NCBI RefSeq assembly: GCF_002741075.1
Contig: NZ_CP016634.1
Location: forward strand, 4,308,001-4,372,000
Direction: 5' to 3'
DNA from: Pseudomonas putida
GTDB lineage: Bacteria; Pseudomonadota; Gammaproteobacteria; Pseudomonadales; Pseudomonadaceae
DNA: 64,000 nucleotides
Below, one piece after another: positions 1 to 64,000 of this stretch. Numbering within the stretch: the stretch's first letter is position 1; every line of letters starts with the position of its first letter. The notes under the pieces were generated by a model that had not been told where the DNA came from, did no database searches, and saw only the letters and a list, made by a program, of their open reading frames with translations. The position numbers and the translations under genes are program-made.

Positions 1-1
1 A

Positions 2-910
2 CGCGTGGACAACCAGATCGAGGCGCTGTACGCCCAGGTACGCCTAAAGGGCGTGGCCAAGTTCGACAGCGAAGACGACATGGAGCGCCGCCTGCAGCTA
101 CTGATCAACGCCTACTCGCACCGCACCGAAGAGGCCCTGACCCTGGCCAAGGCCCGTCGCGCGGCGGTTACCGACATCGCCCGGACCCTGCGCAACATCC
201 GCAGCGACTACGACAGCCTCGAACATCAACTGGCGCTGTTCAACCGCGAGATCAACAAGCGCCAGGTGTCCAACCTGGAAAGCTTCCGCGTGGTCCTTGC
301 ACCGAACAAGGAAGCGCTCAAGCACATCGACCAGATCATCCACAGCGCCGGCCAGTACGAGGAAGGCGAGACCCTGTCGGTGTTCGATCTGACCCAGAGT
401 GCCGAGCAGGATCACAAGAACGAAGAGGCCAAGGAATACCTGGCACGGCTGGTGGCGGCCAACCACAACCAGTTGGGCCTGAAGGACCTCTTCGAGCTGG
501 CCTTCGAGATCACCAAGATCAACAGCCAGCCCGTGATCCACGCCGACATCGATGGCGCCGCGTCCAACGGCACCACCATGACCATCAAGGCGCTGACCAA
601 CATGTACCTGTTGCTGCACCTGATGGACCGTGACCTGGCCGGGCGCATCCGTCTGCCCTACTACCTCGACGAAGCGGCGGACATCGACGAACGCAACCAG
701 GCGGCATTGCTGGAAACCAGCCAGCAGTTGGGCTTCGTGCCAATCCTGGCGAGCGTCAAGCCGCAGGTGTCGGCGCGGGTGGCGATCGATCTGGAAGGCG
801 GTAGCGGGCCGAACGGCATCTATATCGACGAGGCGGACTGGAAATTCATCAGCCGTATCGATGAAGTGAAGGCGATCGTGCGTGAGGATGAGGCCGAGGA
901 GCTGGCCTGA
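2..910 (+). CDS. SMC-like condensin ATPase, C-terminal part (MksB-like), cut by the window edge
   Basis: This is the last 303 or so residues of a larger protein whose start lies before the window. The tail begins with a charged, coiled-coil-like stretch (roughly residues 20-110 of the visible part) and ends in an ABC/SMC-type ATPase half. A Walker B-like motif (YYLDEAADIDERN) follows a probable signature region (SNGTTMTIKAL). This layout fits the C-terminal head of a MukB/MksB-type chromosome condensin. In Pseudomonas mksB is usually the last gene of mksFEB, and a terminator directly follows here. A JetC-type Wadjet subunit is the main alternative, but no nuclease (JetD) gene follows. The exact family is inferred from memory of motifs. 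Confidence 0.65.
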   Translation, partial: RVDNQIEALYAQVRLKGVAKFDSEDDMERRLQLLINAYSHRTEEALTLAKARRAAVTDIARTLRNIRSDYDSLEHQLALFNREINKRQVSNLESFRVVLAPNKEALKHIDQIIHSAGQYEEGETLSVFDLTQSAEQDHKNEEAKEYLARLVAANHNQLGLKDLFELAFEITKINSQPVIHADIDGAASNGTTMTIKALTNMYLLLHLMDRDLAGRIRLPYYLDEAADIDERNQAALLETSQQLGFVPILASVKPQVSARVAIDLEGGSGPNGIYIDEADWKFISRIDEVKAIVREDEAEELA

Positions 911-920
911 TTCGGTAAAC

Positions 921-942
921 AAGGGCCGCTTTGCGGCCCTTT
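921..942 (+). terminator. Intrinsic terminator after the condensin gene
   Basis: A perfect GGGCCGC/GCGGCCC stem with a TTT loop begins 10 bases after the stop codon and is followed by TTT. It ends the plus-strand operon that enters from the left edge. Confidence 0.75.
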
Positions 943-995
943 CGCGGCACAAGGCCGCTCACGCGCACTCGTCTAGGAGCGGCCTAGTGCCGCGA
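942..995. repeat. REP-like inverted pair, GGAGCGGCCTTGTGCCGC class
   Basis: Two inverted copies of a 19-20 base unit (left TCGCGGCACAAGGCCGCTC, right its near-complement) are separated by about 15 bases. A single copy of the same unit lies near 23633. It sits between convergent genes, a usual place for REP elements in P. putida. Confidence 0.7.
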
Positions 996-1023
996 TAGGA
1001 GGCCAGAGGCCTCCCATTCGGTA

Positions 1024-1479
1024 TTACTGGGCCCACGGCAAGATCGGAATCGCCGTCACCGCATTCTGCGGGCTGCCTTCGATCAGCCGGTCGCTGTACA
1101 CCAGGTACACCAGCGTGTTGCGCTTCTTGTCGAGAAAGCGCACCACCTGCATGGTCTTGAATACCAGCGAAGTGCGCTCTTTGAACACTTCCTCGCCGTC
1201 CTTCAACTCGCCCTTGAAGTTGATCGGCCCCACCTGACGGCAGGCAATCGACGCCTCCGCCCGATCCTCGGCCAAGCCCAGCCCACCTTTCACACCGCCA
1301 GTCTTGGCCCGCGACAGGTAGCAGGTCACACCCTCGACCTTCGGATCGTCGAAAGCCTCGACCACGATACGATCGTTCGGCCCGAGAAACTTGAACACAG
1401 TGGATACCTGGCCGATCTCGTCGGCGCCGACCAACATCGGCAGCGCCAAGGCTGCCACGGCAATGATCCTTTTCAGCAC
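1024..1479 (-). CDS. creA: CreA family exported protein
   Basis: This 151-residue protein of unknown biochemical role matches the CreA family. An N-terminal signal peptide ([18 protein letters not shown]) is followed by a mature domain containing [25 protein letters not shown] chose the GTG start because AGGAGG lies five bases upstream; the reading frame continues further upstream but overlaps proB. The start is only 11 bases beyond the proB stop, so the two are probably co-transcribed. In E. coli creA sits with the creBCD two-component genes, but no such genes are present here. Location is likely periplasmic. Confidence 0.85.
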
Positions 1480-1489
1480 ACCCACCTCC

Positions 1490-2608
1490 TCAGACCAGCA
1501 CCAGGTTGTCGCGGTGCACCAGCTCCGGTTCGGCGCTGTAGCCCAGCAGGCTCTCGATGGCGTCGGAAGGCTGGCCGATGATCTTCTGCGCCTCCAGGGC
1601 GCTGTAGTTGGCCAGGCCACGGGCCACTTCACGGCCATCGGGAGCTACGCAGACCACCATCTCGCCACGGCGGAAGCTGCCTTGAACGGTCTTCACGCCG
1701 ACCGGCAGCAGGCTCTTGTTCGATTCGCGCAGAGCCTTCACGGCGCCATCGTCCAGCACCAGCGTCCCGCGGGTCTGCAGATGGCCGGCCAGCCACTGCT
1801 TGCGTGCGGCGAGCATGCCGCGCTCGGGCGACAGCAGGGTACCCAGGCGCTCGCCGGCCTTCAGGCGATCCAGGACACGCTCGATGCGGCCACCGATGAT
1901 GATGGTATGAGCACCGGAACGAGCGGCCAGGCGGGCGGCGCGCAGTTTGGTCTGCATGCCGCCACGACCGAGGGCGCCACCGGTACCGCCGGCAACGGCA
2001 TCGAGCGACGGGTCATCGGCACGGGCCTCATAGATCAGCTGCGCCTCGGGGTTGTTGCGCGGGTCGGCATCGAACATGCCATCACGGTCGGTGAGGATCA
2101 CCAGCAGGTCAGCCTCCACCAGGTTGGCCACCAGGGCGGCCAGAGTGTCGTTGTCGCCGAAGCGGATCTCGTCGGTGACCACGGTGTCATTCTCGTTGAT
2201 CACCGGGACCACACCCAGGTCGACCAAGGTACGCAGGGTGCTGCGGGCATTGAGGTAACGCTTGCGGTCGGAAAGGTCGTCGTGGGTCAGAAGAATTTGC
2301 GCGGTGTGCTTACCATGCTCGCCGAAGCTCGACTCCCACGCCTGCACCAGGCGCATCTGGCCAATGGAAGCGGCGGCCTGTAGCTCGTTCATTGCGCTCG
2401 GTCGCGAGGTCCAGCCCAGTTGGCTCATGCCCGCTGCCACGGCCCCGGAGGAGACCAGCACCAATTCCACACCTGCTTCCCGCAGTGCGACCATCTGCTC
2501 GACCCAGACGGCCATGGCGCCGCGGTCGAGGCCTTTGCCATCCGCCGTCAGCAGAGCGCTGCCGATCTTCACGACCCAGCGCTTGGCGCCTGTCACCTTG
2601 CTTCGCAT
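1490..2608 (-). CDS. proB: Glutamate 5-kinase
   Basis: ProB phosphorylates L-glutamate to gamma-glutamyl phosphate, the first step of proline synthesis, in the cytoplasm. The 372-residue protein has the amino-acid kinase fold: an N-terminal KIGSALL phosphate-binding strand (K14), SSGAVAAG, and the glutamate/ATP site [33 protein letters not shown] loop follows. The last 100 or so residues form a PUA domain, as in E. coli ProB. The ATG at 2608 gives the usual N-terminus; an upstream in-frame extension runs into the obgE terminator and is unlikely. The gene lies downstream of obgE, as in other pseudomonads. Confidence 0.96.
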
Positions 2609-2653
2609 CTTCTCTTCCAACCTATGTCGAATCTGTAGATACCGTAGATACAA

Positions 2654-2679
2654 AAACGCCGCTCGTTCGAGCGGCGTTT
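2654..2679 (-). terminator. Terminator between obgE and proB
   Basis: A perfect 12-base stem (AAACGCCGCTCG and its complement) with a two-base loop is followed on the minus strand by a run of T. It lies just after the obgE stop, so proB-creA probably has its own promoter or depends on read-through. Confidence 0.85.
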
Positions 2680-2695
2680 AGTGTACTGCAACCGA

Positions 2696-4364
<1,669 letters not shown>

Positions 4365-4401
4365 GGTTCAATTCTCCAATAAATTCAGGGGATCGGGGCG
4401 A

Positions 4402-4716
4402 TTAAGCCTGGATACCGGTGATTTTGATCTCGGTGAACCACTGGCGGTGGCCCATGCGCTTCATGTGGTGCTTACGACGACGGAACTTGATGATGCGAAC
4501 CTTGTCGTGACGGCCTTGCGAAACGACTTCAGCCACAACCTTGGCACCTGCGACGACTGGAGCGCCGATGGTGACTTCTTCGCCGTTGGCGACCAGCAGA
4601 ACGCGATCGAAGGTCACGGATTCGCCAGTGGCGACTTCCAGCTTCTCGATCTTGAGGAATTCACCTTCAGCGACTTTGTACTGCTTGCCGCCGGTAACGA
4701 TTACTGCGTAAGACAT
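4402..4716 (-). CDS. rplU: 50S ribosomal protein L21
   Basis: L21 is a 104-residue 50S protein that binds 23S rRNA. The N-terminus [19 protein letters not shown] and the basic C-terminal RNA-binding segment ([21 protein letters not shown]) are diagnostic. It is the first gene of the rplU-rpmA operon and has a good sigma-70 promoter about 130 bases upstream. Confidence 0.98.
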
Positions 4717-4848
4717 TGGGTATTTCTCCGATAATCCTGCTCACCCAGCGCTTTATATGATGAGTATTGGCTGGCATGGCTGCACTGGGCTGGAACGGCC
4801 CGGTGCAATTGCGTAAGGCAGGTGCTGCCCAGGAAGTTAGGGTGCGCG

Positions 4849-4877
4849 ATTGTACGCAACCCAATAAATGCTTGCAA
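4849..4877 (-). promoter_or_regulatory. Sigma-70 promoter for rplU-rpmA
   Basis: Read on the minus strand, TTGCAA (4877-4872), a 17-base spacer and TACAAT (4854-4849) give a strong -35/-10 pair. The leader to the rplU start would be about 125 nt, long enough for leader-based control. Confidence 0.65.
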
Positions 4878-4907
4878 GTGGCGGCCAGGGGCCACGGGCA
4901 CCGCGCC

Positions 4908-4936
4908 TTGACACACCGGGACCCGCGACCTAGCAT
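4908..4936 (+). promoter_or_regulatory. Sigma-70 promoter for ispB
   Basis: A consensus TTGACA (4908-4913), a 17-base spacer and TAGCAT (4931-4936) lie 27 bases before the ispB start. It is divergent from the rplU promoter. Confidence 0.7.
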
Positions 4937-4962
4937 GCCGCGCAACCTCAATGGAGCAGCCG

Positions 4963-5931
4963 ATGCAACCCCAAACCTTCTACCGCGCGGTAGCTGACGA
5001 TTTCAGCGCCGTCGACGAGATCATCAAGAAGCAGCTGACCTCGCGCGTGCCGCTGGTATCGAAGATCGGCGACTATATCACGTCCGCTGGCGGCAAGCGC
5101 CTGCGCCCCCTGCTGGTACTGCTGTGCGGCAAGGCCCTGGGCCGCGAGGGCGACGACCTGCGCCTGCTGGCGGCAACCATCGAGTTCCTGCACACCGCCA
5201 CCCTGCTGCACGACGACGTGGTCGACATGTCCGGCATGCGCCGTGGCCGCTCCACCGCCAACGCCCTGTGGGGTAACGCCCCGAGCGTGCTGGTCGGCGA
5301 CTTCCTCTACTCGCGCTCGTTCGAGATGATGGTCGAACTGGGCTCGATGCCGGTCATGCAGATCCTCTCCAAGGCCACCCGGGTGATCGCCGAGGGCGAA
5401 GTGCTGCAGTTGTCGCGCGTTCGCGATGCCAGCACCACTGAAGAGGTCTACATGGACGTCATCCGTGGCAAGACCGCGATGCTGTTCGAAGCGTCCACCC
5501 ACAGCGCCGCTGCGCTGGCCGGTGCCAGCGATGAACAGCGCGAGGCCCTGCGCACCTTCGGTGACCACTTGGGCGTGGCTTTCCAGCTGGTCGACGACCT
5601 GCTGGACTACAAGGGCGACTCGCAGACCCTGGGCAAGAACGTCGGCGACGACCTGGCCGAGGGCAAGCCTACCTTGCCGCTGATCTACACCATGCGCGAA
5701 GGCACCGCCGAACAGGCCGCTCTGGTACGCCAGGCAATTCAGAAAGGCGGAATCGAGGACCTGGAGCAGATCCGCGTCGCCGTCGAAGCCTCCGGTGCCC
5801 TGGACTACACTGCCCAGCTGGCCCGCGACTACGTCAAGCGCGCCATCGAATGCCTGGAAGTGCTGCCGGCCAGCGAGTACCGCGATGCCCTGATCGAACT
5901 GAGCGAATTTGCGGTAGCCCGTACCCACTAA
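4963..5931 (+). CDS. ispB: Long-chain polyprenyl diphosphate synthase (octaprenyl/solanesyl type)
   Basis: The enzyme extends farnesyl diphosphate with isopentenyl units to make the ubiquinone side chain; pseudomonads use UQ-9, so the product is probably nonaprenyl, although the gene is named after the octaprenyl enzyme. The 322-residue protein has both aspartate-rich motifs, DDVVD (84-88) with GMRRGR after it, and DDLLD (211-215), plus the GGKRLRP substrate segment. I placed the start at the second ATG because GGAG lies seven bases upstream of it; the upstream ATG at 4951 overlaps that ribosome-binding site. Confidence 0.95.
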   Translation: MQPQTFYRAVADDFSAVDEIIKKQLTSRVPLVSKIGDYITSAGGKRLRPLLVLLCGKALGREGDDLRLLAATIEFLHTATLLHDDVVDMSGMRRGRSTANALWGNAPSVLVGDFLYSRSFEMMVELGSMPVMQILSKATRVIAEGEVLQLSRVRDASTTEEVYMDVIRGKTAMLFEASTHSAAALAGASDEQREALRTFGDHLGVAFQLVDDLLDYKGDSQTLGKNVGDDLAEGKPTLPLIYTMREGTAEQAALVRQAIQKGGIEDLEQIRVAVEASGALDYTAQLARDYVKRAIECLEVLPASEYRDALIELSEFAVARTH

Positions 5932-5950
5932 AGATCGCATCAGCCCTCAT

Positions 5951-6007
5951 TCGCGGGTAAACCCGCTCCCGCAAGTACGCTACTTGTAGGAGCGGGTTTA
6001 CCCGCGA
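5951..6007. repeat. REP pair (TCGCGGGTAAACCCGCTCC class)
   Basis: TCGCGGGTAAACCCGCTCC (5951-5969) and its exact inverted copy (5989-6007) flank 19 bases. This is the P. putida-type REP in the common head-to-head arrangement. Confidence 0.9.
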
Positions 6008-6090
6008 TGCATTTGTGCAGGCAAAACACACTATCCGATCAAAACCTTATACAATGTGGGCCTTAATCCCGTTTGTCTTGAGGAACCCCT

Positions 6091-6432
6091 GTGAGCACTT
6101 TGCCACCTTGTCCCAAATGCAACTCCGAATACACCTATGAGGATGGCACCCAGCTGATCTGCCCCGAATGCGCCCACGAGTGGTCGGCCAATGGCGAAGC
6201 TGAAGCCGCCAGCGACGATGTGGTGAAGAAGGATTCGGTCGGCAATGTCCTGCAGGATGGCGACACCGTCACCGTCATCAAGGACCTCAAGGTCAAGGGT
6301 TCGTCCCTGGTAGTGAAGGTCGGCACCAAGGTCAAGAACATCCGCCTGTGCGACGGCGACCACGATATCGACTGCAAGATCGACGGCATCGGCGCCATGA
6401 AGCTGAAGTCCGAGTTCGTGCGCAAGGTCTGA
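6091..6432 (+). CDS. yjdM: YjdM/PhnA family zinc-ribbon protein
   Basis: This 113-residue protein has an N-terminal zinc ribbon (C7, C10, C24, C27) followed by a small beta-barrel domain with [15 protein letters not shown] and GTKVKNIRL. This is the E. coli YjdM family, historically called PhnA although it is not the phosphonoacetate hydrolase and its function is unclear. The GTG start is preceded by GAGGA at a good distance. No phosphonate genes are nearby. Confidence 0.9.
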
Positions 6433-6442
6433 TCCCCGCACC

Positions 6443-6465
6443 GGGGCTGCCACCCAGGCAGCCCC
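6443..6465 (+). terminator. Hairpin after yjdM
   Basis: A nine-base stem GGGGCTGCC/GGCAGCCCC with a five-base loop starts 11 bases after the stop. There is no T run, so termination is uncertain. Confidence 0.45.
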
Positions 6466-6521
6466 ATCGTATCCTGCAACAAGTTCCCTACCCCGCCCGG
6501 AAGAAAACTTCCAATAGGGAC

Positions 6522-6553
6522 TTGCTATTCATGTAATAAGAATTATTCTCATT
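6522..6553 (+). promoter_or_regulatory. Promoter overlapping a probable Fur box
   Basis: TTGCTA (6522-6527) and TATTCT (6544-6549), 16 bases apart, form a sigma-70-like promoter. AATAAGAATTATTCTCATT (6535-6553) overlaps the -10 and resembles the A/T-rich Fur consensus of alternating NATWAT units. An overlap with the -10 fits repression by Fe-Fur of the gene starting at 6580. Confidence 0.55.
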
Positions 6554-6579
6554 GGAAGCGCATTCCAAGGAGAACAGCC

Positions 6580-6825
6580 ATGACCTATCTCATCGATGCC
6601 TGGCTCGACCGGCCCCACCCCTACCTCCGTATCCTGCACCGCGAAACAGGCGAAGTCTGCGCCGTACTCGAGCAAGAAGCGCTCGACGAGTTGCGCGACC
6701 AGGGCGACCTGGACCTCAATGGCCTGAATTCAAGCGAACCGGGAGTGCTCAAGGAGTTGGTGCGAAATCTGTTTCTGTATTGCTATGCCCGGGCATTGCG
6801 CCCAGGGGGAACAGAGTGGAGCTAA
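6580..6825 (+). CDS. Small conserved Pseudomonas protein, likely iron-regulated
   Basis: This 81-residue cytoplasmic protein has no domain I recognise beyond similarity to P. aeruginosa PA4570, which I recall as iron-starvation induced. It has no signal peptide or membrane segment, is acidic in the middle (residues 29-50) and ends in FLYCYARALRPGGTEWS. A clear AAGGAG ribosome-binding site precedes the ATG. The Fur-like box upstream supports iron control, but the function is unknown. Confidence 0.75.
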   Translation: MTYLIDAWLDRPHPYLRILHRETGEVCAVLEQEALDELRDQGDLDLNGLNSSEPGVLKELVRNLFLYCYARALRPGGTEWS

Positions 6826-6927
6826 GGGGCTCGCCCAGCGCCACTGCAGGCTTGACCTGCTCCCACCCGTATTGGCAGTGGGAGCGGGCGTGTCCCGCGA
6901 TTAGGCCGCCAGGCGGCCTCAACGCTA

Positions 6928-7545
6928 TTACAGGACGTCGAGCAGCTCGACGTCGAACACCAGCACGCTGTGCGGCGGGATGCTGCCGACGCCTTGGGCG
7001 CCATAAGCCAGCTCGCTCGGCACGTACAGACGCCATTTGCTGCCGGCGTTCATCAGTTGCAGGGCCTCGGTCCAGCCAGCGATCACGCCACCGACCGGGA
7101 ATTCAGCCGGCTGGCCACGATCGTAGGAACTGTCGAACACAGTGCCGTCGATCAGGGTGCCGTGGTAGTGGGTACGCACGTTGTCTTCGCGCGTCGGCTT
7201 GGCGCCTTCGCCCGCGGTCAGGACTTCGTACTGCAGGCCCGACGCCAGGGTAGTGATGCCGTCACGCTTAGCGTTATCGACCAAGAATTGCTTGCCAGCG
7301 GCAGCGGCGGCTTCGGCCTTGGCCGCAGCTTCGGCTTGCATCAGTTCACGGATGACCTTGAAGCTGGCCGACAGATCGGCTTCGCTGACACGGCTCTCGG
7401 CGCCGTTGAAAGCGTCGGTCAGACCGGCCAGGATGGCGTCCAGGCTGACGCCTGGTGGCGGGTTGTCACGCAGTTGACCGCCCAGCTGACGGCCAATGCC
7501 ATAGCTGACGCGCGTTTCGTCGGTGCTCAGGTTCAGTTCGGACAT
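6928..7545 (-). CDS. fklB: FKBP-type peptidyl-prolyl isomerase
   Basis: This is a proline isomerase and chaperone of the FKBP22/FklB type. Of its 205 residues, about 1-85 form the helical dimerisation domain (SYGIGRQLGGQL). An alanine-rich linker follows, then a C-terminal FKBP domain with VRTHYHGTLIDGTVFDSSYDRG, GVIAGWTEALQLM and LAYGAQGVGSIPPHSVLVFDVEL. There is no signal peptide, so it is probably cytoplasmic. A GGCCGCC-A-GGCGGCC palindrome at about 6903-6919 follows the stop and may terminate it. Confidence 0.95.
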   Translation of the reverse strand: MSELNLSTDETRVSYGIGRQLGGQLRDNPPPGVSLDAILAGLTDAFNGAESRVSEADLSASFKVIRELMQAEAAAKAEAAAAAGKQFLVDNAKRDGITTLASGLQYEVLTAGEGAKPTREDNVRTHYHGTLIDGTVFDSSYDRGQPAEFPVGGVIAGWTEALQLMNAGSKWRLYVPSELAYGAQGVGSIPPHSVLVFDVELLDVL

Positions 7546-7638
7546 TTCACTCTCCGCTTGAGGGCGAAGGAAATCCGCCCTGCATGAAAAAGGGCAAGAA
7601 GCCTAGCACACAGCGGCGTAGTGATTCAGCAATCAGGG

Positions 7639-7944
7639 CTACCAGGCCGAACGCTGGGAGATCGGCACCTTCAGGTCTTCCTCCGGATGCGACCCCATAC
7701 CGCACATTTCATCCTGCACGGACCAGTGCACGAGGTTCATGGACAACAGCGGCAAAGCGTTGAGCAATTGCCGCGCATCCTCCACTGAGTGCACCCGCAG
7801 CCGTTCGCCACGACCATCTGCCAGCGGGTGGGCATGGCCGTGGACCCGGGCCTCGAGCAGATAGTCACCACCCTCGATGGCGATCAGATTGAGTTCTTCG
7901 ACATGGCCAGCCCTGGCTTCGACATTGAGCTGTTGCAGGTTCAT
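7639..7944 (-). CDS. Conserved hypothetical protein (DUF6482-like)
   Basis: This 101-residue cytoplasmic protein begins MNLQQLNVEARAGHVEELNL and contains GGDYLLEARVHG, a short beta-rich pattern I associate from memory with DUF6482 of Pseudomonas. The C-terminus has a Cys/Met patch (QDEMCGMGSHPEE). No enzymatic motif is visible. It is transcribed separately from fklB, with a 93-base gap. Confidence 0.75.
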   Translation of the reverse strand: MNLQQLNVEARAGHVEELNLIAIEGGDYLLEARVHGHAHPLADGRGERLRVHSVEDARQLLNALPLLSMNLVHWSVQDEMCGMGSHPEEDLKVPISQRSAW

Positions 7945-8082
7945 GAGAGCACCTCACAAGTGGGAACCATGCATGACTGCTCATTTTTTGTACACAGGCT
8001 GAAAAATCACAAGCCATGAACGCAACCGCCCGTCCGTTTGGCAACGGACAGGCGGCGGTACAGCGCTCGGCGACAGCGGCGA

Positions 8083-8571
8083 TCAGTGCTTGGTGAGCTT
8101 GTCCAGATAGCCCATGACGAATGCCGAAACCACGAAGGTCATGTGGATGATCACATACCACATCAGGTAGTCGGTGGAGATGTTCTGGGCATCCATGAAC
8201 ACCCGCAACAGGTGAATCGAGGAAATTGCCACGATGGAGGCCGCGACTTTCATCTTCAGCGAGGAAGAGTCCATCTTGCCCAGCCAGTTGAGCTTCTCTT
8301 TGTTGTCGTCGATATCCAGCTGCGAGACGAAGTTCTCGTAGCCAGAGATCATCACCATCACCAAGAGGCCACCGACCAGCGACATGTCGATCAGCGACAG
8401 GATCACCAGGATCAGGTCGGCCTCGCTCAGGGCGAAAACGTTGGGCAAGACGTGGATGACTTCCTGGAAGAACTTCAGCGCCAGGGCCAGCAAGCCCAAG
8501 GACAGGCCGAAGTAGATGGGGGCGAGCAGCCAACGCGAGGCATACATCGCATTTTCAAGGATACGTTCCAT
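8083..8571 (-). CDS. UPF0114 family inner-membrane protein (YqhA-like)
   Basis: This 162-residue integral membrane protein has about four predicted helices: [42 protein letters not shown], the region around [17 protein letters not shown], and [19 protein letters not shown]. The family-typical GYENFVS and DWLGK-like loop ([18 protein letters not shown]) are present. The family is widespread in proteobacteria and its function is unknown. A start at the ATG followed by [13 protein letters not shown] matches the family. Confidence 0.9.
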
Positions 8572-8754
8572 GGGGGAGATAGAGACTCGTCAGATGGCGA
8601 AAAAACGAGCGCGAGTATAGCTACCCCTCCAGGACAGCAAAAGCCTGTGGCCCTGCGCTCGGCAGGTAAACGCGTCCCCATGAGGACACCCGCCCCCAGT
8701 GGAAGTGTCTACCCCCGACACCGGCAGCGCCGAACGCAACGACGCCCCTAGAAC

Positions 8755-9093
8755 TCAGGTCTCAGGATGGAACTGGAAGTCCCCGAGGTTTCGGCAGCGC
8801 TCGCCATTGATCCTTCGCAACTGCGCTTGCAGGTGCAAGCACCAGATCTGCCGGTCATCAGCGACCTGATAACCGTGCAGCGTCAGGCTGTCGACAATGG
8901 CATTGAGAACCGACTCGGCGACCAGCGGACCATGGAACGGCCCTTGGGCCTTGATGGCCGAAGGTTGCTCTCCTTCCATCCCGGCCGCGAAGAGCAAGGT
9001 CCACATCCCCGTGTCGCCGGCCAGCGGACGGATACTGCACTCGATACGTGTCACCAGGCCCAGGCACTGGCGAGTGAGGCTGAGGTTGCGCAT
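8755..9093 (-). CDS. Conserved Pseudomonas hypothetical protein
   Basis: This 112-residue soluble protein with no recognised domain lies beside the Lon-like protease gene, as PA4575 does in P. aeruginosa (recalled). It contains CSIRPLAGDTGMWTLLFAAGMEG and ends in a short acidic/aromatic tail. There is no signal peptide. The 161 bases upstream to the protease gene hold no other gene that I can support. Confidence 0.65.
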   Translation of the reverse strand: MRNLSLTRQCLGLVTRIECSIRPLAGDTGMWTLLFAAGMEGEQPSAIKAQGPFHGPLVAESVLNAIVDSLTLHGYQVADDRQIWCLHLQAQLRRINGERCRNLGDFQFHPET

Positions 9094-9255
9094 GGCGGCG
9101 TCCCCTCTGTGAAGCCTTGTTCAGCCCGAACACTTCAGGCTGTTTCCATCCTGAACGCTGATGCCGTCCTTAGTTCCAGCATAGAAGACCCGCGCAAGAA
9201 GATGGAAAACTGGCGCTGAACGGTAGCCATTTGCCTCCAGCGCCGATTTATTGAC

Positions 9256-11694
9256 TCAAGCAGGGTTCGCTTGGGCCACCACCTCTTCCATGCGTTCTTT
9301 TTCGGCTTCCTTGATGTCTTCTTCGCTGATCATCTCGGCAATCACCCGCAAGCGCTCGACTACCCGTGCGTTGACACTGCCTTCGGGGAACTGGCCCTTC
9401 TCGTCAGGCGCCCCGGCCTCCTCGCCCACCAGCAAGCTCAGGGCCTCATCGGCCTGGCTGACGGCATAGACGTGGAACCGCCCGGCCTCGACCGCCTGCA
9501 CCACCCGTTCATCGAGCATCAGCGTGGCGACGTTGGCACGTGGGATGATCACCCCTTGCTCGCCCGTCAGGCCGCGAGCCTCACAGAGGCGGAAGAAGCC
9601 TTCGATCTTCTCGTTGACACCGCCCACCGCCTGCACCTCACCGAACTGGTTGATCGATCCGGTGATGGCGAAGCACTGCTTGAGCGGAGTACGGGACAAG
9701 GCCGAGATCAGCGTGCAGACTTCGCCGAGCGATGCGCTGTCCCCGTCGACATATCCATAGGACTGCTCCAGCGCGATGCTGGCCGAGATCGCCAGCGGGA
9801 ACTCCTGGGCATAGCGACTGCCCAGGTAACCGGTGAGGATCATCACGCCCTTGGAGTGAATCGGCTGGCCCAGGTTGACCTCGCGCTCGATGTCGACGAT
9901 GCCGCTGCCACCCGGGTAGACCGTGGCGGAGATCCGTGCCGGCATGCCGAACGCCGAATCCCCGACCTCGAGCACGGTCAGGCCGTTGCACTTGCCGATG
10001 GCGGCGCCCTCGGTGTCGATCAGGATGATGCCGGCGAGCATGTCGTCGAGCACCCGCTGCGAAACCCGTCCGGTGCGCGTGGCCTTGGCCTTGAGGGCGC
10101 GCTCGATATGCCCGGCATCGGTCATGTCCTCGCTGGCCAGTTGACGGATGAAGTCCGCCTCGCTGACCAACTGGAACAGGTCGCCGATACGCGCCGATAG
10201 GCGTGTCTGGTTCTCCGCCAGGCGAGCGCTGTAGGTGGCCAGGCGCGCCACGGCATCGCTGGTCAGCGGGGCCATGCCTTCCTCATTGGTGCGAGTGCGC
10301 AGCAACTGGGCGAACTGCTCGAGGTTCTCGTCGACCATCGGCATGTCTTCATCGAAGTCCACCAGTACCCGGAACATCTCCTGGAAATCCGAGTCGTGGT
10401 CCTGCAGGGCGTAGTACAGCTGGCGCGAGCCAATGATGACCAGCTTGATGGTGAGCGGGATCATTTGCGGCGTGAGGGTCACGCTGGCGACCCGCCCCAG
10501 CTCACCCAGCGGCGATTCCATCTTCAGCTTGCGCGATTGCAGGGCGCGCTTGAGGGCATCCCAGACGAACGGCTCGCCGAGCATCTTCTCCGCTTCAAGG
10601 ATCAGGAACCCCCCGTTGGCCCGGTGCAGCGCTCCTGGGCGCAGTTGGCGGTAGGAGGTATAGAGCGCGCCCTGGTCGGTGCTGTATTCGATACGGCCGA
10701 ACAGATTGTCGTAGGTCGGGTGCGGCTCGAAGACCATCGGCGCTCCACCGCTGACATGGTGGCCGACCACCAGGCTCGGGGCGTATTGCTCCTCAAGCAT
10801 CTTGCGCGCCGCCGCATCGGTCTTGCTGTCATCGACCAGTTGCTCGACCACGGTGCGCAGCAGGTTCAGTTGCATGGACTGCAGGTAGGCGCAGACGGCC
10901 GCATTCTCCGCATACTTTTCAGACAGCGGTGCCAGCAGTGGCTGAAGGGCCAGGGTGATGGTTTCTTCGTTGAGCTGACGCAGTTGGTTGTTCGATTCAC
11001 GCTTCCATTGCGGCAGGCTGGCCAGTTCCTCGTTGAGGCGTTCTTCCAGCTCGGCGATGTCCTCGTGGAACTGCTCGCGCACCTCTTCGGGCAACTGGGC
11101 GAACTCGGCCTCGTCCAGTGCCTTGCCATCGGCCATGGGGGTGAAAGCGACATTACTGGCGTCGCGGTACAGGGCCACGTCCTTTTCCAGCGACGCCCGT
11201 TCGATCACATCCAGGGCCCGGTCGTAGCGTTGGTTGAAGGCACGGTCGATCGCGCCTTTCTTCTGTTGGTAGGACGGATGCTCGAACACTGCCGGGAACG
11301 TGGCCAGCAGGTTGTCGATCAGCCCGTTCATGTCGGTGATGAATTCATTGGCGCTGCCGGCTGGCAGCTCCAGCGCCCGTGGCTCGCGAGTGTCGTCGAA
11401 GTTGTTGACATAGACCCAGTCAGACGGCGTCTGCTGGCGCTTACCCTCGGCCTTGAGGTAGCGCTTGACGAACGAGAAGCGGCCGGTGCCCGGCTCGCCC
11501 ATGACATACACGTTGTAGCCTGGGCGCGGCATGGCCACGCCGAACTGCAGGGCCTCTACGGCGCGTTCCTGGCCCAGGACCCCTCGAAACGGCTCCAGAT
11601 CGTCAGTGGTGGAAAAGGCAAACTGCTCAGCGGAGAAACGCCGGGTCAGGGCTTCGGGCGCGAGACGCAGGCGCGAGGCGACAGAATCGGGCAT
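9256..11694 (-). CDS. Lon-type AAA protease (LonB-like, S16)
   Basis: This 812-residue protein resembles P. aeruginosa PA4576. The N-terminal two thirds hold an AAA ATPase region with a long inserted helical domain (residues about 170-330). The C-terminal Lon protease domain carries the Ser-Lys dyad: Ser653 in DGDSASLG and Lys696 in VNEKIEGFF. The 43-residue spacing equals that of E. coli Lon (S679/K722). The N-terminal P-loop reads GEPGTGRFS, with Arg where Lys is normal, so nucleotide use may differ from classical Lon. It has no LAN substrate domain and no membrane segment. It probably degrades damaged or specific proteins; substrates are unknown. Confidence 0.88.
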   Translation of the reverse strand: MPDSVASRLRLAPEALTRRFSAEQFAFSTTDDLEPFRGVLGQERAVEALQFGVAMPRPGYNVYVMGEPGTGRFSFVKRYLKAEGKRQQTPSDWVYVNNFDDTREPRALELPAGSANEFITDMNGLIDNLLATFPAVFEHPSYQQKKGAIDRAFNQRYDRALDVIERASLEKDVALYRDASNVAFTPMADGKALDEAEFAQLPEEVREQFHEDIAELEERLNEELASLPQWKRESNNQLRQLNEETITLALQPLLAPLSEKYAENAAVCAYLQSMQLNLLRTVVEQLVDDSKTDAAARKMLEEQYAPSLVVGHHVSGGAPMVFEPHPTYDNLFGRIEYSTDQGALYTSYRQLRPGALHRANGGFLILEAEKMLGEPFVWDALKRALQSRKLKMESPLGELGRVASVTLTPQMIPLTIKLVIIGSRQLYYALQDHDSDFQEMFRVLVDFDEDMPMVDENLEQFAQLLRTRTNEEGMAPLTSDAVARLATYSARLAENQTRLSARIGDLFQLVSEADFIRQLASEDMTDAGHIERALKAKATRTGRVSQRVLDDMLAGIILIDTEGAAIGKCNGLTVLEVGDSAFGMPARISATVYPGGSGIVDIEREVNLGQPIHSKGVMILTGYLGSRYAQEFPLAISASIALEQSYGYVDGDSASLGEVCTLISALSRTPLKQCFAITGSINQFGEVQAVGGVNEKIEGFFRLCEARGLTGEQGVIIPRANVATLMLDERVVQAVEAGRFHVYAVSQADEALSLLVGEEAGAPDEKGQFPEGSVNARVVERLRVIAEMISEEDIKEAEKERMEEVVAQANPA

Positions 11695-11956
11695 TGGGTT
11701 TCCTTACTTCGGCGGGGCGGATGAAAGGCATTCTGGCGCTGCCTGCGCGCTGCTTGCAAGGCTTGGCAGGACTTTATGTCGCAGCCCAGCCGATGCGAAT
11801 GCGCAAGCAATTTTTCGCAATAAATAACGCAACCTTTGGATCGTGCCTAAACTCCAACCTGCGCGGGTGGGCGTATTGCTTTCCCGACCTGGCAACCGCG
11901 TTGCCAGAACCCTGACCATTGGTACGTCTACTGAAACCGAAAAAGAGAACAAAGCT

Positions 11957-12445
11957 ATGAAACGGATTCTTCTGGGTACTCTGTTCGCCGCTGTTTCGAT
12001 CAATGCCATGGCTGAAGCGCCAGGCGGCCCGAACTGCGGCTGGGGCAACTTGCTGTTCGAGGGCCAACGCGGTACACCGGCCCACTTCCTGGCTTCCACC
12101 ACCAACGGCACTTCCGGCAACGCGACCTTCGGCATGACCTCCGGCACCAACGGCTGCTCGACCAAGGCAGCGCTCACCTATGGCGGCAAATCCTGGTTCG
12201 CCATGAACGGTATGATGAACGAGCTTTCCGAAGACATGGCCCAGGGCCAGGGCGAAGCCCTGACTACCTATGCCGTGGTCCTTGGTGTGGCACCTGAAGA
12301 CCGCGCGCACTTCGCCGCTGTCACTCACCAGCACTTCAGCGAAATCTTCAGCAGCGCCGACGTCACGGCCGAGACCGTCCACAGCAACACGCTCGCTGTT
12401 CTCAAGAGTGACCCACGCCTGGCCAAATACGCCACCGAGGCTTGA
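11957..12445 (+). CDS. DUF3015 family exported protein
   Basis: This 162-residue protein has a signal peptide (MKRILLGTLFAAVSINAMAEA) and a mature part with the DUF3015 pattern GPNCGWGNLLFEGQRG, a Ser/Thr/Gly-rich segment, and a later helical region ending LKSDPRLAKYATEA. Two cysteines (GPNCG and TNGCST) could form a disulfide in the periplasm. The function is unknown. The ATG was chosen because it gives the signal peptide; its Shine-Dalgarno is weak (AAGAGAAC). It is followed by a strong hairpin, then the DUF4105 gene. Confidence 0.85.
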   Translation: MKRILLGTLFAAVSINAMAEAPGGPNCGWGNLLFEGQRGTPAHFLASTTNGTSGNATFGMTSGTNGCSTKAALTYGGKSWFAMNGMMNELSEDMAQGQGEALTTYAVVLGVAPEDRAHFAAVTHQHFSEIFSSADVTAETVHSNTLAVLKSDPRLAKYATEA

Positions 12446-12456
12446 GTCCTGCCCTT

Positions 12457-12478
12457 CCCGCCCCGGCTCCGGGGCGGG
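12457..12478 (+). terminator. Hairpin between the DUF3015 and DUF4105 genes
   Basis: A ten-base GC stem (CCCGCCCCGG/CCGGGGCGGG) with a two-base loop and a short TT tail lies 12 bases after the stop. It may reduce read-through into the next gene. Confidence 0.6.
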
Positions 12479-12524
12479 TTCGGTCACTTTCACCTTCGGC
12501 ATCATCCAGACGTAGTTGCCCGAT

Positions 12525-14378
12525 ATGCTCAAACGCTTCGCTTCCCTGGCGCTGGTCGCCAGTGCTCCACTTCATGCCGCGCCACAGCTCGATCAGGCGC
12601 GCGTCCAACAACTGGCCTCCACCCCTTACTGGATTGCCCTGGGTCATTACGAAACGGCCAAGCTCGGCGGCTGGCGCAGCTATGTGGACGATGATGCGTT
12701 CTTCCTGGCCCCCGATGGCGCCCATCACCCCGACCAGGAGCTCCAGGCCACGGTCCAGGCTCTGTATGCCCCGGCCAGCCTGGGCGACAAGCATGCCCAG
12801 TGCGTCTTCCCCGCCCGCACCCGCTGGCTGCGCGAGCAACTGCAGCTCACGGACTTGCCACAACCGAACTGCCAGGAATTCACCACCTGGTACAAATCCA
12901 TCGATCCGCACAGCGCCGTGCTGGTCTTCCCGGCGGCCTACCTGAACAGCCCGTCCTCGATGTTCGGCCATACCCTGCTACGCATCGACCAGTCCAACAC
13001 CCGCAGCGACGACACCACGCTGCTGAGCTACGCGATCAACTTCGGCGCCTACATCGAAGGCAGCGACAACAGCATCCTCTATGCCTGGAAGGGCCTGATG
13101 GGCGGCTATCCCGGCCTGTTCGCGCTGATGCCCTACCAAGAGAAGCTCTCGGAGTACCGTAGCCTGGAAAACCGCGATCTGTGGGAATACCAACTGGACC
13201 TGACCCCGGAGGAAACCGGGCGCATGGTCGAGCATGTATGGGAACTCAAGCAGATCCAGTTCGACTACTTCTTCTTCGACGAAAACTGCTCCTACCGCTT
13301 GCTGGAGCTGCTGCAAGTCGCGCGCCCCAGCCTGGACCTCACTTCGCAGTTCCCGCTGACGGCCATCCCCACCGACACGGTCAAGGCGGTCAAGCAGTCC
13401 GGCCTGGTCGCCAGCGTCCATTACCGCCCCTCGCGCGAGCGCGAGCTGCTGGCCCGTGCCGAATCCCTGGACCATGACGAAAAACAGCAAGTGCTGGCCG
13501 TCAGTGCCGATACCGCAGAACTGCAGGCGCCGGCCTTCACCGCCCTGCCCCGCGAGCGGCAGGCCCTCGTGCAGGACGCCGCCTACCGCCTGGAGCGTTA
13601 CCGCGCCAACGGCCAGGCCCGTGATCCGGCCCAAGCCCGGCGCAGCTTCGAGCTGTTGCAGGCCATCAACCGCAACCCACCACCGCCCCTGGCGATCGAG
13701 CGGCCGGGCCTGCCGGAGAACGGCCATCAGTCCCGCACCTGGCAACTGGGTGTCGGCACCCGCGAGGACCGCGCCTACGCCGAATACGGCCTGCGCATGG
13801 CCTACCATGACCTCAACGACAACGCCTACGGGTTTCCGCTGGGCGCGCAAATAGAAATCCTGCAGCTCAAGTTGCGCCAGTACGAAAACAACGACTGGCA
13901 GGTGCAACGCCTGGACCTTGCGACCATCCGCTCCCTGACCCCGCGCAATGAGCTGCTCCAGCCTTGGTCCTGGCAGGTGGCGGGCGGCCTTGAGCGGGTA
14001 CCGGGCAAACATGACGACGAAGTGCTGGTCAGCCATGTCAACGGCGGTGCGGGTTCCACGTGGCAATTGGCCGACGGCCTCCTGGGCTTTGCACTGGGAA
14101 CGGTGCGGATCGAGCATCACAACGACTTCGCCCAGTTCATTGCCCCGGCGGCAGGGTTCAACGGCGGCCTGTTGTGGCGCAACGGTCTGGGCAATATGAC
14201 CCTGGAGGCCAAGGGTGACTACTTCACCAATGGCGAGGTGCGTCGCAGCCTGAGCCTCAACCAGCAGTGGGAGATCAGCCAGAACCTCGGGCTGCGGTTA
14301 AGCGCCAGCCGTGAGTTCAGCCATCTGGCGACCGCCCAGAACGAGGTGATGCTGGAGTTGAAGTGGTATCACTACTGA
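12525..14378 (+). CDS. DUF4105 family exported protein
   Basis: This 617-residue protein has a signal peptide (MLKRFASLALVASAPLHA) and a DUF4105 (Lnb N-terminal-like) domain. Typical elements are YWIALGHYE, VLVFPAAYLNSPSSMFGHTLLRID, YAINFGA and FDYFFFDENCSYRLLELL, which supplies possible catalytic Cys/His residues. The C-terminal 250 residues look like alternating beta strands ending MLELKWYHY, suggesting an outer-membrane barrel; this is inference. The ATG was preferred to the TTG three codons upstream. The function is unknown, with an envelope role likely. Confidence 0.85.
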   Translation: MLKRFASLALVASAPLHAAPQLDQARVQQLASTPYWIALGHYETAKLGGWRSYVDDDAFFLAPDGAHHPDQELQATVQALYAPASLGDKHAQCVFPARTRWLREQLQLTDLPQPNCQEFTTWYKSIDPHSAVLVFPAAYLNSPSSMFGHTLLRIDQSNTRSDDTTLLSYAINFGAYIEGSDNSILYAWKGLMGGYPGLFALMPYQEKLSEYRSLENRDLWEYQLDLTPEETGRMVEHVWELKQIQFDYFFFDENCSYRLLELLQVARPSLDLTSQFPLTAIPTDTVKAVKQSGLVASVHYRPSRERELLARAESLDHDEKQQVLAVSADTAELQAPAFTALPRERQALVQDAAYRLERYRANGQARDPAQARRSFELLQAINRNPPPPLAIERPGLPENGHQSRTWQLGVGTREDRAYAEYGLRMAYHDLNDNAYGFPLGAQIEILQLKLRQYENNDWQVQRLDLATIRSLTPRNELLQPWSWQVAGGLERVPGKHDDEVLVSHVNGGAGSTWQLADGLLGFALGTVRIEHHNDFAQFIAPAAGFNGGLLWRNGLGNMTLEAKGDYFTNGEVRRSLSLNQQWEISQNLGLRLSASREFSHLATAQNEVMLELKWYHY

Positions 14379-14391
14379 GTCGATGCGCTTC

Positions 14392-14437
14392 GTGCGTAAA
14401 CCCGCGCCCATCGTGGGAGCGGGGACACCCGCGAAGC
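14392..14437. repeat. REP pair, degenerate
   Basis: CGTAAACCCGCGCCCA and GTGGGAGCGGGGACACCCGCGAA are imperfect inverted REP units just after the DUF4105 gene. Confidence 0.7.
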
Positions 14438-14539
14438 GGCCGGCACACTGCAACGCCGAGCGACTCATTGACACGGTTTTGACGCCCCACCGACAAATCG
14501 CCGCCTAGACTTCCCCGCATCGTTCGGAGGTATGTGGTC

Positions 14540-14896
14540 ATGCGCGGGTGCGGGCTCGGGTTGTGGATAATGTTGTCGCTCGCAGGTTGCCAGTCGGCCC
14601 ACCAGCAGATGATCGACCAGGGCTATCCGCCCGCCTACGCCGACGGTTTCGAGGACGGCTGCGGCAGCGGTCGCCAGGCGGCAGGGTTGATGGTCGGAGG
14701 CTTTCGCAAGAACGTGCCGCGCTACCTGCACGATCGCCAGTACGAAACCGGCTGGGACGACGGTTTTCGCCAGTGCAATGCAATGCAGTCCAACGAAGAT
14801 CTACGCCAGTATCGCGAACGCTATTGGGATGAGCGCGACCGGCAATGGCAGCAAGAAAAAGACCGCGACGCCGCACGCGCCTATCGCCGCCAATGA
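14540..14896 (+). CDS. Small lipoprotein
   Basis: This 118-residue protein has a type II signal peptide (MRGCGLGLWIMLSLAGC) whose LAGC lipobox predicts lipidation at Cys17. The mature part repeats a G-F/W-D/E-D-G pattern (YADGFEDGCGSGR and YETGWDDGFRQC), and the C-terminal 40 residues form a charged helix rich in Arg, Asp and Gln. GGAGG lies nine bases before the chosen ATG; a GTG two codons earlier is too close to it. The function is unknown. Confidence 0.75.
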   Translation: MRGCGLGLWIMLSLAGCQSAHQQMIDQGYPPAYADGFEDGCGSGRQAAGLMVGGFRKNVPRYLHDRQYETGWDDGFRQCNAMQSNEDLRQYRERYWDERDRQWQQEKDRDAARAYRRQ

Positions 14897-14963
14897 GTCG
14901 CAAACGGACAACCGTTGAAACCCGCAAGCTGCCACCATGGTCTCCTGCACAAGGAGGCCTTTC

Positions 14964-15461
14964 ATGAGTCGAGCATTCGTCAACGAAGACCAGGCCGCTG
15001 CCCAGGCCAACCAGCCGGTGGAACGACGGGTCAGTGACCAACCCAACTACGTCACCGCCAGCGGGCTCGCCCAATTGCAGCAACGCGTGGCCGAGCTCAA
15101 CACACTGCGCAGCGAACTGCTGGCCCAAGGCGAACGTGCCGACCAGCAGCGCCTGGCCGACAGCGAACGGGATTTGCGCTACTTCTCCGCGCGTGTGCAG
15201 AGCGCCCAGGTCGTGCCCCCCGCCCACTCCACCGAGAAAGTGCAGATCGGCAGCCGGGTGACCTTCGTCGACGAACAGGACCAGCAACACACGGTGCAAC
15301 TGGTAGGCGAAGACCAGGCCGACGCCACGCGCGGCCTGATCAACTGGGGTTCCCCGCTGGGCCGAGCGCTGCTGGGGGCGGGGCCGGGGGATCAAGTGCT
15401 GTGGCGACGACCTGCAGGGGATCAGTCGATCGAGATCGTCAGCATCGAAGGCGAGCCCTAG
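14964..15461 (+). CDS. GreA/GreB-family elongation-factor-like protein
   Basis: This 165-residue protein has a helical hairpin (about residues 35-85, YVTASGLAQLQQRVAELNTLR) and a C-terminal Gre domain (VQIGSRVTFVDEQDQQHTVQLVGEDQAD, then NWGSPLGRALLGAGPGDQVLWRRP). Gre factors insert the coiled coil into the RNA polymerase secondary channel and use an acidic tip to stimulate RNA cleavage. The GDLKENAEY tip of GreA is absent here, so it may act as a variant or antagonist. AAGGAGG precedes the ATG. The stop codon's last base is the first base of a repeat element. Confidence 0.85.
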   Translation: MSRAFVNEDQAAAQANQPVERRVSDQPNYVTASGLAQLQQRVAELNTLRSELLAQGERADQQRLADSERDLRYFSARVQSAQVVPPAHSTEKVQIGSRVTFVDEQDQQHTVQLVGEDQADATRGLINWGSPLGRALLGAGPGDQVLWRRPAGDQSIEIVSIEGEP

Positions 15462-15549
15462 GGTCTGTATGAAAAGTCTTGAGACGAAGGTCAGGCAAGG
15501 CTGTTTTCAACGCAGCATCACCGAGTATCAAGGCTTTTCGTACAGAGCC
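15461..15549. mobile_element. MITE-like element, copy A (89 bp)
   Basis: The ends GGGTCTGTATGAAAAG and (complement) GGCTCTGTACGAAAAG form a terminal inverted repeat flanked by TA on both sides. No ORF is present. A related 137 bp copy lies at 60842-60978; copy A lacks 48 internal bases. The element begins at the G of the preceding gene's TAG stop codon. The parent IS family is not identified. Confidence 0.65.
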
Positions 15550-15563
15550 TAAAACATCGGGCG

Positions 15564-15593
15564 CCCTTTTCGCGGGTAAACCCGCGAAAAGGG
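15564..15593 (-). terminator. REP-type hairpin after gdhA
   Basis: A perfect 14-base stem (CCCTTTTCGCGGGT and its complement) with an AA loop lies 14 bases beyond the gdhA stop. It combines a REP core with extended arms and likely terminates gdhA transcripts. Confidence 0.65.
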
Positions 15594-15606
15594 CCAGTGC
15601 GGCGTT

Positions 15607-17130
<1,524 letters not shown>

Positions 17131-17180
17131 CTACAGACAGGGCCCAGATTCGTTGAAACAGCGCGCCAAACGCCCGGCAC

Positions 17181-17207
17181 AAAAATGGGGCCCCGAAGGG
17201 CCCCATT
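17181..17207 (-). terminator. Terminator after ettA
   Basis: An AATGGGGC.../...GCCCCATT stem followed on the minus strand by TTTTT lies 22 bases after the ettA stop. Confidence 0.85.
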
Positions 17208-17228
17208 CTTGTGCAGCACTTTGCCGGC

Positions 17229-18896
17229 TTACTGGGCCAGCTTCTTGTGACGTACCCGGTGCGGCTGGGCAGCGGCATCGCCCAGGCGCTTCTTGCGGTC
17301 GGCTTCGTACTCGGTGTAGTTGCCCTCGAAGAACACCACGTTCGAGTCGTCCTCGTAGGCCAGGATGTGGGTGGCCACACGGTCCAGGAACCACCGGTCG
17401 TGGGAAATCACAATCGCGGCGCCCGGGAAGTCCAGCAGGGCTTCTTCGAGCGAGCGCAGGGTTTCGACGTCGAGGTCGTTGGACGGTTCGTCGAGCAGCA
17501 GGACGTTACCGCCCTCCTTCAGGGTCAGGGCCAGGTGCAGACGGCCACGCTCACCACCGGAGAGGTCCTTGACGAACTTCTGCTGGTCGCCACCTTTGAA
17601 GTTGAAACGGCCGACATAGGTACGCGATGGGATTTCATAGTTGCCGATGCGGATCACGTCCGAACCGTCGGAGACCTGCTGGAACACGGTCTTGCTGCCG
17701 TCCAGGTCCTCGCGGCTCTGGTCGACGCAGGCCAGTTGCACGGTTTCACCGATCTCGATGCTGCCCGAGTCCGGCTGTTCCTTGCCCATCAGCATGCGGA
17801 ACAGGGTCGACTTACCGGCACCGTTGCCGCCGATCACGCCAACGATGGCGCCCTTGGGCATGGCGAACGACAGGTTGTCGATCAGTACACGATCGCCATA
17901 GCCCTTGGTGACGTTCTTGAACTCGATGACCTTGTCACCCAGGCGTGGACCAGCCGGGATGTAGATCTCGTTGGTCTCGCTGCGCTTCTGGAATTCCTGC
18001 GATTGCATCTCCTCGAAGCGTGCCAGACGAGCCTTGGACTTGGACTGACGGGCCTTGGCGCCTTTGCGCACCCATTCCAGTTCTTCCTTCATGGCCCGCT
18101 CGTGAGCGCTCTGCTGCTTGGATTCCTGCTCCAGGCGCGCCGACTTGGCTTCCAGCCAGCCCGAGTAGTTGCCTTCGTATGGAATACCGGCGCCGCGGTC
18201 CAGCTCAAGGATCCAGCCTGCGACGTTGTCCAGGAAGTAACGGTCGTGGGTGATCGCCACCACAGTGCCCGGGAAGTCGTGCAGGAAGTGCTCCAGCCAG
18301 GCCACCGAGTCGGCGTCCAGGTGGTTGGTCGGCTCGTCCAGCAGCAGCATGTCGGGGGCCGACAGCAGCAGGCGGCACAGGGCCACACGGCGCTTCTCGC
18401 CGCCGGAAAGGTGTTCGATCTTGGCCTCCCATGGCGGCAGGCGCAGGGCGTCGGCGGCAACCTCCAACTGACGCTCCAGATTGTGGCCGTCGGAGGCCTG
18501 CAGGATGGCTTCGAGCTTGGCCTGCTCGGCGGCCAGCTTGTCGAAGTCGGCATCCGGCTCGGCATAGGCGGCATAGACCTCATCCAGGCGCGCCTGGGCG
18601 TCCTTGATCACGCTCACCGCTTCCTCGACGACCTCACGGACGGTCTTGCTCGCGTCCAGCTGAGGTTCCTGGGGCAGGTAGCCGACATTGATATCCGGCA
18701 TCGGACGGGCTTCGCCGTCGAACTCCTTGTCGACGCCGGCCATGATGCGCAGCAGGGTCGATTTGCCCGCGCCGTTGAGGCCGAGCACACCGATCTTCGC
18801 GCCAGGGAAGAACGACAGGGAAATGTTCTTCAGGATTTCCCGCTTCGGCGGCACGACCTTGCTCAGCCGATGCATGGTGTAGACGTATTGAGCCAA
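17229..18896 (-). CDS. ettA: Energy-dependent translational throttle protein EttA (ABC-F)
   Basis: EttA binds the ribosomal E site and gates entry into elongation according to the ATP/ADP ratio. The protein has two ABC domains without membrane segments. The first has Walker A GLNGAGKST, signature LSGGEKRR and Walker B LLLDEPTNHLD; the second has GGNGAGKST, LSGGERGR and LLLDEPSNDLD. The arm insertion and PtIM linker lie between them. I chose TTG at 18896, which gives MAQYVYTMHR and 555 residues, the E. coli length; GAGGG is eight bases upstream, while an alternative TTG two codons earlier is too close. Confidence 0.95.
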   Translation of the reverse strand: MAQYVYTMHRLSKVVPPKREILKNISLSFFPGAKIGVLGLNGAGKSTLLRIMAGVDKEFDGEARPMPDINVGYLPQEPQLDASKTVREVVEEAVSVIKDAQARLDEVYAAYAEPDADFDKLAAEQAKLEAILQASDGHNLERQLEVAADALRLPPWEAKIEHLSGGEKRRVALCRLLLSAPDMLLLDEPTNHLDADSVAWLEHFLHDFPGTVVAITHDRYFLDNVAGWILELDRGAGIPYEGNYSGWLEAKSARLEQESKQQSAHERAMKEELEWVRKGAKARQSKSKARLARFEEMQSQEFQKRSETNEIYIPAGPRLGDKVIEFKNVTKGYGDRVLIDNLSFAMPKGAIVGVIGGNGAGKSTLFRMLMGKEQPDSGSIEIGETVQLACVDQSREDLDGSKTVFQQVSDGSDVIRIGNYEIPSRTYVGRFNFKGGDQQKFVKDLSGGERGRLHLALTLKEGGNVLLLDEPSNDLDVETLRSLEEALLDFPGAAIVISHDRWFLDRVATHILAYEDDSNVVFFEGNYTEYEADRKKRLGDAAAQPHRVRHKKLAQ

Positions 18897-19146
18897 AACC
18901 AAGCCCTCTATCAGAAAGGTAAAGACAACGACCCCGGCATGGGCCAGGGGGCTGTGTTTACGGGGTGTCGTTGAACAAAGTGGGCCATTCTACGCCAAGT
19001 CGTGGCGTTTCACAGATGGCGGGGCATCGAATGGGGCTGCATTGAAGGCCAAGCGCCCCGGCAAGGCCGCTCCCGTTCGTACGCAGCGGCACCGGTGGGA
19101 GCGACCTTGTGCCGTGAGGGAGGGCACAGCCCTCGCCGAGGCTTGC

Positions 19147-19539
19147 TCAGACGTGAGCTTGTTTCACCTTGCCGCGAGGCAGGCGGCAACGGTCGTTCTG
19201 CTCGGCCAGGCGCGCCGCCCAGGCCGCCTTGACGCTGAAGCTACCGGTACGTGCCGGCTTGCTCATGCCTTGCTTGGCGGTAGGTTGGGCGGCTGGCTTA
19301 GCGGCAGATTTTACCGAAGGCGCAGCTACAGCAACCGGCTCGACGGCTGCGTTGGCCGACTTGCGCAGCTCAGCCAGCGAAGGGCTCTTGCGCACCGCCG
19401 CGCTGGCCGCATCTGGCTTTGCCAGCGAACGCTGGCAGGACTTGCAGGATACGTCGTCGGTCACGGCAGTGCTGACCAGGGTCTGACTGCTGCGCCCACA
19501 GGCGGAATCGAGGCCATTGGTGGAATAGTGAGTAACCAA
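19147..19539 (-). CDS. Small Cys-containing protein with an Ala/Lys/Pro-rich basic tail
   Basis: This 130-residue hypothetical protein starts at TTG (GGAG nine bases upstream), giving MVTHYSTNGLDSACG. The N-terminal 45 residues carry H4, C14 and a CKSC pair (VSCKSCQRSLAKP), a pattern that could bind zinc. The rest is rich in Ala, Lys, Pro and Ser (AAKPAAQPTAKQ) and ends in a basic segment, RCRLPRGKVKQ. This looks like a small nucleic-acid-binding protein, by inference only. A longer N-terminal extension is open but has no good start. Confidence 0.65.
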   Translation of the reverse strand: MVTHYSTNGLDSACGRSSQTLVSTAVTDDVSCKSCQRSLAKPDAASAAVRKSPSLAELRKSANAAVEPVAVAAPSVKSAAKPAAQPTAKQGMSKPARTGSFSVKAAWAARLAEQNDRCRLPRGKVKQAHV

Positions 19540-19694
19540 AACCGTACATCTCCAGAAGCGTTGACTATGAAGCGGCCGGCATTCTCGCACAGCTTGAAGG
19601 GTCTTGCCGAACAGGATATCGACCATCGGCAGAGGACAGGGGAGTGGCACTTAGCCATAATTCAAGGCATGCTAGTCGGCTTGATGCGCCACTC

Positions 19695-19700
19695 TATAAT
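19695..19700 (+). promoter_or_regulatory. Candidate -10 element for morA
   Basis: A perfect TATAAT lies 33 bases before the morA ATG. The -35 region 16-17 bases upstream is weak, so activator dependence is possible. Confidence 0.4.
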
Positions 19701-19732
19701 AGTGCGCCCGGCGATCTGCCTCGGCACATCCC

Positions 19733-22700
19733 ATGCATGTTCAGCCCCTGCCATCGCCAGCCCAATCGCAGGATCAACGCTTGACCAATCTCACTCAACC
19801 GCCCTCCCTGCCCCCTGCTGAATCTGCCTCGGCTGGCAATCCGCGTGGCTCGCTAAAAGGGGCCTTGGCGTTGTTGGCCCTTGTCCTGCTGGCATTACTG
19901 CTGTGGCAACTGTTCGCCCAATACCGTCATACCCAGACCGACCTGCAGCGCCAGAGTCTGGAAGCGAGCGCCCAGCTGGCCGACCATCTGAGCCTGAACA
20001 TGGCCCTGAAGGCGGAGCAGGCCGGCAGCATTCTCCAGCCTTATGTCAATGTGCCGACGCCTTCGGCGTTGCCGGCTGTGCTGCGGGCGGTGAGTGATCG
20101 GCTTCCCGCCCTGCAGCAACTGGCCTGGCTGGACGACAACGGCAGGCTCAAGGCCGACACCCTGGCCAGCAGCCCCGATCGTCAATTGATTGACGAGCTG
20201 CTGCAATTGATCCAAGACCGCCCCTATTTCTTCAGCAACGCCGCAGACAACAGCCAGGTCTATCTGTTGCTGCGTCAGCCAGACCAGCCGGGCCGCGGCT
20301 ACTGGTTGCTGCGTCTTGCACCCAGTTATTACCGGCAACTGTCCGACCACCTCGAAGGCAAGGGCCATCCGTTGTGGCTGCTGGAAAACAGCCGCAGCGG
20401 CAAAGTCCTCGAGCGGCATGGCGCCGTGCCGCCAGCCAGCGAGCCCCTGCAAAGCGTGATGCTGGCCTTCATCGACAACAGTACCTGGCAACTGCGTGGG
20501 CTGTTCGATGCCGAGCAAGCGCGCGCGGACTTGCTCCCGCCGTTGATCGGCAAGTGCCTGCTGGTGCTGTTCTGCGCCCTGCTGCCGGTGCTGGCCCTGA
20601 TCAACATGCGTCGCCGCCATCGGGCGCTGCAGGAGGATCGCCGCCGCTACCAGGAAATCTTCGAAGGCACTGGCGTGGCATTGTGTGTGCTCGACCTGTC
20701 CAGCCTGCCCGGTCAGCTCGATCGCTACCACCTGCGCAACCATGCGGCGCTCAAGCAGAGCCTGGCCCTGGATGCCAACCTGCGCCGCTCGCTGCTGCAA
20801 GAGTTGAAGATCACTGAAATCAACGAAGTCGCCCGTCAACTGCTCAACGTGCAGTGCCACGAGGGGGCCTGGCAGCGCCTGATCGACGGCAGCGGTGATG
20901 GCCGCGAAAGCGTTGGCATGCAGTTGATCGATGCGCTGATCGAGCAACGCAGCCTGCTGGAGCTGGAAGTGCGCCTGCCCGCGCCCACCCGTGGAGAGCT
21001 GCACCTCTGGCTGATGGCGCGCCTGCCCCAGCAGCGCCGGGACTACCAGGCGGTGATCCTGAGCATCAGCGATATCACGCGCCGCAAACAGGTCGAGCTG
21101 TCGCTGCTCGAACGCGAGAGCTTCTGGTCGGACGTGGTGCGAACCGTTCCCGATCAGTTGTACGTGCAGGATGTGCACAGCCAACGGATCATCTTCAGCA
21201 ACCGCCACCTGGGCCAGACCCTGGGCTACGATCGCGCTGAACTTGCGCAGATGGGGGGCCGTTTCTGGGAACTGCTGCTGCACCCGGAGGATGCCGAACA
21301 CTACCAAACGCTACGCAAACAGCAACGTGACACCGGTCATGGCCAGACCCTGCATTGCCAACTGCGCTTCCGTCACCGCGATGGCACCTGGCGCTGCTAC
21401 GAAATCCGCGAGCAGGTCCTGACCCGCGAGGCCGATGGCCAGGTGACGCGCATCATCGGCGTGGGCAAGGACGTCACGGTGCAGATCGAAGCCAGCGAAT
21501 CGCTGCGCGACAGCGAGCAGCGCTACCGCATGCTGGCCGAGAGCATCAGCGATGTGATCTTCTCCACCGACAGCCACTTGCAACTCAACTATGTCAGCCC
21601 GTCGGTGCAGGCTGTGCTGGGCTACCAGGCCGACTGGATCTTCGAGCACGGCTGGCAGTCGATCGTTGCCAACCCGGCCCAGCTCACGGGGGTCTATACC
21701 CTGCTCGAACGGGTCAGCAGGGCCTTGAGCGACAGCGAACAGCTCGCCCTGCTGCGCAGCCAGCTGCCAACCCAGTTGTTCCTGTTCGACTGCCTGCGCG
21801 CCGATGGCCGCAAGATTCCCATCGAATTGCGCCTGGTGCTGGTCTGGGACGAGCACGAACACTTCGAAGGCGTGCTCGGCGTGGGGCGTGACATCAGCCA
21901 GCAGCGCCGCGCGGAAAAAGACCTGCGCATGGCCGCGACGGTATTCCAGCATTCCACCTCGGCCATCCTCATCACCGACCCGGCGGGCTATATCGTGCAG
22001 GCCAACGAGGCGTTCAGCCGGGTCAGCGGCTACGCGGTCAGCGAGGTGCTCGATCAGTTGCCGGGGATGCTCACGGTCGATACCCAGCAGGAGGCGCACC
22101 TTCGTTATGTGGTCAAACAACTGCATCAACGCGGTAGCTGGGAAGGCGAAGTGTGGCTCAAGCGTCGCAGCGGCGAGCACTACCCGGCCTGGGTCGGCAT
22201 CACCGCCGTGCTCGACGACGAAGGCGACCTGGCCAGCTATGTGTGCTTCTTCAGCGACATCAGCGAGCGCAAGGCCAGCGAACAGCGCATCCATCGCCTG
22301 GCCTACTACGATGCCCTGACCCACCTGCCCAACCGGACCCTGTTCCAGGACCGTCTGTTCACCGCGTTGCAACAGGCCGAGCGGCACAAGTCGTGGGTGG
22401 TGTTGATGTTCCTGGACCTGGACCGCTTCAAGCCGATCAACGACTCCCTCGGCCACGCCGCAGGCGATCGCATGCTCAAGGACATGGCCCAGCGCCTGCT
22501 GGCCTGTGTCGACGACGACGATACCGTGGCGCGCATGGGCGGCGATGAGTTCACCCTGCTGCTGCAACCCAGAGCCAGCCGCGAGATGGCCCTGAACCGC
22601 GCCATTCACGTGGCCGAGAGTATTCTCGGCAGCCTGGTGCGCCCGTTCGTTCTGGAAAACCGCGAGTTCTTCGTCACTGCCAGTATCGGCATCGCCCTCA

Positions 22701-23611
22701 GCCCCCAGGATGGCGGTGAGCTGAGCCAGTTGATGAAGAACGCCGACACTGCCATGTACCACGCCAAGGAACGCGGCAAGAACAACTTCCAGTTCTACCA
22801 GGCCGACATGAACGCCAGTGCCCTGGAGCGCCTGGAGCTGGAAAGCGATCTGCGCCATGCCCTGGAGCAGAACGAGTTCATCCTGTACTACCAGCCGCAA
22901 TTCAGCGGCGACGGCAAACGCCTGACCGGCGCCGAGGCGCTGTTGCGCTGGCGCCACCCACGCCGAGGCCTGGTTCCGCCAGGCGACTTCATTCCGGTCA
23001 TCGAGGAACTTGGCCTGGTGGTGGACGTCGGCGACTGGGTGCTGCGAGAAGCCAGCCGCCAGCTCAAGGCTTGGCATAAAGACAAGCTGCGGGTACCGAA
23101 GGTGTCGGTGAACATCTCGGCGCGGCAGTTCTCCGATGGCCAGTTGGGCACGCGCATCGCCACCATTCTGGAGGAAACCGGCCTGCCGCCGGCTTGCCTG
23201 GAGCTGGAACTGACCGAAAGCATCCTGATGCGTGAGGTCAACGAGGCCATGCACATCCTGGACAGCTTGAAGAACCTCGGCCTGAGCATCGCGGTCGACG
23301 ACTTCGGTACCGGCTATTCGTCGCTCAACTACCTCAAGCAGTTCCCCATCGACGTGCTGAAGATCGACCGCACCTTCGTCGATGGGCTGCCTGAAGGCGA
23401 GCAGGATGCCCAGATCGCCCGGGCGATCATCGCCATGGCCCACAGCCTGAACCTGGCGGTCATCGCCGAGGGTGTCGAGACCCATGAGCAGCTGGAGTTC
23501 CTGCGCGAGCACGACTGCGACGAAGTGCAGGGCTATCTGTTCGGCCGCCCCATGCCGGCCAACCAGTTCGAGGCGCAGTTCAGCCACGAGACGTTGTTCG
23601 TCTTCCAGTGA
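19733..23611 (+). CDS. morA: MorA: membrane-bound PAS-GGDEF-EAL c-di-GMP enzyme
   Basis: MorA controls motility and biofilm formation through c-di-GMP. The 1292-residue protein has a TM helix at about residues 44-65, a periplasmic loop, a second TM helix near 270-290, several PAS domains (about 300-850) and tandem GGDEF and EAL domains. GGDEF is intact at 936-940 (RMGGDEF). The EAL domain keeps EALLRW (E1068), SVNISARQF, DDFGTGYSSL, KIDRTFV, AEGVETHEQ and VQGYLFGRP, so both activities look possible. The neighbour glyA matches P. aeruginosa PA4601-PA4602 and P. putida. The start lacks a strong Shine-Dalgarno sequence. Confidence 0.92.
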   Translation: MHVQPLPSPAQSQDQRLTNLTQPPSLPPAESASAGNPRGSLKGALALLALVLLALLLWQLFAQYRHTQTDLQRQSLEASAQLADHLSLNMALKAEQAGSILQPYVNVPTPSALPAVLRAVSDRLPALQQLAWLDDNGRLKADTLASSPDRQLIDELLQLIQDRPYFFSNAADNSQVYLLLRQPDQPGRGYWLLRLAPSYYRQLSDHLEGKGHPLWLLENSRSGKVLERHGAVPPASEPLQSVMLAFIDNSTWQLRGLFDAEQARADLLPPLIGKCLLVLFCALLPVLALINMRRRHRALQEDRRRYQEIFEGTGVALCVLDLSSLPGQLDRYHLRNHAALKQSLALDANLRRSLLQELKITEINEVARQLLNVQCHEGAWQRLIDGSGDGRESVGMQLIDALIEQRSLLELEVRLPAPTRGELHLWLMARLPQQRRDYQAVILSISDITRRKQVELSLLERESFWSDVVRTVPDQLYVQDVHSQRIIFSNRHLGQTLGYDRAELAQMGGRFWELLLHPEDAEHYQTLRKQQRDTGHGQTLHCQLRFRHRDGTWRCYEIREQVLTREADGQVTRIIGVGKDVTVQIEASESLRDSEQRYRMLAESISDVIFSTDSHLQLNYVSPSVQAVLGYQADWIFEHGWQSIVANPAQLTGVYTLLERVSRALSDSEQLALLRSQLPTQLFLFDCLRADGRKIPIELRLVLVWDEHEHFEGVLGVGRDISQQRRAEKDLRMAATVFQHSTSAILITDPAGYIVQANEAFSRVSGYAVSEVLDQLPGMLTVDTQQEAHLRYVVKQLHQRGSWEGEVWLKRRSGEHYPAWVGITAVLDDEGDLASYVCFFSDISERKASEQRIHRLAYYDALTHLPNRTLFQDRLFTALQQAERHKSWVVLMFLDLDRFKPINDSLGHAAGDRMLKDMAQRLLACVDDDDTVARMGGDEFTLLLQPRASREMALNRAIHVAESILGSLVRPFVLENREFFVTASIGIALSPQDGGELSQLMKNADTAMYHAKERGKNNFQFYQADMNASALERLELESDLRHALEQNEFILYYQPQFSGDGKRLTGAEALLRWRHPRRGLVPPGDFIPVIEELGLVVDVGDWVLREASRQLKAWHKDKLRVPKVSVNISARQFSDGQLGTRIATILEETGLPPACLELELTESILMREVNEAMHILDSLKNLGLSIAVDDFGTGYSSLNYLKQFPIDVLKIDRTFVDGLPEGEQDAQIARAIIAMAHSLNLAVIAEGVETHEQLEFLREHDCDEVQGYLFGRPMPANQFEAQFSHETLFVFQ

Positions 23612-23854
23612 TCCGGCTGGACACGATCAGTGTAGGAGCGGCCTTGTGCCGCACCTACAGATACCGCGTCCAGGCTGAGATTCGCGCCAGCCAAAATGGA
23701 CCTGAGAGTCAACTCAAATATGCAGCCAGCCCAGTCAGGGCGCGGGTTGCAACATGAACCCCATTGGTCTGCGACGTGACACCACTTCATATGCCAGGGG
23801 CGAATCAATCGGTTAGAATGCCCACCCAATTCAGCCCGATCCTTGAGGACCGCC

Positions 23855-25108
23855 ATGTTCAGCCGTGATTTGACCATTGCCAAGTACGACGCCGAGCTCT
23901 TCGAAGCCATGCAGCAAGAAGCTCTGCGCCAGGAAGAGCACATCGAGCTGATCGCTTCGGAAAACTACACAAGCCCCGCCGTCATGGAAGCCCAGGGCTC
24001 GGTACTGACCAACAAGTACGCCGAAGGCTACCCAGGCAAGCGCTACTACGGTGGTTGCGAGTACGTCGACGTCGTCGAGCAACTGGCCATCGACCGTGCC
24101 AAGCAGCTGTTCGGCGCCGACTACGCCAACGTCCAGCCGCACGCCGGCTCCCAGGCCAACGCAGCGGTCTACCTGGCCCTGCTCTCGGCCGGTGACACCA
24201 TTCTGGGCATGAGCCTGGCCCACGGTGGCCACCTGACCCACGGCGCCGCCGTAAGCTCCTCCGGCAAGCTGTACAACGCCATCCAGTACGGCATCGACAG
24301 CAACGGCCTGATCGACTACGACGAAGTCGAGCGCCTGGCTGTCGAGCACAAGCCAAAGATGATCGTCGCCGGCTTCTCGGCCTACTCCCAGGTCCTGGAC
24401 TTCGCCCGCTTCCGCGCCATCGCCGACAAGGTTGGTGCCTACCTGTTCGTCGACATGGCCCACGTTGCTGGCCTGGTCGCCGCTGGCGTCTACCCGAACC
24501 CTGTTCCTTTCGCCGACGTGGTCACCACCACCACCCACAAGACCCTGCGTGGTCCGCGTGGCGGCCTGATCCTCGCTCGCAAGAACGAAGAGATCGAGAA
24601 GAAACTCAACTCGGCCGTCTTCCCAGGCGCCCAGGGCGGGCCGCTGGAGCACGTCATCGCTGCCAAGGCGATCTGCTTCAAGGAAGCACTGCAGCCTGAG
24701 TTCAAGGCTTACCAGCAGCAGGTCGTGAAGAACGCCCAGGCCATGGCCAGCGTCTTCATCGAGCGTGGTTTCGACGTCGTCTCCGGCGGCACCCAGAACC
24801 ACCTGTTCCTGCTGTCGCTGATCAAGCAGGACATCTCCGGTAAGGACGCCGATGCCGCCCTGGGCAAGGCCTTCATCACCGTCAACAAGAACTCGGTCCC
24901 GAACGACCCACGCTCCCCGTTCGTTACCTCGGGCCTGCGTTTCGGCACCCCAGCCGTGACCACCCGCGGTTTCAAGGAAGCCGAGTGCCGCGAGCTGGCC
25001 GGCTGGATTTGCGACATCCTCGCCGACCTGAACAACGAAGCGGTGATCGACGCCGTTCGCGAGAAGGTCAAGGCCATCTGCAAGAAGCTGCCGGTCTACG
25101 GCAACTGA
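23855..25108 (+). CDS. glyA: Serine hydroxymethyltransferase
   Basis: GlyA is a PLP enzyme converting serine and tetrahydrofolate to glycine and methylene-THF in the cytoplasm. The 417-residue protein has [27 protein letters not shown] and the PLP-lysine motif [14 protein letters not shown]. The ATG at 23855 (GAGGA upstream) gives [15 protein letters not shown]; an ATG four codons earlier lacks a ribosome-binding site. It has its own terminator. Pseudomonads often carry more than one glyA; this is the copy next to morA. Confidence 0.97.
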
Positions 25109-25127
25109 TCGGCAATCGCCTGATGTG

Positions 25128-25157
25128 AAAAAGCCCGGCCTTGTGCCGGGCTTTTTT
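25128..25157 (+). terminator. Terminator after glyA
   Basis: The stem AAAAAGCCCGGC/GCCGGGCTTTTTT with a short loop lies 20 bases after the glyA stop, with a T run. Confidence 0.9.
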
Positions 25158-25267
25158 GTGCGTTGTGTCCTACCTGTATCTTCTATTAGGAAGATCTCCT
25201 TCCATCTTGGAAGAAAAGTACGACGCCTTAGTCTGAAGTCACCCTCAAACATCCAAGGATGCGCAAA

Positions 25268-25849
25268 GTGACTCAGAACATTTCCCTTTCCTTCACTGCG
25301 ACCATACTGGTCAATGGTTTTCCGCTACTGGTGCTGAACGATGCCGCTGACAAGGCGGTAGTGGTTCCGCATGTTGATTCCAATCTGGGCCAGATGAACA
25401 TTTCCCGGGGCCTGGGCATGCTGGGCACACCAGACGAAGTCTGGGACGATGCACGCCAGCAAGCGCTCGTCGATTTTCATGTGACCGGCCAAACCTCTCC
25501 CGCAGTGTTCCACTTCCGCCACACCGATGAGGGTTATCAGCTCTCCCTGCGTAGCGGTGGCTCTTCCGGGCAAGCCGTGGTCAAGAACAGGTTTGGCATT
25601 CCCAAGGTAAAACCGGTCGAAGAGGCCACGCCTTCGTCCTGGCACATGCGCCTGGCCCATACGGGAGAAGTAGTGACGCTTTCCGATCTGTACACCGAGA
25701 CAGCCGTCATCAATCTTGAATGTGCCGATAGCCACAAGCACCTGACCACCCATTTGATTGCCCAAGGCGAGGGTGGCTATCTCATTACCCACGGTTCAGC
25801 CCCCGCCACCCGCCTGCGCCTGAATATCCTGGAGCGTGGCGTCGAGTGA
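25268..25849 (+). CDS. Orphan hypothetical protein
   Basis: I do not recognise this 193-residue protein. It is predicted to be mostly beta (FTATILVNGFPLLVLND, AVINLECADSHKHL, GGYLITHG), with no signal peptide, membrane segment or catalytic motif visible. The GTG at 25268 is chosen because AAGGA is eight bases upstream; an ATG three codons earlier overlaps that site. Base composition is closer to 50-55% GC than its neighbours, and it lies alone between the glyA terminator and the convergent yjiA, consistent with acquisition by transfer. Confidence 0.6.
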   Translation: MTQNISLSFTATILVNGFPLLVLNDAADKAVVVPHVDSNLGQMNISRGLGMLGTPDEVWDDARQQALVDFHVTGQTSPAVFHFRHTDEGYQLSLRSGGSSGQAVVKNRFGIPKVKPVEEATPSSWHMRLAHTGEVVTLSDLYTETAVINLECADSHKHLTTHLIAQGEGGYLITHGSAPATRLRLNILERGVE

Positions 25850-25892
25850 CCCTAAGGCCCAGGTCAAGCGGAGGCCCGGGCTCTGATCTCGT

Positions 25893-26876
25893 TCATTGCG
25901 GTACGCGACTCAACGCCTCGAACCCCGCCCGAATCTTCTCTTCCGGCAGTTCATCGGCAATGAACACCATGACGCTTTCGCGCGCCTCGCCTTCGGCCCA
26001 CTCGGCATCCCAGTCGAAGCCATACAGCTTGAGCACGCCCTGGAACACCAGGCGACGGTCTTCGCCGGCGATGTTCAGCACGCCTTTGTAACGCAGCAGT
26101 TGCTTGCCGTGACTCTCCAGCAGCTCGTTCATGAAGTCGCTGAGGCGGTCGATGTCCAGCGGGGTGTGAGTGCGCAATACCAAGGTGGCGATGCGATCTG
26201 CGGTGGCGGGCTGGAGCACGGGCCGCAGGGCGGGCTTGAGGTTGCTCCCCAGGTCGGTGTTGAGGTTGAAGCCGCGCACATCGAGCAGTTCGGCCAGATC
26301 GATGCGACCGTGATCGACCTCACGGACCGCAGCACGGCCATTGATGCGGGAAAGACGCGCCGTCAAAGCCTCCACCGCCTCGGGTTCGACCAGATCGGTC
26401 TTGCTCAGCAACAGGCGATCAGCGAAACCCACCTGGGCCTGGGCGATGGCCTGGGTGAGATGCACTTCGGCGTGGGCCGCATCGACCAGCGTGATGATGC
26501 CGTCCAGCAGATAGCGCTCGCGCAGGTCTTCGTCGATGAAGAAGGTCTGCGCCACCGGCGCAGGGTCGGCCAGGCCCGTGCATTCGATCACCAGGCGGTC
26601 GAAAGCGATTTCGCCGGCATCCAGGCGTTCGAGCAGCAGGTACAAGGCCTTGGTCAGGTCGGTATGGATGGTGCAGCACACGCAGCCGTTGGCCAGGGTC
26701 ATGACCTGTACCGGCTCGTCACCGAGCAGCTGACTGTCGATGCCCGCTTCGCTGAACTCGTTCTCGATCACGGCGATCTTCAAGCCATGCTCGGCCTTGA
26801 GCATGTGCTTGAGCAGGGTGGTCTTGCCGGCGCCGAGAAAGCCGGTCAGCACCGTCACGGGAATAGGCGTTTGCAC
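25893..26876 (-). CDS. yjiA: COG0523/CobW-family GTPase (YjiA-like)
   Basis: This is a metal-chaperone-type GTPase of the G3E family. The 327-residue protein has Walker A GFLGAGKTT near the N-terminus, the metal-binding CxCC motif (NGCVCCTI), a Walker B-like ECTGLADP and SKTD for guanine specificity. The C-terminal CobW_C domain contains RYKGVLNIAGEDRRLVFQGV. It is the third gene after cstA and yjiX, the same order as btsT-yjiX-yjiA in E. coli. Whether it serves zinc or another metal is not shown. Confidence 0.88.
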   Translation of the reverse strand: MQTPIPVTVLTGFLGAGKTTLLKHMLKAEHGLKIAVIENEFSEAGIDSQLLGDEPVQVMTLANGCVCCTIHTDLTKALYLLLERLDAGEIAFDRLVIECTGLADPAPVAQTFFIDEDLRERYLLDGIITLVDAAHAEVHLTQAIAQAQVGFADRLLLSKTDLVEPEAVEALTARLSRINGRAAVREVDHGRIDLAELLDVRGFNLNTDLGSNLKPALRPVLQPATADRIATLVLRTHTPLDIDRLSDFMNELLESHGKQLLRYKGVLNIAGEDRRLVFQGVLKLYGFDWDAEWAEGEARESVMVFIADELPEEKIRAGFEALSRVPQ

Positions 26877-26927
26877 GCAGTCGTCTCCTGAAGCTGATAA
26901 GAATTGCGCAAGGCCGCAAGCAAGAAA

Positions 26928-27004
26928 CCTGTGGGAGCGAGTTCACCTCGCGAAGACATCAGTGAACTCACCGACGTATTCGCGGGTAATCCCGCGCCCA
27001 CAGG
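26928..27004. repeat. REP pair between yjiX and yjiA
   Basis: TGTGGGAGCGAGTTCACCTCGCGAA and TTCGCGGGTAATCCCGCGCCCACA are inverted REP units separated by about 27 bases. They lie inside the cstA-yjiX-yjiA operon and could reduce yjiA expression. Confidence 0.8.
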
Positions 27005-27073
27005 TTCTGCCAATCAATGAAAAGCGTGATGTTCAGGGGAGGCCGGCGGCCCGGCCTCCCAGGGATTGCGGCG

Positions 27074-27271
27074 TCAACAGCACTTGGGGCCGGACTTGCC
27101 ACCGTAACGGGCCTCCTGGCGTTCGCGGAAGAACGCCTCGTAGCTCATCACCGGCTTGTCCGGGTGCTTGGTCTGCATGTGCTCGACATAGTTGTCGTAG
27201 TCAGGCATGCCGACCATCAGGCGGGCCGCCTGTCCCAGGTACTTACCCAGTCGACCCAGGTCGTTGAACAT
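27074..27271 (-). CDS. yjiX: YbdD/YjiX family small protein
   Basis: This 65-residue cytoplasmic protein of the YbdD/YjiX (DUF466) family begins [31 protein letters not shown] and has the family C-terminus [14 protein letters not shown] ending KCC. Family members are always paired with CstA/BtsT transporters and are thought to assist them. GAGGA is eight bases before the ATG. It begins 18 bases beyond the cstA stop. Confidence 0.93.
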
Positions 27272-27289
27272 CACTGCATTCCTCTTCGG

Positions 27290-29356
27290 TTACGCGTCAG
27301 GCAAAGCCTGGAATGGAGTTTCCTTGTCGCTGCGCTCCTTGCGGCCCAAGGCGGCGATGCCGACCTTGATGGCGAAGATCAGCACGCTGAACACTACCAC
27401 CAGGAACAGCACGGTCAGGCCCGCGTTGGTGTAGGCGTTGTAGATCACGTGCTGCATCTGGCCGATATCCTTGGCCGGCGCCAGTACCTGGCCTGCGTCC
27501 AGGGCGACGCTGTACTTGTTGGCCAGCGCCAGGAAGCCCACTGCCGGGTTCGGATCGAACAGTTTGATCAGGCCTGCGGCGGTGGTGCAGATCAGCAGCC
27601 AGGCGGCTGGCAGCAGGGTGACCCACACGTACTGCTGGCGCTTCATCTTGATCAGCACCACGGTGCCGAGCATCAGGGCGATACCGGCCAGCATCTGGTT
27701 GGAGATGCCGAACAGCGGCCACAGGGTATTGATGCCCCCAAGCGGATCGATCACGCCCTGGTACAACAGGTAGCCCCACAAAGCCACGCAGCCTGCGGTG
27801 CCCAGCAGGTTGGCGCCCCACGAGTCGGTACGCTTGAGGGCCGGAACGAAGCTGCCCAGCAGGTCCTGCAGCATGAAGCGACCGGCACGGGTACCGGCGT
27901 CCACCGCGGTGAGGATGAACAGTGCTTCGAACAGGATCGCGAAGTGGTACCAGAACGCCATGGTGTTATCACCCGGCAGCACCTGGTGCAGGATCTGGGC
28001 GATCCCCACTGCCAGGGTCGGCGCACCACCGGCACGGGCCAGGACAGTATGCTCGCCGATGTCACGGGCAGTGGCCTCTAGCTGCTCGGGGGTGATCATG
28101 AAGCCCCAGCTGCTGACCGTCTGGGCGACCGACACGACGTCAGCACCGACCACTGCGGCCGGGCTGTTCATGGCGAAGTACACACCCGGCTCGATCACCG
28201 AGGCGGCGACCATGGCCATGATGGCGACGAACGATTCCATCAGCATGCCGCCATAGCCGATGTAGCGGGCGTTGACTTCGTTGTCCAGCAGCTTGGGCGT
28301 GGTCCCCGAGGAGATCAGCGCGTGGAAGCCGGACACCGCGCCACAGGCGATGGTAATGAACAGGAACGGGAACAGGGTGCCCTTCCAGACAGGGCCGGTG
28401 CCGTCGGTGAACTGGGTCAGGGCCGGCATCTTCAGTTCCGGCGCGATGATCAGGATACCGATGGCCAGGCCCACGATGGTGCCGATCTTGAGGAAGGTCG
28501 ACAGGTAGTCACGCGGCGCAAGCACCAGCCACACAGGCAGCACGGCAGCCACGAAGCCATAACCGACCAGCATCCAGGTGATCTGCACGCCAGTGAAAGT
28601 GAACGCCGGGCCCCAGACCGGATCCGCCGCCACCTGGCCCCCCAGCCAGATCGACAGCAGCAGCAGGACCACACCGATGATCGAGATCTCACCAATGCGG
28701 CCCGGGCGGATGTAGCGCATGTACACGCCCATGAACATCGCGATCGGGATGGTCGCCATCACCGTGAACATGCCCCATGGGCTCTCGGCCAGGGCCTTGA
28801 CCACGATCAGCGCCAGCACCGCGAGGATGATGATCATGATCAGGAAGCAGCCGAACAGGGCGATGGTGCCGGGGATGCGGCCCATTTCCTCACGGACCAT
28901 GTCCCCCAGGGAACGGCCGTTACGGCGTGTGGACAGGAACAGGATCATGAAGTCCTGCACCGCACCGGCCAGCACGACGCCTGCGATCAGCCAGAGCGTG
29001 CCGGGCAGGTAGCCCATCTGTGCGGCAAGCACTGGGCCGACCAGGGGGCCCGCGCCGGCGATGGCCGCGAAATGGTGACCGAATAGAATGTGTTTGTTGG
29101 TCGGGACGTAATCCAGGCCATCGTTGTTGAGCACCGCCGGTGTGGCCCGACGGGGGTCGAGCTGCATCACCTTGGTGGCGATGAACAGGCTGTAGTAACG
29201 ATAGGCGACCAGGTAGATGGCCACTGCCGCGACCACGATCCACAAGGCGTTGATCGCCTCGCCACGACGCAGGGCGACCACACCCAGCGCACAGGCTCCT
29301 ATGACTGCCAGCGCCAGCCACGGAATGTGGCGTAGCAGGCTATTATTGTTGTTCAT
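27290..29356 (-). CDS. cstA: Carbon starvation protein A / pyruvate transporter (CstA/BtsT)
   Basis: This 688-residue inner-membrane protein has many helices (about 16-18). The conserved N-terminal CstA domain carries PTNKHILFGHHFAAIAGAGPLVGPVLAAQ and GAVQDFMILFLSTRRNGRSLG; a C-terminal domain follows. E. coli homologues import peptides or, for BtsT, pyruvate in symport with protons. The YjiX and YjiA partners downstream match the btsT arrangement, which favours pyruvate; this is inference. No BtsSR-type two-component genes are in the window. Confidence 0.92.
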   Translation of the reverse strand: MNNNNSLLRHIPWLALAVIGACALGVVALRRGEAINALWIVVAAVAIYLVAYRYYSLFIATKVMQLDPRRATPAVLNNDGLDYVPTNKHILFGHHFAAIAGAGPLVGPVLAAQMGYLPGTLWLIAGVVLAGAVQDFMILFLSTRRNGRSLGDMVREEMGRIPGTIALFGCFLIMIIILAVLALIVVKALAESPWGMFTVMATIPIAMFMGVYMRYIRPGRIGEISIIGVVLLLLSIWLGGQVAADPVWGPAFTFTGVQITWMLVGYGFVAAVLPVWLVLAPRDYLSTFLKIGTIVGLAIGILIIAPELKMPALTQFTDGTGPVWKGTLFPFLFITIACGAVSGFHALISSGTTPKLLDNEVNARYIGYGGMLMESFVAIMAMVAASVIEPGVYFAMNSPAAVVGADVVSVAQTVSSWGFMITPEQLEATARDIGEHTVLARAGGAPTLAVGIAQILHQVLPGDNTMAFWYHFAILFEALFILTAVDAGTRAGRFMLQDLLGSFVPALKRTDSWGANLLGTAGCVALWGYLLYQGVIDPLGGINTLWPLFGISNQMLAGIALMLGTVVLIKMKRQQYVWVTLLPAAWLLICTTAAGLIKLFDPNPAVGFLALANKYSVALDAGQVLAPAKDIGQMQHVIYNAYTNAGLTVLFLVVVFSVLIFAIKVGIAALGRKERSDKETPFQALPDA

Positions 29357-29525
29357 GGTTTACTTCCAGCTGGTGGATTGGAAAAAGACCGCCCATCGAG
29401 TCTAGGGCGTGTCATCGCGCATTGCCACACTTGCTTTGGTCTAGAGCCTCTGCGGCCCGATTTCGGCACCGGTAGGACATACACAATCAACTATAGTCAG
29501 GAAGTCTCCCCGGAGGGCCTGCCCC

Positions 29526-29891
29526 ATGAGCGAACACGACGAACGCCGCCGTTTCCTGCGCATTGACTTCGACGCCCCCACCGAACTGCGCCAGGGCCTC
29601 AAACGCTGGCCGGTAAAGCTGCTGGACCTCTCGCTCAAGGGCTTGTTGATCGAGAGGCCAGAACCTTGGGATGCCGACCTGACCCAGGATTTCGATGCCA
29701 TCATCCACCTGGACCCACACAACCACGTGCGCATGCAGGTCGAACTGCGCCATGAAGAGCCCACGCGCCTGGGCTTCATCTGCCTTTATATCGATATCGA
29801 TTCGATGAGCCATTTGCACCGTCTTGTAGAGCTGAATGTGGCCGACAGCACCGAAATGATGCGCGAGCTGCGCGAACTCATCGAATATTGA
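29526..29891 (+). CDS. mapZ: PilZ-domain c-di-GMP adaptor (MapZ/PA4608-like)
   Basis: This 121-residue single PilZ-domain protein has the c-di-GMP site RRRFLR near the N-terminus and DLSLKGLL (D-x-S-x-x-G). The tail IDSMSHLHRLVELNVAD closely resembles P. aeruginosa MapZ (PA4608), which on binding c-di-GMP inhibits the chemotaxis methyltransferase CheR1. The gene lies beside cstA, as in P. aeruginosa. It has its own ATG with GGAGG upstream. A role in tuning chemotaxis is inferred from that homology. Confidence 0.88.
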   Translation: MSEHDERRRFLRIDFDAPTELRQGLKRWPVKLLDLSLKGLLIERPEPWDADLTQDFDAIIHLDPHNHVRMQVELRHEEPTRLGFICLYIDIDSMSHLHRLVELNVADSTEMMRELRELIEY

Positions 29892-30073
29892 TATCTCTTA
29901 GCTTGCTAACCTTCTAGCCTTCTCGTGTTTCCTGTCTACCCAGACAGCTTTCTGCTGTGGGGTGGACAGGGTGCTCACACCCCTCTAGCACCGCCTCTGA
30001 CACTTTGGAACACAACCTGCATTGAGATGAACCGCACGTGGCGGTTACCTGTGCTCGTGCTCCAATCAAAAAC

Positions 30074-30083
30074 TTGTATACAA
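30074..30083. promoter_or_regulatory. TTGTATACAA palindrome upstream of the purine permease
   Basis: A perfect 10-base palindrome lies about 70 bases before the ATG in an A/T-rich promoter region. It shares TGTATACA with the gdhA upstream region. It resembles GntR-family operators; the regulator is unknown. Confidence 0.4.
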
Positions 30084-30152
30084 TTCATGTGGTATTTGTT
30101 TGTAGGAATTGTCTACAGTAGCGGCACAACAATAAACAAGTGAGCCTGCTCC

Positions 30153-31670
30153 ATGACTACGTCCCCTAGCACGTCTCCCACCAAACGTCCCGAAGACGAA
30201 AACCTCGGGCTTGGTGCCAACTTGGCTTATGGTCTGCAGCACGTATTGACCATGTATGGGGGCATCGTTGCCGTACCCCTGATCCTCGGCCAGGCAGCAG
30301 GCCTGGCACCTGCGGAGATCGGTATCCTGATCGCCGCGTCGTTGTTTGCCGGCGGACTGGCAACCTTGTTGCAAACCCTCGGCCTGCCGTTCTTCGGCTG
30401 CCAGCTACCGCTGGTACAAGGGGTTTCGTTCGCAGGCGTGGCAACCATGGGCGCCATTCTCAGCAGCCAGGATGGCGGCGGTCTGCCGGGGGTGCTCGGT
30501 GCGGTGATGGCAGCGTCGTTCATTGGCTTTCTCATTACCCCGGTGTTCTCGCGCATCACCAAGTTCTTCCCGCCGCTGGTGACCGGTATCGTCATCACCA
30601 CCATCGGCCTCACCCTGATGCCTGTCGCCGCACGCTGGGTCATGGGCGGCAACAGTGCCTCACCGGAGTTCGGCAGCGTGGCCAACATCGGCTTGGCGGC
30701 ACTGACCTTCGCCATCGTCCTGGTGCTGAGCAAGCTGGGCAGCGCGACCATCTCGCGTCTGTCAATCCTGCTGGCCATGGTCATCGGCACCCTGATCGCC
30801 TGGTCGCTGGGCATGACCGACTTCAGCAAGGTCACCGAAGGCCCGATCTTCGCCTTCCCCACTCCGTTCCATTTCGGCATGCCGACCTTCCACATCGCCG
30901 CGATCCTGTCGATGTGCATCGTGATCATGGTGACCCTGGTGGAAACCTCGGCAGACATCCTCGCCGTGGGTGAGATCATCGACACCAAGGTCGACTCCAA
31001 GCGTCTGGGCAACGGCCTGCGCGCCGACATGGCCTCAAGCATCCTGGCGCCGATCTTCGGCTCCTTCACCCAGAGCGCCTTCGCCCAGAACGTCGGTCTG
31101 GTGGCCGTGACCGGGGTCAAGAGCCGCTACGTGGTGGCCACCGGTGGTGTGATTCTGGTGGTCCTGGGTCTGCTGCCGATCATGGGTCGCATCATCGCCG
31201 CAGTACCTACCCCGGTACTGGGTGGCGCCGGCATCGTGCTGTTCGGCACCGTGGCAGCCAGCGGCATCCGCACCCTGTCGACGGTCAACTACAAGAACAA
31301 CGTCAACCTGATCATCGTCGCCGCCTCCCTGGGCTTCGGCATGATCCCGATCGCTGCGCCGACCTTCTACCACAACTTCCCGAGCTGGTTCGAAACCATC
31401 TTCCACTCGGGCATCAGTTCCGCAGCGATCATGGCCATCCTGCTGAACCTGCTGTTCAACCACGTCAAGACCGGCAATTCGGACCAACAGTCGGTGTTCG
31501 CCGCCGCCTACGAACGCACCATCCAGTACTCGGACATCTCGTGCCTGCGTGATGGCGACTACTTTAAAGATGGCAAGCTGTTCGACGCCGAAGGCAACGA
31601 AGTGCCCGTGATGGAAATCGACGAAGATGGCAACCAAGCGCCCCGGCGCAAAGCGTTAGCCGAGCACTGA
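30153..31670 (+). CDS. NCS2 family xanthine/urate permease
   Basis: This 505-residue nucleobase:cation symporter has about 12-14 membrane helices. NCS2 signatures are GLQHVLTMYGG in the first helix, QLPLVQGVSFAGVATMG, the substrate-contact helix VTLVETSADILAVGEI (Glu), and FGSFTQSAFAQNVGLVAVTGVKSR (Gln/Asn). This pattern fits the xanthine/urate branch rather than uracil. The C-terminal 60 residues form a hydrophilic acidic tail. A terminator follows. The 260 bases upstream are A/T-rich and hold a GntR-like palindrome. Confidence 0.88.
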   Translation: MTTSPSTSPTKRPEDENLGLGANLAYGLQHVLTMYGGIVAVPLILGQAAGLAPAEIGILIAASLFAGGLATLLQTLGLPFFGCQLPLVQGVSFAGVATMGAILSSQDGGGLPGVLGAVMAASFIGFLITPVFSRITKFFPPLVTGIVITTIGLTLMPVAARWVMGGNSASPEFGSVANIGLAALTFAIVLVLSKLGSATISRLSILLAMVIGTLIAWSLGMTDFSKVTEGPIFAFPTPFHFGMPTFHIAAILSMCIVIMVTLVETSADILAVGEIIDTKVDSKRLGNGLRADMASSILAPIFGSFTQSAFAQNVGLVAVTGVKSRYVVATGGVILVVLGLLPIMGRIIAAVPTPVLGGAGIVLFGTVAASGIRTLSTVNYKNNVNLIIVAASLGFGMIPIAAPTFYHNFPSWFETIFHSGISSAAIMAILLNLLFNHVKTGNSDQQSVFAAAYERTIQYSDISCLRDGDYFKDGKLFDAEGNEVPVMEIDEDGNQAPRRKALAEH

Positions 31671-31690
31671 TCGCCCGTAGAGGTGATCGA

Positions 31691-31725
31691 GGGGAGCCGA
31701 TGCGCATCGTCGGCTCCCCTTTTTC
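31691..31725 (+). terminator. Terminator after the purine permease
   Basis: GGGGAGCCGA and TCGGCTCCCC form a ten-base stem (nine-base loop) followed by TTTTT, 20 bases after the stop. Confidence 0.9.
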
Positions 31726-31760
31726 TTTGTTCTGAACTGGCCCGATGCCGCGGCGCTTTG

Positions 31761-31842
31761 TTCGCGGGCAACCCGCTCCGACAGGTTCTCCAGCACTCTC
31801 AGTAGCGGCGCGGTACCTGTGGAAGCGGGTTTACCCGCGAAA
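31761..31842. repeat. REP pair
   Basis: TTCGCGGGCAACCCGCTCC and GAAGCGGGTTTACCCGCGAA are inverted REP units between two convergent genes (permease and radA). Confidence 0.88.
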
Positions 31843-31856
31843 GGGCCGCTGCGATG

Positions 31857-33224
31857 TCACTCGAACAACGCATCCAGCGCCTGCTCAAGGCGCGTCACCG
31901 CAATGACCTGCAAACCTGCCGGCGCCTCCTTCGGCGCATTGCCCTTGGGCACGATCGCGCGCTTGAAACCATGCTTGGCAGCTTCCTTGAGGCGCTCCTG
32001 ACCACTGGGTACAGGGCGTACTTCGCCAGACAAGCCGATCTCGCCGAACACCAGCAACCCATGGGCCAGCGGGCGGTTGCGCAGGCTGGACATCACCGCT
32101 GCGAGCAGCGCCAGGTCCGACGCCGTCTCCAGCACCTTCACCCCGCCCACCACGTTGAGGAACACGTCCTGATCATGGGTGGGAATGCCGCCATGGCGGT
32201 GCAACACCGCCAGCAGCATGGCCAGGCGGTTCTGGTCCAGCCCCAGGGTGACCCGGCGAGGGTTGGCCAGGTGGCTGTCGTCCACCAACGCCTGGACTTC
32301 CACCAGCATCGGCCGGGTGCCCTCCCAGGTGGCCATGACCACGCTGCCGGGAACCTCCTCCTGGGTGCGGTTGAGGAAGATCGCCGACGGGTTGGAGACC
32401 TCCTTGAGTCCTCGGTCGGTCATGCCGAACACGCCCAGTTCGTTGACGGCGCCGAAGCGGTTCTTCACCGCCCGCAGCAGGCGCAGGCGGCCATCGGACT
32501 CGCCTTCGAAATACAGCACGGTGTCGACCATGTGCTCCAGCACCCGCGGCCCGGCCAGCGAGCCCTCCTTGGTGACGTGCCCCACCAGGAAGATCGCCGT
32601 ACCGCTCTGCTTGGCATAACGCACCAACAATGCCGTGCTCTCGCGCACCTGGGCGACGCCGCCGGGGGCCGACTGCAACTGCTCGGTGAAGATGGTCTGG
32701 ATCGAGTCGATGACCATGACCCGGGGCTTTTCCACCCGTGCGGTGGCGATGATCGTCTCGATGCAGGTCTCGGTCATCACCTTGAGCTGTTCCTGGGGCA
32801 GGCCCAGGCGCCGTGAGCGCATGGCCACCTGCTGCTGGGACTCCTCCCCGGTGACATACAGGGCCGGCATGCGGGTGGCGATGTTGCACAGGGTCTGCAG
32901 GAGGATGGTCGACTTGCCGATACCAGGGTCGCCGCCGATGAGCACCACCGAGCCATCCACCAGGCCGCCGCCGAGCACTCGGTCGAGTTCGGTGCTGCTG
33001 GTGGTAAAGCGCGGGATTTCCTCGACGCTGACTTCGGCCAGGGTCTTGATCTGCGCCTGTTGCCCAGCCCAGCCGGTACGCCCGGCCGGCGCCGCGGCGC
33101 CACCGCTTTCGATCATGGTTTCGACCAGGGTGTTCCAGGCCCCGCATTCGCCGCACTGGCCTGCCCATTTGGGAAAGGTTGCGCCGCACTCGGTGCAGCC
33201 ATACAAGCGCTTGGCCTTGGCCAT
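31857..33224 (-). CDS. radA: DNA repair protein RadA
   Basis: RadA is a RecA-like helicase that promotes branch migration during recombinational repair. The 455-residue protein has an N-terminal zinc finger (C10, C13, C24, C27), a RecA-like ATPase with Walker A GGDPGIGKST, and the RadA-specific KNRFG motif. The C-terminal Lon-like domain shows VVGGVKVLETASDLALLAAV and GEIGLSGEVRPV. The ATG at 33224 gives MAKAKRLYGCTECG, the family N-terminus. Confidence 0.97.
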   Translation of the reverse strand: MAKAKRLYGCTECGATFPKWAGQCGECGAWNTLVETMIESGGAAAPAGRTGWAGQQAQIKTLAEVSVEEIPRFTTSSTELDRVLGGGLVDGSVVLIGGDPGIGKSTILLQTLCNIATRMPALYVTGEESQQQVAMRSRRLGLPQEQLKVMTETCIETIIATARVEKPRVMVIDSIQTIFTEQLQSAPGGVAQVRESTALLVRYAKQSGTAIFLVGHVTKEGSLAGPRVLEHMVDTVLYFEGESDGRLRLLRAVKNRFGAVNELGVFGMTDRGLKEVSNPSAIFLNRTQEEVPGSVVMATWEGTRPMLVEVQALVDDSHLANPRRVTLGLDQNRLAMLLAVLHRHGGIPTHDQDVFLNVVGGVKVLETASDLALLAAVMSSLRNRPLAHGLLVFGEIGLSGEVRPVPSGQERLKEAAKHGFKRAIVPKGNAPKEAPAGLQVIAVTRLEQALDALFE

Positions 33225-33399
33225 GGGCTCAGTCTCCTGGAAAAATCGCCATGATAGCCGAGCCGGACGTGTCTCGAACGCGCTCAGGGGCGACAAAACT
33301 ATTCGCTCTAAGCGAAGTCTGTAATCGCGATGCAACGCATGAAGCGCATTGCTGGCTTACACTGCGATTTACCTCTCCATTTGTTACAAGGAATAAACC

Positions 33400-33810
33400 A
33401 TGGGCATGCTCAGTGAATTCAAGGCCTTCGCGGTCAAGGGAAATGTCGTCGACATGGCAGTCGGTATCATCATCGGAGCGGCCTTTGGCAAGATCGTATC
33501 GTCCTTCGTCGGCGACGTGGTCATGCCACCGCTGGGCCTGTTGATTGGCGGCGTGGACTTCAGCGACCTGGCCATCACCCTCAAGGCCGCCGAAGGTGAC
33601 GTGCCGGCGGTAGTGCTGGCCTACGGCAAGTTCATCCAGACGGTGATCGACTTCCTGATCGTCGCCTTCGCCATCTTCATGGGCATCAAGGCGATCAATC
33701 GCCTCAAGCGTGAAGAGGCCGTGGCGCCGAGCGCACCGCCTGTGCCGAGCGCCGAGGAAACCCTGCTGACCGAGATCCGCGACCTGCTCAAGGCGCAGAA
33801 TCGGCAGTGA
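33400..33810 (+). CDS. mscL: Large-conductance mechanosensitive channel
   Basis: MscL is a pentameric inner-membrane channel that releases solutes on hypo-osmotic shock. The 136-residue protein has the N-terminal amphipathic helix [24 protein letters not shown]1 [22 protein letters not shown], a short periplasmic loop, TM2 [21 protein letters not shown], and a C-terminal bundle helix ([15 protein letters not shown]). An AAGGAA Shine-Dalgarno precedes the ATG. Confidence 0.98.
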
Positions 33811-33864
33811 CACAAGGGCCCGCCGGGAGCAGGCAAGCGTAACCCTCCTGCTCCGTGGCATCCT

Positions 33865-33929
33865 CTTCGCGGGTGAACCCGCCCCCACCGGGGCCAGCGC
33901 CGACCTGTGGGGGCGGGTTTACCCACGGC
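33865..33929. repeat. REP pair
   Basis: TTCGCGGGTGAACCCGCCCCCAC and GTGGGGGCGGGTTTACCCACGG form an inverted pair between convergent mscL and fpr. Confidence 0.85.
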
Positions 33930-33931
33930 GT

Positions 33932-34708
33932 TTACCAGTAGTTCTCCACCGCCACCTGCCCTGGCCGCTTGCTCAGGCTCAACTGCAGGTCCCGCGCCTT
34001 CAGGACCTTGCGCGTGTCATCGATCATGTCCGGGTTGCCGCACAGCATGATGCGTGAATGCTCCGGCGACAGCGCCAGCCCCGCCGCCTTTTCCAGCTCA
34101 CCGTTTTCGATCAGCGTGGTGATCCGCGCATTGAGCGCACCCGGATACGCCTCACGGGTGACCACCGGAATGAACTGCAGCTTGCCCGCGAATTCCGCCA
34201 GGTACTCACGTTGCTCGAGGCCTGCAATCAGGTCCAGATAGGCCAGCTCCTTCGCTTCGCGCACCGAATACACCAGCTTGATGTGCTCGAAACGCTCCCA
34301 GGCTTCGAAGTCCTGAAGGATCGACATGAACGGCGCGATGCCGGTGCCTGTCGCCAGCAACCACAGGTCGCGGCCGCCAACGAAGCGGTCGAGGGTCAGG
34401 TAGCCGAAGGCCTGGCGGTCGATCAGCAAGGTATCGCCCTCACCCAGACGGCTCAACTCGCTGGTGAACTCGCCCCCCGGCACGACGATGGAAAAGAAGT
34501 CGAGAAACTCGTCATGGGGCGCGCTGACCATCGAGTACGCCCGCCATACCACGCTGCCGTCGGCCTTGGTCACGCCCAGGCGCGCGAACTGCCCGGAGCG
34601 GAAGCGAAAGCCTGGATCGCGGGTGACCCGCAGAGTGAACAGGCTGGAGGTGAGCGGCTGGACCTCGAGCAGGGTCTGACGGGTGAATTTGTCGGCGCTG
34701 GCGGTCAT
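33932..34708 (-). CDS. fpr: Ferredoxin--NADP reductase (FprB-like)
   Basis: This FAD flavoprotein transfers electrons between NADPH and ferredoxin or flavodoxin. The 258-residue protein has the FAD motif WRAYSMVSAP, the NADP site LLATGTGIAPFMSIL and MLCGNPDMIDDT, and ends VAVENYW with a C-terminal aromatic residue. The ATG at 34708 has GGAG six bases upstream; two earlier ATGs in frame lack this. The position next to mscL matches the PA4615 type, distinct from the better-studied FprA. A role in redox homeostasis is inferred. Confidence 0.9.
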   Translation of the reverse strand: MTASADKFTRQTLLEVQPLTSSLFTLRVTRDPGFRFRSGQFARLGVTKADGSVVWRAYSMVSAPHDEFLDFFSIVVPGGEFTSELSRLGEGDTLLIDRQAFGYLTLDRFVGGRDLWLLATGTGIAPFMSILQDFEAWERFEHIKLVYSVREAKELAYLDLIAGLEQREYLAEFAGKLQFIPVVTREAYPGALNARITTLIENGELEKAAGLALSPEHSRIMLCGNPDMIDDTRKVLKARDLQLSLSKRPGQVAVENYW

Positions 34709-34877
34709 GACGGACTCCATCGGGCAGGTGCGCCCAGTGTCGCCCAAAGCGCCAGGGATGAACACCGATGGTTTGTAGGGCCTCCATCGTACAAGCGGAC
34801 GGCAAAGCCCTGTAGAATCGCGCCTTTGAAGCTCGACGTGGCCTGCGTCGAACAGATTGGTACCCGAGCCCTACGCC

Positions 34878-36002
34878 ATGCCCCTGCTGACCAGCCCCTT
34901 CGCCGAACTTGACCTGATCCGCCAGCCGGATCAGGCCAACGACCCCTTGCAAGCCTTCGACGCCGCCGACCAGTACCTGCTGGAGCACCTGGCCAGCCAG
35001 GCGCCTGCCGCCGATTGCCGGGTACTGGTGCTCAACGACAGCTTCGGCGCCCTGGCCACCAGCCTGGCGGGCCAGTTGCCGGTCGTCAGCAGCGGCGACT
35101 CGCACCTGGGCCGCGTGGCGCTGGAGAAGAACCTCGCGCGCAACGGCAAGCCGTTCGACAGCGTGCCCTTCGTGCCGGCCAGCGAGACCTGGCAAGGGAC
35201 GTTCGACCGGGTGCTGGTGCGCGTGCCCAAGACCCTGGCCTTGCTTGAAGAACAACTGATTCGCCTGCAAGGCCACCTGGCCCCTGGCGCCGAGGTGATC
35301 GCAGGCGCCATGATCAAGCACCTGCCACGCGCGGCAGGTGACCTGATGGAGAAGTACATCGGTCCGGTTCAGGCGTCGCTGGCGCAGAAGAAGGCCCGGC
35401 TGTTGACCGCCACCGCTGCCGAGCGCCCGAGCGCCCAATCGCCCTACCCTACCCGTTATCGCCTGGAGGCTCCGGCCCTGGAGCTGATCAACCACGCCAA
35501 TGTGTTCTGCCGCGAAGGGCTGGACATCGGCACCCGCGCCTTCCTCCCGCACCTACCGCGCAACCTGGGCCAGGCCCGCGTCGCGGACCTTGGCTGCGGC
35601 AATGGTGTGCTGGCGATCGCCAGCGCGCTGGCCAACCCCGAGGCCCATTACACGCTGGTCGACGAGTCGTACATGGCGGTGCAGTCGGCCCGCGAGAACT
35701 GGCAGGCGGCCCTGGGTGAGCGGGATGTGGAAATCCGCGCCGCCGATGGTCTGGCGGGGCTGGAGAAACAGTCGCTGGACGTGGTGCTGTGCAACCCGCC
35801 GTTCCACCAGCAGCAGGTCGTAGGAGATTTCCTAGCCTGGCGCATGTTCCAGCAGGCCCGTGAGGCGTTGGTCGTGGGTGGGGCGCTGTACATCGTCGGC
35901 AACCGCCACCTGGGCTATCACAGCAAGCTGGGGCGGTTGTTCCGAGGGGTCGAGCAAGTAGCGGCGACGCCGAAGTTCGTGATTCTCAAGGCCCGCAAGT
36001 AA
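34878..36002 (+). CDS. rlmG: 23S rRNA (guanine-1835-N2)-methyltransferase
   Basis: RlmG methylates G1835 of 23S rRNA using SAM. The 374-residue protein has an N-terminal degenerate methyltransferase-like domain and a C-terminal catalytic domain. The latter has the SAM motif VADLGCGNGVLAIASAL and the amino-methyltransferase motif LCNPPFHQQQ. The ATG at 34878 gives the family N-terminus MPLLTSPFAELDL; the seven-residue extension upstream is not conserved as far as I recall. Confidence 0.94.
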   Translation: MPLLTSPFAELDLIRQPDQANDPLQAFDAADQYLLEHLASQAPAADCRVLVLNDSFGALATSLAGQLPVVSSGDSHLGRVALEKNLARNGKPFDSVPFVPASETWQGTFDRVLVRVPKTLALLEEQLIRLQGHLAPGAEVIAGAMIKHLPRAAGDLMEKYIGPVQASLAQKKARLLTATAAERPSAQSPYPTRYRLEAPALELINHANVFCREGLDIGTRAFLPHLPRNLGQARVADLGCGNGVLAIASALANPEAHYTLVDESYMAVQSARENWQAALGERDVEIRAADGLAGLEKQSLDVVLCNPPFHQQQVVGDFLAWRMFQQAREALVVGGALYIVGNRHLGYHSKLGRLFRGVEQVAATPKFVILKARK

Positions 36003-36009
36003 CCTGATC

Positions 36010-36028
36010 GGGGCCGCCTTGCGGCCCC
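36010..36028. terminator. Bidirectional hairpin between rlmG and the oxidase operon
   Basis: GGGGCCGC/GCGGCCCC with a CTT loop lies 7 bases after rlmG and 5 bases after the small oxidase subunit on the opposite strand. T runs are absent. Confidence 0.55.
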
Positions 36029-36033
36029 AGGGT

Positions 36034-36174
36034 TCAATGAGTGCTCAACCCCGCCGCACTCATGAACATCCGCATCAGCCAGGCCACCACGCCGAGGGCG
36101 GCCACGCTGCCCGCCCAGATCAGCACCAGCCAGCCCAGACGCTGCCACAAGGGCTTCTTCTGTTCAGCCATCAT
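36034..36174 (-). CDS. Small membrane subunit of the CIO oxidase (DUF2474, CydX-like)
   Basis: This 46-residue protein, MMAEQKKPLWQRLGW..., has one transmembrane helix (LVLIWAGSVAALGVVAWLM) and a Trp-rich N-terminal cytoplasmic part. An excellent AGGAGG lies seven bases upstream of the first of two adjacent ATGs. It begins 11 bases after cioB, in the position where cydX-type or DUF2474 peptides stabilise bd oxidases. The assignment rests on size, topology and position, with DUF2474 recalled from the family. Confidence 0.85.
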   Translation of the reverse strand: MMAEQKKPLWQRLGWLVLIWAGSVAALGVVAWLMRMFMSAAGLSTH

Positions 36175-36185
36175 CACCCGTCCTC

Positions 36186-37193
36186 CTAGTGATAGCCCTG
36201 GTCATGGGTCACCTTGCCGCGGAACACGTAGTAGCTCCAGAAGGTGTATCCCAGGATGAACGGCAGGATGAACAACGTCCCCACCAGCATGAAGCCCTGG
36301 CTCTGTGGCGGTGCCGCGGCATCCCAGATGGAGATCGACGGCGGGATGATGTTCGGCCAAAGGCTTATGCCCAAGCCGCTGTAACCCAGGAAGATCAGCA
36401 CCAGCGTCAGCAGGAACGGGGTGTAGTGCGCATTGCGCGCCACCGCCCGCAACAGGCCGTAGAAGGTCACCAACACCAGGATCGGCACCGGCATGAACCA
36501 GATCAGGTTGGGCATGCTGAACCAGCGGTCGGCGATCTGCGGATAGGCCAGCGGCGTCCACAGGCTGACGATACCGATCACCGCCAGCAGCACCAGCGCC
36601 AGGGGCCGCCCCAGGTCATGCATCTGCTGTTGCAGCGGGCCTTCGGTCTTCATGATCAGCCAGGTGCAACCAAGCAGGCTGTAGGCCACGATCAGGCCTA
36701 CCCCGGAGAACAGGCTGAACGGGGTCAACCAGTCGAACGCCCCGCCGGCATAGTGGCGGTCGACCACTTTGAAACCTTCGATGAAGGCCCCCAGGGCCAC
36801 GCCCTGGAAGAAGGTCGCCACCAGCGAACCCCAGATGAACGCCTTGTCCCAGAGGTGGCGCTTCTGCGCCGTGGCCTTGAAGCGGAATTCGAACGCCACA
36901 CCCCGGAAGATCAACCCCACCAACATCAGGATCAGCGGCAGGTACAGCGCTTCGAGCACCACCGAGTAGGCCATCGGGAAGGCACCGAACAACCCCGCGC
37001 CCCCCAGCACCAGCCAAGTCTCGTTGCCGTCCCATACGGGGGCCACGGTGTTCATCATCACATCACGGTCACGCTCTGCCTTGACGAAGGGGAAGAGCAT
37101 GCCGATCCCCAGGTCGAAGCCGTCCATCACTACGTACATCATCACACCGAAGATGATGATCACGGCCCAGATCAACGGAAGGTCGATACCCAT
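36186..37193 (-). CDS. cioB: Cyanide-insensitive quinol oxidase subunit II
   Basis: This is subunit II of the bd-type cyanide-insensitive oxidase in the inner membrane. The 335-residue protein has about eight helices. The N-terminus MGIDLPLIWAVIIIFGVMMYVVMDGFDLGIGML and the motif APVWDGNETWLVLGGAGLFGAFP are typical of CydB/CioB. It follows cioA by three bases, so the two are translated from one message. Confidence 0.96.
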   Translation of the reverse strand: MGIDLPLIWAVIIIFGVMMYVVMDGFDLGIGMLFPFVKAERDRDVMMNTVAPVWDGNETWLVLGGAGLFGAFPMAYSVVLEALYLPLILMLVGLIFRGVAFEFRFKATAQKRHLWDKAFIWGSLVATFFQGVALGAFIEGFKVVDRHYAGGAFDWLTPFSLFSGVGLIVAYSLLGCTWLIMKTEGPLQQQMHDLGRPLALVLLAVIGIVSLWTPLAYPQIADRWFSMPNLIWFMPVPILVLVTFYGLLRAVARNAHYTPFLLTLVLIFLGYSGLGISLWPNIIPPSISIWDAAAPPQSQGFMLVGTLFILPFILGYTFWSYYVFRGKVTHDQGYH

Positions 37194-37196
37194 GGC

Positions 37197-38633
37197 TCAG
37201 TTCCCCTTGCTCAGACTGGCGGAATCGGCCTGATGGCCTTCATCGGCGGCGGACAGCGGCCGCGCCGGCGTGCGTTGCTGGCCAGGCCCGCCAGGATTGT
37301 GCTCATCGCCCTCGCCGGTCTTCGGCCCTTTGCGCACCAGGCGCATCATGTAGCCAAGGCCGGTGCCGAACAGCGCGAAGTAGACCACCACGAAGATCAC
37401 CAATGTCAGGCCCAACTGACCGTAGCTGTGGTTGGAAACCCCATCGGCGGTGCGCATCAGGCCATAGACCACCCAAGGTTGACGGCCGATTTCAGTGGTG
37501 AACCAGCCGGCCAGCAGCGCGATCAACCCCGACGGCCCCATCCACAGCACCAGGTGCAGGAATGGCCGCGAGCTATACAACGTGCCGCGCTTGCGCAGCC
37601 ACAGGCTCCAGAAACCGACGGCGATCATCAGAAGGCCCAGGCCGACCATGACCCGGAACGACCAGAACACGATGGTCGAGTTGGGACGGTCTTCGGGCGG
37701 GAACTCCTTCATCGCCGGGACCTGCTTGTCCAGACTGTGGGTCAGGATCAGGCTGCCGAGCGCCGGGATCTCGATCTTGAAGTGGGTGGTCTCGGCCTTC
37801 ATGTCCGGGATGCCGAACAGGATCAGCGGCGTCGGCTCACCGGGCTTGTTTTCCCAATGGCCTTCGATAGCGGCGATCTTCACAGGCTGGTGCTTGAGGG
37901 TATTCAAACCATGGAAGTCACCGATCACCGCCTGAATCGGCGCGACGATCAGCGCCATCCACATGGCCATCGACAGCATCTTGCGCACCGCCGGGTTGTC
38001 CCGCCCGCGCAGCAGGTGCCAGGCGGCCGAGGCGCCGACGAAGAAGGCCGTGGAGACGAACGCGGCAGTGGCCATGTGCATCAGGCGGAAGGGGAAGGAC
38101 GGGTTGAATATCACCGCCAGCCAGTCCACCGGGACCACCCGACCATCGATGATCTCGTGGCCCTGGGGCGTCTGCATCCAGCTGTTGGAGGCCAGGATCC
38201 AGAACGTCGAGACCAGCGTCCCGAGCGCCACCATGACCGTGGAGAAGAAGTGCAGGCCTCGACCGACGCGGTTCCAGCCAAACAGCATGACGCCCAGGAA
38301 GCCCGCCTCGAGGAAGAAGGCCGTGAGCACTTCGTAGGTCAGCAAGGGGCCGGTGATTGCGCCCGCAAAGTCAGAGAAACGGCTCCAGTTGGTGCCGAAC
38401 TGATACGCCATGACCAGGCCTGAGACCACACCCATGCCGAAGTTGACGGCAAAGATCTTGGACCAGAAGTGGTAGAGGTCACGGTAGGTGTTGTTGCCGG
38501 TCCTGAGCCAGAGGCCCTCAAGAACCGCCAGGTAGCTCGCCAGGCCAATGGTGATGGCCGGGAACAGGATATGAAAGGATACGGTAAACGCAAACTGGAT
38601 TCGGGCGAGCTCCAAGGCCTCTAAACCGAACAT
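37197..38633 (-). CDS. cioA: Cyanide-insensitive quinol oxidase subunit I
   Basis: Subunit I binds quinol and the haems and reduces oxygen without pumping protons. The 478-residue protein carries haem-ligand regions in RIQFAFTVSFHILFPAITIG and the helix near GWNRVGRGLHFFSTVMVALG. It also has the quinol site GFHGL-like segment (GDFHGLNTLKHQPVKIAAIEGHW) with a short Q-loop, the CIO form that resists cyanide. The C-terminus is a hydrophilic Gly/Pro-rich tail. An Anr-type site lies 146 bases upstream. Confidence 0.96.
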   Translation of the reverse strand: MFGLEALELARIQFAFTVSFHILFPAITIGLASYLAVLEGLWLRTGNNTYRDLYHFWSKIFAVNFGMGVVSGLVMAYQFGTNWSRFSDFAGAITGPLLTYEVLTAFFLEAGFLGVMLFGWNRVGRGLHFFSTVMVALGTLVSTFWILASNSWMQTPQGHEIIDGRVVPVDWLAVIFNPSFPFRLMHMATAAFVSTAFFVGASAAWHLLRGRDNPAVRKMLSMAMWMALIVAPIQAVIGDFHGLNTLKHQPVKIAAIEGHWENKPGEPTPLILFGIPDMKAETTHFKIEIPALGSLILTHSLDKQVPAMKEFPPEDRPNSTIVFWSFRVMVGLGLLMIAVGFWSLWLRKRGTLYSSRPFLHLVLWMGPSGLIALLAGWFTTEIGRQPWVVYGLMRTADGVSNHSYGQLGLTLVIFVVVYFALFGTGLGYMMRLVRKGPKTGEGDEHNPGGPGQQRTPARPLSAADEGHQADSASLSKGN

Positions 38634-38976
38634 AGTGCTTCCTCTTCAGGTAATCCGGCGTTCGGGCTCGTGACCCTGACGCCCACTGCCCCCACGGTTA
38701 TCGAGTGCGCTGTTGTGGAATTGTTCTGTTCGATCGCAGGGATTGCGGCCAATGGCCAGATCGTTGCATTTGGAACGATTGACCCAAGTCAACGACTGCT
38801 GGCAAGCATAGACCCGAATGCGCCGCCGAGCCGTGTGGTTGATTGCCGCGTGACCGGTTGTCCCACCGTCTTGAAGGGGCGTGAAAAAGCTGCCTGTCTC
38901 GGCAAACAGCAACCGTTTGTTACAAACAGGTGATACCCTGCAGCGCCTCCCCGTACCGAGGTCAAGGCTCACCGAG
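38634..38976. other. Intergenic region between cioA and the MFS gene
   Basis: This 343-base divergent control region holds no ORF that I accept. It contains an Anr-type site (38779-38792) and a perfect GTTTGT-T-ACAAAC palindrome at 38915-38927, nearer the MFS gene. The latter could be an operator for a local regulator. Confidence 0.6.
38779..38792. promoter_or_regulatory. Anr/FNR-type site upstream of cioA
   Basis: TTGACCCAAGTCAA is a perfect 5-4-5 inverted repeat matching the Anr/Dnr consensus TTGAY-N4-RTCAA. In P. aeruginosa Anr represses cioAB when oxygen is low (established knowledge), which fits its position 146 bases before cioA. Confidence 0.7.
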
Positions 38977-40197
38977 ATGTCCGATTCCACCCCGCTTATG
39001 CTGCGCCAGCATCGCCCCTTCCTGGCGTTCTGGCTGGCCCGTGTGTTCACCGCCAGCGGCTTCCAGATGCTCACCGTCGCCATCGGCTGGCACCTCTACC
39101 AGTTGACCGGCAACGTCCTGGACCTGGGCCTGGTGGGACTGGTGGAGTTTGCCCCGCGGGTGCTGTTCATGCTGCACACCGGCCACGTCGCCGACCGCTA
39201 TGACCGGCGCCGTGTCGCCGCCCTGTGCCAGAGTCTGCAGGCACTGATCGCCCTGGCGCTGGCCATGGGCAGTGCCACCGACAACGTCAGCCGCGAACTG
39301 ATCTTCGTGCTGGCCTTCCTGCTTGGCGCCACCCGTTCCTTCGAAATGCCCGCCACCCAGGCACTGCTGCCTAACGTGGTGCCTCCAAGTCTGTTTCCCC
39401 GCGCCGTGGCGGCCTCGGCATCGGCGACCCAGGCGGCGACCATCGTCGCTCCGGCCGTGGGTGGCTTTCTCTATGCCTTTGGCAGCATCTGGGTGTACGG
39501 ACCGACCGTGGCGCTCTACGTCATCGCCTGCCTGCTCACCCTGAGCCTCGATGCCCGCCAACAGGTCGCCCAGCGCGGACGCGCCAGCCTGGAGTCCCTG
39601 CTGGCCGGGATCCGCTTCATCCGCAGCCGCCCGGACATCTTCGGCGCGATCTCCCTGGACTTGTTCGCCGTGCTGCTTGGCGGCGCCACGGCCTTGTTGC
39701 CGGTGTTCGCCAAGGACATCCTGCTGACCGGCGCCTGGGGCCTGGGTCTGCTGCGCTCGGCACCAGCGGTGGGGGCGCTGCTGATGTCCCTGTGGCTGGC
39801 GCGTTTTCCGGTGGAGCGCAAAGTGGGCCTGACCATGTTCACCGCCGTCGGTGTGTTCGGCGTGGCCACCATCGCTTTCGGTCTGTCGACCTCGTTCTGG
39901 TTCTCCCTCGCGGTGCTGGTGGTACTGGGCGCGGCGGACATGATCAGCATGGTCATCCGCGGCGCCTTCGTGCAGCTGGAGACGCCGGATGAGATGCGCG
40001 GACGGGTCAGTGCGGTGAACGGGCTGTTCATCGGTGCCTCGAACCAGTTGGGTGAATTCGAGTCCGGGGTGACGGCGCACTGGTTCGGCACCGTGCCGGC
40101 GGTGGTGCTCGGTGGTGTGGGCACATTGGTGGTGACCGGGGCCTGGATGAAGTTGTTCCCGACCTTGGCCAAGCGCGACAAGCTGCACGGCGACTGA
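38977..40197 (+). CDS. MFS transporter, EntS-like exporter
   Basis: This 406-residue major-facilitator protein has about 12 helices. The N-terminal MLRQHRPFLAFWLARVFTASGFQML and the loop HVADRYDRRRV (motif A-like) place it in the EntS/DUF894 group of exporters, some of which export siderophores. No siderophore genes are near, so the substrate is unknown. The ATG at 38977 was chosen to match the family; an in-frame extension upstream covers the palindrome-containing promoter. It is divergent from cioA. Confidence 0.85.
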   Translation: MSDSTPLMLRQHRPFLAFWLARVFTASGFQMLTVAIGWHLYQLTGNVLDLGLVGLVEFAPRVLFMLHTGHVADRYDRRRVAALCQSLQALIALALAMGSATDNVSRELIFVLAFLLGATRSFEMPATQALLPNVVPPSLFPRAVAASASATQAATIVAPAVGGFLYAFGSIWVYGPTVALYVIACLLTLSLDARQQVAQRGRASLESLLAGIRFIRSRPDIFGAISLDLFAVLLGGATALLPVFAKDILLTGAWGLGLLRSAPAVGALLMSLWLARFPVERKVGLTMFTAVGVFGVATIAFGLSTSFWFSLAVLVVLGAADMISMVIRGAFVQLETPDEMRGRVSAVNGLFIGASNQLGEFESGVTAHWFGTVPAVVLGGVGTLVVTGAWMKLFPTLAKRDKLHGD

Positions 40198-40204
40198 AAC
40201 CACC

Positions 40205-40280
40205 GTTCGCGGGTAAACCCCACCGGGATTGCGTCGCTCTTGAGACTTGCGCCGTTCATGTGGGTGCGTTTACCCCCGAA
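40205..40280. repeat. Degenerate REP pair
   Basis: TTCGCGGGTAAACCCCACC and GTGGGTGCGTTTACCCCCGAA are decayed inverted REP units 36 bases apart, after the MFS gene. Confidence 0.7.
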
Positions 40281-40450
40281 CGGGCAGGCACAGTCAGCAG
40301 CTTCCCACCGGCCATAGGCCCTTGCCACCCATGCTGGTATGATGCGCGGCTTTTTTGCGCCCCACACAAATGCAGGCATCGTCGACGGTCTGTGCTTTGC
40401 TGATTGGGGACGATTCAATCGCGGCGCCGGGGGCGCCTTGGGGAGCGGGC

Positions 40451-41746
40451 ATGCTGGAAAGGCTGTTTCAACTAAACGCACACAACACCAACGTGCGCAC
40501 CGAGATTCTCGCGGGCGTCACCACCTTCCTGGCCATGGCCTACATCCTGTTCGTCAACCCGAGCATCCTCGGCGAGACCGGCATGGACAAAGGCGCGATC
40601 TTCGTCGCCACGTGCCTTGCCGCCGCCATCGGCTCGGTGACCATGGGCCTGATCGCCAACTACCCCATCGCCCTGGCACCGGGCATGGGCCTGAACGCCT
40701 TCTTCACCTACACCGTGGTCCTGCACATGGGCCACACCTGGCAGGTGGCCCTGGGCGCGGTCTTCCTCTCGGCGGTGCTGTTCTTCCTGCTGTCGATCTT
40801 CCGCATCCGCGAATGGATCGTTAACAGCATTCCACTGCCGCTGCGCTCGGCCATCGCCGCCGGCATCGGGCTGTTCCTGGCGCTGATCGCCCTGCACAAC
40901 GCAGGTATCGTCGTGGACAACCCGGCCACCCTGGTAGGCTTGGGCGACCTCAAGCAACCCGCACCGATCCTGGCGACCCTGGGCTTCTTCCTGATCGTGG
41001 CCCTGGAGGCCATGAAAGTCCGCGGCGCCGTGCTGATCGGCATTTTGGCGGTGACCCTGGCCTCGATCCTGATGGGCGTGACGCCGTTCGGTGGCGTGGT
41101 GTCCATGCCGCCCTCGCTGGCGCCGACCTTCCTGCAACTGGACATCAAGGGCGCCCTGGACGTCGGCCTGATCAGCGTGATCTTTGCCTTCCTGTTCGTC
41201 GACCTGTTCGACAACTCCGGCACCTTGATCGGCGTGGCCAAGCGCGCCGGCCTGATGGGCAAGGACGGCCACATGCCGAAGATGGGCCGGGCCCTGATCG
41301 CCGACAGCACCGCCGCCATGGCCGGCTCGCTGCTGGGCACCTCGACCACCACCAGCTACATCGAATCCGCCGCGGGCGTGAGCGCCGGCGGCCGCACGGG
41401 CCTGACCGCCATCGTGGTCGCGATCCTGTTCCTGCTGGCGCTGTTCTTCGCGCCATTGGCCGGTAGCGTACCGGCCTTCGCCACCGCGCCCGCGCTGCTG
41501 TTCGTCGCGGTGCTGATGGCCTCGGGCCTGGCGGAAATAAACTGGGACGACGTCACCGAAGCCGCGCCGGTGGTGGTCACCGCCCTGGCCATGCCGCTGA
41601 CCTACTCGATCGCCAACGGCATCGCCTTCGGCTTCATCACCTGGACCGCCATCAAGCTGATCTCCGGCCGCTACCGCGACCTGAACTCGGCGCTGGTGAT
41701 CCTTTCCATCCTGTTCGTCATCAAGCTGGGCTGGTTCAACGCATGA
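40451..41746 (+). CDS. NCS2 family purine permease (guanine/hypoxanthine or adenine type)
   Basis: This 431-residue permease of the AzgA-like branch has a start [37 protein letters not shown], the substrate helix [16 protein letters not shown], and [19 protein letters not shown] and [24 protein letters not shown]. These are typical of E. coli GhxP/AdeP. About 12-14 helices are predicted. Its ATGA stop/start overlap with trmA shows translational coupling. GGGAG precedes the ATG. The exact purine cannot be told from sequence. Confidence 0.9.
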
Positions 41747-42828
41747 GTGCTGTTTTCGACCCTTCCGCCTATTCCACGCAGCTTGAGGGCAAAGTCGCCC
41801 GGCTGCGTGAACTGCTGGCGCCGTTCGGCGCGCCGGAGCCGGCCGTCTTCGACTCGCCACGCGAGCACTATCGCCTGCGCGCCGAGTTTCGCCTGTGGCG
41901 CGAGGAGGGCCAGCGCCACTACGCGATGTTCGCCCCGGGCGAGAAACACCAGGCGATCCTGATCGACGATTTCCCCATCGCGAGCGAACAGATCAACGCC
42001 CTGATGCCGCGCCTGAAGGCCGCCTGGCAGGCCAGCGAGGAGCTGGGTAACCGCCTCTTCCAGGTGGAGTTCCTCACCACCCTGGCCGGCGATGCCATGA
42101 TCACCCTGTGCTACCACCGCCCGCTCGATGAGGCCTGGGAAGCCGCTGCACGGCAATTGTCCGAGGACCTGGGCGTCAGCATCATCGGCCGCTCCAAGGG
42201 CAAGCGCCTGGTCATCGGTCGCGACTATGCCGTGGAAAAACTGGATGTGGCTGGCCGCGTATTCAGCTATCGCCAGCCCGAAGGCGCCTTCACCCAGCCC
42301 AACGGCGCGGTGAACCAGAAGATGCTGAGCTGGGCCTTCGAGGCCATCGGCGATCGTGAGGATGATCTGCTGGAGCTCTATTGCGGCAACGGCAACTTCA
42401 CCCTGCCGTTGGCCACCCGCGTGCGCCAGGTGCTGGCGACCGAAATCAGCAAGACATCGGTCAATGCCGCGCTGAGCAACCTGGATGAGAACGGAGTGGA
42501 CAACGTGCGTCTGGTGCGCCTGTCGGCCGAAGAGCTGACCCAGGCGCTGAACGAGGTGCGTCCGTTCCGTCGCCTGGAAGGCATCGACCTGAAAAGCTAC
42601 GACTTCGGCACGGTGTTCGTCGACCCGCCGCGCGCCGGCATGGACCCCGACACCTGCGAACTGACCCGCCGCTTCGAGCGGATCCTGTACATCTCGTGCA
42701 ACCCCGAGACACTGGCGGCCAACATCGCCCAGTTGCAGGACACCCACCGCATCGAGCGTTGCGCGCTGTTCGACCAGTTCCCGTACACCCACCACATGGA
42801 AAGCGGCGTACTGCTGGTTCGACGCTGA
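41743..42828 (+). CDS. trmA: tRNA (uracil-5-)-methyltransferase
   Basis: TrmA uses SAM to make m5U54 in the T-loop of tRNA. The 361-residue protein has the SAM motif [30 protein letters not shown], and the catalytic cysteine motif ISCNPETL, followed by the conserved glutamate region (HHMESGVLL). It lacks a TRAM domain, as E. coli TrmA does. It overlaps the purine permease by four bases, a link also found in P. aeruginosa (PA4719-PA4720, recalled). Confidence 0.96.
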
Positions 42829-42886
42829 TCCGCGCAATGGCGGGGTCGCCCTGGCCCCGCCACTGGCAGCAAGGAGCGATGTGCCA

Positions 42887-43792
42887 ATGGACCAGTTGAG
42901 CGCCATGCAGACCTTTCGCCGGGTCGTCGACCTCGGCAGTTTCAGCGCCGCCGCCGTCCAGGCCGGCGTGTCCCACACCGTACTGTCACGCCAGGTGAAG
43001 AATCTCGAGCGCCAGCTCGGCACGCAACTGCTCACCCGAACCACGCGCCGGCTGCACCTGACAGAAGCCGGGGGGCTGTTCTATCGTCACTGCGTGCAGA
43101 TCCTCGAACAGATGCAGGCCATGGCCCTGGAGTTGTCCGAGCACCAGCAACAACCGACCGGCACTTTGCGCTTGAGCGTGTCCACCGCCTTTGGCGAACT
43201 GGAGCTGGGGCGATGGTTGCCAGACTTCGTCGAACGCCATGAGCGCCTGCAGATCGAGCTCAACTGCACAGACCGCTTCGTCGACTTGCTAGCGGAAGAA
43301 ACCGATGTCTGCCTACGGGTCACCGACCACCTACCCGACTCCAGCCTAGTGGCACGCAGACTGGCGACCAGCGACGTCGTGCTGGTCGCCGCGCCAGCCT
43401 ACCTCCAGCGCCATGGCACACCCAGCACACCCGACGCACTCGCCGCCCACCCGCTGCTCGGCTACAGCCAACTGCTGCACCCACAACGGCTGTTGCTCAC
43501 TGGCGCCAATGACGAGCAGCGCCAGGTCCTGATGCCTTCGCGCCTGAGCGCCAACTCGCCCATGGCCTTGCGCGCCGCCGCCATCGGAGGCCTGGGCATC
43601 GCCAGCTTCGATCGCTTCATCGTTCATGACGCCCTGCGTGATGGGCGATTGGTGCCGGTGCTCGCGCAATGGTCACTGCCCCCACGCACCCTCTATGCCG
43701 TATACCCCCAAAGCCGTTACCTGGCTCCCAAGGTCCGTGCCCTGCTCGATTATGTACAGGCGTACTACGCCCAACCGCGCTGGCAAGACTGA
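42887..43792 (+). CDS. LysR-family transcriptional regulator
   Basis: This 301-residue regulator has an N-terminal winged helix-turn-helix (MDQLSAMQTFRRVVDLGSFSAAAVQAGVSHTVLSRQVKNLE) and a C-terminal effector domain. It belongs to the CrgA/AaeR-like subgroup (LTEAGGLFYRHCVQILEQ). AAGGAG lies ten bases before the ATG. It is followed by an exported cupin gene in the same direction, with a 103-base gap that may carry its target site. The effector is unknown. Confidence 0.9.
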   Translation: MDQLSAMQTFRRVVDLGSFSAAAVQAGVSHTVLSRQVKNLERQLGTQLLTRTTRRLHLTEAGGLFYRHCVQILEQMQAMALELSEHQQQPTGTLRLSVSTAFGELELGRWLPDFVERHERLQIELNCTDRFVDLLAEETDVCLRVTDHLPDSSLVARRLATSDVVLVAAPAYLQRHGTPSTPDALAAHPLLGYSQLLHPQRLLLTGANDEQRQVLMPSRLSANSPMALRAAAIGGLGIASFDRFIVHDALRDGRLVPVLAQWSLPPRTLYAVYPQSRYLAPKVRALLDYVQAYYAQPRWQD

Positions 43793-43895
43793 CCTGTGCA
43801 CAAAGAGCACAAGTCATGAACATTGAATAATGTATTTGTGCGAAAACAGATTGATTAACCTTCGCCTCACACCCATCACGCGAAGGAGTCACCCC

Positions 43896-44333
43896 ATGAA
43901 AGCACTGCACGCGCTGTTCACCGGTCTGACCTTGGTCACCCTGGCCGGCGCGGCTCTTGCCGCCAACGATAGGCTGGTCTCGGTCCCTGACAGTACCACC
44001 CTGAAATGGCAGGACGTGCCAGGAACCCAAGGCGTGGTGAGCTTTGCCAATGTCGAAGGTGAGCTGTTCGGCAACGGCCCCTACTCGGCCTTCGTGAAGT
44101 TCCGCAAAGGCACCGACAACGGCCTGCATATGCACAGCCAGACCCTGCCGACAGTGGTGCTCAGCGGCACATTCTATGCGGTGATCGATGGCAAGCGCAC
44201 CGAGTACCCGGCGGGCGCCTACTACCAACTGCCTGCCAAGCTGGTGCATCAGAGCGGTTGCACCGCAGTTGCCGATTGCCTGTTGTTCCAGTACCAGGCC
44301 GATGCATTCGACCTGGTTCCAGCCAAAGGCTAA
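43896..44333 (+). CDS. Exported cupin-domain protein
   Basis: This 145-residue protein has a signal peptide (MKALHALFTGLTLVTLAGAALA) and one cupin domain (PYSAFVKFRKGTDNGLHMHSQT, then LSGTFYAVIDGKR and GAYYQLPAKLVHQSGC). The histidines in GLHMH and the later LVHQ are possible metal ligands. Two cysteines near the end may form a disulfide in the periplasm. GAAGGAG precedes the ATG. The gene may be a target of the LysR regulator just upstream. The function is unknown. Confidence 0.82.
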   Translation: MKALHALFTGLTLVTLAGAALAANDRLVSVPDSTTLKWQDVPGTQGVVSFANVEGELFGNGPYSAFVKFRKGTDNGLHMHSQTLPTVVLSGTFYAVIDGKRTEYPAGAYYQLPAKLVHQSGCTAVADCLLFQYQADAFDLVPAKG

Positions 44334-44339
44334 GCGTCT

Positions 44340-44358
44340 GGGGCCGCGACGCGGCCCC
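44340..44358. terminator. Bidirectional hairpin between the cupin gene and pcaG
   Basis: GGGGCCGC/GCGGCCCC with a three-base loop lies 6 bases after the cupin gene and 7 bases after pcaG on the other strand. Confidence 0.6.
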
Positions 44359-44365
44359 GATTCAC

Positions 44366-44971
44366 TCAGAAGTCGAAGAACACCGTCTCCCCTTCCCCCT
44401 GAATACGGATATCGAAGCGATACGCCGTCTTCCCATCCACCTCGCAACGTCGGGCGATCAACGTCTCACGCCGCTGCGGCTGCTCGATCAGGTTGAGCAC
44501 CGGACACTTGGCGTTGGCCTCGCCTTCATCATCGAAGTACAAGCGCGTATGCAGGTGGATGTTGATCCCCCGCGCGAACAGACTGATGTTGATGTGCGGT
44601 GCCATGGGCACGCCTGCGGCATTGCTCACCACACCTGGCTTGACCGTGTGCAGGGTCCATTCGCCGGCATCGAAGGTGGTGGCGGTGCGACCAAAGCTGT
44701 TGAAGGGGTTCTCGTGGTGATACTGATCCTGGTATTCACCGTTGGCATCGGCCTGCCAGAACTCCAGGAACGAGTCACGCACCAGGTGCCCGTTGCCGTC
44801 GTACACATGACCGATCAGCAGGATGTGCTCGCCCAACGCGTCCGGTTTGGCCAAGCGATTCCAGATCTCCTGATCACGGGTGGGGTTGCCGGCCGCTTCC
44901 AGGGCCAGGCCGATGTGCACGTAGGGGCCGGCAGTCTGCGAAGGGGTTTCCGGCAGCAGTTCGATAGGCAT
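44366..44971 (-). CDS. pcaG: Protocatechuate 3,4-dioxygenase alpha subunit
   Basis: PcaG is the structural partner of PcaH in the intradiol ring cleavage of protocatechuate to beta-carboxy-muconate. The 201-residue protein begins MPIELLPETPSQTAGPYVHIGLALEAAG and has the core WQADANGEYQDQY and a YFDDEGEANAKCPVL segment. The alpha subunit lacks iron ligands. It starts 11 bases after pcaH. Confidence 0.97.
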   Translation of the reverse strand: MPIELLPETPSQTAGPYVHIGLALEAAGNPTRDQEIWNRLAKPDALGEHILLIGHVYDGNGHLVRDSFLEFWQADANGEYQDQYHHENPFNSFGRTATTFDAGEWTLHTVKPGVVSNAAGVPMAPHINISLFARGINIHLHTRLYFDDEGEANAKCPVLNLIEQPQRRETLIARRCEVDGKTAYRFDIRIQGEGETVFFDF

Positions 44972-44982
44972 GACGGGGTTCC

Positions 44983-45702
44983 TCAGCAGTTTTCGAAGTG
45001 CGTCTTGCGCTGGCCGCGCAGCACGATGTCAAAGCGGTACGCCAGGCAGTCCATCGGGTTGGCGTTATTCATGTCGAGCTTGGCGATCAGCCGCTGCACG
45101 GCATCAGGGTTGGCGATCGACTTGACGATCGGGCACAGCGGGATCAGCGGGTCACCCTCGAAGTACAGCTGGGTGATCAACCGGGTGGCGATCGACGGGC
45201 CGCTGACCGACACATGGATATGCGCCGGGCGCCAGTCATTGGGGCCATTGCGCCATGGGTAAGGGCCAGGCTTGATGGTGCGGAAGCTGTAATAGCCATC
45301 ACGGTCGGTCAGGCTGCGGCCGACACCGCCGAAGTTCGGGTCCAGCGGGGCCAGGTAGCGATCGTTCTTGTGCCGGTAGCGGCCGCCGGCATTGGCTTGC
45401 CACATTTCCACCAGGGTGTCGGGCACCGGCTGGCCATACTGGTCGACCACTCGGCCTGCGACGATGATGCGCTCACCAATCGGCAGACCACCGTGGTTGA
45501 AGTTGAGCAACAGATCATTGTCGTGAGGGCCGAAGCCCAGATGGGAAAAGTCCGGCCCGGTGCTTTCACTGATCGACTGCGGGATGCTGACCAATGCCTG
45601 GCGTGGCGAACGGGCCACGGAGGTCTTGTAGTCGGGCGTGAAGGCCTTGGGGTGCCAGTTGCGATCACGGATCACGAAGCGGCTGGTGTCCTGGGCGGGC
45701 AT
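44983..45702 (-). CDS. pcaH: Protocatechuate 3,4-dioxygenase beta subunit
   Basis: PcaH holds the Fe(III) active site of the intradiol dioxygenase, the entry step of the protocatechuate branch of the beta-ketoadipate pathway. The 239-residue protein has the iron ligands Tyr109 (GGRYRHK), Tyr148 (GPYPW), His161 and His163 (RPAHIHV), one residue above the mature P. putida numbering. The ATG at 45702 gives [19 protein letters not shown] PcaQ-type site lies about 105 bases upstream. The remaining pca genes are elsewhere. Confidence 0.98.
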
Positions 45703-45806
45703 GCCGTGTTCCTCTCTTGGAATTGTCGGGCACCTGTGCGTGGCAGGTGGACATGCAGTTTCGGATAGGTCATGGGACATGAACATTGAAAACAGCGCCA
45801 CCTTAC

Positions 45807-45822
45807 ATAACCATATGGTTAT
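45807..45822. promoter_or_regulatory. PcaQ-type operator upstream of pcaHG
   Basis: ATAACC-ATAT-GGTTAT is a perfect palindrome (extending to 18 bases at 45806-45823). It matches the PcaQ recognition motif ATAACC-N4-GGTTAA known from Sinorhizobium. It also contains the LysR T-N11-A pattern. No pcaQ gene is nearby. Confidence 0.7.
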
Positions 45823-45901
45823 GCATTCACAGATTGGCTGACACTCGAAACAGCCCTGAACTAATCTTTGTGCTCATGTTTCAAGCCCCGGAGAACACTA
45901 C

Positions 45902-46789
45902 ATGGAATGGCGAAAAGGCCGGCGCAGCGACAATGTGGTCGATGCCCGAGGTGAAGGGGGTGGTGGCGGCATGCGCTTTGGCGGTGGCAAAGGGCTGGGG
46001 CTCGGCGCCATCCTGCTGATCGTCGGCATCGGCTGGATCACCGGGCAGGACCCGCTGCAAATCCTCGGTCAGCTCGCCGGCCAGATGGAGCAACAGCAGC
46101 AACAGGCGCCGTCTGGCGCGGGCGGCAAGGCGCCTCCAACCAATGACGAGCAGGCCGAGTTCGTCGCCTCGATCCTGGGCGACACCGAGGACACCTGGAA
46201 GGCCTTGTTCGCCCAGGCTGGCAAGCAATACCGCGACCCCAAGCTGGTGCTGTTCAGTGGCCAGGTGAACTCCGCCTGTGGTTTCGCCTCCTCGGCGGTC
46301 GGACCGTTCTACTGCCCGGCAGACCAGCGGGTGTACCTGGACATGACCTTCTTCCGCGAGATGGAAACCCGCTTTGCCGCCGCCGGCGACTTCGCCCAGG
46401 CCTATGTGATCGCCCACGAGATCGGCCATCACGTGCAGACCTTGCTTGGCGTCTCGGCCAAGGTCGATGCGGCCCGGCGCAACGGTCAGCGCATGGAAGG
46501 CGACAACGGCCTGCTGGTCCGTCAAGAGCTGCAGGCCGATTGCCTGGCGGGCGTCTGGGCCTACCAGGCCCAAAAGCGCCTGAACTGGCTGGAGCCCGGC
46601 GATGTGGAAGAAGCCCTCAACGCCGCCAACGCCATTGGCGACGACCGCCTTCAGCAGCAGGGCCAGGGCCGTGTGGTGCCGGACTCCTTCACCCATGGCA
46701 CCTCGCAGCAGCGGGTGCGCTGGTTCAAGACCGGCTTCGCCAGCGGGGATGTGAACCGCTGCGATACTTTCGGTGCACGTAGCCTCTGA
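45902..46789 (+). CDS. ypfJ: YpfJ-family neutral zinc metallopeptidase
   Basis: This 295-residue membrane-anchored metallopeptidase of the YpfJ family (putative neutral zinc metallopeptidase) has a basic, Gly-rich N-terminus, one helix (GLGLGAILLIVGIGWITG), a Gln-rich linker (QQQQQ), and a peptidase domain. The domain has VLFSGQVNSACGFASSAVGPFYCP and the zinc motif HEIGHH, with a later glutamate ligand in QELQADCLAGVWA. The catalytic domain is probably periplasmic. The substrate is unknown. It is divergent from pcaH. Confidence 0.92.
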   Translation: MEWRKGRRSDNVVDARGEGGGGGMRFGGGKGLGLGAILLIVGIGWITGQDPLQILGQLAGQMEQQQQQAPSGAGGKAPPTNDEQAEFVASILGDTEDTWKALFAQAGKQYRDPKLVLFSGQVNSACGFASSAVGPFYCPADQRVYLDMTFFREMETRFAAAGDFAQAYVIAHEIGHHVQTLLGVSAKVDAARRNGQRMEGDNGLLVRQELQADCLAGVWAYQAQKRLNWLEPGDVEEALNAANAIGDDRLQQQGQGRVVPDSFTHGTSQQRVRWFKTGFASGDVNRCDTFGARSL

Positions 46790-46795
46790 CAGACC

Positions 46796-46812
46796 GGGCC
46801 GCTTTGCGGCCC
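46796..46812 (+). terminator. Hairpin after ypfJ
   Basis: GGGCCGC/GCGGCCC with a TTT loop lies 6 bases after the ypfJ stop. Confidence 0.6.
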
Positions 46813-46825
46813 ATCGCAGGCTTCG

Positions 46826-46840
46826 CCCCCCCCCCCCCCC
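46826..46840 (+). repeat. 15-base poly-C tract
   Basis: Fifteen consecutive C residues lie inside a degenerate palindrome whose outer arms read CATCGCAGGC and GCCTGCGATAG. This class of palindrome also occurs near 59414-59466. A tract this long is prone to slippage and to sequencing error. Confidence 0.85.
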
Positions 46841-47067
46841 GGTAACCTTCTGTAGGCACTGGTGAGGCCTGCGATAGGTTGCAACGCAGTCTCCTGCCAT
46901 CTCCAAAACGCAAACGTTTTCAGTGGGTTACAAATCTGCTGAAAAAGCGTTTCAGCTTCACCTCGCCTTGCCGATAACTCCAGACATGAATCAGCGGGCG
47001 CCGATAACAACAATGCCCAGCGATTGGAGATCAAGCGAGCGAAAATCAATTTTCTGGAGAGCGTGCC

Positions 47068-48996
47068 ATGAACGGCTGGTTTGCCAATATCAGCGTCAAC
47101 CTCAAACTCGGATTGGGCTTCGGCCTGGTCCTGCTTCTGACCGGCCTTCTGGCCCTGACCGGCTGGACCAGCCTGGGCGGCCTGATCGATCGCAGCAACT
47201 GGATGAGCGACATCACCAAGCTCAACAGTGACCTGACCAACCTGCGCGTGGCGCGCCTGCAGTACATGCTGACCAACGGCGACGACACCTCGGCCGCCAA
47301 CGTGCTAAACAAGCTCGACGCCTTCGGTGCCCAGCAACAGCACCTGGTCAACACCTTCAAGAGCCCCGAGAACGTCAAGCTGCTGCGCGAGCAGGGCGAT
47401 ACCATCGCCAAGTACCGGGTCTCGCTGGACAAGATGCGCAAGGCCTACAAAGCCAGCCTCGCCGCCCGCAGTGGCATGGACCAGGCCGCACGCCAGGCCA
47501 GCGAAGCGCTCGCCGCCATCGAGACCAGCAGCCGCGACGCCCTGGCGCGCACCTCCAGTGATCCAGCCACCCTGGAGCAGTTCCTGGCGATCAGCCAGGC
47601 CAAAGAGCAATTCGTCCAGTTGCGCCTGGATGCCCGTGGCTACATTGCCGATCTCACCAGCGAGGCCGAGCAGACCGCCAGCCGCCAAGTCGAGAAAACC
47701 CTGGGGGAAATCGACAACCTCAAGCGCCGCCTGCCAGGCGAGACCGCCCGCATCCAGTCGTTCGAAACAGCCATGACCGGCTACCGCGATGCCCTGCGCC
47801 AGTTCCGCGACGCCATCGCCGAGGTCGCCGTGGCCCGCGCGGAGATGACCGTCGAAGGCGCCGACATCGTCAAGCGCAGCGACCAGCTGTACCAGATCCA
47901 GCTGGATCGTCGCGACAGCGAAAGCGCCCAGGCCCGCAGCCTGCAGACCATCGCCACGCTGCTGGCACTGCTGGTCGGCGTGCTGGCGGCATTCCTCATC
48001 ACCCGCCAGATCACTCGCCCTTTGCGTGAGACCCTGGTGGTTGTGGAAAAAATCGCCAATGGCGATCTGACCGAGAACCTGCGCGTCACCCGTCGCGACG
48101 AACTCGGCGCGTTGCAGCAAGGCATCGCGCGCATGGGCACGACCCTGCGCGAGCTGATCACCGGCATCCGCGATGGCGTTACCCAGATCGCCAGCGCCGC
48201 CGAGGAGCTGTCGGCGGTGACCGAGCAGACCAGCGCGGGTGCCAACAGCCAGAAAGTCGAGACCGACCAAGTGGCCACTGCCATGCACGAAATGGCCGCC
48301 ACCGTGCAGGAAGTAGCGCGCAACGCCGAGCAAGCCTCTCATGCCGCCACCGGTGCCGATGAAGAAGCCCGCGCCGGTGATCGAGTGGTGGGCGAGGCGA
48401 TCAACCAGATCGAGCGCCTGGCCTCGGAAGTGCACCGCTCCACCGAAGCCATGAGCCTGCTGCAGCAGGAAAGCCAGAAGATCGGCAGCGTCATGGATGT
48501 GATCAAGTCAGTGGCTGAGCAGACCAACCTGCTGGCGCTGAACGCCGCCATCGAAGCCGCCCGCGCCGGTGAGGCCGGCCGTGGTTTCGCGGTGGTCGCC
48601 GATGAGGTCCGCGGTCTGGCGCAGCGCACCCAGCAGTCCACTGAGGAAATCGAAGGCCTGGTGGCCAGCCTGCAGAACGGTACCCAGCAGGTGGCCGATG
48701 TGATGAACGACAGCCGCAGTCTGACCGACAGCAGCGTTGAGCTGGCGCGCAAGGCGGGCGCGTCGCTTGAGAACATCACCCGCACGGTGTCGAACATCCA
48801 GTCGATGAACCAGCAGATCGCCGCCGCTGCCGAGCAGCAGAGCGCCGTGGCCGAAGAAATCAGCCGCAGCATCCTGAATGTGCGCGATGTATCGGAGCAG
48901 ACCGCGACCGCAAGTGACGAGACCGCTGCCTCGAGTGTCGAACTGGCGCGTCTGGGTGGGCATCTGCAGACGCTGGTCAGCCAGTTCCGCGTCTGA
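47068..48996 (+). CDS. Methyl-accepting chemotaxis protein with HBM sensor (McpS/McpQ-like)
   Basis: This 642-residue chemoreceptor has a first TM helix at about residues 11-30 ([19 protein letters not shown]), a 240-residue helical periplasmic domain of the HBM type, a second TM helix near 300-315, HAMP, and a signalling domain. The hairpin tip is [32 protein letters not shown]. The N-terminus [19 protein letters not shown] closely resembles P. putida McpS and McpQ, receptors for TCA-cycle acids and citrate. The ligand is likely an organic acid, by inference. Confidence 0.92.
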
Positions 48997-49018
48997 CTTC
49001 ACCTTTAGTAGCGCCCTG

Positions 49019-49100
49019 TTCGCGGGTGAACCCGCCTCCACAGGCTCGGCGGTGCCCTTGAGAGCAGCGCACCCCTGTGGGAGCGGGTTCACCCGCGAAT
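49019..49100. repeat. REP pair
   Basis: TTCGCGGGTGAACCCGCC and GAGCGGGTTCACCCGCGAA form an inverted pair after the chemoreceptor gene. Confidence 0.88.
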
Positions 49101-49143
49101 GCGTCAGGCCAGGCAACCTTGCATGACCTGACTCACGACCGGC

Positions 49144-50811
<1,668 letters not shown>

Positions 50812-50929
50812 GCGCACTTCCTTGGTGTTGTTTTTGTTGATCAGTCATTAAGGCCGAAGCCGCTCGACTACGCAAACATCCTGGGAAGATTGCGCCGCCC
50901 CTGCGCAGGTCCTGTCGTGTTCAGGCAAT

Positions 50930-51826
50930 TCAGCAGGCGTACATCGCCAGCTTCTTCTGGATGAAATCCAGGAAGCACTGGATGCGCAGGGCCAATTGGG
51001 TATTGCGGTAGTAGACCGCATGGATGGGCTGGCGATAGCCATTGTTGAAATCGCCCAGCACCACCTGCAGGCGGCCACTGCGGATGTCCTCATGGGTCAT
51101 GAAGTGCGAGAGGCTGACGATACCCTCTCCCGCCAAGGCCAGTTGACGCAAGGTCTCGCCGCTGGAGGCAATCAGGCTGGGACGGATCTGCCAGTAGTCA
51201 CCCTGGGCATGGCGCAGCGGCCAGCGATTGAGCGACTCCGGCTGGCTGAAACCGAGCAAAGAATGCGCATTCAGGTCCTCGACCTTCCCTGGCGTGCCAT
51301 GGCGCGCCAGATACTCAGGGCTTGCCAGCACCTGGATCGGGCTGCACCCCAAGGCGCGGGCGTGCAGGCTGGAGTCGGCCAGCTCGCCGATGCGGATGGC
51401 CACGTCTGTGCTCTGCTCCAACAGGTCGATGATCAGATCGTCCGTATTGAGCTCCAGCTCGATATCCGGGTACTGACGACGGAACTCACCGATCCACGGC
51501 AGGATGGCGTGCAGCATGAACGGCGCCGCGGCGTTGATGCGCAGGCGCCCGGAAGGCGTCTGGTTGTGCATCGAAAGGTGCTCTTCCATGTCGTCCATCT
51601 GCTCGAGGATCCGCCGCGAGCGTTCGAGGAAAAAGCGACCTTCCTCGGTCAGGTCCATACGCCGGGTGGTGCGATTGACCAGCGTGGTGCCGAGCTTGCT
51701 CTCCAGCCGCGACAGCGTGCGGCTGACCGCCGACGGGGTCTGGCCGATCTGCTCGGCGGCGGCGGAAATCGAGCCGCAGTCGATCACGGCGACGAATACC
51801 TGGAGCTCTTCGGATCGGGTTTTCAC
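50930..51826 (-). CDS. LysR-family regulator
   Basis: This 298-residue regulator has an N-terminal helix-turn-helix (LQVFVAVIDCGSISAAAEQIGQTPSAVSRTLSRLESKLG) and an effector domain with the CrgA/AaeR-like pattern (LLEQSTDVAIRIGELADSSLHARALG). It lies 77 bases downstream of mdaB on the same strand and upstream of ggt. Similar regulators often control adjacent quinone reductase genes, so mdaB and ygiN are likely targets (inference). Confidence 0.9.
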   Translation of the reverse strand: MKTRSEELQVFVAVIDCGSISAAAEQIGQTPSAVSRTLSRLESKLGTTLVNRTTRRMDLTEEGRFFLERSRRILEQMDDMEEHLSMHNQTPSGRLRINAAAPFMLHAILPWIGEFRRQYPDIELELNTDDLIIDLLEQSTDVAIRIGELADSSLHARALGCSPIQVLASPEYLARHGTPGKVEDLNAHSLLGFSQPESLNRWPLRHAQGDYWQIRPSLIASSGETLRQLALAGEGIVSLSHFMTHEDIRSGRLQVVLGDFNNGYRQPIHAVYYRNTQLALRIQCFLDFIQKKLAMYAC

Positions 51827-51903
51827 GTATCAGGCCTGTATCGGGGAATGCCGTGATTGATAGCGGGTGACAGGGCTTCATGCAAGGCGCCCATCGCAGG
51901 CCC

Positions 51904-52494
51904 TCACTGAGCCTTGCCGAACACCTTGTCCAGGTGGGCTTCATAGGCCGCCACCGCCGCAGGCACATCCGGACGCTTCATCACGTCCACCGCCAGGAAA
52001 GTCGGCAGACCGGTCATGCCCAGGAACTGGTTGGCCTTGTGGAACGGGAAATACACTGCATCCACTCCCTTGCCCTCGAAGAAGTCGCTTGGATCGTCGA
52101 AGGCTTGCTGTGGCGCGTTCCAAGTGAGCGAGAGCAGGTACTGCTTGCCCTGGATCAGGCCGCCGCTGCCGTACTTCTGCGAGGCGTCGGAGCGGGTGCG
52201 GCCATCGTTGGCGTACAGGCTGCCGTGGCCTGCGGTGAAGACCTCATCGATGTACTGCTTGACGGTCCACGGGGCGCCCATCCACCAGCCGGGCATCTGC
52301 CAGATCACTGCATCAGCCCAGAGAAACTTCTCGACTTCTTCTTGAACGCTGTAGCCACCATCGATGAAGGTCTGCTTCACATCGAAACCTGCGCGGTCCA
52401 GATGGGCCAGGGCAACGTCATGCAGGGTTTCGTTGAGACGGCCGTCGGAATGGGCGAAGCGTTTGCCGCCGTTGAGCAGAAGAATCTTTTTCAT
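51904..52494 (-). CDS. mdaB: NAD(P)H-quinone oxidoreductase MdaB
   Basis: MdaB is an FAD-dependent NADPH quinone reductase of the flavodoxin-like fold. The 196-residue protein begins MKKILLLNGGKRFAHSDGRLNETLHDVA and has the family segments QMPGWWMGAPWTVKQYIDEVF and KYGSGGLIQGKQYLLSLTWNAP. It protects against quinone redox cycling in E. coli. The ATG at 52494 is the family start. It is divergent from a YgiN-like monooxygenase gene, with a 191-base A/T-rich gap. Confidence 0.95.
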   Translation of the reverse strand: MKKILLLNGGKRFAHSDGRLNETLHDVALAHLDRAGFDVKQTFIDGGYSVQEEVEKFLWADAVIWQMPGWWMGAPWTVKQYIDEVFTAGHGSLYANDGRTRSDASQKYGSGGLIQGKQYLLSLTWNAPQQAFDDPSDFFEGKGVDAVYFPFHKANQFLGMTGLPTFLAVDVMKRPDVPAAVAAYEAHLDKVFGKAQ

Positions 52495-52609
52495 GGGAGC
52501 CTCCAATAAGGGAATGATCGGAGGCTGTCGGCCACCGGTCAGGTCAACTTCGATGGCGGCAGATTAGGCATCTGGGAGGCTGAGAAAAAGCGTTCGAAAG
52601 GCAAAATAC

Positions 52610-52623
52610 ATTTGCGCTCAAAT
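52610..52623. promoter_or_regulatory. Candidate operator between mdaB and ygiN
   Basis: ATTTG-CGCT-CAAAT is a perfect 5-4-5 inverted repeat in the A/T-rich divergent region. It is a plausible binding site for the LysR regulator downstream of mdaB; no direct evidence. Confidence 0.4.
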
Positions 52624-52685
52624 CATGAATGTCACGCCAATTATTGCTTTAAAATTTTTCCATCTCCCATCCCATGAGGCCTGTC

Positions 52686-53000
52686 ATGACCGAGCAATAC
52701 GCGTTCATTCTCAAAGCCAAGACCCGTCCGGAAAAAGCCGAGGCCTTCGAGCGATTGTTCCGCGCCTATGTCGAGCCGAGCCGCCAGGAACCGGGCTGCA
52801 TCGAGTACCACATGCTGCGTGACCAACAGGACCCCAGCCTGTTCGTGTTCTATGAAGTCTGGGCCAGCAAGGCCGACCTGGACGTGCACTCTGCCCTGCC
52901 GCACATGCGCGAGTTCTTCGAACAGCGCATGGAGTACCTGGAGCGCGACTTCGACATCCAGCTGATCGAGATGCTCAGCCCCTCCTCGGCTAGCCGTTGA
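52686..53000 (+). CDS. ygiN: Antibiotic-biosynthesis-monooxygenase domain protein (YgiN-like)
   Basis: This 104-residue dimeric ferredoxin-like fold protein of the ABM family begins MTEQYAFILKAKTRPEKAEAF, with the conserved core EPGCIEYHMLRDQQDPSLFVFYEVWASKADLDVH. In E. coli YgiN is a quinol monooxygenase encoded beside mdaB and proposed to form a quinone redox cycle with it. Here the two genes are divergent rather than tandem. The ATG at 52686 is preferred to one four codons earlier. Confidence 0.85.
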   Translation: MTEQYAFILKAKTRPEKAEAFERLFRAYVEPSRQEPGCIEYHMLRDQQDPSLFVFYEVWASKADLDVHSALPHMREFFEQRMEYLERDFDIQLIEMLSPSSASR

Positions 53001-53006
53001 GCAGCA

Positions 53007-53041
53007 GGTGCCCGCCCAGCAGCGCCAGCAGGGCGGGCACC
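53007..53041 (+). terminator. Terminator after ygiN
   Basis: An 11-base perfect stem (GGTGCCCGCCC/GGGCGGGCACC) with a 13-base loop starts 7 bases after the stop. A T run is lacking. Confidence 0.65.
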
Positions 53042-53148
53042 AACATCAATCAAGACTGCCCCTACAGCCATCCCGGCACCGTCCTGACGCCCCCACCCCG
53101 GCATCCACGTTAAAACCTCACAAGGGTTCGTTTCTACGGGGTACTTTC

Positions 53149-53544
53149 TTGAGTCGACACGACAATCGCCACGGGTCCCATGACCATCTCGAGCACCTGC
53201 TCCAGGCGTTCGCACAGCGCTACATCCGCAAGACATTCACCTCGCGCTTCATGCATGAGGCAGCAAAAAGGCCCCAGCAGTTGCACACCCGGGTTTGCCA
53301 TACCCCTGAGCAACTGTTCGAAGACAGGTTCAAAGGCCCCCCGGCGAGCCTGCCGGGCACAGGCGAATTCGTCGCATTGGAGAACGCCGGCTTCTGGATC
53401 GGCACCTGGGAGCGCTGCGAGGTGAATCTGCTGGTTGCCCAAGGCGGCCTGGTCATCGCGCAGGGTGGCGCGTGGTTCTGGGCGCGCAGCGAACCGACCA
53501 GGCATCTGCCAGGCGGCGAGTATCACGCCATGGCGCAGCGTTGA
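53149..53544 (+). CDS. Hypothetical protein
   Basis: This 131-residue frame has high GC3 and normal amino-acid composition, so it looks coding. It starts at TTG (MSRHDNRHGSHDHLEHLL) or possibly at an upstream or downstream in-frame codon; no good Shine-Dalgarno decides. The protein has RYIRKTFTSRFMHEAAKRP in the middle and a Trp-rich end (FWIGTWERCEVNLLVAQGG, WFWARSEP). No domain is recognised. It precedes the lipid operon by 84 bases and may or may not belong to it. Confidence 0.5.
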   Translation: MSRHDNRHGSHDHLEHLLQAFAQRYIRKTFTSRFMHEAAKRPQQLHTRVCHTPEQLFEDRFKGPPASLPGTGEFVALENAGFWIGTWERCEVNLLVAQGGLVIAQGGAWFWARSEPTRHLPGGEYHAMAQR

Positions 53545-53628
53545 GCGGCAAAGCAACGTCCCCCTTGCCGCCTGCCAGGCTCATTCTCCACAATCCAGCT
53601 CATGTCGCGCCATGAAAGGGAGTTCAAC

Positions 53629-54234
53629 GTGCCATCGATCTACCAACTCAAACCCCGTTTCCAGGCCCTATTGCGCCCTGGCGTGAAGCGCCTGTACGAA
53701 CGGGGCGTCACCGCCAATCAAGTCACCGTCGCCGCCGCGCTGGTATCGGTGCTGCTGGGCCTGCTGCTGGCCTGGCAACCCTCTATGACCGGGTTGTTCA
53801 TCCTGGTGCCGGTGTGGATGCTGCTGCGCATGGCGCTCAATGCGGTCGACGGCATGCTGGCCCGGGAATTCGGCCAGCAATCGAAGCTTGGGGCCTACCT
53901 CAACGAGCTGTGCGACGTGGTCGCCGATGCCGCGCTGTACCTGCCCTTCGCCCTCCTGCCCGGCGTCTCGCCGGCGCTGGTGGTGCTGGTGGTCGTGAGC
54001 GCGCTCGTCAGTGAGTACGCCGGGGTGATGGGGCCGCTGGCGGGAGCCTCGCGGCGGTACGACGGGCCGATGGGCAAGAGCGACCGAGCCTTCGCCTTCG
54101 GCGTGCTGGGCACTGGGGTCGCCTTCGGGGTGCTGAGCGCAGCGTGGATCGACGGCCTGCTGCTGGTCATCCTCGCACTCTCGCTCTATACCCTCTACAA
54201 CCGGGTTCGCCAGGGCCTGGCCGAAACCCGCTGA
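53629..54234 (+). CDS. CDP-alcohol phosphatidyltransferase, YnbA-like, with altered metal motif
   Basis: This is a membrane enzyme of the CDP-alcohol phosphotransferase family, which joins a CDP-activated lipid to an alcohol such as glycerol phosphate. The 201 residues span about six helices. The family motif D-x2-D-G-x2-A-R-x8-G-x3-D-x3-D appears as N71-x2-D74-G-x2-A-R-x8-G88-x3-N92-x3-D96: Asn replaces the first and third aspartates. I recall E. coli YnbA sharing this. GTG at 53629 has GGGAG six bases upstream. It is the first gene of a six-gene lipid operon. Confidence 0.85.
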   Translation: MPSIYQLKPRFQALLRPGVKRLYERGVTANQVTVAAALVSVLLGLLLAWQPSMTGLFILVPVWMLLRMALNAVDGMLAREFGQQSKLGAYLNELCDVVADAALYLPFALLPGVSPALVVLVVVSALVSEYAGVMGPLAGASRRYDGPMGKSDRAFAFGVLGTGVAFGVLSAAWIDGLLLVILALSLYTLYNRVRQGLAETR

Positions 54235-54264
54235 CTCCTTCGCTGCCGGACAAGGACCTACGCC

Positions 54265-56019
54265 ATGCGCCAAGCGCAATCGCTGCATTTCTCCACCCAT
54301 GACGGTGTCGAGTTGCATTACCGCTACTGGCCCGCCACCCGCAACGAATACCAGCCACGCCGGGCCGTTGTGATGTTCCACCGAGGACACGAGCACGGCG
54401 GGCGCATGGCCCACCTGCCCAACGAACTGGACATGCCTGGCTACGATTTCTTTGCCTGGGACGCCCGAGGCCATGGCCAGTCGCCCGGTGCACGCGGCGA
54501 CAGTCCAGGCTTCGCCACCAGCGTGCGGGACGTGCAGACCTTCATCGAGCATATCCGCGACAGCCACGGCATCGCCGAGGCGGACATGGTGGTGCTGGCC
54601 CAGAGCGTGGGTGCCGTACTGGTGGCGACCTGGGCCCATGACTACGCGCCGAAGGTGCGTTGCCTGGTACTGGCCTCGCCGGCCTTCAAGGTCAAGCTCT
54701 ACGTGCCGTTCGCTCGCCCGGGCCTGAAGCTGCTTAAAGCGTTGCGTGGCAACTTCTTCGTCAACAGCTACGTCAAGCCACGCTTGCTGACCCACGACCC
54801 GGAACGGGTCATGTCCTACCTGGCCGATCCACTGATCAGCCGACCGATCTCGGTGACCATGTTGCTGGGCCTGTATGAAGCGGCCGACCGGGTGGTGGCC
54901 GACGCCCAGGCGATCCAACTGCCGACCCAACTGCTGGTGTCCGGCGCGGACCTTGTGGTCGAACGCCCACCCCAGGAGCGCTTCTTCGAGCGCCTGGGCA
55001 GTGCACGCAAGGAGATGCACGTTCTCCCGGGCTTTTTCCACGACACCCTCGGCGAGCGCGACCGGCCCCATGCCCTGGCACGGATCCAGCGCTTCGTCGC
55101 CCACTGCTTCGACGCGCCCGCAGCCCTGCCTTCGCTGCTCGACGCCGACAAGAGCGGCGCCAGTTGCGCTGAAGCCGAAAGCCTGGCTGCGCCCCTGCCG
55201 CGCAACTCGCCCCGCGAACTCTACTGGCGAGCCACCCGAGCCGGGCTGCGCCTGGGCAAGGGTTTCTCGGAAGGGGTGAAGCTGGGGTTCGACACCGGCT
55301 TCGACTCCGGCAGCACCCTGGACTACGTGTACCGCAACCAGCCCACCGGCAAAGGCAAGCTGGGCGAGCTGATCGACCAGAACTACCTCAACGCCATCGG
55401 CTGGCGCGGCATCCGCCAACGCAAGCTGCATGTGGAGGAACTGCTGCGTGAGGCCATCCGACGCCTGCGTGAGCTGCAACGCCCGGTGCACATCGTCGAC
55501 ATCGCGGCAGGCCATGGCCGCTACATTCTCGAAGCCCTGCAGGAGCAGGAGCAGGTGCCCGACTCGATCCTGCTACGCGACTACAGCGAGCTGAACGTCC
55601 AGCAAGGCAACGCACTGATCGGTGAGAAAGGCCTGAGCGAGGTCGCCCGCTTCGTCCAGGGCGATGCCTTCGACCGTCAGAGCCTGGCCAGCCTCGACCC
55701 CCACCCGACCCTGGCGGTGGTGTCGGGCCTCTACGAGCTGTTCGCCAGCAATGACCTGGTGGGCAACTCCCTGGCAGGCCTGGCCGATGCTGTCCAGCCT
55801 GGCGGCTACCTGGTGTACACCGGCCAACCCTGGCACCCGCAACTGGAGATGATCGCCCGCGCCCTGACCAGCCATCGCGATGGCCAGGCCTGGGTTATGC
55901 GGCGGCGCAGCCAAGCGGAGATGGACCAGTTGGTAGAGGCGGCAGGCTTTCGCAAGATCACCCAGCGCATCGATGAGTGGGGCATCTTCAGTGTCAGCCT
56001 GGCGCAACGGGTGGACTGA
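54265..56019 (+). CDS. Alpha/beta-hydrolase fused to a methyltransferase-like domain (YnbC-like)
   Basis: This 584-residue two-domain protein has an S33-type alpha/beta hydrolase at about residues 1-280 with a possible triad Ser114 (LAQSVGAV; Ala in place of the first Gly of GxSxG), Asp229 (SGADLVV) and His259 (GFFHD). The C-terminal domain (about 390-584) has a SAM-binding motif VDIAAGHGRY (411-420). The fusion resembles E. coli YnbC. Hydrolysis or acyl transfer on a lipid plus methylation is the simplest guess. It starts 30 bases after the YnbA-like gene. Confidence 0.82.
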   Translation: MRQAQSLHFSTHDGVELHYRYWPATRNEYQPRRAVVMFHRGHEHGGRMAHLPNELDMPGYDFFAWDARGHGQSPGARGDSPGFATSVRDVQTFIEHIRDSHGIAEADMVVLAQSVGAVLVATWAHDYAPKVRCLVLASPAFKVKLYVPFARPGLKLLKALRGNFFVNSYVKPRLLTHDPERVMSYLADPLISRPISVTMLLGLYEAADRVVADAQAIQLPTQLLVSGADLVVERPPQERFFERLGSARKEMHVLPGFFHDTLGERDRPHALARIQRFVAHCFDAPAALPSLLDADKSGASCAEAESLAAPLPRNSPRELYWRATRAGLRLGKGFSEGVKLGFDTGFDSGSTLDYVYRNQPTGKGKLGELIDQNYLNAIGWRGIRQRKLHVEELLREAIRRLRELQRPVHIVDIAAGHGRYILEALQEQEQVPDSILLRDYSELNVQQGNALIGEKGLSEVARFVQGDAFDRQSLASLDPHPTLAVVSGLYELFASNDLVGNSLAGLADAVQPGGYLVYTGQPWHPQLEMIARALTSHRDGQAWVMRRRSQAEMDQLVEAAGFRKITQRIDEWGIFSVSLAQRVD

Positions 56020-57377
56020 TGGCGCGCGAACCCGGGTTGATCCGCCGAGGCGTGCTCTGGCTGTTGCTGCTGGCGCCGTTCTTCTTTCTCAGCTACGGCC
56101 TGGTCAACAGCCACACCGCCTCCCGCGACGACGTTGGCAGCCTGGTCTTCGGCTGGGAGGAGCAGACGCCTCTTTGGCCGTGGACGATCGTGCCCTACTG
56201 GTCCATTGATCTGCTCTACGGACTGTCCTTCCTGCTGCCAACCAGCCGCCGGGAAATGGACCGTCATGCCCTGGCGCTGCTGAGCGCGCAGGTCATCAGT
56301 GTCAGTTGCTTCTTGCTCTGGCCGTTGCGTTTCACCTTCGAGCGCCCGGCGCTGGACGGTGTGTTCGGCTGGTTGTTCGATGTGCTGATGGGCTTCGACA
56401 AACCCTTCAACCAGGCCCCCTCGCTGCATATTGCCCTGCTCGTGATCATCTGGACGATGTTCGCCCGGCATATCCATCGCCAGCCTTGGCGTTGGCTTAT
56501 GCACGGGTGGATGGCGCTGATCGGGGTGTCGGTGATGACCACCTGGCAACATCACTTCATCGATCTGCCCACTGGGGCGCTGGCGGGGCTGGTCTGCGTC
56601 TGGCTGTGGCCACGGGAGGGCGATGTGCCGCTGCAGGCGGCACGCCTGACCCGGGATACTCGGCGTTGGCGGCTTGCGCTGTACTACGGGATCGGGGCGT
56701 TGTTGTGCGCGGCGTTGGCGCTGCACTTGGCGGGTGCCTGGCTGTGGCTGTTGTGGCCGGCCGTTTCGCTGCTGATGGTGGCGCTGAACTATGCCGTGTT
56801 CGGTGCCGACGGTTTCCAGAAAGGCGCAGATGGGCGGTTGTCCAACGCCGCCAGCTGGTTGCTGGCGCCTTACCTGTTGGGCGCCTGGCTCAACTCGCGA
56901 ATATGGACGCGCAAACGGCCACAAGCCGATGAGGTGTGCGATGGGGTGTATCTGGGGCGCATTCCCGAGTTCGGCGCGGCCTCGTCGTTCAATGCCGTGG
57001 TTGACCTGACGGCTGAACTGCCGTGCTTTGCCTGTGCCGACGCATTCGCGGGTAAACCCGCGAATGGGCCGAGCCAGACAATGCAAATGCCTGCACATTA
57101 CACCTGCCTGCCAACCCTGGACCTGATCGTCCCGGATACCAACCTGCTCAAACAGGCCGCCGAGGCCATCGAGCGTCTGCGCCAGCAAGGCCCGGTGCTG
57201 GTCTGCTGCGCCCTGGGCTATTCCCGCAGCGCCAGTGCAGTGGCCGCCTGGTTGGTACACAGCGGCCGTTGCACCAGCGTCACCCAGGCCGAAGCGCTGA
57301 TCCGCAAGGCCCGCCCCAGTATCGTGTTGCATCCAGGCCATCGCATAGTGCTCCAACAATTGGAGGCCCAGCCATGA
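56019..57377 (+). CDS. PAP2 phosphatase fused to a dual-specificity phosphatase (YnbD-like)
   Basis: This 452-residue membrane protein has an N-terminal PAP2-type domain with PSLH (134-137) and HHFIDLPTG (His178/179, Asp182), among about eight helices. The C-terminal cytoplasmic dual-specificity phosphatase domain has the CX5R signature C397-ALGYS-R403; the residue before the nucleophile is Cys396 where His is usual. Both domains can remove phosphate from lipids such as PGP. Residues 342-349 between the domains are encoded by a REP palindrome. The ATG overlaps the previous stop (TGATG). Confidence 0.82.
   Translation: MAREPGLIRRGVLWLLLLAPFFFLSYGLVNSHTASRDDVGSLVFGWEEQTPLWPWTIVPYWSIDLLYGLSFLLPTSRREMDRHALALLSAQVISVSCFLLWPLRFTFERPALDGVFGWLFDVLMGFDKPFNQAPSLHIALLVIIWTMFARHIHRQPWRWLMHGWMALIGVSVMTTWQHHFIDLPTGALAGLVCVWLWPREGDVPLQAARLTRDTRRWRLALYYGIGALLCAALALHLAGAWLWLLWPAVSLLMVALNYAVFGADGFQKGADGRLSNAASWLLAPYLLGAWLNSRIWTRKRPQADEVCDGVYLGRIPEFGAASSFNAVVDLTAELPCFACADAFAGKPANGPSQTMQMPAHYTCLPTLDLIVPDTNLLKQAAEAIERLRQQGPVLVCCALGYSRSASAVAAWLVHSGRCTSVTQAEALIRKARPSIVLHPGHRIVLQQLEAQP
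57044..57065. repeat. REP core inside the YnbD-like coding sequence
   Basis: The arms ATTCGCGGGT and ACCCGCGAAT surround AA, a perfect P. putida REP core translated in frame as AFAGKPAN. It lies between the phosphatase domains. Confidence 0.9.
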
Positions 57378-57802
57378 ACCTGCATCTGGTGGCCAGCCTG
57401 CTGGGGCGCGGCCGACAGCTCGAACGTCTGTCAGATGGCATCACGCTGCTGGCCCTGGCCTACGGTCTGGCACCTCTGGTGACCCACCTGCCCCCGTTGG
57501 CCAGTGCGGTCTGCGCGGTGTTGCTGGGGCTGGGGCTGCTGCACAAGTACTGGGCGATCCGCGTGGCCCTGGACGCCGGGCTGTTCGCCCGGCTCGCCAC
57601 CAGCACCGACCTCGCAATCGATACCCAGGCCCTGGATCGCGCCCTGTTCGACTTGAACCTCAAGCCCCACGCCCACGACGCACGTGACTGGCCCACCCGC
57701 AGCCAAGGCGCACTGAGCCTGCTGCGACGCCAAGCGCTGTGCCTTGCCGCGCAAGTCGTGCTGGCCCTGACTACCCTGCTGATACTCTCTTTCACCGGAT
57801 AA
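57374..57802 (+). CDS. Small membrane protein of the lipid operon
   Basis: This 142-residue protein overlaps the previous gene by four bases (ATGA), so it is translationally coupled. Hydrophobic segments lie at about residues 22-60 (GITLLALAYGLAPLV and SAVCAVLLGLGLLH) and at the C-terminus (QVVLALTTLLILSF). The middle is soluble (ALDRALFDLNLKPHAHDARDWP). I do not recognise a family. It may be a subunit or scaffold for the neighbouring lipid enzymes. Confidence 0.8.
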   Translation: MNLHLVASLLGRGRQLERLSDGITLLALAYGLAPLVTHLPPLASAVCAVLLGLGLLHKYWAIRVALDAGLFARLATSTDLAIDTQALDRALFDLNLKPHAHDARDWPTRSQGALSLLRRQALCLAAQVVLALTTLLILSFTG

Positions 57803-57812
57803 GCATCGCGCC

Positions 57813-58436
57813 ATGTTCGCTGCCCTGACCGCTTTTGCCATCACCTCTGCCGCACGCCTGATCACCGGTGCCCGCGCCCTCTGGCTCGGTTGCACACCGC
57901 ACCCCAGGCAGCGCCTTTATTTTGCCAACCACAGCAGCCACGGCGACTTCGTGCTGCTCTGGGCCTCGCTACCCGAACCCTTGCGCCGCCACACCCGCCC
58001 CGTGGCAGGGGCCGACTACTGGGCCAAGCCTGGCATTCGGGACTTTCTGATCCGCAGGGTGTTCGACGCCGTGCTGATCGACCGCCAGCGCGGCGAGGGC
58101 CAAGACAATCCCCTGCAGCCGGTGCTCGACGCCCTGGGCCAGGGCGACTCGCTGATCTTCTTCCCCGAAGGCACCCGCAACCTCAGCGATGAACCACTGC
58201 TGCCGTTCAAGAGTGGCCTGTTCCACCTGGCCTCGGCCCACCCGGATATCGAGCTGGTGCCGGTGTGGATCGCCAACCTCAACCGCGTCATGCCTAAAGG
58301 CCGCGCGCTGCCTTTGCCACTGCTGTGCACCCTGAGCTTCGGCGACCCCCTGCACCTGCTGCCCGACGAGCGCAAGCAGGCCTTTCTCGAACGGGCCAGC
58401 CAGGCCCTGCTGAACCTGGCCCCGAAGGATGCCTGA
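57813..58436 (+). CDS. PlsC-like acyltransferase
   Basis: This 207-residue acyltransferase has the HX4D motif NHSSHGD (His40, Asp45) and the phosphate-binding block FPEGTR (117-122). It is close to 1-acyl-glycerol-3-phosphate acyltransferases but shorter and with no long N-terminal membrane domain. It would add an acyl chain to a glycerophosphate or similar acceptor. It lies 10 bases after the small membrane gene and 1 base before the CdsA-like gene, inside one operon. Confidence 0.88.
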   Translation: MFAALTAFAITSAARLITGARALWLGCTPHPRQRLYFANHSSHGDFVLLWASLPEPLRRHTRPVAGADYWAKPGIRDFLIRRVFDAVLIDRQRGEGQDNPLQPVLDALGQGDSLIFFPEGTRNLSDEPLLPFKSGLFHLASAHPDIELVPVWIANLNRVMPKGRALPLPLLCTLSFGDPLHLLPDERKQAFLERASQALLNLAPKDA

Positions 58437-58437
58437 G

Positions 58438-59370
58438 ATGGACGACAACACCCTATCCCTGTTCGCCGGTATCGGCGCCCTGCTTGTGCTCGCCAGCGTG
58501 ATCGGCCGCCTGCTCAAATGGCGCGCCGGCTCCGCGCCGCATGCGGTGATCGACAACCTCAACGCACGCATCAACGCCTGGTGGGCGATGGTGCTGGTGA
58601 TCGGCATCGCATTCGTGTTCGGCAAGTACGGGGTGATCGTATTGTTCTACTTCGTCTCGTTCTATGCCCTGCGCGAGTTCATGACCCTCACGCCCACCCG
58701 ACGCAGCGATTACCCGGCATTGGTGGCGGCCTTCTACGTGGCGTTGCCGGTGCAGTACCTGTTGATCGCCATGGACTGGTACGGCTTGTTCAGCATTTTC
58801 ATCCCGGTGTACCTGTTCCTGTTCCTGCCGATCCTGGCAAGTTTCGGTGGCGATACCACCCGCTTTCTCGAGCGCGCCTCCAAGGTGCAATGGGGGTTGA
58901 TGATCGCGGTGTACTGCCTGTCCTCGGTGCCGGCGCTGATGACCTTGGACATCCCCGGCTACGAAGGCCGCAACCTGCTGCTGATCGCCTGGCTGATCCT
59001 GGTGGTGCAGATCAGCGATGTGTTGCAGTACGTGTGCGGCAAGCTGTTCGGCAAGCGTAAGGTGGCGCCCAACCTGTCACCCTCCAAGACCGTCGAAGGG
59101 CTGGCCGGCGGCATTGTCCTGGCCACACTGGTGGGTGCCTCGCTGTGCTGGATCACCCCCTTCAGCTTCTGGCAGGCAGCGCTGATGGCGCTGATGGTCA
59201 ATGCCATGGGGTTCTTTGGTGGGCTGGTGATGTCGGCGATCAAGCGCGACCGCGGGGTGAAGGATTGGGGGCATATGATCGAAGGACACGGCGGCATGCT
59301 CGACCGCATGGACTCGGTGTGCTTCGCAGCGCCGGTGTTCTTCCACTTCGTGCGGTATTGGTGGGCGTAG
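58438..59370 (+). CDS. CDP-diglyceride synthase-like protein (CdsA/YnbB-like)
   Basis: This 310-residue membrane enzyme would activate phosphatidic acid with CTP. About eight helices are predicted. The full CDS signature is present at residues 266-292 (SAIKRDRGVKDWGHM, then GHGGMLDRMDS), so the catalytic residues look intact. It is the last gene of the lipid operon and is probably a second CdsA beside the housekeeping copy, as YnbB is in E. coli. The ATG follows the previous stop by one base. Confidence 0.9.
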   Translation: MDDNTLSLFAGIGALLVLASVIGRLLKWRAGSAPHAVIDNLNARINAWWAMVLVIGIAFVFGKYGVIVLFYFVSFYALREFMTLTPTRRSDYPALVAAFYVALPVQYLLIAMDWYGLFSIFIPVYLFLFLPILASFGGDTTRFLERASKVQWGLMIAVYCLSSVPALMTLDIPGYEGRNLLLIAWLILVVQISDVLQYVCGKLFGKRKVAPNLSPSKTVEGLAGGIVLATLVGASLCWITPFSFWQAALMALMVNAMGFFGGLVMSAIKRDRGVKDWGHMIEGHGGMLDRMDSVCFAAPVFFHFVRYWWA

Positions 59371-59491
59371 GGCCATACCCCCAGGGGGTATCCAACAAGG
59401 CTGGTTCGACGGCCTATCGCAGGCTTCGTCTGCTACCCGCGTGGTGAGAGCTGACGAACCCTGCGATGGGCCGCAGCGTGGCTCCATATCG

Positions 59492-59767
59492 TCATTTGAG
59501 GTAAGAGCGCAACAACGAGGCGACCTTGTCGGCCTCCTCCTGGCGTTGTTCGGCGCTCAGGTCATCGGCCACCAGATGCTCACGGATATGCCCTTCCATC
59601 ACTTCGGCCATCAACCCGTTCACCGCACCACGCACAGCGGCGATCTGCTGCAGGATCGCCAGGCAGTCCTTGTCCTGCTCCAGGGCGCTCTCCAGGGCTG
59701 CGGCCTGGCCCTTGATCTTGCGCACGCGGGTCAGCAGTTGCTTCTTGCTCTTGATGGTATGTGCCAT
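59492..59767 (-). CDS. RcnR/DmeR-type Ni/Co-sensing repressor
   Basis: This 91-residue four-helix repressor of the CsoR/RcnR/FrmR family has metal ligands His3, Cys35, His60 and His64, exactly the HCHH set of E. coli RcnR. FrmR, the formaldehyde sensor, has Glu64 instead. The core LQQIAAVRGAVNGLMAEVMEGHIREH is family-typical. The start at MAHTIKSKKQ places His3 correctly. It is divergent from a CDF exporter, as in the dmeR-dmeF pair of Rhizobium, with an operator-like repeat between them. Confidence 0.88.
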   Translation of the reverse strand: MAHTIKSKKQLLTRVRKIKGQAAALESALEQDKDCLAILQQIAAVRGAVNGLMAEVMEGHIREHLVADDLSAEQRQEEADKVASLLRSYLK

Positions 59768-59789
59768 ACAGTTCCGCACCACTCTAGGT

Positions 59790-59806
59790 ATACTGGGGTA
59801 TAGTAT
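59790..59806. promoter_or_regulatory. Operator between the RcnR-type repressor and dmeF
   Basis: ATACT-GGGGTAT-AGTAT is a 5-7-5 inverted repeat with a G tract. It resembles RcnR/DmeR/FrmR operators that flank a G/C run with A/T-rich inverted arms. It lies 23-39 bases before the repressor start and 32-48 before dmeF. Confidence 0.65.
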
Positions 59807-59837
59807 ATTTCACCTATCTACCGGAGCATGATAAACC

Positions 59838-60776
59838 ATGGCGGCGCCAATCTCAGACAAGTGGCTGCACAGCCATCAGTTCCATACCAGCAACCTCGGC
59901 GCCGAGCGCAAGACACGCCTGGCCGTCTGGCTCACGGCAGTGATGATGGTGGCGGAGATCGCCGGCGGCTGGTACTTCAACTCCATGGCGCTGTTGGCCG
60001 ACGGTTGGCATATGAGCTCCCACGCCCTAGCCCTTGGGCTGTCGCTGCTGGCCTATGCTGCCGCACGACGCTTCGCCCGGGACCGGCGCTTCGCGTTCGG
60101 CACTTGGAAGATCGAGATCCTCGGCGGCTACTCCAGTGCCCTGCTCCTGTTGGGCGTGGCCGGGCTCATGGCCTTCCAGTCCATAGAGCGGCTGCTAGCT
60201 CCGGGGCCGATCCACTATGACCAGGCCATTACCCTCGCCGTCCTGGGCCTTGGCGTGAACCTCGTTTGTGCCTGGCTGCTGCGCGACGATCACCACCACG
60301 ATCATCACCATGACCATCATCATGATCATGACCATCACCACCACCACGACCTCAACCTGCGCTCGGCCTACCTGCACGTGATGGCCGACGCCGCGACCTC
60401 GGTCCTGGCGATCATCGCACTGCTGGCCGGCAAGTTCTGGGGCGCCGCCTGGCTCGACCCGGTAATGGGTCTGCTGGGAGCGGTGCTGGTGGCGGTGTGG
60501 GCCAAAGGCCTGCTGCGAGACACTGGGCGGGTGCTGCTGGATGCCGAGATGGACGCACCTGTCGTCGAGGAGATTCACCGAGTCGTGGCCCAACTGCCGG
60601 TACCCGCCACCCTTACCGACCTACATGTGTGGCGCGTCGGCAAGGACCAGTACGCCTGTATCCTGAGCCTGGCAGCGGCAGGCACCCTGAGCGCCGATAC
60701 CGTGCGCCATGCACTGGCCATCCATGAGGAGTTGGCGCACATCACGGTCGAGGTCAACGCGATGTCCATCGCCTGA
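59838..60776 (+). CDS. dmeF: Cation diffusion facilitator, Co/Ni exporter (DmeF-like)
   Basis: This 312-residue proton-coupled metal exporter has six TM helices. The metal site is formed by Asp55/His58 (ADGWHMSSH) in TM2 and His180/Asp184 (HVMAD) in TM5. The cytoplasmic loop at 151-171 is a dense run of His and Asp, typical of DmeF/ZitB-type proteins. The C-terminal cytoplasmic domain is present (VEEIHRVVAQLP). The linked RcnR-type repressor with an HCHH site suggests Co and Ni rather than Zn. Confidence 0.9.
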   Translation: MAAPISDKWLHSHQFHTSNLGAERKTRLAVWLTAVMMVAEIAGGWYFNSMALLADGWHMSSHALALGLSLLAYAAARRFARDRRFAFGTWKIEILGGYSSALLLLGVAGLMAFQSIERLLAPGPIHYDQAITLAVLGLGVNLVCAWLLRDDHHHDHHHDHHHDHDHHHHHDLNLRSAYLHVMADAATSVLAIIALLAGKFWGAAWLDPVMGLLGAVLVAVWAKGLLRDTGRVLLDAEMDAPVVEEIHRVVAQLPVPATLTDLHVWRVGKDQYACILSLAAAGTLSADTVRHALAIHEELAHITVEVNAMSIA

Positions 60777-60841
60777 GGGTGATTGCTAGGGTGTGCCTTC
60801 AGCAGGCACCCCCTGACCGATCCACAACTGCTCGCCACCTA

Positions 60842-60978
60842 GGGTCTGAATGAACGTCTTGAGACTAAGGTCAGGCAAGGCGGTCGGATTCGCGCTCGAC
60901 TTTACGGGCTGTAAATGAGCATTCCGACGCTGTTTTCAACGCAGCCTCACCAAGTATCAAGGCTTTTCGTACAGAGCC
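60842..60978. mobile_element. MITE-like element, copy B (137 bp)
   Basis: Copy B shares the left end (GGGTCTGAATGAACGTCTTG) and the right end (complement GGCTCTGTACGAAAAG) with copy A at 15461. It also has an extra 48 bases carrying an internal hairpin (GTCGGA...TCCGAC). It has no ORF. The 315-base gap between dmeF and the cupin gene consists mainly of this element. Confidence 0.65.
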
Positions 60979-61091
60979 TCGTCATGCCCATATAGCGCAT
61001 CCAGACACCTGGGCGTCGAGCCCAGGCAACTCCAGAGCCAGCACAGGCCCTATGGTGACGTGTCATTCAGCCACTTACCTGGGAACCTGCC

Positions 61092-61436
61092 ATGTCCGAC
61101 TTCATCACCGTCCTGCGCGAAACCTGCCCGACTCCGGCCCTGAACGCCACCCCGTGGAAGCGCATCGGCGGCAACCCGCAGACCGTCAACCTGAACGCCT
61201 ACCTCTCTGCCGATGGCAGCAAGATCATGGGCACCTGGATCTGCACCCCCGGCAAGTTCGAGATCAACTATGAGAAGTGGGAGTTCTGCCACTTCCTCGA
61301 AGGCTACGTGATCATCACCCCGGAAGGTGAAGAGCCCAAGCACCTGAAGGCAGGCGATGTGTTCATCATCGAACCCGGCCTGAAAGGCACCTGGGAAGTG
61401 GTCGAGACCGTGCGCAAGTACTTCGTCTTCGCCTGA
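61092..61436 (+). CDS. Cupin-domain protein
   Basis: This 114-residue cytoplasmic cupin (Cupin_3/EutQ-like) has GTWICTPGKFEINYEKWEFCHFLEGYVIITPEG and GDVFIIEPGLKGTWEVVETVRKYFV. The group usually has few metal-binding histidines; here one His lies in EFCHFLEG. The function is unknown. An ACCTG Shine-Dalgarno-like stretch is weak. It stands alone between repeats. Confidence 0.88.
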   Translation: MSDFITVLRETCPTPALNATPWKRIGGNPQTVNLNAYLSADGSKIMGTWICTPGKFEINYEKWEFCHFLEGYVIITPEGEEPKHLKAGDVFIIEPGLKGTWEVVETVRKYFVFA

Positions 61437-61492
61437 TGCCAAAGCCCTTTCGCCGGGCCTTCCATAGCGCAGACAGTTGAGCACGACTCGAC

Positions 61493-61563
61493 CCTGTGGG
61501 GTTTACCCGCGAATGTGGTGCTACAGCCGCTACAGTGTTCGCGGGTGAACCCGCTCCTACAGG
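61493..61563. repeat. REP pair
   Basis: CTGTGGGGTTTACCCGCGAA and TTCGCGGGTGAACCCGCTCCTACAG are inverted REP units between the cupin gene and mmsB. Confidence 0.88.
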
Positions 61564-61679
61564 ACTATGCAGCGCTCAAGAAATCGAGCACGAAAAAAAT
61601 CGCGAGGCAGGTGCCCTTCCCTCTGGTGCGCAGTTACAGAGGGAAGGTCACCTGACCCGCGATAAATTCACCTCGCTCG

Positions 61680-62567
61680 TCAATCCTTCTTGCGATAGCT
61701 CTCGACGATCGCCGAAAAATCCTTTCCGCCTTCGCCGCGCAGGCTCATGGCCTGATACAGCTGCTGCGCCACGGCACCGAGGATCACGGGCTGGTGCGCC
61801 AGACGCGCAGCCTCGGTGGCCAGCCCCAGGTCCTTGAGCATCAGCTCGGCGCCGAAGCCGCCGGTGTAGCCGCGCGAAGCCGGGGCAGTCTCGATGATGC
61901 CCGGCCAAGGGTTGTAGGTATCCGAGCTCCAGCAGCGTCCGGTAGAGCTGTTGATGATGCCGGCCAGCACTTTGGTATCGATGCCAAGCGCATTGCCCAG
62001 GGCCATGGCTTCGGAGACACCGATCATCGAGATACCCAGCAACAGGTTGTTGCAGATCTTGGCGATCTGTCCGGTCCCCACCTCACCGCAGTGCACGATG
62101 TTGCGCCCCATCTGCTCCAGCACAGGCTTGAGCGTGGCGAACAGCTCGGCGCTGGCACCGACCATGAAGGTCAGGGTGCCCGCCGCCGCGCCACCGGTAC
62201 CGCCGGACACCGGCGCATCGCCCATGTCCACGCCCTTGGCCGCGGCGGCCTTGGAGACTTCGCGGGCGGTCTGTGGATCGATGGTGCTGCAGTCCACGGT
62301 CGGTGTACCCGGCCGCACGCCCGCCAGGACACCATCGTCGTTGAGGTAGACACTGCGCACATGGGCTGCCGCCGGCAGCATGGTGATCACCAGGTCGCTG
62401 CTGGCCGCCGCTTCCTTGGGCGAGGCGCTGACCTGTCCGCCCAGTTCGGCGAGCTCGGCCAGCACAGTCTTGTTCAGGTCGAACAGGTTCAACTGATGCC
62501 CGGCCTTGATCAGGTTGCGGGCCATGGGCGCGCCCATATTGCCCAGGCCGATGAATGCGATACGCAT
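61680..62567 (-). CDS. mmsB: 3-Hydroxyisobutyrate dehydrogenase
   Basis: MmsB oxidises 3-hydroxyisobutyrate to methylmalonate semialdehyde in valine breakdown. The 295-residue protein has the NAD fold FIGLGNMGAPMARNLIKAG, the substrate-binding DAPVSGGTGGAAAGTL and the catalytic-lysine segment GQIAKICNNLLLG. It starts 10 bases after mmsA on the same strand, the mmsAB order of P. aeruginosa. Confidence 0.96.
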   Translation of the reverse strand: MRIAFIGLGNMGAPMARNLIKAGHQLNLFDLNKTVLAELAELGGQVSASPKEAAASSDLVITMLPAAAHVRSVYLNDDGVLAGVRPGTPTVDCSTIDPQTAREVSKAAAAKGVDMGDAPVSGGTGGAAAGTLTFMVGASAELFATLKPVLEQMGRNIVHCGEVGTGQIAKICNNLLLGISMIGVSEAMALGNALGIDTKVLAGIINSSTGRCWSSDTYNPWPGIIETAPASRGYTGGFGAELMLKDLGLATEAARLAHQPVILGAVAQQLYQAMSLRGEGGKDFSAIVESYRKKD

Positions 62568-62577
62568 GATGATCTCC

Positions 62578-64000
62578 TTAGCGCAGGCTGATGGTGGTGT
62601 TCACACCGTCATTGACGCTGTCATCGTCGAACCAGCGGGCGGTGACAGTCTTGGTCTGAGTGTAGAACTGCACCACTTGCTTGCCGTACGGGCCCAGGTC
62701 GCCCAGCTTGGAACCGCGCGAACCGGTGAAGCTGAAGAACGGCACCGGCACCGGAATCGGAATGTTGATGCCGACCTGGCCGATATCGATCTCGCTCTGG
62801 AACTTGCGCGCCGCTGCACCGCTCTGGGTGAACAGGCCCGTGCCATTGCCGAACGGGTTGGCGTTGACCAAGGCGATGGCCTCATCGAGGGTGTCGACTT
62901 CCAAAGTCACCAGCACCGGGCCGAAGATTTCCTGGGTATAGATCTGCATGTCCGTGCGCACCCCGGAGAACAGGGTTGGGCCGACAAAGTTGCCCTGCTC
63001 GTAACCCGGCACCTTGACGTCGCGACCGTCCAATTCAAGCTTGGCCCCTTCCTTGATGCCACTCTCGATCAGGCCCAACACACGCTCCTTCGCGCGTTTG
63101 GAAACCACCGGGCCAACGTCGGTGCCTGGCTCGCAGCCAGCATTGACCTTGAGCTTGCTGGCGGCGTCCTTGATGTCTGGTAACCATTCGCGGGCCTTGC
63201 CCACCAACACTGCCACCGAGGTGGCCATGCAGCGTTGGCCGGCCGCGCCGAAGGCAGCACCGACCAAGGCGTTGATAGTCTGGGTGCGGTTGGCGTCTGG
63301 CAGTACCACGGCGTGGTTCTTGGCACCCATCATCGATTGCACGCGCTTGCCGTGCTGGCTGCCCAGGTTGTAGACGTGGGTGCCGACCTCAGTGGAGCCG
63401 ACGAAGGAAATCGCCTTGATGTCCTTGTGGGTGCAGATCGCATCCACCACTTGCTTGCCGCCATGCACCACGTTCAGCACACCAGCCGGTACGCCGGCTT
63501 CCAGCGCCAGTTCCACCAGCATCATGGTCGACAGCGGATCCTGTTCGGACGGCTTGAGCACGAAGGTATTGCCGCAGACGATGGCCATGGGGAACATCCA
63601 CAGTGGGATCATCGCCGGGAAGTTGAACGGAGTGATGCCAGCGCAGACGCCGATCGGTTGGCGCAGGGTGTAGGTGTCCACACCACCTGCGACGTTCTCG
63701 GCGAACTCGCCCATCTGCAGGGTGCCGATGGAAGCCGCGTGCTCGACCACTTCCAGGCCGCGGAAGATATCGCCTTCGGCATCGGCGAGGGTCTTGCCCT
63801 GCTCGGCACTGAGGGTCTGTGCGATACGCTTGGTGTGTTCGCGGATCAGTGCCTGCAGCTTGAGCATGATGCGCATGCGGGCACCGATGGGGGTATCGCG
63901 CCAGCTGGCAAAGGCTCGCTGGGCCGCAGCCACGGCGGCGTCGACTTCCTCTACGGTGGCAAACGGCACCCGCGCCAGCACCTGCTGGGTGGCCGGGTTG
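62578..64000 (-). CDS. mmsA: Methylmalonate-semialdehyde dehydrogenase, N-terminus cut by the window edge
   Basis: MmsA converts methylmalonate semialdehyde to propionyl-CoA with NAD and CoA (valine and myo-inositol catabolism). About 474 residues are visible, and the reading frame stays open to the window end (starting [11 protein letters not shown]). The catalytic cysteine lies in [14 protein letters not shown]; the NAD site FVGSTEVG and [16 protein letters not shown] are typical. About 25 N-terminal residues are probably missing. It is co-transcribed with mmsB. Confidence 0.96.

Follow-up and report, generated by a model that had tools for sequence, protein, structure and literature searches.

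Does the six-gene operon in a 64,000-nt stretch of Pseudomonas putida DNA (NZ_CP016634.1; hereafter the window) encode a phospholipid pathway of its own, and what does the unusual CDP-alcohol phosphotransferase at its start contribute to it? We analyzed the layout, active-site residues, and phylogenetic spread of the 6 genes, designated A, C, D, S, P, and B in their order on the chromosome.

Organization of the operon

Six open reading frames (ORFs) in the order A-C-D-S-P-B lie on the + strand at positions 53629-59370 of the window, with intergenic junctions of 30, -1, -4, 10, and 1 bases.

53629-54234, + strand: gene A, YnbA-like CDP-alcohol phosphotransferase, 201 aa (GTG start; ATG at 53602 possible upstream)
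53827-53916, + strand: altered active-site stretch of A, with R67, N71 (D1 position), D74 (D2), N92 (D3 position), E93, and D96 (D4)
54265-56019, + strand: gene C, YnbC-like fusion of an alpha/beta hydrolase (monoacylglycerol-lipase-like) and Methyltransf_20 (PF12146, PF12147)
56019-57377, + strand: gene D, YnbD-like fusion of a membrane PAP2_3-type phosphatase and a dual-specificity phosphatase (DSPc)
57374-57802, + strand: gene S, small membrane protein, 142 aa, predicted three-helix bundle
57813-58436, + strand: gene P, PlsC-like acyltransferase (PF01553; HX4D and FPEGTR motifs)
58438-59370, + strand: gene B, YnbB-like CDP-diacylglycerol synthase (ATG start, alternative ATG at 58429; PF01148; CdsA signature)

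The ORF coordinates reproduced the 6 genes, position, and junctions of the initial annotation, and its family labels agreed with the profile matches, with PAP2_3 in D below threshold and S unmatched. The promoter scan found no sigma-70-like promoter in 52900-59850, and the terminator scan found 9 terminator-like sites against 3.3 expected, with no informative placement.

An altered active site in the CDP-alcohol phosphotransferase

Gene A matched PF01066 at 31.5 bits (cut-off 22) and shared 47% identity with E. coli YnbA over 197 residues, spanning its whole length and including the altered motif; by sequence, it is a member of the YnbA family. The predicted model (pLDDT 94.5) had PIP synthases as its nearest solved folds, and with this predicted fold and the PF01066 match A falls within the CDP-alcohol phosphotransferase superfamily. 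The aspartates of the superfamily's eight-residue signature, D1xxD2G1xxAR...G2xxxD3xxxD4, have been described as absolutely conserved (PMC4634129), and A keeps 6 of the 8 residues. D1 and D3 were Asn in all 108 YnbA-type sequences (the window and 107 loci), a pattern that marks A as a variant rather than a canonical enzyme. In 107/107 YnbA loci, an Arg precedes D1 by 4 residues and an acidic residue follows D3, an arrangement seen in 0 of 69 canonical relatives, which are PF01066 matches in Pseudomonadota not chosen to include PIP synthases. The control set of 71 loci was drawn from 117 PF01066 matches in 40 genomes; the pattern missed 1 of the 71 (L186), in which all 4 Asp were present on reading. 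Among the 107 YnbA loci, 1 (L133) was missed by the first motif pattern and, checked by eye, has AQ for AR. Neither the Asn variant nor the six-gene cluster was the subject of a paper among the literature matches listed.

A could simply be a conventional spare synthase for PGP, PI-phosphate, or PS in a redundant housekeeping operon, as its predicted fold and the database entries that call it CDP-DAG-glycerol-3-phosphate 3-phosphatidyltransferase would suggest. However, A scored far under the NCBIfam cut-offs for PIP synthase (NF045883, 48.7 vs. 170 bits), PgsA (TIGR00560, 23.8 vs. 109.1), PssA (21.5 vs. 107), and archaetidylinositol-P synthase (75.2 vs. 180). The genome also encodes separate PgsA-, PssA-, and CdsA-like housekeeping proteins, of which the PgsA- and PssA-like ones keep all 4 Asp, in contrast to A. 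We therefore regard the operon as a parallel set, in line with the initial annotation's view of a pathway separate from housekeeping, and a backup synthase as very unlikely. Inositol was rejected as an acceptor, and a PI-phosphate role is further disfavored, because no inositol-1-phosphate synthase (PF01658) was matched in the genome, whereas the search did detect it in 6 of 14 named control genomes; this leaves room for uptake.

A more serious alternative is a pseudoenzyme: with two metal ligands gone, A would no longer perform phosphatidyl transfer, and its role would be to bind CDP-DAG or to regulate B and P, the source of a local PA and CDP-DAG pool. A could be inactive because replacing a signature Asp by Ser or Asn is reported to cut or abolish the activity of MjPSS (PMC8633023); likewise, a D4-to-Asn change reportedly leaves MtPIPS nearly inactive (PMC4634129), and a divergent copy of A in one genome (G287) has lost further signature residues. 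Against this, A retains D2 and the catalytic-base position D4, and its whole pocket is strongly conserved.

Conservation of the cluster across Pseudomonadota

Apart from E. coli K-12, 75 of 106 further loci contained all 6 families, more than expected by chance; these comprise 22/26 loci retrieved with C as bait and 53/80 with A, the bait gene being necessarily present in its own set. The A-C-D-S-P-B order, found at 61 of these 75 loci, was the most frequent arrangement among the 107 loci. S was present only where D was present (79/79 in the 107 loci), and the A-P-B loci are without D and C, a point against the pathway proposed below; the core unit is A-P-B, with C, D, and S as nested extras. 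YnbA-type A was identified in 37 of 398 Pseudomonadota genomes, representing 21 of 212 genera, and B accompanied it in 36 of these 37. The conserved co-occurrence, whose absence outside close relatives the initial annotation had named as refuting and for which it had proposed a synteny search, extends far beyond such relatives. Gene content, conservation, co-occurrence, motif change, and predicted fold are established computationally. The initial annotation noted neither the A-P-B core nor the remodelled site in A. The 25 largest clusters of neighboring genes around the 107 loci yielded no additional gene that accompanies the operon in different clades. A distance-matrix correlation (r 0.85-0.94, 76 sequences) was set aside as evidence, being uncorrected for species relatedness. 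Two Fisher tests drew on counts taken by reading the listings and carry no phylogenetic correction.

A second subfamily with the same substitutions

B was present without YnbA in 33 genomes, 20 of which were opened. In a second group of CDP-alcohol phosphotransferases (type II), the R-N-D-N-acid-D arrangement of YnbA recurred in 21/21 proteins; its members adjoined P-B in 14 of 20 opened loci, with named hosts including Rhizobium, Sinorhizobium, Bosea, and Methylobacterium. Type II differs from YnbA in having AV, AI, AL, or AM in place of the signature AR and an Arg after D4, and the Pfam match was missing or marginal in the 3 proteins tested. Several type II proteins are labelled phosphatidylglycerophosphate synthase in their source records, and such annotations may therefore mislead. 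With both subfamilies counted, B was identified in 56 of 57 genomes with an N/N enzyme and in 13 of 341 without; these 13, with B and neither subfamily, count against the pathway proposed below.

In 2 subfamilies, both Asn are accompanied by the preceding Arg and the following acid, a coupling that re-tooling of the active site fits better than decay. We consider it unlikely, on balance, that A is a pseudoenzyme and favor an active enzyme with a rebuilt site.

The other genes of the operon

Gene P matched PF01553 (Acyltransferase, 65.7 bits) with conserved HX4D and FPEGTR motifs, and is 1 of 9 PF01553 proteins in the genome. Gene B matched CTP_transf_1 (PF01148, 240.7 bits), is 39% identical to E. 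coli YnbB, and carries the conserved CdsA signature SAIKR...HGGxxDRxDS, identifying it by sequence as a putative CDP-DAG synthase.

YnbB of E. coli reportedly forms CDP-DAG in vitro and, when overproduced, supports MPIase synthesis (PMC6362211, PMC7018664). This raises the possibility that the operon's product is a glycolipid precursor with a pyrophosphate link, for example the GlcNAc-PP-DAG of MPIase, with A or B joining CDP-DAG to a sugar-1-phosphate whose phosphate would be the nucleophile. YnbB overproduction reportedly raises MPIase, and GlcNAc-PP-DAG is reported to form when membranes or partially purified CdsA8 are supplied with PA, CTP, and GlcNAc-1-P (PMC6362211); ynbB was also a transposon-screen hit in an E. 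coli strain with only phosphoglyceride-linked ECA (PMC8609368). However, the authors of that screen report that ynbB was unnecessary for ECA-PG synthesis (PMC8609368), and MPIase is reported to be essential, which ynbB is not. E. coli DGF-298, in which all 4 genes, ynbA-D, are listed as deleted, is viable (PMC10652928), so any ynb product is dispensable in that strain, which also weighs against the pathway proposed below. A route through ECA genes was rejected, as only Providencia, 1 of 15 genomes with the cluster, had a WecF (PF07429) match. This scarcity is a weak argument because a title cited in PMC8609368 describes MPIase synthesis as independent of ECA genes, and an MPIase-type product keeps a small chance.

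Gene C combines Hydrolase_4 (PF12146, 235.6 bits) and Methyltransf_20 (PF12147, 518.3 bits) domains, shares 56% identity with E. coli YnbC, and has S114, D229, and H259 kept in at least 98% of aligned sequences. Gene D, 42% identical to E. coli YnbD, matched DSPc (43.5 bits) and, below the cut-off of 27, PAP2_3 (21.6 bits). The Cx5R loop of D is conserved, as are the PAP2 motifs C2 (S-x-H; PS[LM]H in 84/84 aligned sequences) and C3 (H-x3-D; H178, H179, and D182 in at least 98%), and motif C1 appeared in 33 variants among the 84 sequences. E. coli YnbD is reported not to have complemented PGP or C55-PP phosphatase mutants (PMC7413402); this failure and the variable C1 motif leave the phosphatase step weakly supported. 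Gene S had no Pfam or NCBIfam match in the profile search, and the protein, whose model reached pLDDT 92.2, has conserved D67, D88, and R109; the solved-structure neighbors listed for it were only generic helical bundles, from which no function was inferred.

The monoacylglycerol-lipase-like domain of C and the 2 phosphatase-type domains of D would also suit a remodelling or breakdown pathway, in which C and D would strip lipids of acyl chains and phosphates, leaving pieces for P, B, and A to reuse. The minimal conserved unit, P-B-A, lacks C and D and consists of synthetic-type enzymes, which makes this improbable.

Proposed pathway

In our reading, to which we give about even odds, the operon is a dedicated phospholipid assembly line beside the housekeeping pathway, with an active A of rebuilt site and a phosphatidyl-X product. 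We infer the reactions, their order, the acceptor, the product, and the lipid pathway as a whole. P would acylate lysophosphatidic acid to phosphatidic acid, which B would convert to CDP-diacylglycerol; from this, A would pass the phosphatidyl moiety to X, a polar acceptor that is probably a phosphorylated alcohol. D may dephosphorylate either the product or an intermediate, probably partnered in the membrane by S, and C may trim or methylate the lipid. A belongs to a branch in which Asn stands at D1 and D3, an acid follows D3, and an Arg precedes D1 by one helical turn; this branch would be active, the Arg taking over part of the role of one Mg2+.

More tentatively, YnbA and type II may together form an unrecognised catalytic class, with an arginine and a displaced carboxylate for 2 of the 4 metal-binding aspartates, that makes an undescribed membrane phospholipid with its own PlsC-like and CdsA-like enzymes in about 1 in 7 sampled Pseudomonadota genomes (57/398). 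The synthesis of membrane lipids is considered well mapped. That a widespread branch departs from the signature in the same coupled way and travels with an acyltransferase and a CDP-DAG synthase of its own points towards altered catalysis and a lipid that has been missed. As the cluster is common to many distantly related proteobacteria, this candidate membrane lipid is worth looking for.

Comparison with known systems

Compared with MtPgsA1, RsPIPS, and AF2299, A has Asn at D1 and D3, an Arg before D1, and an acid after D3. The MtPgsA1 acceptor residue Arg195 aligns with R192 of A; Arg94, needed for inositol phosphate, aligns with V97, so that A lacks the acceptor pair of a PIP synthase, and this Val in YnbA counts against the pathway. 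The correspondence of YnbA R153 with MtPgsA1 Arg155 was not used as proof because the alignment is uncertain, with the 5d91 alignment in favor and the MtPgsA1 alignments off by one.

P shares HX4D and FPEGTR with PlsC and other 1-acylglycerol-3-phosphate acyltransferases but scored below the TIGR00530 cut-off (50.4 vs. 102.95 bits). B shares the C-terminal cytidylyltransferase signature of housekeeping CdsA, from which it differs in scoring far under the CdsA equivalog cut-off (87.7 vs. 385 bits) and in its linkage to A and P; YnbB is reported, with data not shown there, to be unable to replace CdsA in E. coli (PMC6362211).

Among the closest known systems is E. coli ynbABCD, which, as stated in the initial annotation, has 4 of the genes; they are orthologous to A, B, C, and D at 39-56% identity and include the altered YnbA signature. 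The description of the P. putida operon as an expanded ynb-like cluster is not borne out by our survey, the six-gene form being the commonest in the mapped loci and the E. coli version a smaller, reordered one, without P and S and with an A-B-C-D order unique among the 107 loci. The claim that ynb has no known function was too strong, because YnbB (CDP-DAG and MPIase) and YnbD (complementation) have already been studied (PMC6362211, PMC7018664, PMC7413402). Conserved co-occurrence and a gene set parallel to housekeeping are the parts of that earlier interpretation that stood. As the branch includes this unexplained E. coli K-12 gene set, it is testable in a laboratory strain.

Organization of the operon and its genomic setting

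The initial annotation proposed a six-gene operon, and the six genes were confirmed at that place on the plus strand of the window (53629..59370), with junctions of 30, -1, -4, 10, and 1 bases. By Pfam, A is a CDP-alcohol phosphotransferase, P an acyltransferase, and B a cytidylyltransferase. C combines an alpha/beta hydrolase with Methyltransf_20, and D is a membrane protein that carries a dual-specificity phosphatase domain along with a PAP2_3 match below threshold. No Pfam family matched S, the small membrane protein between D and P. Identity to the E. coli proteins was 47% for A and YnbA, 39% for B and YnbB, 56% for C and YnbC, and 42% for D and YnbD, and the closest named homologues of A were found in Pseudomonas guariconensis and P. 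putida. The operon most likely represents a parallel, dedicated putative phospholipid pathway, the core of which would comprise the acyltransferase, the CDP-DAG synthase, and the unusual CDP-alcohol phosphotransferase, with C, D, and S providing optional tailoring.

The 5.85-Mb genome carrying the window encodes A and two more PF01066 proteins, which we take, by inspection rather than family search, to be PgsA- and PssA-like; both keep all four signature metal-binding aspartates (D1 to D4). Besides B, there is one more PF01148 protein, presumably CdsA-like and recognized in the same way, in a pyrH-frr-uppS-cdsA-dxr-rseP neighborhood. Because the genome has these separate PgsA-, PssA-, and CdsA-like proteins, the operon is an addition and not the housekeeping set. 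Nine PF01553 acyltransferases were identified in the genome, P among them. The following features lie downstream of B:

59375-59391, perfect palindrome ATACCCCC-A-GGGGGTAT, found by eye between the end of B and the repressor-like gene
59492-59782, minus strand, small repressor-like gene
59838-60776, His-rich cation-efflux-like gene, next after the repressor-like gene

The palindrome is possibly a metal-repressor operator.

Gene content and order across loci

We mapped 107 loci, consisting of E. coli K-12, 26 loci retrieved with C as bait, and 80 named loci retrieved with A (the best 80 of 581). Several of the 107 stop at a contig edge. Gene order was A-C-D-S-P-B at 61 loci, A was divergent from C-D-S-P-B in 12, and 10 had A-P-B alone, with the remaining 24 falling into smaller order classes, including E. 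coli as A-B-C-D. Gene presence was nested, with S occurring only with D (79/79) and D only with C (83/83), and P and B were nearly inseparable (both in 90 loci, P only in 1, and B only in 2). Among the best 80 of 581 A-bait loci, hosts were mainly gamma-, beta-, and alphaproteobacteria, along with single contigs labeled Campylobacter showae and Acidobacteria. C was split between frames in Cardiobacterium hominis (L075) and Paracoccus methylarcula (L088), through sequencing error or decay, and locus L058 had a 717-residue gene (9608-11758) inserted between C and D.

Of 398 sampled Pseudomonadota genomes, 27 carry Methyltransf_20, spread over 12 of 212 genera; within the window's genus it was detected in 81 of 149 genomes, including one weak match (19.7 bits). 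A genome search for C in 20 genomes missing at least 1 of the 6 genes at the fetched locus gave no PF12147 match in 13, including the A-P-B carriers Haemophilus, Avibacterium, and Lonepinella. Four Pasteurellaceae A-P-B loci are preceded by what we recognized as an lpxD-fabZ-lpxA-lpxB-rnhB run, directly in L066 and with further genes between, one transporter-like, in L074, L076, and L078, an arrangement that suggests a connection with envelope lipid synthesis.

Across loci, C, P, and B kept their catalytic motifs with few exceptions, and the same applies to motifs C2, C3, and Cx5R in D. Motif C1, in the PAP2 half of D, was variable, with 33 variants among 84 sequences, making its phosphatase role the least secure. 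S was predicted to form a three-helix bundle (pLDDT 92.2), a structure that gave no informative structural match; since it occurs only where D does and overlaps D by 4 bases in the window, we infer that S works with D.

Co-occurrence of A and B

Profile A4 (E up to 1e-30) detected A in 37 of the 398 genomes (21 of 212 genera), and profile A5 (E up to 1e-50) detected B in 69 (46 of 212 genera). All 27 genomes with C also had A. B was present in 36 of 37 genomes with A versus 33 of 361 without it (Fisher p 9e-31, ignoring phylogeny). When the ten genomes with A but without C were opened, A, B, and P were adjacent in eight, A and B were adjacent in one, and one, G287, had A alone as the most divergent copy. 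Genome G379 carries two YnbB-type genes (C14 and C16), one inside a six-gene cluster and one elsewhere.

Altered active site of A

Two Mg2+ ions are reported to be coordinated by the four aspartates of MtPgsA1, with D1, D2, and D3 binding Mg-1 and D3 and D4 binding Mg-2 (PMC6506517). The window's A has asparagines at the D1 (N71) and D3 (N92) positions, and the same pair was found in all 107 mapped YnbA loci (L133 by eye) and in 9 of 10 extra A copies from the genomes without C. The exception, the G287 copy (L222; 178.9 bits), has Ala at D1, Asn at D3, and AV in place of the signature Ala-Arg (AR), and neither P nor B lies in the 16 kb retrieved. As a control, we examined 71 of 117 PF01066 matches from 40 genomes; 69 had all four aspartates (L186 by eye), and the other two were themselves YnbA-type, scoring >250 bits with the YnbA profile against <=35.2 bits for the rest.

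In the main rival explanation, A would be an inactive binding partner; in MjPSS, Ser or Asn at any signature Asp is reported to have cut or abolished activity (PMC8633023). Two further residues fit a re-tooled site better than decay. An Arg four residues before D1 was present in 107/107 YnbA, 21/21 sequences of a second, distant subfamily (type II), and 0/69 canonical proteins, and the residue directly after D3 was Glu in 107/107 YnbA, Glu or Asp in 21/21 type II, and acidic in 0/69 canonical proteins. The site looks re-tooled, with a carboxylate shifted by one residue, and the Arg, one turn of helix away from the D1 site, could help bind the CDP-DAG pyrophosphate.

A second subfamily beside P and B

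We opened 20 of the 33 genomes with B but without YnbA, and P adjoined B in all 20. A type II enzyme lay beside P-B in 14 (L224-L235, L242, and L243), each carrying Asn at both D1 and D3 and having Val, Ile, Leu, or Met where AR has its Arg. The other six pairs (L236-L241) lacked a detectable A-like gene in the 13 kb retrieved, and one of these genomes, G397, had a type II copy elsewhere; there may be a third partner enzyme. Pfam missed or barely detected type II, giving 0, 26.9, and 22.2 bits for three proteins (cut-off 22). A profile built from the 14 identified type II in 21 of the 398 genomes, representing 17 of 212 genera (L244-L264), all with the Asn pair and all present in the B genome list. 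At 19 of the 21 loci, B falls inside the 3.4-3.7 kb fetched around the type II gene (one match weak, 84 bits). Only G043 had YnbA and type II together. Among the best 120 of 7494 matches, sources included Rhizobium, Sinorhizobium, Bosea, and Methylobacterium, and some label type II as phosphatidylglycerophosphate synthase. B was present in 56 of 57 genomes with YnbA or type II versus 13 of 341 with neither (Fisher p 2e-54, ignoring phylogeny), and these 13 indicate that B can occur with no partner detected.

Comparison with E. coli ynbABCD

Among the literature matches listed, none dealt with the Asn variant or with the cluster of six genes. In the E. coli literature, ynbA-D are among the listed deletions of the genome-reduced strain DGF-298 (PMC10652928), stress-expression studies or screens include ynbA or ynbB in their results (PMC12871917, PMC12811501, PMC13031359, PMC8609368), and YnbD is reported to have failed to rescue mutants in PGP or C55-PP phosphatase (PMC7413402). 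For YnbB, two studies and a review (PMC6362211, PMC7018664; review PMC10881803) report that it is unable to replace CdsA, that it makes CDP-DAG in vitro, and that its overproduction raises MPIase.
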